Shown piece after piece: positions 1-23,602 of a stretch of DNA of 23,602 bases. Under the pieces are notes generated by a model. It was not told where the DNA came from and did no database searches. It was given only the letters and a program-made list of their open reading frames with translations. Origin of the DNA: a virus; IMG/VR virus record IMGVR_UViG_3300040807_000681, positions 1 through 23,602 of that record; one strand, written 5' to 3'. Position 1 is the stretch's first letter. Every line of letters begins with the position of its first letter. The position numbers were made by a program, and so were the translations under genes.

Positions 1-1
1 C

Positions 2-1147
2 GGCGAAGGTGGAACCTATGTTGAAAAGGATGCGCAATCTACAGCATGTGGATGGAGCCCGCCTACACTAACACTATCCTTGACTGAAGAATTTGGAGAT
101 GCATTCAAACCTGTTGTTGTTAAGGTTAACTATACCAACTTCAAAGGTGAGCCAGAGCCTTGGGGCATGAAGCATAGTTCTTCAACTATAGGTAATGCCG
201 TACGTGTTGATAGAGACACTGTTGAAATTTATGGAGACGGACAGCTAGGCAACGGAATCTTCACATTAGGAAATCAAGAGATTCAGTTTTTCATTGAGGA
301 AGAACCAGTGTGCCTAGTTGACGGTAATATTGATTGTGCAGGCTACCGGCAATACGGGGGACAGTCTCTCATTTACTATGGCGAGGAAGACGAGCAGATT
401 GTAGTGTGGGAACTTGCAATACTATTGTATCACTCACATTGGCGTAACGGTGACGACATCACTGTAGGTCTCTATGACGAGTATGCTCAAGACAGTAATG
501 AGTGGATAAAATGGCAAAAACGAGTTGACCAATACAATGAAATCTATGAAAAGTCAGGGGTTCATATACGGTTTAAACTCAAACGCCTGCAACAAGCACA
601 TTGGCATGACCCAGGTAATATTGGAAGTATGTTAGCTAATAAAGATGTTGACATAGCACTTGGTCATGGTTGGTCACCGCAAGGCACATGTGGTGTAGCT
701 AGAGTTAAGAGATATTTTAGACAAGGGTATCCACCAGGTTCTATTTCTAGATGTGATGTGTACACAGACTTACATGAGATAGGACACAGCGTAGGACTTG
801 CTCATGGCCCTGAGAATCAATTTAATGAAGGCCGCGGATACATTTTTCCTGATTTTGGGCACGGCTACAATGACATATGCGCACAATATGACGACTTAAT
901 GTCATATGGTAACGAACGGGTGTTCCATAGTAACTCTTTAAAGTATTGTAGTGACATTATGGAAAGATCCATTGCTGATATGCCAGCTGGTGATAGATCG
1001 TGGAGTGATACTGCATATGCTCTAAATAGGATTAGATTTACTGTTAGTTTGATACACAACGAACACAATACCTTACAAGACACACAACAGAGTAATAGAT
1101 CGCTACGGCAATTTTCTGACGACGATGATATTATTGTTGTTGACTAA
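2..1147 (+). CDS. Metzincin-like zinc metalloprotease, C-terminal part (5' end outside window)
   Basis: The reading frame is already open at base 2 with no stop upstream, so the gene starts before the window; the TTG at 80 is not a convincing start. The visible part carries the metzincin zinc signature HEIGHSVGLAH (773-805), in which three His bind zinc and Glu is the catalytic base. About 30 residues later comes a Met-turn-like LMSYG with its Met at 899-901. Both elements together are diagnostic of the metzincin clan (M10/M12-like folds). The upstream part is beta-rich and may be a separate structural domain. It sits directly before a tail-fibre gene, so I infer a virion-associated protease that acts on host surface proteins or on virion proteins. 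The last ~45 residues are hydrophilic and end in a run of Asp. Protease family: fairly sure; substrate: unknown. Confidence 0.75.
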   Translation, partial: GEGGTYVEKDAQSTACGWSPPTLTLSLTEEFGDAFKPVVVKVNYTNFKGEPEPWGMKHSSSTIGNAVRVDRDTVEIYGDGQLGNGIFTLGNQEIQFFIEEEPVCLVDGNIDCAGYRQYGGQSLIYYGEEDEQIVVWELAILLYHSHWRNGDDITVGLYDEYAQDSNEWIKWQKRVDQYNEIYEKSGVHIRFKLKRLQQAHWHDPGNIGSMLANKDVDIALGHGWSPQGTCGVARVKRYFRQGYPPGSISRCDVYTDLHEIGHSVGLAHGPENQFNEGRGYIFPDFGHGYNDICAQYDDLMSYGNERVFHSNSLKYCSDIMERSIADMPAGDRSWSDTAYALNRIRFTVSLIHNEHNTLQDTQQSNRSLRQFSDDDDIIVVD

Positions 1148-1150
1148 TTG

Positions 1151-1158
1151 AATAAATA
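1151..1158 (+). promoter_or_regulatory. Possible T4-type late promoter (AATAAATA)
   Basis: AATAAATA matches the T4-like late consensus TATAAATA at 7 of 8 positions. It lies in the short gap between the metalloprotease stop and the fibre start, 29 bp before the GTG. In an AT-rich genome such an octamer can arise by chance; its position supports it. Confidence 0.4.
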
Positions 1159-1186
1159 CATGTAATTACAATGTAGGAGACACTCA

Positions 1187-2818
1187 GTGGCTGTTGTTCA
1201 AATATCAAGAATACAAGTTCGTAGAGGACAAAAGAATCAAGGCACGGGTTTACCGCAATTAGCAAGCGGCGAACTTGGTTGGGCTGTTGATACACAAGAA
1301 CTGTTTATTGGAAACGGTGCAGTATCAGAAGGCTCTCCGTATGTAGGCAATACAAAATTATTAAGTGAACATGATAACTTATTTGAATTTGCAAACACGT
1401 ATACATATAGAAAAGATTTAAATATTACTACAGGTTTATCTACTAATGCACCTGTATTAAGAACCCTGCAAGCTAGATTAGATGATAGGGTAAGCATACG
1501 TTCTTTTGGAGCATCAGGAGATGGGTTAGATCAAACAGCATCTCTTCAACGAGCAATTGATCAGTTATTTTTAAACCCAACAAGCAAAGGCACTTCGCAG
1601 TCTAGAGTAGTTTTACATATCGAAGCAGGCACGTATACACTATCTGATTCATTGCATTTACCTCCGTACTGTACTATACAAGGCGCAGGCGCTGACAAAA
1701 CAATCTTTATATCAGGTGCATTTCCAGCATTTAAAACAGTAAACGATACAAGTATTCCGGGCACTCCTGCACCTGATTCAACTAGCACAACACTAAATCA
1801 AGCAAGAAATATTACATTAGACGGTTTAAGTATTCAATCAACCGCAGGCGCAGGACTTGCGCTACAAAGTTGTGTTGACAGTGTCTTTAGTAACATAAAA
1901 ATTACTGGCTCATATAGTTTGGGCGATACAGTAGACGGCACAATAAACGGAATCGAATTAACAGCTCTTAGCACAACAGTTAATACAAAAAGGAATACAT
2001 TTACTAATGTTAATGTTGAAGGATTTGTAACAGCAGTTAAATCTAATAATGATATTATCGATAACGTTTGGCAAAACTGTGAGTTTAAAACATTGTGGCA
2101 AGGTTTTGCATTTGGACTTGATACTATATTAGGTGTTGACGGACAATTAACAGGACCGATCAACAACTTAATTACAAAATGTAAATTTGATAGCATCTAC
2201 CAATCCGCAATTAAAATTGTTGCTGGTAAAGAAAATCAAAGCCTTAACAATAAATTTTATAGAGTTGGTAATGAAGCAGGCACAGATATTAACATAACTC
2301 ATCCTGTTATTGATTTTACCAATTCGTATAACTCCTCAAAAGGAGATTGGTTCGAACGAACAGACATCTTAGCTAACAATCGTACACCGGCTTGGGCACA
2401 AGATGATACATATGTAGAGTGGACAACGATGCAATATGTACCAGAAGTAAAAGGCCCAGTTATTACTGACCTAGACTACACACATCAACTGTCAATTGGG
2501 CAGTTTAACGAGTTTACAAAATTATTTAAGCTACCCGCTGAAGGAATTCGTGCATTAGAGGTTGACTATTTGTATAAATCTGCTATAATACAAGCATACC
2601 GTTCGGGAAAGATGACTATTATTGTTGATCCTGTAAATGACACGTACAATTTGTCCGATGATTTTGATTTTACAGGAACAGAAAGCGAAGCTAATAATTT
2701 ATCATTCGATGCTGAATATACTGTAGACGATGGAACAGCTACTATATCAATTAAGGCAAGAAACACTACGCCTAGTGATATTGGAGAGTTTCATTATAAA
2801 TTAAAAACAAAAGCATGA
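1187..2818 (+). CDS. Tail fibre/spike with Mtd-like N-terminus and pectate-lyase-type beta-helix
   Basis: 543 residues from a GTG start with AGGAGA 6 bases upstream. The N-terminal ~60 residues (ISRIQVRRG, then LASGELGWAVDTQELFIGNG) resemble the N-terminal domain of phage major-tropism-determinant and fibre proteins, which usually attaches the fibre to the virion. From about residue 100, VSIRSFGASGDGLDQTASLQ is the hallmark opening of the pectate-lyase-3 superfamily, followed by right-handed beta-helix rungs rich in Asn, Thr and Gly up to about residue 400. The C-terminal ~130 residues are unlike the helix and may be the receptor-binding tip. Role inferred: host recognition, possibly with polysaccharide cleavage; no catalytic residues could be confirmed by eye. 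It follows the metzincin gene with a 39-bp gap. Confidence 0.75.
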   Translation: MAVVQISRIQVRRGQKNQGTGLPQLASGELGWAVDTQELFIGNGAVSEGSPYVGNTKLLSEHDNLFEFANTYTYRKDLNITTGLSTNAPVLRTLQARLDDRVSIRSFGASGDGLDQTASLQRAIDQLFLNPTSKGTSQSRVVLHIEAGTYTLSDSLHLPPYCTIQGAGADKTIFISGAFPAFKTVNDTSIPGTPAPDSTSTTLNQARNITLDGLSIQSTAGAGLALQSCVDSVFSNIKITGSYSLGDTVDGTINGIELTALSTTVNTKRNTFTNVNVEGFVTAVKSNNDIIDNVWQNCEFKTLWQGFAFGLDTILGVDGQLTGPINNLITKCKFDSIYQSAIKIVAGKENQSLNNKFYRVGNEAGTDINITHPVIDFTNSYNSSKGDWFERTDILANNRTPAWAQDDTYVEWTTMQYVPEVKGPVITDLDYTHQLSIGQFNEFTKLFKLPAEGIRALEVDYLYKSAIIQAYRSGKMTIIVDPVNDTYNLSDDFDFTGTESEANNLSFDAEYTVDDGTATISIKARNTTPSDIGEFHYKLKTKA

Positions 2819-2831
2819 TGTGTAAAAATTA

Positions 2832-3257
2832 ATGTTTGACAAAAAATTTGAAGATAGAATGTCTCTCTGGCGCGAGTTTAGAGACATGTTAGAAGTGTGT
2901 GATGACCCTATACAAACCGCTATCGACTTCTATAACCAAGCACCATTAACTACACTTGCAATTGATCCATATACACAAAGCACATGGCCTGATCCTTGGC
3001 AATTATTAGAGGAAAATGTCTATTGTAAATTTGTAAAAATCCTTGCAATATGTTATTCTTTACAGTTAACAGATCGTTTATCTACCTCGAATTTTGAGAT
3101 AAACATAACACGAGACAACAAAAACTCAGATACTCATTACCTACTAATGATAGATAATTTTGTTGTTGGTTTCAACGGAGACTCTTATGTTCATAGAAAA
3201 GACTTACCACAAACTGTCTACTCTGAACTTGAATATAAGATGCCGCCACTTCACTAA
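2832..3257 (+). CDS. Conserved phage hypothetical protein
   Basis: 141 residues, beginning 13 bases after the fibre stop. There is no clear Shine-Dalgarno sequence before the ATG (AAAAATTA), so translation may be coupled to the fibre gene. The protein is acidic and Trp/Tyr-rich (SLWREFRDMLEVCDDPIQTA, then DPYTQSTWPDPWQLLEEN) with a predicted mixed alpha/beta fold and no signal peptide or membrane segment. The style resembles small conserved hypothetical proteins of marine T4-like phages, as I recall them. I do not recognise a function. The next gene is nrdA, 26 bases downstream. Confidence 0.6.
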   Translation: MFDKKFEDRMSLWREFRDMLEVCDDPIQTAIDFYNQAPLTTLAIDPYTQSTWPDPWQLLEENVYCKFVKILAICYSLQLTDRLSTSNFEINITRDNKNSDTHYLLMIDNFVVGFNGDSYVHRKDLPQTVYSELEYKMPPLH

Positions 3258-3283
3258 ATATCAAATAACAAAGAGGAAAAGAA

Positions 3284-5587
3284 ATGTCTAATGGAACAAT
3301 GATCGTCAAGCGTGACGGCACTAAAGAATCACTCAACATTGACAAGATCCACAAAGTTGTGGAACATGCATGTGAGAACTTAGCTGGAGTAAGTTCAAGT
3401 CAAATTGAAATGAACGCCAATTTACAATTTTACGATGGCATGAGTACTGCTGAGATTCAAGAAGTGTTAGTACGTAGCGCAAACGATCTTATTAGTTTAG
3501 ACAATCCAAACTATCAATATGCGGCAGCACGTTTACTATCTTATGGTGTAAACAAAATGGTCTTTGGCGAGTACAATGCTATTACATTACAGCAAAATAT
3601 TAATAGTAATATTGAGCGTAGTGTATACGACCCGGCTATATTAAAGTCATACACAGCAGACGAGATTACAACATTAGATAGTTACATTCGTCACAAGCGA
3701 GATGAGAACTTTACTTATGCTGGACTACGTCAAGTGGTTGACAAGTATCTATGTCAGGATCGTTCTACTGGAGAAATTTTTGAAACTCCTCAAATGATGT
3801 ACATGATGATCGCAGCAACATTGTTTGCTAACTACCCAAAAGAAACACGTATGCATTACGTAAGGAGATATTATGATGCGACCTCATTATTTAAGATCAA
3901 CATACCTACACCCGTTATGGCTGGTGTGCGTACCCCTGTTCGCCAGTTTGCTAGTTGTGTTCTTGTTGACAGTGACGATACTCTCGATAGTATTTTTGCC
4001 AGTGACATGGCTATTGGACGCTATACAGCCCAACGAGCAGGAATTGGCATTAACGCGGGAAGAATCAGAGGCGTTAATTCAAAAATTAGGGGTGGAGAAG
4101 TTGCCCACACAGGAATAGTCCCATTCTTAAAAAAGTTTGAATCAACTGTACGTTGTTGTACGCAAAATGGTGTACGCGGTGGTAGTGCTACTACACACTT
4201 CCCGTTTTGGCATCAAGAGATTGAAGACATCCTTGTACTTAAGAACAACAAAGGTACAGAGGACAACAGAGTACGTAAGCTAGACTATTCGATTCAACTT
4301 AACAAAACAATGTATGAAAGGTTGTTGTCCGGTGGAGACATAACTCTTTTCTCACCACATGATGTGCCTGGACTGTACGAAGCATACTTTGGTGATGCAG
4401 ACAAGTTTCAAGAACTTTATGAAAAGTATGAACGTGCTACAAGTATTAAGAAAAGATCTATTCCGGCAATGGAATTGTTTTCTGCTCTAATTAAAGAACG
4501 TGCAGAAACAGGACGCATTTATATTATGAATGTTGATCACTGTAACACACACAGTTCATTCAAGGACACAGTTTACATGAGCAACTTGTGTCAAGAGATT
4601 ACACTTCCAACAAAACCTTTGACACACATTGATGATCCAGAAGGTGAAATTGCTCTATGTATTTTGTCAGCAATCAACGTTGGTATTATTAGACAGTTAG
4701 ACGACTTAGAAGAATTATGCGATCTAGCAGTTAGAGCATTAGAAGAAATTATTGACTACCAAAAGTATCCAATCAAGGCAGCTGAAATTAGCACAAAAGC
4801 AAGACGTTCATTAGGTATAGGCTACATTGGACTAGCGCACTTCCTTGCTAAGAATAAAGTACAATACAGTGATAAAGAAGCATGGAAGTTAGTACATGAC
4901 TTAACTGAAGCGTTCCAATACTATTTGCTTAAAGCCAGCAACAATTTAGCGCAGGAAAGAGGCGCTTGTGACTACTTTGACCGCACTAAATACAGCGACG
5001 GCATCCTTCCTATTGATACATATAAGACAGATGTTGATACTATTGTAGAAAATAAACTTAATTATGATTGGGCATCTCTTAGGAAAGACATATTGGAATT
5101 CGGACTTAGGCACAGCACTTTGTCCGCACAAATGCCTTCGGAAAGCAGTTCCGTTGTGTCGAACGCAACAAATGGAATCGAACCTCCTAGAGGCTACTTG
5201 TCCGTTAAGAAGTCCAAGAAAGGGCCTCTTAAGCAGATTGTTCCACAGTATCAAACGCTAAAGAATTATTATTCTTTGCTTTGGGATATGCCAAACAACG
5301 AAGGTTACATTAATGTTGTTGCAGTAATGCAGAAGTTTTTTGATCAAGCTATATCAGGAAATTGGAGTTATAATCCTACGCAGTTTGAAAACAATGAGGT
5401 ACCAATGAGTGTAATGATAAAAGATTTGTTAAACACATACAAGTATGGTTGGAAAACATCTTACTATCAAAACACCTACGATTACAAAACTGATCCAAGT
5501 GAATTGGAAGATGAAAAGCCGCAAGTTGAATTACAGCCAGAATCTATAACAGAAGATGATGAAGAATGTGAAGCATGTGCAATTTAA
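3284..5587 (+). CDS. nrdA: Ribonucleoside-diphosphate reductase alpha subunit (class Ia)
   Basis: 767 residues, close to E. coli NrdA (761). It reduces ribonucleoside diphosphates to deoxyribonucleotides together with NrdB. The N-terminus (VKRDGTKESLNIDKIHKVVE) is an ATP-cone. RQFASCVLVDSDD holds the first active-site Cys. HCNTHSSFKDTVYMSNLCQE holds the cysteine that forms the thiyl radical and the second redox Cys. STLSAQMPSESSSVVSNATN and GIEPPRGYL are the barrel signatures, and the radical-relay Tyr pair lies in LKNYYSLLWDMP. The C-terminus ECEACAI supplies the CxxC that re-reduces the active site. All expected catalytic residues are present, so it should be active. The start has AGAGGA upstream. 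It is followed by a promoter and nrdB. Confidence 0.97.
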   Translation: MSNGTMIVKRDGTKESLNIDKIHKVVEHACENLAGVSSSQIEMNANLQFYDGMSTAEIQEVLVRSANDLISLDNPNYQYAAARLLSYGVNKMVFGEYNAITLQQNINSNIERSVYDPAILKSYTADEITTLDSYIRHKRDENFTYAGLRQVVDKYLCQDRSTGEIFETPQMMYMMIAATLFANYPKETRMHYVRRYYDATSLFKINIPTPVMAGVRTPVRQFASCVLVDSDDTLDSIFASDMAIGRYTAQRAGIGINAGRIRGVNSKIRGGEVAHTGIVPFLKKFESTVRCCTQNGVRGGSATTHFPFWHQEIEDILVLKNNKGTEDNRVRKLDYSIQLNKTMYERLLSGGDITLFSPHDVPGLYEAYFGDADKFQELYEKYERATSIKKRSIPAMELFSALIKERAETGRIYIMNVDHCNTHSSFKDTVYMSNLCQEITLPTKPLTHIDDPEGEIALCILSAINVGIIRQLDDLEELCDLAVRALEEIIDYQKYPIKAAEISTKARRSLGIGYIGLAHFLAKNKVQYSDKEAWKLVHDLTEAFQYYLLKASNNLAQERGACDYFDRTKYSDGILPIDTYKTDVDTIVENKLNYDWASLRKDILEFGLRHSTLSAQMPSESSSVVSNATNGIEPPRGYLSVKKSKKGPLKQIVPQYQTLKNYYSLLWDMPNNEGYINVVAVMQKFFDQAISGNWSYNPTQFENNEVPMSVMIKDLLNTYKYGWKTSYYQNTYDYKTDPSELEDEKPQVELQPESITEDDEECEACAI

Positions 5588-5590
5588 TGG

Positions 5591-5619
5591 TTGACAAAAC
5601 CGCATAGAACTACTATACT
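5591..5619 (+). promoter_or_regulatory. Sigma70-type promoter upstream of nrdB
   Basis: TTGACA (5591-5596), a 17-bp spacer and TATACT (5614-5619) make a near-perfect host-type promoter in the 65-bp gap between nrdA and nrdB. The preceding GG gives the octamer GGTTGACA, shared with three other promoters in the window. It would allow nrdB and grx to be transcribed early, independently of nrdA. Confidence 0.8.
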
Positions 5620-5652
5620 GATATAGTAAGACAGACATACAGAGGAAGACAA

Positions 5653-6756
5653 ATGGCAAAGACCGTTTTTAATAAAGAAAAAGTAGACTTCACCAAACAG
5701 AATATGTTCTTCGGTGCAGATCAAAATACACAGCGTTATGATGTGTTTAAGTTTCCAGTGTTTGATAAACTAAATCAAACTATGCTTGGATACTTTTGGC
5801 GTCCAGAAGAAGTAAGTCTACAAAAAGATCGTGCTGACTTTGCTAACTTCCGTCCAGAGCAGAAGCATATCTTTACAGCTAACTTAAAGTATCAAACACT
5901 GCTCGACAGTGTCCAAGGACGTGGTCCATGCCTGGCATTTTTGCCGCATGTTTCACTTCCTGAACTAGAAGGTTGTATTGTTACTTGGGACTTCTTTGAA
6001 ACAATTCACTCACGTAGCTACACACATATTATGAAGAACGTGTATGCTGACCCTGCAGAAGTGTTTGACACTATTCTAGATGACGAGAAGATTATTGCTC
6101 GTGCAACAAGTGTTACTAAACACTATGATGCATTTACAGAAGCAGCTGATGCTTACACACACCGTGGCGAAGGCAGTATGCGAGATGTAAAAAAGAAAAT
6201 GTATCTTGCTATGCAGACTGTAAACATTCTAGAAGGCTTGCGTTTCTATGTAAGTTTTGCATGTACATTTGGCTTTGGAGAACTAAAGCTAATGGAAGGT
6301 TCAGCTAAGATTATTAGTCTTATTGCTAGAGACGAAGCACAACACTTGGCACTAAGCACACACGTATTGAAGTTGTGGTCGCAAGGCAAAGACGATCCAG
6401 AAATGGCCAAGATTGCAAAAGAATGCCAAGAAGAAGTATACGATCTGTGGCGCGAGTGTGTTGCAGAAGAAAAAGATTGGGCAGACTACCTGTTCAAAGA
6501 CGGAAGCATGATTGGACTCAACAGTACATTGTTACATCAATATGTAGAGTACATTGCTAACCGTAGACTAAAGGCTCTAGGCTTCAATGCAATATTTGAC
6601 CAACCAGTAAACACTAACCCGCTTCCATGGACTACACATTGGTTAAGTAGCTCTGGGCTACAAGTTGCACCACAAGAGACTGAAGTAGAGTCATATATCA
6701 TTGGCGGCATCAAACAAGACGTAGACAAGGACTCATTAAAAGGCTTTTCATTATGA
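5653..6756 (+). CDS. nrdB: Ribonucleoside-diphosphate reductase beta subunit (class Ia, tyrosyl radical)
   Basis: 367 residues (E. coli NrdB 376). It houses the di-iron centre and tyrosyl radical that start catalysis in NrdA. By alignment from memory with E. coli, the iron ligands are D85 (LLDSVQGR), E116 and H119 (ETIHSRSY), E194 (ILEGLRFY), E228 and H231 (ARDEAQH). The radical Tyr is Y123, so this is a Tyr-type class Ia enzyme rather than a Tyr-less class Ic form. The acidic C-terminal tail ending in KGFSL is the usual NrdA-docking peptide. RBS is AGAGGAAG. The stop overlaps the glutaredoxin ATG (ATGA), implying translational coupling. Confidence 0.97.
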   Translation: MAKTVFNKEKVDFTKQNMFFGADQNTQRYDVFKFPVFDKLNQTMLGYFWRPEEVSLQKDRADFANFRPEQKHIFTANLKYQTLLDSVQGRGPCLAFLPHVSLPELEGCIVTWDFFETIHSRSYTHIMKNVYADPAEVFDTILDDEKIIARATSVTKHYDAFTEAADAYTHRGEGSMRDVKKKMYLAMQTVNILEGLRFYVSFACTFGFGELKLMEGSAKIISLIARDEAQHLALSTHVLKLWSQGKDDPEMAKIAKECQEEVYDLWRECVAEEKDWADYLFKDGSMIGLNSTLLHQYVEYIANRRLKALGFNAIFDQPVNTNPLPWTTHWLSSSGLQVAPQETEVESYIIGGIKQDVDKDSLKGFSL

Positions 6757-7004
6757 TTGAAATTTATGGCAAGCCAGCATGTCCAAGTTGTACAAAGGCA
6801 AAAGCATTTTGTGAAAAGTATAATCTAAAATTTGAGTACTATACATTAGACACAGATTTTACTCGTGAAGAATTGTTTGAACAGTTTCCTACAGCAAGAA
6901 CATTCCCGCAAATTAAGATAAGCGGAACAAGTGTAGGCGGCTACGAACAAATGATAGAATACATTGATAACACCGGATATAACGGAACAGGATACACTTT
7001 ATAA
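6753..7004 (+). CDS. grx: Glutaredoxin
   Basis: 83 residues with the thioredoxin fold. The active site is CPSC near the N-terminus (KPACPSCTKAK), the cis-proline lies in TFPQI, and a GGYEQM glutathione-site motif follows. It is the probable electron donor to the ribonucleotide reductase encoded immediately upstream; its ATG overlaps the nrdB stop by four bases, so the two are probably co-translated. The short Tyr/Gly-rich C-terminus (NGTGYTL) is typical of phage NrdC/Grx-type proteins. The call is secure at family level. Confidence 0.93.
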   Translation: MIEIYGKPACPSCTKAKAFCEKYNLKFEYYTLDTDFTREELFEQFPTARTFPQIKISGTSVGGYEQMIEYIDNTGYNGTGYTL

Positions 7005-7005
7005 T

Positions 7006-7296
7006 ATGTTAATTGAAACCCCATACAAAAACGGAGACACCGTGTCTCTAAAACTAAGCTCAGGCGAAGAGATTGTTGCTCGTCTCGAAGATGAATCAGA
7101 TACAAAATTTACACTACATAAACCTATGGTATTGGTTATGCAACAGCAAGGCCTAGGATTGGCGCCATATATGTATAGTGTATCACCAGATGCTAAATTT
7201 AACGTTTTAGCATCCACAGTAAGTTGTATTGCTAAAACAGAATCAGATATCGCAAAACAATACACTACGAGTACCAGCAATATTCAAATGGTCTAA
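7006..7296 (+). CDS. Small beta-rich protein, possibly Sm-like fold
   Basis: 96 residues from the ATG two bases after the grx stop; an in-frame ATG at 6964 lies inside grx and was not chosen. The core (VSLKLSSGEEIVARLEDES, then FTLHKPMVLVM) reads as consecutive beta strands around an SGEE turn, as in Sm/LSm-like small barrels: strand, G-E-E, strand, then 'L.KP.V'. The remainder is polar and Ser/Thr-rich, without membrane segments. The tight spacing puts it in the nrdB-grx transcript. If Sm-like it could bind RNA, but that is inference only. Otherwise treat it as a conserved phage hypothetical. Confidence 0.6.
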   Translation: MLIETPYKNGDTVSLKLSSGEEIVARLEDESDTKFTLHKPMVLVMQQQGLGLAPYMYSVSPDAKFNVLASTVSCIAKTESDIAKQYTTSTSNIQMV

Positions 7297-7304
7297 AACC
7301 TCGG

Positions 7305-7312
7305 CTAAATAT
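7305..7312 (+). promoter_or_regulatory. Probable late promoter (CTAAATAT)
   Basis: CTAAATATATAG lies in the intergenic gap 26 bp before the ATG of the M15-like virion gene, at the boundary from the nucleotide-metabolism block to the structural block. It fits the T4-like late motif (NATAAATA/CTAAATA) and no -35 element is seen, as expected for late promoters. Confidence 0.5.
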
Positions 7313-7337
7313 ATAGTAATATAGAGCGAGGACAACC

Positions 7338-8426
7338 ATGGCTGCAAGACCCGGCAATATTTTTGAAGAAGCGACCGTTGAAGGTACTGGCCAAACCACG
7401 GTTAATCATACAGACATTGATACTGATCCGGGTAGTAGTCCTCCGGATCACGTTCATATTGACCATGATTTAGCACACCAGGCATGTCTTAGAGAAATAG
7501 CATCTATATTTGAAGATATCCAATATGATATGCGTATCATTGCAGATAGATTAGATACTGACACTAAAGGAGTGTATATAAGACAAGCAGATACTGTAGC
7601 TAACAACCCTGCAAACATTGCACAACATGCAATGAAAATGGAAGCTCTTAAGAGCTCAGGGCAATTAGATCAAATTAACGGAGAACTTGCAAATCCTACA
7701 AATTGGGTAAATGTAAATCCTACTACCTATGCATCTGTGCAATCAGCAGGCGCGGCCATTGGCGGGTACCTAGGCGGAGTGGGAACAACACAGAACAAAC
7801 CTACAGGTTACGCAGGAAAAGAAGTTGTTACAACTCCAGAAGGAACTATTGTTTCCCTTCCTGATGCACCGTTTAGTACTTTTTCAGTTAAAACAGGAAG
7901 TGCTACTGGCAAAGTTAAATATGGCAATGCTGGTTCTTTTAGGTCTTTGCCTATACAACAAGAACTATACAGTATTATAGAAGGTGCAGCAGCAACAGCA
8001 AAGGTTGATGTTTTAATTACTAGTGGCGGCCAAGTTCCAAAAAATCAAGGTGGAATTAACCGTAAAAATAGAACAGGATCAAACAGACACGACAAAGGCT
8101 ATGGCGCTGATGTAGTACTTTACTTAGACAAGATGGGCGGTAAAGAATTATATGCAACTAATAAAGACGACCTTGAAATAATGTTGAATTTTGTTCAGGC
8201 TTGTGCAAATGCAGGTTGTACTGGAATTGGAATAGGTCGAGGATATATGAACAATAGAGATATACATGTTGATATTGCTTGGAAGGGGCAACAAGCTGGA
8301 AAAATTACAGGAATTCTTTCAAATAGATATTGGGGCGGCGGCGACTCAGAAGGCCTACCAACTAAAACAGAGTATGCTCCGCTATACCTAGCAGACATAA
8401 TGAAAACAAGGGATAACATAGGCTAA
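7338..8426 (+). CDS. Virion-associated M15-like (DD-peptidase) protein
   Basis: 362 residues; RBS GAGGA. The N-terminal ~110 residues are polar and include a possible helical segment (QACLREIASIFEDIQYDMRI). A Gly-rich linker with GGYLGGVG follows. The C-terminal ~170 residues resemble the M15/hedgehog-type zinc peptidase fold: VDVLITSGG, then RHDKGYGADVVLYL with H251 and D258 spaced by seven, then GCTGIGIG and IHVDIAW with H310 and D312. These match the zinc ligands of M15 enzymes and parallel the clearer M15 domain in the gene starting at 13356. Role inferred: cutting peptidoglycan peptides during DNA entry. Its stop overlaps the next ATG by one base (TAATG). An inactive structural relative is possible. 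Confidence 0.65.
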   Translation: MAARPGNIFEEATVEGTGQTTVNHTDIDTDPGSSPPDHVHIDHDLAHQACLREIASIFEDIQYDMRIIADRLDTDTKGVYIRQADTVANNPANIAQHAMKMEALKSSGQLDQINGELANPTNWVNVNPTTYASVQSAGAAIGGYLGGVGTTQNKPTGYAGKEVVTTPEGTIVSLPDAPFSTFSVKTGSATGKVKYGNAGSFRSLPIQQELYSIIEGAAATAKVDVLITSGGQVPKNQGGINRKNRTGSNRHDKGYGADVVLYLDKMGGKELYATNKDDLEIMLNFVQACANAGCTGIGIGRGYMNNRDIHVDIAWKGQQAGKITGILSNRYWGGGDSEGLPTKTEYAPLYLADIMKTRDNIG

Positions 8427-11400
8427 TGTCAGATCCGTATAAGCATTTAGATTTAACACCAGAATATAATCGTATCATCACTGCTACTACTAATATTAGA
8501 GATGAAATTAGATTAGTGCGTAAACGTGCAGAAAATCCAGATACAGGATTAGTTTCCAGTTGGGTAATGAATGATTTAGAAAAAGCACAGTTAGCAGTTT
8601 CATTAAGCGGCGCAAGTGGAAACAAAGCTGAAGAAGTAAGGAAACTAATAGAAACACCTGAGCCTTTGAACGGAGGCATAGGCGATCCTGCGGAAATGAC
8701 AGGTGAAGATGGTATTCTTGGCGATGTTGAAAAACAAAGAGAATATTATCTTGAAGCACTTGGACTTGAAATAGATCCTGAAGAAACAAGAGCTTTATTA
8801 CGAGTAGACGGCAAATTCTATTGGGAAGCTGATGGCGGCGTATCTGAAGACGAAGGAGAAGTAGGACCTATTAAGCAAAATACTCCTTATGCTCTAGGAG
8901 AGTATCTTGGTTATAAAAGTATGGACGCATCGATAGCTTATTCTACAGCACAACCTTCAAATGCTAAAGCTGGACCAGGTAGAGTTGTAGATATTGCAGA
9001 CAAAACACTACCTAACAAAAGATGGGCAGCACCTAGACCAGAATACAAATCATCATTAGATATTCCAAATCTTTTAGCTGATCTAATTAATCCAATTACT
9101 GGAGCTATTGTAGCAAAAAGTATTCTACAGCAAAAGCAAGAAGCAGTTAATGCAGCAGCATCTCCTGCATCTGCGAATCCTTTACAATCTTTAGGAGCAA
9201 CGGCTGCTAAAGAACTTGTCAAACAGTTGCCAGATTTTGCTGCAATGACTACTGATAGAGAATTTGGAATTGATAGCGGATCTGAAGCAGAGATATCTGT
9301 TCCTGAATCTTTTACAGGCGCACCTGACATGATTCCATTTATTGGCTCTACTATTGCTGATGAAGGCGGAGTACCTAGTTGGGTAGAATTTCCACAGTAT
9401 CAATATTCAGGTTCGGGCGCAGGTCCATATGCAGTTGATGAGTTTCCAAATTTTATGGGACAAGCTCACAGAGGTCCTACAGCCTTTGCCGGCGGAGTTC
9501 CCTTACCATACAATGGCAAAGTATATAGTTACCCGATACCACTTGATGGTCAATTTGTAAATAATATATTTGTCCAAAACATGTCTCCACAGGATAGTAA
9601 TCCTGTGACTACTATGAGTTTAATTGACTCTAAACTTGGTGCAAGTTATATTGGTTGGTTTAGTGCCACACCAGGCGGATCTCCACACCCTACGGCAGAT
9701 GGCGTACCATTAGTTATGTTAATAGGTAAAACAGGATTTTTATTAAGATACTACCAAGCATTTAGTTTGACAGACAGAGATTTTAATTCAAAGGCTACAG
9801 TCTTTCCAATTATAACAAAAACCTATTATTTTAACACAGCTCTTGTTAGAAACAAGACGGTAGCACTTATTTGTAACGATAGAGTAGACGTTCCATCAGC
9901 AGCACCAAGAGCTCCTAGACTAGAAGAATTAGTTAATTTTGATCCAACTGAAATTTATAATGACAGTGGACAGCTCATACCTATTGTTGGCGGCTCGGAA
10001 AGCCATCCTAGTAATAATCCTCCCCAGCCAGAATCAGGACCTAACTATGTTACAATGCCGATGGGACCAAAGTCAAACAGACCTAGAGACGGAATTGGTT
10101 CTGACGGTCAGCCAGATGCTTTTGGATCGTATGATCTAAAGACGTTTCAAGAGTATGTTGATATATTTGAAATTGATACATCAACTGCTGTTCCTACATC
10201 GGCGCTACCTACAAACGCAAGTGGACAATCTCCATTTACAGATTTAAAAACATTAGTAGGTTCGCCGGCGCTTGGCCAATTCACAAACGTTGCTTTTAAT
10301 GAAGAAATTATAGGATTAGCTGATGAAAATTTCCCAGACAGAGCGTTTACAGCAATTAGAATTAATGAAAGTGAACTAATAGATTTCTTTGGTCTAGATT
10401 CTTTTGACGATTCTCAGCTCTGGCGTATGATCGACATGAGTATTATTGACAGCAAGTTTACAGCTTTCGGCGAAGAAAGATCGTATTTTGCAAAAAACTT
10501 TATAGACGGAAGAAGACACAAATATAAGTTGAAGTATGTTAGTAATGGTGAAACTCCTAGCGCATGGAAAGAAGAGCAATTTCAAGGCGAGAGATATCTT
10601 TCTGCTACAGGTACTCCGTATCGGCTGTTCTTTATATATACATTCACAACGCCAAAAGATGGATCAACACCATCTTATCAACAAATTGATAATGTTAGTA
10701 TGGAAGGCGCAGACGGCACTGGTCTTGGACCTAGTAGCTACAATGGAGCATATGATCAGCTGCCCTTCCAAAGTGCTCCTAATCCGTTTAATTACACAAT
10801 AGCAGATAAAGTGGGATTTAGTGATCCTAGCTGGATTGTAGGCACAAATCCTTTTAATGGCAATAGCATTTATGCTACTGACGTCGAGTTTGACCAAAGA
10901 TTATCTATACCATTTACTTTACCTTATGTTGTGCCTAGTGATCCGACTAATAGGGACAATCTAGAAAAATATGGAACATTTCAAATAGGTTCAAATAGAG
11001 CATTTGTCGGTAGCACTGGGTCTGAGAATGATTTTATAGGTGTAGCTTGGATTTCAGAAACCCCAGGAGGAACACCAATTGCAACACCAAATGGTTCTAC
11101 TTATACAGTTTTTGCAAGGGCGGCTGGCCGGTTTGAAAGACTTTACTGGAGTGGAGATCCGGGAGTTTTCTCTGGTGCGTATGGAGGTGAAACTTGGAAT
11201 AATATATTAAACGCTGGAATTTGTAATACTCCAGGTGGAGAACTAAGATTCTTTAACACTGCTTGGGTTGAAGAAACTATTCTTGAGGCTGGCGGAATAA
11301 AAGAGCAGCCAGGTACAAGTGAGTTTGAATCTTATATTATACCAAACTCAATGCAAGTATTAGTAGATAAAATGATATTCAGCGCCGGATATCCACCGTC

Positions 11401-13354
11401 ACGCATAGGTCCTAGCGGACTTGGCAATGATAGTTTTTTAGAAAAAGAAGTTGATTTTATACCTAGAAGTTCTTATAATGATAAGTACACATTCTTAGGA
11501 GATAGTTATTCAACTTTAACTAATCCTCACAATTACCTTTTAGAAGATACGTTTACGCCACAGAACATAGTAGATGAACTTCAAGAGAATGTGTTTTTAC
11601 CACCTAAAATAAGTATAGGACTTACAGTACCTCCAATATCTGCTGATGATACTTACTCAGATGAGAAATTTGAGCAGTATGGGTATGTATCATGGGACAG
11701 TAATACAAGGGCAATTAATTTCAACTCACCAACATTTACACAAAATGATGTACGTTTAGTTATGTGGGTAAGTGATACTCCGGGCGGACCGTCTAATGGA
11801 GCAGGACGGAATTATATTGTAACTCAGGTTAACACAACTTACTACAATAAGGTCCGTTTAATTAATGATCAAAAGTATTGGCAAGGCACATATGACTATT
11901 TTGATGATGTTAATTATCCTCTAAGCTGGGTAGGGAATTCTGCGTCGGGCGGAGTTGAAATGAAGTTAGATTTAATTAATCCACCTACAAATATTGCAGA
12001 AGTTAGATTTGTAAATATGGCTCTTGTGTTTAATAATAACACTACATTTACAGACTATGACGCCGGCTCCCAAATCGGAACTATTTTAGCTTCAGAGCCA
12101 GGAACTGCTGCTTTTGATAATTTTATTTACAATGACGTTAGTTTGTTAGTCGATAAATTTAGAGTAGTTACATCATACCCAGACTCGTACATAATAACAT
12201 ATCAACCTGGATCTAACACTCCTACTTTATTTGCTGGTGAAAAAATAGATGTACAGATTGCAAAATACACAGACTTTTTAGGAGGATTCTTTACAAGAGA
12301 ATCTGTAGAAGCTGTTGATTACTTGCCGTGGGAAATAGCAAAAGAAGTTCCCTACTCAGATCCAACGCCAACATTTACACCTGTAAATGGTGTATATTTT
12401 AACAATGCAAATACATTAGTACCAAATCCAAACTTTGCAACTAAGTATCCAGCAGCAAACATAATAAGGTATGCCAAATTTGGTAATAACTTTGTGTATC
12501 AAGTTGGATTTGAGCAACTTTATGGTAGTAAAGTATTCAAAGGAACATTTGAACCAGCTACTAGGCTAGTAATTGGTAAAGATGAAACTGTTATCATTAA
12601 TCAAGCAGCAACCGATGATGCAGCAGAAGAAGCTGGACCAGTAAAAAGCCAAGATACTATGTTACCTTATCTTGGAGAAGCATGGTCTAATCAAGTTCCA
12701 CAAAATGTAAGACTATCTACTTATGGAGGCAGCCGATATCCTGATGTAACAGAAGGATTTATAAGTCCTGACATAGGTTTTGATAGTTTAGAACCTATAA
12801 CTACTGATGTACCAAGAGCATGGTATTTGCCATTAGATGGAAAAATCTTAGTTTATCCTTTTTCCTTTGGTAAAGAAAATATTAATACTGATTTTCAAAT
12901 TTCTCTAAAAACTCCCACTCAAGGTGAAGTAGTAACTAACACCGACGGAGCAGGAAATGAAATTGTTCCTGTGATATGGATTAGTAGTATACCAGGCGGA
13001 GCACCACAAACTAATGTAGCCGGTGTGCCTATGTTTATTACAGGATTTGACACTGTGTTAAAATGCCAACAGTGTTTTGATGTCTCAGAAGCTCGTACAG
13101 ACACAATGCTGTTTCCAGTAGTTACTAAAGATTATTATATTAATACTGCAATGGTTATGGAAAGCACCACATTAGACTGGGCTTTAGACCCAACAACGTT
13201 TGATGTTAATAGAGATAATTTAATAGCTTGGCAACCAGAAGATGCAGCGCCTATAGCAGGGTCTGACAACAATCAATTAGGAGTTCTTACTTTGTTAACA
13301 AGCGCACTAGAACCACTAACAGACTTTTTAGGTGATTCAACAACAGGAGTATAA
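8426..13354 (+). CDS. Very large (1642 aa) virion protein with four internal repeat modules
   Basis: The largest gene in the window; I do not recognise a family. Residues 1-320 are mostly charged or helical, with a hydrophobic stretch (IPNLLADLINPITGAIVAKS). From about residue 350 it is Gly/Pro/Asn/Tyr-rich and looks like beta-sandwich tail or baseplate domains. Four divergent modules each hold a W-[FIV]-S-x-[TI]-PGG motif, with Trp at residues 411, 875, 1114 and 1518. Each also has an [FIV]N[TM]A-x-V strand (FNTALV, FNTAWV, VNMALV, INTAMV). Modules 2 and 3 additionally share LVDK followed by a Tyr-Pro pair. No catalytic motif is seen. Being translationally linked to M15-like genes on both sides, it is probably a tail-tip, baseplate or fibre component. 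Confidence 0.85.
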   Translation: MSDPYKHLDLTPEYNRIITATTNIRDEIRLVRKRAENPDTGLVSSWVMNDLEKAQLAVSLSGASGNKAEEVRKLIETPEPLNGGIGDPAEMTGEDGILGDVEKQREYYLEALGLEIDPEETRALLRVDGKFYWEADGGVSEDEGEVGPIKQNTPYALGEYLGYKSMDASIAYSTAQPSNAKAGPGRVVDIADKTLPNKRWAAPRPEYKSSLDIPNLLADLINPITGAIVAKSILQQKQEAVNAAASPASANPLQSLGATAAKELVKQLPDFAAMTTDREFGIDSGSEAEISVPESFTGAPDMIPFIGSTIADEGGVPSWVEFPQYQYSGSGAGPYAVDEFPNFMGQAHRGPTAFAGGVPLPYNGKVYSYPIPLDGQFVNNIFVQNMSPQDSNPVTTMSLIDSKLGASYIGWFSATPGGSPHPTADGVPLVMLIGKTGFLLRYYQAFSLTDRDFNSKATVFPIITKTYYFNTALVRNKTVALICNDRVDVPSAAPRAPRLEELVNFDPTEIYNDSGQLIPIVGGSESHPSNNPPQPESGPNYVTMPMGPKSNRPRDGIGSDGQPDAFGSYDLKTFQEYVDIFEIDTSTAVPTSALPTNASGQSPFTDLKTLVGSPALGQFTNVAFNEEIIGLADENFPDRAFTAIRINESELIDFFGLDSFDDSQLWRMIDMSIIDSKFTAFGEERSYFAKNFIDGRRHKYKLKYVSNGETPSAWKEEQFQGERYLSATGTPYRLFFIYTFTTPKDGSTPSYQQIDNVSMEGADGTGLGPSSYNGAYDQLPFQSAPNPFNYTIADKVGFSDPSWIVGTNPFNGNSIYATDVEFDQRLSIPFTLPYVVPSDPTNRDNLEKYGTFQIGSNRAFVGSTGSENDFIGVAWISETPGGTPIATPNGSTYTVFARAAGRFERLYWSGDPGVFSGAYGGETWNNILNAGICNTPGGELRFFNTAWVEETILEAGGIKEQPGTSEFESYIIPNSMQVLVDKMIFSAGYPPSRIGPSGLGNDSFLEKEVDFIPRSSYNDKYTFLGDSYSTLTNPHNYLLEDTFTPQNIVDELQENVFLPPKISIGLTVPPISADDTYSDEKFEQYGYVSWDSNTRAINFNSPTFTQNDVRLVMWVSDTPGGPSNGAGRNYIVTQVNTTYYNKVRLINDQKYWQGTYDYFDDVNYPLSWVGNSASGGVEMKLDLINPPTNIAEVRFVNMALVFNNNTTFTDYDAGSQIGTILASEPGTAAFDNFIYNDVSLLVDKFRVVTSYPDSYIITYQPGSNTPTLFAGEKIDVQIAKYTDFLGGFFTRESVEAVDYLPWEIAKEVPYSDPTPTFTPVNGVYFNNANTLVPNPNFATKYPAANIIRYAKFGNNFVYQVGFEQLYGSKVFKGTFEPATRLVIGKDETVIINQAATDDAAEEAGPVKSQDTMLPYLGEAWSNQVPQNVRLSTYGGSRYPDVTEGFISPDIGFDSLEPITTDVPRAWYLPLDGKILVYPFSFGKENINTDFQISLKTPTQGEVVTNTDGAGNEIVPVIWISSIPGGAPQTNVAGVPMFITGFDTVLKCQQCFDVSEARTDTMLFPVVTKDYYINTAMVMESTTLDWALDPTTFDVNRDNLIAWQPEDAAPIAGSDNNQLGVLTLLTSALEPLTDFLGDSTTGV
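9500..13200 (+). repeat. Four diverged internal protein modules (WxSxTPGG type)
   Basis: The anchor motifs start at 9656 (WFSATPGG), 11048 (WISETPGG), 11765 (WVSDTPGG) and 12977 (WISSIPGG). Modules 1 and 4 are most alike: both begin with a LDGxxxxYP-type strand (KVYSYPIPLDG; YLPLDGKILVYPF) and have VFPIITKTYYFNTALV or LFPVVTKDYYINTAMV about 60 residues after the anchor. Modules 2 and 3 are longer and share LVDK with a following YP pair. DNA identity is too low for recombination; these are ancient duplications. Confidence 0.65.
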
Positions 13355-13355
13355 T

Positions 13356-14117
13356 ATGCCAGCAGTACATAGAGTAGGTGATATTGATAGCGCAGGCGAC
13401 AGCGCACAAACTGGTGCCGAAGGCGTTTTTGTAAATGGTGGTCCAACGCTAGGCGGCGGCGTGGCTGATACGTTAGGTGTTGATAACATTGTTGGTTTAT
13501 CGGATGAAGACGCTAGAGCAATATTGTCAGGTTATTCTGCTGAACTTGCTGAAGGAAATGATCCTGAAATAAATGAACAACTAGAATCGTTTGGCGGCGG
13601 AAGTCCTAACGGAGTTAGTCCAACAACTGGAGAGTCAGGAGTCATTGCTGCACCAGGTTCTGACGCAGCAGGAGTTGGATCAGATGAGGGCACTCCTCCA
13701 ATAGAAACAACAAAACCAGTTACTGAATGGTTAAACTTTTTACCTCATGTCAGTGATTCTATTAAAGATGAAGTATGGGATAAACTATATGACTTAGCAA
13801 AGAATAAAATAAAAAGGCCTATACGAATTACATGCGGATATCGTTCGCCCGCTTATAATACACGAGTAGGCGGCGCAAAGAAAAGTCAACACATGGAGGG
13901 CAATGCGGTAGATATTCTTTGGGACACTACTAATGTTCAAGTGCGTATTGATTTCATACAACAGGCTATAAATGCAGGATTTACAGGAATAGGTTGTTAT
14001 TCAAACTTCGTACATCTTGATATAGGTCCAAAGCGCCACTGGGGTCCTAATGGCAGTTTTACAGGACAAATACAACAATATAAACCTATACTAGAAAACA
14101 ATGGTTATACGTTCTAG
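13356..14117 (+). CDS. PAAR-like tip protein fused to M15 peptidase domain
   Basis: 253 residues. I chose the ATG at 13356 (AGGAG five bases upstream, just after the previous stop) over an in-frame ATG at 13332 inside the preceding gene. The N-terminus MPAVHRVGDIDSAGD followed by GVFVNGGPT matches the opening of PAAR proteins, which cap the spike of contractile tails; only about 40 residues are PAAR-like, so the domain is minimal. An acidic Gly/Ser linker spans roughly residues 50-115. The C-terminal half is a clear M15 peptidase: ITCGYRSPAYNTRVGG, SQHMEGNAVDILW (zinc ligands H179 and D186) and FVHLDIGPKRHW (H220). Inferred role: membrane-puncturing tip carrying a peptidoglycan DD-peptidase. 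Confidence 0.8.
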   Translation: MPAVHRVGDIDSAGDSAQTGAEGVFVNGGPTLGGGVADTLGVDNIVGLSDEDARAILSGYSAELAEGNDPEINEQLESFGGGSPNGVSPTTGESGVIAAPGSDAAGVGSDEGTPPIETTKPVTEWLNFLPHVSDSIKDEVWDKLYDLAKNKIKRPIRITCGYRSPAYNTRVGGAKKSQHMEGNAVDILWDTTNVQVRIDFIQQAINAGFTGIGCYSNFVHLDIGPKRHWGPNGSFTGQIQQYKPILENNGYTF

Positions 14118-14126
14118 TGATAATGG

Positions 14127-14155
14127 TTGACAACTACTATTTTGTATGTTATTAT
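14127..14155 (+). promoter_or_regulatory. Sigma70-type promoter upstream of the HAD nucleotidase
   Basis: TTGACA (14127-14132), a 17-bp spacer and TATTAT (14150-14155) lie in the 65-bp gap after the PAAR/M15 gene, preceded by GG as in the other early-type promoters. It marks the switch from the structural module to the small-gene block that follows. Confidence 0.8.
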
Positions 14156-14182
14156 AGTTTATAATTTAATAATAGGCAAAAT

Positions 14183-14785
14183 ATGAAATACAATAACAAA
14201 GTAATATTAACAGACGCAGATGGCGTACTTCTTAATTGGGAGTATGCATTTACAGTCTGGATGGAGCAACACGGACATACGCAAGTAGAAGACGCAAACT
14301 TTTTATATGACATTGGTAAGCGTTTTAATTTAGAATCTAATAATATGGGGCATAGACTTGTTAAGCAATTTAACGAGAGTGCTGCAATTGGGTTCCTACC
14401 AGCATTACGTGATGCGATGTATTACGTTAAAAGATTACACGAAGAACACGGATATGTATTCCGTTGCATTACAAGTTTGTCTACAGACAAAAATGCATAT
14501 AAACTTCGTAAAATGAATTTGGAAAAGCTGTTTGGTGAAACAGCATTTGAAGAATTAGTTTGTTTAGCTACAGGTGCAGATAAAGACGAAGCACTAGAAC
14601 CGTATAAAGATTCAGGCTTGTACTGGATTGAAGACAAACTATCTAACGCAGTAACAGGTTTAGACTTAGGTCTAAAGCCGATACTTATCGAGCATGGATT
14701 CAATATGCACGACGACATTCCCAAAGGCATGACTAAGGTAGTTAGCTGGAAGGAAATTTATAATCACATAACAGGAGAAAAATAA
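14183..14785 (+). CDS. HAD-family phosphatase, probable 5'(3')-deoxyribonucleotidase-like
   Basis: 200 residues. HAD motif I is ILTDADGVLLNW, with the nucleophile D11 and acid/base D13. Motif II is CITSLS in a hydrophobic strand. A motif III Lys is likely in YKLRKMNLEKLFG. Motif IV is the acidic LYWIEDKLSNA. Length and layout suit the NT5C-like deoxyribonucleotidase group found in T4-like phages, which dephosphorylates nucleoside monophosphates; the substrate cannot be told from sequence alone. It is the first gene after a strong sigma70-like promoter, so likely early. A clear Shine-Dalgarno is lacking (AATAATAGGCAAAAT). Its stop overlaps the next ATG (TAATG). Confidence 0.75.
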   Translation: MKYNNKVILTDADGVLLNWEYAFTVWMEQHGHTQVEDANFLYDIGKRFNLESNNMGHRLVKQFNESAAIGFLPALRDAMYYVKRLHEEHGYVFRCITSLSTDKNAYKLRKMNLEKLFGETAFEELVCLATGADKDEALEPYKDSGLYWIEDKLSNAVTGLDLGLKPILIEHGFNMHDDIPKGMTKVVSWKEIYNHITGEK

Positions 14786-14967
14786 TGTCACAACCGACAC
14801 ACGAAGAAATTGTACAAGCATTTAACAATTATCTAAAAGAGCATGAAACTTTTGAAGGTAAAGGTGTAAAAGCTGCTGCAACACGAGCACGTTCAGCATT
14901 AGGTGATTTAGGCAAACTTACTAAAGAGCGCCGCAAAGAAATCATTGAAAAAAAGAACGCAATGTAA
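14785..14967 (+). CDS. Small basic helical protein of unknown function
   Basis: 60 residues; the ATG shares a base with the stop of the HAD gene, and AGGAG lies just upstream (ACAGGAGAAAAATA). The C-terminal half is strongly basic (RARSALGDLGKLTKERRKEI) and probably helical, which would suit nucleic-acid or protein binding; the N-terminal half is acidic. No known domain recognised. Its stop in turn overlaps the next start by one base. Confidence 0.6.
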   Translation: MSQPTHEEIVQAFNNYLKEHETFEGKGVKAAATRARSALGDLGKLTKERRKEIIEKKNAM

Positions 14968-15137
14968 TGATCGGACGTATGTGGGAATATTGGTGTAAAG
15001 CAATAGGACAAAAAGCATACGACGAGGATGATAGAGCAGATGCAGTAGCACTTATTCGTACAGCGTGGGTGCTACTGCATGTTGTTACATGCTCAATGAT
15101 TATTATTGGTAATGGACGAGTACTTAATTTTTGGTAA
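14967..15137 (+). CDS. Small single-pass membrane protein (56 aa)
   Basis: ATG overlaps the preceding TAA by one base (TAATG), continuing the coupled chain. It starts MIGRMWEYWCKAIGQKAYDE, continues with an acidic stretch (DEDDRADA) and then a hydrophobic segment (VALIRTAWVLLHVVTCSMII) that should cross the membrane, ending NGRVLNFW. The Trp/Tyr-rich N-terminus is reminiscent of small conserved proteins of marine T4-like phages. Function unknown. Confidence 0.65.
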   Translation: MIGRMWEYWCKAIGQKAYDEDDRADAVALIRTAWVLLHVVTCSMIIIGNGRVLNFW

Positions 15138-15150
15138 GAAAGATAATAAA

Positions 15151-15315
15151 ATGAATCCTGTTTCAAGGAAACACAGCCCAAAAACGCAAAAACTAATCGA
15201 CGAATGGCTAAAGAAAAACGAGCCAACTAAGTTTGAATACAACCAAAGATCGGAACACGTAGAAGTAACAAAAGGTTTCTACGGCAGAAAGAAAAAGAAA
15301 AAGACAGAGGACTAA
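15151..15315 (+). CDS. Small lysine-rich protein of unknown function
   Basis: 54 residues from the ATG at 15151, 13 bases after the previous stop; an in-frame ATG at 15106 lies within the upstream gene and is less likely. The only upstream purine tract is GGTAAGAAAG, a weak ribosome site. The protein is very basic, ending in a poly-Lys run before TED, with a helix (KTQKLIDEWLKKN) in the middle. It may bind nucleic acid; nothing more can be said. Confidence 0.5.
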   Translation: MNPVSRKHSPKTQKLIDEWLKKNEPTKFEYNQRSEHVEVTKGFYGRKKKKKTED

Positions 15316-15316
15316 C

Positions 15317-15928
15317 ATGCCATATGTAGATGTATTTCCTTCGGCTGTGTCAGTAGATAATATTGGCAGAGAGTTTACAGAAGAAGAAACCAAACTTTGC
15401 GAGCAAGAATTTGAAGTTGCTATGCATAATATTGGCAACATGATGGGATCAGATCAGTATGTCTTAAATAGGCCTGAGTTATCTAATATACGACAGTTTA
15501 TACAACAAAAATTAGATGAATATCTACATGAAGTATATGCACCCCATAATGACTTAGAAATATATATTACTCAAAGTTGGTTTAGCTGGCTAACACCTGG
15601 ACAACATTTCCACGAGCACCAACATCAAAATAGCTTAGTATCAGGTTGTCTTTATTTTAGTGCAGACAGAAACCAAGATGCTCTTATTCTACACAAAAAA
15701 GAATTTCAGCAAATCTATATTCCAACCGCACCTGAAAATACAAACTTATGGAATGCGCAGATGGCAAATATTCCTGTAGCAACAGGAGATATAGTTTTAT
15801 TTCCGTCTAAGATTACTCATAGTGTTGCACCAACACAAGGAAAACATTTGCGAACAACACTTGCATTTAATAGTTTTATAAAAGGCAATATTAGAGAAGG
15901 CCTCCATCTTTTAGATTTAGACCTATGA
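15317..15928 (+). CDS. 2OG-Fe(II) oxygenase (phage type)
   Basis: 203 residues, starting one base after the previous stop. The layout matches the putative 2OG-Fe(II) oxygenase family common in marine phages (PF13759-like). There is an N-terminal recognition part (VDVFPSAVSVDNI), then WFSWLTPGQHFHEHQHQNS with metal-binding His at about 101/103, LVSGCLYFSAD, and GDIVLFPSKITHSVAPTQG with the distal His168. R179 (HLRTTLAFN) would bind 2-oxoglutarate. The usual HxD/E acid is not obvious, so the second ligand is uncertain. The substrate is unknown; such enzymes hydroxylate proteins, nucleic acids or small molecules. It directly precedes an iron-sulfur protein, with which it may share an iron-dependent pathway. 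Confidence 0.8.
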   Translation: MPYVDVFPSAVSVDNIGREFTEEETKLCEQEFEVAMHNIGNMMGSDQYVLNRPELSNIRQFIQQKLDEYLHEVYAPHNDLEIYITQSWFSWLTPGQHFHEHQHQNSLVSGCLYFSADRNQDALILHKKEFQQIYIPTAPENTNLWNAQMANIPVATGDIVLFPSKITHSVAPTQGKHLRTTLAFNSFIKGNIREGLHLLDLDL

Positions 15929-15929
15929 T

Positions 15930-16796
15930 ATGCAAGAAACTATTGACTTTGAAGATATAAGAAAACTATTTGACGACACATGGGACGTTGGATATCTTAG
16001 TCCCGAACATTTATTACAATGCGCACATTCACCAGTTAAGAATAAATTTCATGTGTATGGTGTAGACTACACAAATAATACACATTTCAAAAATCTATTT
16101 AATTCAGTAGTCCTAGTAAAAACAGGTCATACATGGGATTACAGTCATTACGACGAAGCCAAAGACATTATGTCAAATAGCGGCATTGTTGGCTGGTATC
16201 CTTCTTACACTAATTACAAACAGGCAGTAATACATGCAGGTTTAGGTGTTCGAGCAAAAAATAGTCTTGTTTATAGTTTCAAGTTTGGATTTGATTGTCA
16301 TGTATGCATGATAAGTTTCCAACCTACTATTGTAAATTATCCTGATAGAAGTAAAAAACGTAACTACGGACTTTGGAAACATTGCGAAGGTTGTGATGAT
16401 TGTATTGTTAAATGTCCTGCAAAAGCAATACACTATGACGACAAAGAACCTCCGTGGATTGATTCAGGAGCATGTGAAAATTTTATATTTTTTGGTAAAG
16501 ATGAAAATGTTCCAAATGTTATTAACTATTGGCATAAAAACGTACATCCTGAAATTCCACAGCAAGTAATTGATAATATCAAAACTGTAAAAGATATGAA
16601 AGACGCAATAGGCGATATTAAATGGGACACAAATGGCTATAGTTACGATGGTAACGTCACCCGTAAAGACGGTGAAATAGTTTATGTACCACACTGTAGA
16701 GAATGCACAAGCCAGCCGCGGTGCAGCAAATGGGAAGGAAACTATCCTTATGATGGATCAGACCCAAAAGAACAAATGATAAGGATTATCAAATGA
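15930..16796 (+). CDS. QueG/reductive-dehalogenase-like iron-sulfur protein
   Basis: 288 residues, starting one base after the oxygenase stop. Residues ~97-135 (KQAVIHAGLGVRAKNSLVYS followed by FKFGFDCHVCMIS) resemble the 'GxGxxGKNxLLxxxxYG' region of epoxyqueuosine reductase QueG and reductive dehalogenases. A classic [4Fe-4S] motif follows: C152-x2-C155-x2-C158-x3-C162-P (CEGCDDCIVKCPAKAI). Further Cys at 123, 126, 182, 256, 259 and 265 could ligate a second cluster. Compared with QueG (~350-380 aa) the N-terminal cobalamin-binding part is short, so B12 use is uncertain. Possible role: a reductive step in modified-nucleoside metabolism or another redox reaction. Fe-S protein: sure; exact function: unsure. 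Confidence 0.65.
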   Translation: MQETIDFEDIRKLFDDTWDVGYLSPEHLLQCAHSPVKNKFHVYGVDYTNNTHFKNLFNSVVLVKTGHTWDYSHYDEAKDIMSNSGIVGWYPSYTNYKQAVIHAGLGVRAKNSLVYSFKFGFDCHVCMISFQPTIVNYPDRSKKRNYGLWKHCEGCDDCIVKCPAKAIHYDDKEPPWIDSGACENFIFFGKDENVPNVINYWHKNVHPEIPQQVIDNIKTVKDMKDAIGDIKWDTNGYSYDGNVTRKDGEIVYVPHCRECTSQPRCSKWEGNYPYDGSDPKEQMIRIIK

Positions 16797-17116
16797 ATTG
16801 CCAACAAGGCGACAAAGCAGTAATTGTATTTTCAATAAATCCAAAAAATGTTGGAAGAATTGTAGATGTAACAGAGTATATTGGAAAGTTTAGCGAACGC
16901 GAACAATTTCAGTTTAGAGGGTTAGTTTGTCAGGCACCTGTTGCAGACCACTACTGGTGGATAGAAGCAGATGATATAGATATACAACTAGGTCCAAGTC
17001 CTCGAGCATATATCGCTGATAGTTGGTTACGACCAATACGCCCAGAGGGTGAGTCTGAAAAACAAAAGGCATCAAAAGGATTAGATGTTAGCGCACTAAC
17101 TACACTTAATTTGTAA
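16793..17116 (+). CDS. Conserved phage hypothetical, small beta-barrel-like
   Basis: 107 residues; its ATG overlaps the preceding TGA (ATGA). It starts MNCQQGDKAVIVFSINPKNV, continues GRIVDVTEY and ends its folded part with YIADSWLRPIRPEG. This pattern ('GDxAxVV...NxGxIVxV ... IADSWLRPI') recurs in small conserved proteins of many tailed phages, as I recall, and suggests a KOW/SH3-like barrel. The last ~25 residues are polar and probably disordered. No enzymatic motif. Function unknown. Confidence 0.65.
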   Translation: MNCQQGDKAVIVFSINPKNVGRIVDVTEYIGKFSEREQFQFRGLVCQAPVADHYWWIEADDIDIQLGPSPRAYIADSWLRPIRPEGESEKQKASKGLDVSALTTLNL

Positions 17117-17120
17117 ATAT
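17112..17120 (+). promoter_or_regulatory. Weak late-promoter-like motif (TGTAAATAT)
   Basis: TGTAAATATAG overlaps the stop of the preceding gene and lies 27 bp before the next start. It resembles the CTAAATATATAG motif before the virion module, but one motif in AT-rich DNA is weak evidence. Confidence 0.25.
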
Positions 17121-17145
17121 AGATATAAACAAAGGAGGTCCTACA

Positions 17146-17400
17146 GTGTGCAGTCCATTTGTGAGAAAAGAAGCCAACAGACTTTTTTGGTTAGTTAAAG
17201 GTCACCTAATCCCCATATCGGAGCCAGACGATATTGTAGAAGGTTACTATGAAAGTTATTTCAAACGTTTGTGGAATAACGAATCTCAATGTTTAAGCGA
17301 ATACGAACGTGGGTTTGAACAAGCATGGAAAGCTCGTGAAGCAGAGATGCTACAAATAGATATTCAAAAAGTAGCAGTACTTGGCGGACACTACGATTAA
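17146..17400 (+). CDS. Hypothetical protein, GTG start with strong RBS
   Basis: 84 residues from a GTG; the start is fixed by a near-perfect Shine-Dalgarno AAAGGAGGT (17131-17139) seven bases upstream. It begins MCSPFVRKEANRLFWLVKGH, then an acidic Tyr-rich stretch (EGYYESYFKRLW) and a helical Glu/Gln-rich part (YERGFEQAWKAREAEMLQ). No signal peptide or membrane helix. I recognise no family. It is the last gene before the promoter at 17404. Confidence 0.65.
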   Translation: MCSPFVRKEANRLFWLVKGHLIPISEPDDIVEGYYESYFKRLWNNESQCLSEYERGFEQAWKAREAEMLQIDIQKVAVLGGHYD

Positions 17401-17403
17401 AGG

Positions 17404-17432
17404 TAGACAAAAATATCAAACTGTGTTATAGT
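17404..17432 (+). promoter_or_regulatory. Sigma70-type promoter
   Basis: TAGACA (17404-17409), a 17-bp spacer and TATAGT (17427-17432), starting just after the previous stop. It would drive the small ORF at 17459 and could also read through into the tmRNA gene. The -35 deviates by one base from TTGACA. Confidence 0.7.
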
Positions 17433-17458
17433 ATAACATAACAATTAGGGAGATAGAT

Positions 17459-17527
17459 ATGACTACATTTGAAAAGATTGAATTTGTTGTTAGTTTATCG
17501 TGTTTAGGACTTCTCCTATCACTATAA
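17459..17527 (+). CDS. Tiny hydrophobic ORF, possibly the 5' half of a frameshifted membrane protein
   Basis: 22 residues (MTTFEKIEFVVSLSCLGLLL then SL) with a good RBS (AGGGAGA) 26 bases after a sigma70-type promoter's -10. On its own it is one hydrophobic helix. An open frame in the +1 register starts upstream of its stop and runs to 17651 with a second hydrophobic segment and a charged tail. The two together would make a sensible ~60-residue two-helix membrane protein, so this may be one gene broken by a single-base change or joined by frameshifting. Confidence 0.4.
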   Translation: MTTFEKIEFVVSLSCLGLLLSL

Positions 17528-17651
17528 GCGAATACTCACAAACGTAGTATTACTTTTGTATTTCTGGTTTATTGATGAAGATCCAGAAATGGCTAGACTA
17601 AAAAAGAAAGGTGAACAAACATCTGTTATTGAAATAGAGGTTGACATCTAG
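17528..17651 (+). pseudogene. Out-of-frame continuation of the small membrane ORF
   Basis: The frame ending at TAG 17649-17651 encodes a hydrophobic segment (ILTNVVLLLYFWF) followed by a charged tail (IDEDPEMARLKKKGEQTSVI). It has no ATG/GTG start with an RBS before its membrane segment; the only internal ATG (17589) would leave a 20-residue peptide. That favours a frameshifted 3' half of the gene starting at 17459. Its last codons also carry the -35 box of the tmRNA promoter. A rare start such as TTG cannot be excluded. Confidence 0.35.
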
Positions 17652-17671
17652 TATTACTTGTGTTATAAATA
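17641..17671 (+). promoter_or_regulatory. tmRNA promoter: sigma70 elements overlapping a late-type TATAAATA
   Basis: TTGACA (17641-17646), an exact 17-bp spacer and TATAAA (17664-17669). The -10 is also the full T4-like late octamer TATAAATA (17664-17671). Transcription would start near 17676, just before the tmRNA acceptor piece. The double match could keep the RNA expressed both early, by host sigma70, and late, by the phage sigma. Confidence 0.7.
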
Positions 17672-17677
17672 GTATGT

Positions 17678-17737
17678 AACGTTGAAACAAGTTGAACGGC
17701 GAGCAAGACCCGGGTTCGAATCCCGGCTACTCCACCA
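17678..17737 (+). ncRNA. ssrA: tmRNA acceptor piece (T-arm and CCA end)
   Basis: The T-arm is CCGGG (17710-17714), loop TTCGAAT (17715-17721) and CCCGG (17722-17726). The acceptor 3' strand CTACTCC and then ACCA (17734-17737) follow. E. coli tmRNA has the same order (GCGGG-TTCAACT-CCCGC-CAGCTCC-ACCA, from memory). Nothing upstream forms a D-arm or anticodon arm, so it is not an ordinary tRNA. The 5' end is a guess. Confidence 0.88.
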
Positions 17738-17844
17738 TAAACACACTGCTTTGAACTAGAAGTGGCAAGGCTACGAATAAACTAAGTTACCTCCTACCAT
17801 AGAGGTTACGCAGAGGAAGATACTGCAAGTAGTGTGTTTTTGAT
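17738..17844 (+). other. tmRNA intervening (processed-out) segment
   Basis: About 107 bases separate the CCA end from the coding piece. Its ends are complementary: AAACACACTGCT (17739-17750) with AGTAGTGTGTTT (17828-17839), 12 pairs including one G-U. This makes a closing stem that stacks near the acceptor stem. Within it ACCTC and GAGGT form a small hairpin. In permuted tmRNAs this segment is removed by RNase processing to leave two RNAs. Confidence 0.75.
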
Positions 17845-18005
17845 GGGGTAGAGTTGGGATCGATTGGCGAACTATTAGATGAGTGGAGTTACCGGGATGT
17901 AAGCGCCGTTACCGCGAACAAACTTAATAATTGCAAACGCAAATTATTCATTAGCAGCCTAAGGGCAGCTACGAGGTAGTTAGACCTTGTTACCAAACAT
18001 AGCAG
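17845..18005 (+). ncRNA. ssrA: tmRNA coding piece
   Basis: It starts with GGGGTAG, which closes the acceptor stem with CTACTCC. The D-loop analogue GGGATCGATTGG follows, then about 65 bases that may fold as a pseudoknot (TTAC...GTAA with CGG/CCG), then the tag ORF and a short structured tail. CGCCGTT (17904-17910) is complementary to AACGGCG (17695-17701) in the acceptor piece and could be an inter-piece helix. The 3' limit is set just before the terminator stem and is approximate. Confidence 0.85.
17933..17962 (+). other. tmRNA tag reading frame (ANANYSLAA-stop)
   Basis: Codons GCA AAC GCA AAT TAT TCA TTA GCA GCC TAA encode ANANYSLAA; with the Ala from the charged tmRNA the tag is AANANYSLAA. 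It aligns with the E. coli tag AANDENYALAA and ends in the LAA recognised by ClpXP-type proteases. The resume codon GCA follows AATAATT, comparable to the A-rich stretch before the E. coli resume codon. Confidence 0.9.
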
Positions 18006-18031
18006 GAAAGCACCTTCGGGTGCTTTCTTTT
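18006..18031 (+). terminator. Rho-independent terminator after the tmRNA
   Basis: Perfect 9-bp stem GAAAGCACC/GGTGCTTTC closed by the very stable TTCG tetraloop, followed by TTTT. It ends the tmRNA transcript and may protect its 3' end. The next gene's RBS begins three bases after the T-run. Confidence 0.9.
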
Positions 18032-18047
18032 GTATAGGAGACACAGA

Positions 18048-18263
18048 TTGAAACCTAATAATAACTTTGAACTTACAGTAAGAGATATTGAGGTTATCGA
18101 ACAAGCACTAAGAGCAAAGGCTGGCCGTAGAGGTTTAGCCATTGCTCAAGGTGATACCAGCGAACAGTTAAGAGCAGAAATGCGTGAGATACAAGAACTG
18201 CTAGGACGTATACACAATCAAAAGGTTTGGTATACTCCTAAAGAATTTGTACCGGGAGGATAG
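18048..18263 (+). CDS. Small conserved phage protein, TTG start
   Basis: 71 residues. I chose the TTG at 18048 because AGGAG (18035-18039) lies eight bases upstream; an in-frame TTG at 18030 overlaps the terminator T-run. Sequence: KPNNNFELTVRDIEVIEQAL, then basic RAKAGRRGL, then EIQELLGRIHNQKVWYTPKE. This order (N-terminal 'ELTVxDIExIExAL', C-terminal 'IxxLLGRLHNQKxWYxP') occurs in small proteins of many marine T4-like phages, as I recall. Probably an all-helical cytosolic protein; function unknown. No gene follows within the next 147 bases. Confidence 0.7.
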   Translation: MKPNNNFELTVRDIEVIEQALRAKAGRRGLAIAQGDTSEQLRAEMREIQELLGRIHNQKVWYTPKEFVPGG

Positions 18264-18338
18264 TGTTGCAAATGAGTAACAAGTATATCTTAACTTCTCA
18301 AAATACGCTCTAAAGCGAACAACAACATAGATTACTAG

Positions 18339-18346
18339 TGTAAATA
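18339..18346 (+). promoter_or_regulatory. Weak late-promoter-like motif (TGTAAATA)
   Basis: TGTAAATA lies in the 147-bp gap between two genes, but directly before a terminator, so it would produce only a very short RNA. The rest of this gap holds no convincing gene. Confidence 0.15.
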
Positions 18347-18353
18347 AAACGTC

Positions 18354-18382
18354 AAAGGGCAAGCGTGAACTTGCCCTTTTTT
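18354..18382 (+). terminator. Rho-independent terminator
   Basis: Stem AAAGGGCAAG/CTTGCCCTTT (10 perfect pairs), loop CGTGAA, followed by further T residues. It ends the transcript of the small protein at 18048 and isolates the outer-membrane protein gene, which starts 29 bases on. Confidence 0.9.
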
Positions 18383-18410
18383 ATGACATTACAACTTGAA
18401 AGGTATTATA

Positions 18411-18794
18411 ATGCGTACAGTATTTATCGCAGCAGCCGCGTTGGCTGCATCAGCAACAGTAGCAGGAGCAGTTGACTTAGGTACAACTGGTGTTACTCTT
18501 AACACAGACGTTGTAGCAACACATATGGTGGATGCAGAAACAACAACAATGACAATTGAGCCAGAATTAGGTTATGCATTTGGCATGGCTAACTTCACAA
18601 TGGGCACAATGTTGAATATTTGGGACAATGACAATAAAGTAACATTTGATGATGAGTTCGATCATCTTCCAGTGGTTGATTTTGGTGTAACTTATGGTTT
18701 GACAGACAGCATTGAATTAGAAGCAACAACATCATATGACCTAGAAGCAGAAGAACGCGGTGAAATCAAATTAATGACAACGTTTAGTTTCTAA
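18411..18794 (+). CDS. Secreted outer-membrane beta-barrel-like protein
   Basis: 127 residues from ATG 18411 (AAAGG upstream), preferred to an in-frame TTG at 18396 because the signal peptide begins cleanly here. MRTVFIAAAALAASATVAGA is a textbook Sec signal with an AGA cleavage site after residue 20. The mature part (~107 aa) has alternating polar/hydrophobic strands: TMTIEPELGYAFG, ANFTMGTMLNIW, VVDFGVTYGLTDSIELEATT. It ends KLMTTFSF, whose terminal Phe is the usual BAM recognition signal of outer-membrane proteins. Flanking terminators make it a single-gene unit. I infer a phage protein placed in the host outer membrane, perhaps for superinfection exclusion or permeability. It is small for a porin. 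Confidence 0.75.
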   Translation: MRTVFIAAAALAASATVAGAVDLGTTGVTLNTDVVATHMVDAETTTMTIEPELGYAFGMANFTMGTMLNIWDNDNKVTFDDEFDHLPVVDFGVTYGLTDSIELEATTSYDLEAEERGEIKLMTTFSF

Positions 18795-18820
18795 TAACAA
18801 TATATTAAATTTTATATAAC

Positions 18821-18849
18821 AAAAAGCAACCTTTAGGGTTGCTTTTTTT
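18821..18849 (+). terminator. Rho-independent terminator after the outer-membrane protein gene
   Basis: Stem AAAAAGCAACC/GGTTGCTTTTT (11 pairs) with loop TTTAG and a T-run through 18849. The A-tract before the stem makes it potentially bidirectional. Confidence 0.9.
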
Positions 18850-18853
18850 GTGA

Positions 18854-18861
18854 CTAAATAT
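18854..18861 (+). promoter_or_regulatory. Probable late promoter (CTAAATAT)
   Basis: CTAAATATACG lies immediately after a terminator and 23 bp before a gene with a strong RBS, so a promoter is needed here. It is the same octamer as at 7305. No TTGACA-like -35 is seen. Confidence 0.5.
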
Positions 18862-18883
18862 ACGTAGTTATAAGGAGAAGCAA

Positions 18884-19021
18884 ATGTCTGAAGGTGATGT
18901 ACAAGCAGGGATACAATTTATATATGACATGCGAGAGCATGTAGTAGATATTGCTCTCGCAACAGTCTATGGTATTGTAGTTTATGCTACTATCTTATGG
19001 ATCAAAAAGAAATTAAGCTAA
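18884..19021 (+). CDS. Small single-pass membrane protein (45 aa)
   Basis: ATG with AAGGAGAAG six to eight bases upstream. The N-terminus is acidic (MSEGDVQAGIQFIYDMREHV), followed by a hydrophobic helix (DIALATVYGIVVYATILWI) and a basic end KKKLS, which predicts the C-terminus on the cytoplasmic side. It stands between a terminator/late promoter and the nuclease gene. Function unknown; a role in lysis or membrane modification is only a guess. Confidence 0.7.
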   Translation: MSEGDVQAGIQFIYDMREHVVDIALATVYGIVVYATILWIKKKLS

Positions 19022-19036
19022 TAAAGGGCAAAAATT

Positions 19037-19522
19037 ATGCAACAAAACGAATATGATGTAAGAGTCGTTAAAGTAGTAGACGGCGACACAGTAGATGTAG
19101 ATATTGATCTAGGATTTGGAGTTACACTAACAGATGAACGTGTTCGCGTAATGGGTATCGACACTCCGGAGTCGCGCACAAGAGATAAAGTAGAAGATTT
19201 GTTTGGTGAAGCAGCAAAAGCACGTTTGAAAGAACTTATGAAACACGGAGGCAAACTTATTACTACTGAAGATCGCAAAGGCGAAGACATGAAGGGCAAG
19301 TTTGGACGCATCTTAGGAGATTTTAAAGTAGACTACAACGGAGAGACAAAGTTAGTAACAGATATCCTAGTTGAAGAAGGACACGCTGTAGCATACTTTG
19401 GCGGATCAAAGAAAGAAATTACCATGAAGCATCTAGCCAATAGAGAGAAGCTACTACGTGAAGAAGTTATAAGTAGAAGTGAGTATGATAAAGCAGTTCA
19501 GCTTATGGAAAACAAAAAATAG
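19037..19522 (+). CDS. Thermonuclease (SNase)-like nuclease
   Basis: 161 residues. The staphylococcal-nuclease OB-fold signature is clear: VVKVVDGDTVDVDIDLGFG with metal-binding Asp, then VRVMGIDTPESRTRD, in which R37, D42 and E45 correspond to R35, D40 and E43 of staphylococcal nuclease. KFGRILGD supplies R91 for the second catalytic Arg (R87). It should be a Ca-dependent nuclease cutting DNA or RNA. No signal peptide, so it acts inside the cell, possibly on host nucleic acid. The GGCAAAAATT upstream is a poor RBS; coupling to the gene 15 bases upstream is possible. Its TAG stop is part of the next gene's RBS. Confidence 0.9.
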   Translation: MQQNEYDVRVVKVVDGDTVDVDIDLGFGVTLTDERVRVMGIDTPESRTRDKVEDLFGEAAKARLKELMKHGGKLITTEDRKGEDMKGKFGRILGDFKVDYNGETKLVTDILVEEGHAVAYFGGSKKEITMKHLANREKLLREEVISRSEYDKAVQLMENKK

Positions 19523-19534
19523 GAGATATCTTAA

Positions 19535-21325
19535 ATGAGTGCAGAACAAGATAAGGCAAATGCCCAAAATCGTAAAAATCAAGAATCTAGTAAAAAAAGA
19601 GATGCTGAAAATCAATTAAAAGCTGCATCTCAACAAAAAACATCAGCAAGCGATAACAAAGCAAATGCTGAAAGAGAGCAGCATGTAGCACAAGAAGATC
19701 AAAAACATGCACAAGCACATTATAATCAAGCACAAGCTGATCATGATGCTGCATTAGCAGATCAAAGAGCTAAGTCTGAAGAATACGATGCTGCACACGA
19801 AGCAGTATTAAATGCACAAGCAAATGTTCAACAAGTAGCTCAACCACAATATAGTGTGCATGTCATTCAATATGCTGAAACTAGCACTAGTGCTAAAGCG
19901 GGAAACGATCAAGTAGGTGCAAGCGCACATGCTGAAGCAAGTGCAACAGCAGAAGCCGGAGCAAGTGCCGGTGCAGAAGTTACTGACAGTTCATTTGCAG
20001 CAGGTGCAGAAGCACATGCAAGCGCAGAAGCAAGTGCAAGCACAGGCGCAGAAGCACATGCAGAACAAGACTTAGGCGGCATTGGAACAGCTCATGCAAA
20101 CACTAGCGCGGAAGCAGAAGCACATGCAAGTGCAGAAGCAGAAGCACATGCAAATGCTAGTGGAGGCTGGGATGGCAGCGATGCAACAGCAGCCGCAGAA
20201 GTTGGAGTAAGTGCAAGAGCAGAAGCAGGTGTATCAGGATCAGCAGATGCTGAAGTAGGCTTAGATACGCCACTAGGTGATGTAAGTATTGATGCAGGTG
20301 CCGAAGGTGAAGCTGGCGTACATGCGGAAGCATATGCACAAGCTGGCGGTAGTGCAAGTGTTGGTAAACACGGTGCATCAGTAGAAGGAGGCGCAATTGC
20401 AGGCGCAAATGTAGGCGCTGACGCAAGTGGCACAGCACACGTTGGTAACGTTGAAGCAAGCGGCGAAGTAGGTGCATCAATTGGCGCACAAGTAGGTATT
20501 TCTGGTGAAGCTCATGCAACGTTTGAAGATAATACAGTGTCACTTGGTATTAGCGGTAAGGCAGCAGTATTAATTGGATTAGATGCTGATGTAGACGTAA
20601 ACATTGATATGAATCCAGTCATTGATGGTGCTAATGCTATCTTAGATGCAGGCGGCACAATTGACGAAGCAACAGACTATATCACAGGCCACTTAGATGA
20701 TGCCCACGACGAAGCTATGAAAGCTGCAAATATGGCATTAAGTATTGCACAAGATTCGCAAGCAGCCGCAGAAGCAGGATTAAACGCAGCTAACCAAGCA
20801 GTACACACTACTGAAGATGCAGTAAATGCTGCAACAAATGAAATTAGCAATGCAGCAAACTCCGTAGCACATTGGGGAAACGAAGCAGCTAAATGGACAT
20901 CAGAAGTTGTGTCGGCACAGAATGCAATGAATGCTGCTAATTCAACAATTAATGCATGTAACAGTGCAATCAATCAATGTAATAATGCTATTAATGCAGC
21001 TAATAAAGCAATTAACGATGCAGCAAGAGCAGCAGAAAAGGCGGCAACAGATGCAGCAAATGCAACAGCAAATGCAGCTAAGAGTGCTGGCAGAAAAGTT
21101 AAGAAGTGGTTCTCAGATGTACGGTTAAAAGAGAATGTTAAATTTGCAGGCAAAGTTGCAGACATTAATACATACACTTACAACTACGTATGGGACAAAG
21201 AAACTGTACAAAAAGGCGCAATGGCTCAAGAATTACTTGATACAAAATATGCTGATGCAGTTGAAATGCACAAGTCGGGCTATTACATGGTTGACTATTC
21301 TAAACTACCACACGGCGTACATTAA
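19535..21325 (+). CDS. Ala-rich tail fibre with C-terminal S74 intramolecular chaperone
   Basis: 596 residues, RBS TAGGAGA overlapping the nuclease stop. Residues 1-100 are a charged coiled coil (Asp/Ala/Gln/Lys). Residues ~110-345 are extremely Ala/Gly/Glu/Ser-rich, with runs of alternating A-x-A-x residues (ASAEAEAHAN, AEASASTGAEAHAE). Residues ~385-515 form a second Ala/Asn-rich helical region (NAANKAINDAARAAEKAA). The C-terminal ~70 residues are a peptidase S74/endosialidase chaperone domain: SDVRLKENVKF, GAMAQELLDTKYADAVEM and YYMVDYSKLP. Such domains trimerise the fibre and then cut themselves off before the Ser of SDxRLKEN, here between F526 and S527. The receptor is unknown. Confidence 0.85.
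   Translation: MSAEQDKANAQNRKNQESSKKRDAENQLKAASQQKTSASDNKANAEREQHVAQEDQKHAQAHYNQAQADHDAALADQRAKSEEYDAAHEAVLNAQANVQQVAQPQYSVHVIQYAETSTSAKAGNDQVGASAHAEASATAEAGASAGAEVTDSSFAAGAEAHASAEASASTGAEAHAEQDLGGIGTAHANTSAEAEAHASAEAEAHANASGGWDGSDATAAAEVGVSARAEAGVSGSADAEVGLDTPLGDVSIDAGAEGEAGVHAEAYAQAGGSASVGKHGASVEGGAIAGANVGADASGTAHVGNVEASGEVGASIGAQVGISGEAHATFEDNTVSLGISGKAAVLIGLDADVDVNIDMNPVIDGANAILDAGGTIDEATDYITGHLDDAHDEAMKAANMALSIAQDSQAAAEAGLNAANQAVHTTEDAVNAATNEISNAANSVAHWGNEAAKWTSEVVSAQNAMNAANSTINACNSAINQCNNAINAANKAINDAARAAEKAATDAANATANAAKSAGRKVKKWFSDVRLKENVKFAGKVADINTYTYNYVWDKETVQKGAMAQELLDTKYADAVEMHKSGYYMVDYSKLPHGVH
19915..20165 (+). repeat. Imperfect Ala-Glu-Ala-His/Ser codon repeats in the fibre gene
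   Basis: The DNA repeats units like GCAGAAGCACATGCAAGCGC with small changes (for example near 20006, 20048, 20114 and 20132). They encode A-E-A-H-A-S/N type blocks. Such units can expand or contract by recombination or slippage and would vary fibre length. Confidence 0.6.
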
Positions 21326-21337
21326 GTAAACGTAATT

Positions 21338-21368
21338 AAGGGGCAGGGAAACTTGCCCCTTTCTTTTT
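21338..21368 (+). terminator. Rho-independent terminator after the S74 fibre gene
   Basis: Stem AAGGGGCAGG/CTTGCCCCTT (10 pairs, one G-U) with a GAAA tetraloop and a T-rich tail TTCTTTTT. It separates the fibre from the membrane-protein unit. Confidence 0.9.
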
Positions 21369-21371
21369 GGC

Positions 21372-21379
21372 TATAAATA
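21372..21379 (+). promoter_or_regulatory. Late promoter (TATAAATA)
   Basis: Exact match to the T4 late octamer, four bases after a terminator and 17 bp before the ATG of a membrane-protein gene. There is no TTGACA-like -35 at 17 bp, so it should depend on a phage late sigma. Confidence 0.6.
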
Positions 21380-21396
21380 GTAGAGGGAGATCTACT

Positions 21397-21732
21397 ATGT
21401 GGCAAAAATTTAAAAAATGGGCTAACATTGATCATTTGGTTGACTTAGCAGTTGACGCCTTCCTTTTGTTATTTGAAGTTATCTCATCACCTGTATTAAT
21501 TGTTATGCGAATTCTTAGATGGACTATTGGCCATTTCTTTCTTGAAGGTATAAAGAACAAAATCAAAAAATTTATATATTGGATAAAAGACAAACCTTTG
21601 TGGTTACAAATAATAGTTATACCAATAGTTCTTATTGTTCTAGCTTACGTTCTTGTGTTCATATGGATAATAGGCGAAGCATTTGGACAGTTTATAGCAG
21701 AAGAATTTGGCGACAAAGATATATCAGAATAA
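21397..21732 (+). CDS. Membrane protein of unknown function, possible holin-like
   Basis: 111 residues from ATG 21397 (GAGGGAGA upstream); an in-frame TTG at 21367 precedes the promoter and is rejected. There are two long hydrophobic stretches. Residues ~18-42 (VDAFLLLFEVISSPVLIVMR) are followed by a basic loop (GIKNKIKKFIYWIKDK). Residues ~73-100 (IIVIPIVLIVLAYVLVFIWI) are followed by an acidic tail. Expected topology: two helices with the basic loop in the cytoplasm. Late expression and a nearby cell-wall hydrolase make a holin plausible, but no family is recognised. Confidence 0.7.
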   Translation: MWQKFKKWANIDHLVDLAVDAFLLLFEVISSPVLIVMRILRWTIGHFFLEGIKNKIKKFIYWIKDKPLWLQIIVIPIVLIVLAYVLVFIWIIGEAFGQFIAEEFGDKDISE

Positions 21733-21737
21733 AAAGG

Positions 21738-21766
21738 TTGACAACTACACTAACTTCTGCTATACT
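21738..21766 (+). promoter_or_regulatory. Sigma70-type promoter
   Basis: TTGACA (21738-21743), exact 17-bp spacer, TATACT (21761-21766), with preceding GG. It sits in the gap between the membrane-protein stop and the conserved gene at 21801, giving that gene and the lysin an early-type promoter. Confidence 0.85.
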
Positions 21767-21800
21767 GTTTATACAGTTTAACAATAGCAGGAGTTTTTTT

Positions 21801-22238
21801 ATGACGATGTCGCTGGTAGGTCCTTACCTAACAACTACTAATTATAAGAAACGTAAGGCAAAAAAGATCACAGATAATCAACGACTTAAACTAGAACAAG
21901 ATTGGCGAGCGCACAACAAGCAGATGCGTAGAAACAACTGCCATTCGGCACAGTTCGATACGTTCGAACAGTATCTTTCTTATGTACGTGGCGAACACAC
22001 TACACGCAAAAAGAAAACATCTAGCTTTGAAACATATGTTCCAAGAGAGAATCCTAACTACAGATCTACAGCACATATTCCTAGTCATGGCGATGGCGTA
22101 GGTGTAGCTACAAAGAAAGAAAATCCTAAATATACAGGCGACTTAATTGTAGGCATTGCAACAATGCACAAGTCAAACGCAGTACCGGTTATGCGTGGTA
22201 CATCACAAGCCAAAGACATCGCAAAGATGCGGCGCTAA
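21801..22238 (+). CDS. Conserved phage protein of unknown function
   Basis: 145 residues. I chose ATG 21801, which follows the promoter and AGGAG with a seven-T spacer; the longer open frame back to 21579 runs antiparallel to no signal and overlaps the membrane gene. The N-terminal half is basic (NYKKRKAKKITDNQRLKLEQ, then WRAHNKQMRR), followed by FDTFEQYLSYVRG, a Lys-rich linker and FETYVPRENPNYRSTAHIPS. The C-terminus YTGDLIVGIATMHKSNAVPV followed by AKDIAKMRR is, from memory, a strongly conserved ending in many T4-like and podoviral marine phages. Its job is unknown; the charge suggests nucleic-acid contact. Confidence 0.8.
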   Translation: MTMSLVGPYLTTTNYKKRKAKKITDNQRLKLEQDWRAHNKQMRRNNCHSAQFDTFEQYLSYVRGEHTTRKKKTSSFETYVPRENPNYRSTAHIPSHGDGVGVATKKENPKYTGDLIVGIATMHKSNAVPVMRGTSQAKDIAKMRR

Positions 22239-22253
22239 ACAAACGAGGCAATC

Positions 22254-22763
22254 ATGAAAACATTATTAATGACAGGGATACTTGTCACCTTTGCGAATAT
22301 TGTTCTAGGTGAAAGTTTATACGCTAAAGAAGAATACCCAGAAGAATATTGTATGGCTCTAAATATTTACTATGAAGCTAGGGGATCAAATTTTGCGGAT
22401 CAGATGGCTGTAGCAGATGTAGTTCTAAATAGAGTACAAGATCGACGTTATCCAAATTCAGTATGTACTGTAGTATATCAAGGTGAACATAAGCCGAGTT
22501 GGAAAACAGGAAAGCCAGTGCCTATCCGCAATCGTTGTCAGTTTAGCTGGTATTGTGACGGCAAACCCGACGAACCACGAGATACTGACGCATGGATGTC
22601 TGCACAAGCAAACGCATATAAAATAATAAACTATGGAGAGTTCCGTGGTTTAACAGAAGGTGCAACGCACTATCATGCTGATTATGTTGAGCCTAGGTGG
22701 GCTAGTTCACTACAATTAGTCGGAAAAATAGGTGATCATGTATATTATCGCTGGTCTGACTAA
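22254..22763 (+). CDS. SleB-type cell-wall hydrolase (endolysin) with N-terminal signal
   Basis: 169 residues; RBS ACGAGGCA. The N-terminal MKTLLMTGILVTFANIVLGE is a signal peptide or signal-anchor. The rest matches the SleB/CwlJ hydrolase-2 family: CMALNIYYEARGS with the catalytic Glu E41, DQMAVADVVLNRVQDRRYPN, SVCTVVYQG, CQFSWYCDGK and ATHYHADYVEPRWA. These enzymes cleave the glycan backbone of peptidoglycan. With its own export signal it could reach the periplasm without a classical holin, as signal-arrest-release lysins do. It lies between a conserved phage protein and a large membrane protein, in the lysis-like end of the window. Confidence 0.88.
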   Translation: MKTLLMTGILVTFANIVLGESLYAKEEYPEEYCMALNIYYEARGSNFADQMAVADVVLNRVQDRRYPNSVCTVVYQGEHKPSWKTGKPVPIRNRCQFSWYCDGKPDEPRDTDAWMSAQANAYKIINYGEFRGLTEGATHYHADYVEPRWASSLQLVGKIGDHVYYRWSD

Positions 22764-22788
22764 TAGCTGTGCTTTATTTGGAGTTCAA

Positions 22789-22806
22789 ATGGGGTTAAAT
22801 ATATAA
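22789..22806 (+). promoter_or_regulatory. Possible five-codon leader ORF upstream of the membrane/coiled-coil gene
   Basis: ATG GGG TTA AAT ATA TAA (MGLNI-stop) has GGAG five bases before its ATG, whereas the true gene ATG at 22809 has no nearby Shine-Dalgarno. The leader stop lies two bases before that ATG, so ribosomes could terminate and re-initiate. GTTAAATAT inside it also resembles a late promoter core. Confidence 0.35.
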
Positions 22807-22808
22807 CT

Positions 22809-23602
22809 ATGTTCTTAGGTATACTAACATTAATCACAGCGTTATGTATCAGTGCTGTGGCAATATACTATTCAGTCGCTGGCCTTGTAGCTATTTTTGC
22901 GGCAGCGGCCCTGCCTATTATGATTATGGGCGGCACACTTGAAATAGCTAAACTTGTTACAGCAGTATGGTTACACCGATACTGGAAACAAGCTACTTGG
23001 TGGCTTAAGAGTTACCTTTCTATTTCAGTAGTTGTACTCATGTTTATTACAAGCATGGGTATTTTTGGTTTTTTATCTAAAGCACACATTGAACAAACAA
23101 GTGCAAGCGAAGAAAGTGTTGCTAGAGTAGAAAGTATTACTGCTGAGATTGATAGACAGAACGCTATCGTTACTCGTGCCAATACACGCATTGCACAGTT
23201 AGAAAATAGTGAAACTGGTGCAGACGCAACAATACAAGCACAGATTGACAAAGAACAAGGACGTATAGATCTAGCGTTTGAACGCATACAGCCTGCTATA
23301 CAACAACAAAACCAAACCATTGCTGATGCAAGAGCAACAGACTCAACACGTACTAAACCGTACGAAGATCAACTTACAAGTATACAAGCAGAAGTTTTAC
23401 GTTTAGAACAAAGCGCAAGGGAGTATGAATCTAAAATAGAAAACTTAGATGCAGACTCAAGCGGTGTTGAACCTTTACTAGAACAAATAGCACAACTAGA
23501 AGAGGAGATTATCCGTGTTACAAACCAACTCAACTCATCAGAACAAGGACAAATCAGAGCAGGACAAGCCATTATCGGTGTCACAAGTGATGGACTGTTT
23601 GG
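22809..23602 (+). CDS. Large membrane-anchored coiled-coil protein (3' end outside window)
   Basis: The frame is open from ATG 22809 to the window end (264 codons visible). It starts MFLGILTLITALCISAVAIY and has about three hydrophobic segments in the first 95 residues: roughly 2-20, 21-43 (AGLVAIFAAAALPIMIMGG) and 70-92 (SISVVVLMFITSMGIFGFLS). Between them lies an amphipathic Trp-rich stretch (WLHRYWKQATWWLK). From residue ~95 on it is a long Glu/Gln/Ala coiled coil (VARVESITAEIDRQNAIV; LEQIAQLEEEIIRVTNQL). It resembles long conserved membrane proteins of marine T4-like phages, as I recall. Function unknown; spanin-like or membrane-remodelling roles are guesses. Confidence 0.75.
   Translation, partial: MFLGILTLITALCISAVAIYYSVAGLVAIFAAAALPIMIMGGTLEIAKLVTAVWLHRYWKQATWWLKSYLSISVVVLMFITSMGIFGFLSKAHIEQTSASEESVARVESITAEIDRQNAIVTRANTRIAQLENSETGADATIQAQIDKEQGRIDLAFERIQPAIQQQNQTIADARATDSTRTKPYEDQLTSIQAEVLRLEQSAREYESKIENLDADSSGVEPLLEQIAQLEEEIIRVTNQLNSSEQGQIRAGQAIIGVTSDGLF

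Follow-up and report, generated by a model that had tools for sequence, protein, structure and literature searches.

The stretch of viral DNA analyzed here (the window; an IMG/VR virus record of 23,602 nucleotides) carries a circularly permuted tmRNA gene at 17676-17962, an assignment on which two Rfam covariance models and ARAGORN agree. RF04321 (tmRNA_permuted) matches with 91.1 bits (E 1.1e-16; cut-off 47) and RF01849 (alpha_tmRNA) with 58.7 bits (E 4.5e-14; cut-off 50), and ARAGORN calls a permuted tmRNA with the tag ANANYSLAA. The gene runs from a promoter through the T-arm, acceptor 3' strand and CCA to an intervening sequence (IVS), and then through the acceptor 5' strand, tag and 3' domain to a hairpin, such that the 3' half precedes the 5' half and the tag (Table 1). 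A preliminary description of this DNA had proposed this CCA-first order and had named RF01849 as a check; the searches place the elements where it had put them, with both models over their cut-offs. Its picture of a T4-like phage carrying the gene with its own promoter and terminator likewise agrees with the promoter and terminator-like hairpin that we find.

Table 1. Features of the permuted tmRNA locus in the window
Feature	Position	Strand	Basis
Small upstream gene with homology to the IVS frame of L300 and L336	17146-17400	+	local alignment
Composite promoter TTGACA-N17-TATAAATA	17641-17671	+	TTGACA 17641-17646, 17-nt spacer, TATAAATA 17664-17671; exact match
First transcribed piece, 5' strand of pairing domain to CCA	17676-17737	+	RF04321 alignment, sequence, covariation in relatives
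T-arm	17710-17726	+	within first piece
Acceptor 3' strand CTACTCC	17727-17733	+	within first piece
Discriminator A	17734	+	within first piece
CCA	17735-17737	+	end of first piece
IVS, 107 nt	17738-17844	+	four-way-junction RNA
IVS P1 arms	17739-17751/17827-17839	+	four-way-junction fold
IVS hairpin	17762-17766/17770-17774	+	four-way-junction fold
IVS hairpin	17786-17793/17802-17809	+	four-way-junction fold
IVS hairpin	17810-17813/17823-17826	+	four-way-junction fold
Second piece: acceptor 5' strand, D-loop analogue, resume region, tag	17845-17962	+	RF04321/RF01849 alignments, ARAGORN
Acceptor 5' strand GGGGTAG	17845-17851	+	start of second piece
Tag reading frame ANANYSLAA*	17933-17962	+	ARAGORN; same tag in L159
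3' domain after the tag, GCTACGAGGTAGTTAGACCTTGTTACCAAACATAGC, probably a pseudoknot	17963-18002	+	similar or identical stretch in L159, L166, L190, L214, L216
Terminator-like hairpin AAAGCACC-TTCG-GGTGCTTT and short T run	18003-18031	+	fold -15.5 kcal/mol

All seven acceptor-stem pairs form between GGGGTAG and CTACTCC, as the preliminary description had predicted, and they include a G3.U70 wobble; a G.U at pair 3 is the alanine identity signal. We counted covariation at acceptor pairs 5 and 6, the two that our search pattern left free, and across 108 distinct relatives 213 of 216 cells are paired there, as CG, UA, GC, AU and occasionally G-U. The window's score under the alphaproteobacterial model lies below that of most relatives (58.7 versus 87-144 bits), its pairing domain contains several non-standard pairs, and when the two mature pieces are co-folded the minimum-energy structure is not the tRNA-like one; their interaction in co-folding is stronger than that of most shuffles (3 of 500 as low). 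A nucleotide search of the tmRNA against phage records gave only short tRNA-like and chance matches, and a simple terminator scan did not list the 3' hairpin, probably since its T run is short. To judge by its sequence, the window's permuted tmRNA is real and functional-looking. The T-loop is tRNA-like (TTCGAAT), as against GGCGGTA or similar in most relatives, and the parts of the gene look mosaic. Downstream of the tag the clade has two types of 3' domain, one with the GCAACAGAA of the alphaproteobacterial consensus and the other, that of the window, of the GGTAGTTAGACCTTGTTACCAAACATAGC type.

The tag frame reads GCA AAC GCA AAT TAT TCA TTA GCA GCC TAA and ends in small hydrophobic residues followed by a stop; an LAA end is typical of ClpXP substrates. 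The longer tag originally proposed, AANANYSLAA, is thus encoded from its second residue onward, and the first alanine would come from the charged tmRNA. One relative, L159, has the same tag with a different IVS and a diverged backbone, and relatives in general keep ordinary, alphaproteobacterial-looking tags. A pattern for ANANYSLAA or ANDNYSLAA (TCN serine and YTN leucine codons) is absent from the genomes of 84,980 bacterial and archaeal species, the sole match encoding ANENYSLAA in a standard tmRNA, and we dropped the attempt to assign a host by matching tag, as by this pattern no species has it. SmpB was not found in 33 records, the complete Melnitz genome included, and host SmpB is therefore presumed.

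The window's NrdA is ~71% identical to that of T4-like cyanophages. Scanning viral contigs with a sequence pattern yielded 41 loci, of which 38 exceed the RF04321 cut-off, and permuted tmRNAs occur in more than 100 viral contigs overall; among 50 records fetched only via relatives of two neighboring proteins, 31 carry the tmRNA gene. The 77-aa downstream protein had no match in a tblastn search of phage records. Upstream, 15317-16796 holds a gene for a 2OG-Fe(II) oxygenase and, after it, one whose product weakly matches 4Fe-4S ferredoxin-like domains. Mycobacteriophage tmRNAs are one-piece and not permuted. Those of Bxz1, Wildcat and others resemble the window's in being phage-borne and differ in belonging to unrelated phages (PMC4131195). 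A close parallel is Melnitz (Methylophilales phage EXVC044M, MZ577097), which like the window is T4-like (Kyanoviridae), carries a permuted alpha-type tmRNA with the composite promoter TTGACA-N17-TATAAATA and has a large IVS, but differs in its tag and in its IVS, which holds an unannotated reading frame. Its two-piece ssrA was published in 2022 in a paper that reports a glutamine riboswitch at the gene's 3' end, makes no mention of an intervening sequence and puts the number of two-piece tmRNAs in phage genomes at 53, of which 50 derive from marine or aquatic samples (PMC9004378). T4-like marine phages with a permuted tmRNA are thus already known, and the initial impression that this one is exceptional is not supported. 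The Rfam families RF04321 and RF01849 share the window's order, tRNA-like domain and tag region, but their consensus IVS is ~30 nt, as against the structured 107 nt of the window; as to content, one tRNA-Ala gene and one repetitive element are reported inside an IVS, with no exchangeable cassettes or small genes mentioned (PMC11915505). Measured against the open-access literature, the composite promoter and the exchangeable IVS cassette are new to us; both are also absent from the preliminary description.

The promoter joins two elements, TTGACA being the sigma-70 -35 box and TATAAATA the T4 late box, and it matches 11 of 12 sigma-70 consensus bases. One of our scans used TATAAATA, and promoter statistics were hence taken from tmRNAs found without the motif: every one of the 17 distinct tmRNAs retrieved solely via a neighboring protein has TATAAATA at the promoter position, against 7 of 106 other viral permuted tmRNAs. 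The -35 box was part of no search pattern, and of 102 distinct regions upstream of the tmRNA 87 have a perfect TTGACA 16-18 nt from TATAAATA, versus 0.1% of shuffles. On the window alone, two exact TATAAATA sites are no more than chance. The Melnitz genome has 25 such sites versus ~12 expected, some of them 24-63 nt upstream of gp23, gp22, gp18, gp48, gp5, two baseplate wedge genes and gp4, and it encodes a late sigma factor, a late coactivator and a sliding clamp; on this evidence TATAAATA is the T4 late promoter. Among the 25 Melnitz sites, exact TTGACA is found only at that of the tmRNA, and this together with the -35 test led us to replace a purely late promoter with a composite one. We read it as a clade-wide composite promoter that would be usable early by sigma-70 and later by the late sigma factor. 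The Melnitz tmRNA promoter has been described as early (PMC9004378), and our reading suggests that an early-only interpretation should be revisited.

Folded together with the acceptor stem, the window's IVS has an MFE z of -5.5. Its family comprises 12 distinct sequences including the window, and in an alignment of 11 of them a four-way junction of 29 pairs has 99.7% of cells paired and two-sided changes at 6 pairs; this fit was reached by 0 of 500 shuffles and is lost when the partners are slid. A search of all viral contigs for the pattern of this IVS type recovered 19 loci, and all 20 occurrences, the window included, precede a permuted tmRNA 5' piece; 19 of the 20 have CCACCA upstream, and the stored stretch of the remaining one begins inside the IVS. 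No Rfam family gave a credible match to 17738-17844 at a permissive E-value. The conserved unpaired stretches suggest that this IVS may be more than a spacer.

Among the 108 distinct genes of the clade, the IVS ranges from 24 to 322 nt, and in 87-99% of genes its two ends pair in the same register, most positions showing AU, CG, GC and UA; because this single register is kept with varied pair types, the arms form a conserved helix, an extension of the acceptor stem. What lies between them differs in kind, the 95 distinct IVSs falling into about 51 clusters. Four relatives (L189, L214, L216 and L233) have mature tmRNAs that are 100% identical and IVSs that are unlike: a 62-aa ORF in L189, a 72-nt sequence in L214 and a 29-nt hairpin in L216 and L233. 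Conversely, the window and L368 share an almost unchanged IVS core at 60% mature identity. Backbone and IVS are thus inherited separately. These relatives are metagenomic contigs; assembly chimeras are disfavored because several IVS-backbone combinations were recovered from more than one sample and an ORF-bearing IVS is also present in the cultured Melnitz. Minimal IVSs of 24-33 nt are the commonest class, and most non-coding interiors are no more stable than shuffled ones; we accordingly rejected the idea that all IVSs are structured RNAs, and only the window's family is well supported as such. In two interiors (L343 and L256) the IVS arms enclose stretches that resemble a T-arm and look like an inserted tRNA, decayed or unusual in form; weak ARAGORN scores led us to drop their identification as intact tRNAs. 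Six otherwise different IVSs (L311, L313, L333, L341, L208 and L325) have CTGATAAA in common near the 3' arm, possibly marking another RNA family.

Several IVSs contain small genes. One family (family A, MEIIWHILLTVCSG...) lies in the IVS of five relatives (L189, L210, L323, L252 and L267) and occurs as a free-standing gene immediately before the tmRNA in Melnitz (gene 85) and L319; another, family B, lies in the IVS of L192, L317, L327 and L335 and is free-standing in L269. Homologues outside any IVS also exist for the ORFs in the IVSs of L159, L284 and L337, and the window's own small upstream gene aligns with the IVS frame of L300 and L336 with a local score of 107-108 in one frame and 16-21 in the others. 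In every comparison within an IVS-ORF family pN is below pS (for example pS 0.34/pN 0.01, pS 0.44/pN 0.08 and pS 0.16/pN 0.03), and because most within-family differences are silent per site, these ORFs look like selected protein genes. The Melnitz frame (MFKWLSKTRLVVITRDYFRERNRKADAKIPKYLSGTRSVYDGG...; L364 3208-3427, MZ577097 ~45999-46218) and that of L159 run through the GGGG cut site with no stop before it, so processing would leave a reading frame without a stop. Selection on the ORFs says that the IVS proteins probably matter somewhere, and strict RNA conservation says likewise of the window's IVS RNA. The IVS turns out, on this comparison, to be an exchangeable slot, occupied in relatives by various structured RNAs or by complete small protein genes; the comparison set consists of phages, and such exchange might also occur in bacteria.

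We conclude that the gene in the window is very probably a phage-encoded, two-piece permuted tmRNA of alphaproteobacterial type with an exchangeable IVS slot, and we infer the following course for its expression. Host RNA polymerase, with sigma-70 early and the phage late sigma factor late, would start at about 17676 and produce one precursor, in which the acceptor stem and the IVS arms would form a single long helix. RNase P and host 3' processing enzymes would cut at GGGG and after CCA to release the IVS, and the two mature pieces would stay together by pairing. Host AlaRS would charge the tmRNA and host SmpB would bind it, and the charged tmRNA would rescue stalled ribosomes and add ANANYSLAA. 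The functions raised in the preliminary description, rescue during host mRNA decay and redirected tagging, are plausible. Because the IVS would be discarded, it could serve as a landing slot whose interior may be almost anything provided that the arms pair, and recombination between the conserved flanks would swap RNA elements and small genes in and out. More tentatively, the IVS may be a dedicated cargo slot: swapped genes and RNAs would be co-transcribed with the tmRNA from an early and late promoter and freed as separate RNAs by tRNA-processing enzymes, and in L159 and Melnitz processing would yield a non-stop mRNA, itself a substrate of the tmRNA from the same transcript.

The same locus could be viewed as an ordinary phage tmRNA acquired from an alphaproteobacterium, with a meaningless, fast-evolving spacer whose apparent cassettes are the product of drift. 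Such a view accommodates the short unpaired loop of the Rfam consensus IVS, the prevalence of minimal IVSs and the unremarkable stability of most interiors, but we consider it quite improbable: the window's IVS is kept with compensatory changes across backbones only 60% identical, several IVSs contain selected ORFs, and unrelated IVSs sit on identical backbones, beyond what drift can give. This double dissociation of backbone and IVS largely refutes it. Decay of the tmRNA itself, which would make the window copy a non-functional, neutral relic, is highly improbable; the covariance score, lower than in relatives, and the unusual, shortened tag fit such a history, but the acceptor stem, G3.U70, CCA, T-arm, resume region, LAA-ended tag, promoter and hairpin are all intact, and the tag recurs in another phage, L159, whose backbone has diverged.

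We also think it unlikely that the main role of the tmRNA is to redirect host proteolysis, as a decoy or tag-switcher, and not to rescue ribosomes. Its tag keeps the LAA end of ClpXP substrates and the tags of relatives are ordinary, against which stand the absence of the tag pattern from all 84,980 species and the reported inhibition of tmRNA by a phage tmRNA reduced to its tRNA-like domain (PMC4131195).

The exchangeable slot that we describe has a parallel in T4-like genomes. T4-type mobile promoter/stem-loop cassettes are small exchangeable modules that lie between genes, behind early promoters, whereas the slot in the window lies inside an RNA gene. Here a protein gene or RNA element sits within that portion of a split RNA gene which would be cut away, and it is exchanged independently of the RNA itself. 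Since this nesting is found in marine phages with a cultured member, the expression of the nested genes, any job of the spacer RNA and the stage of infection at which ribosome rescue is needed are all directly testable.
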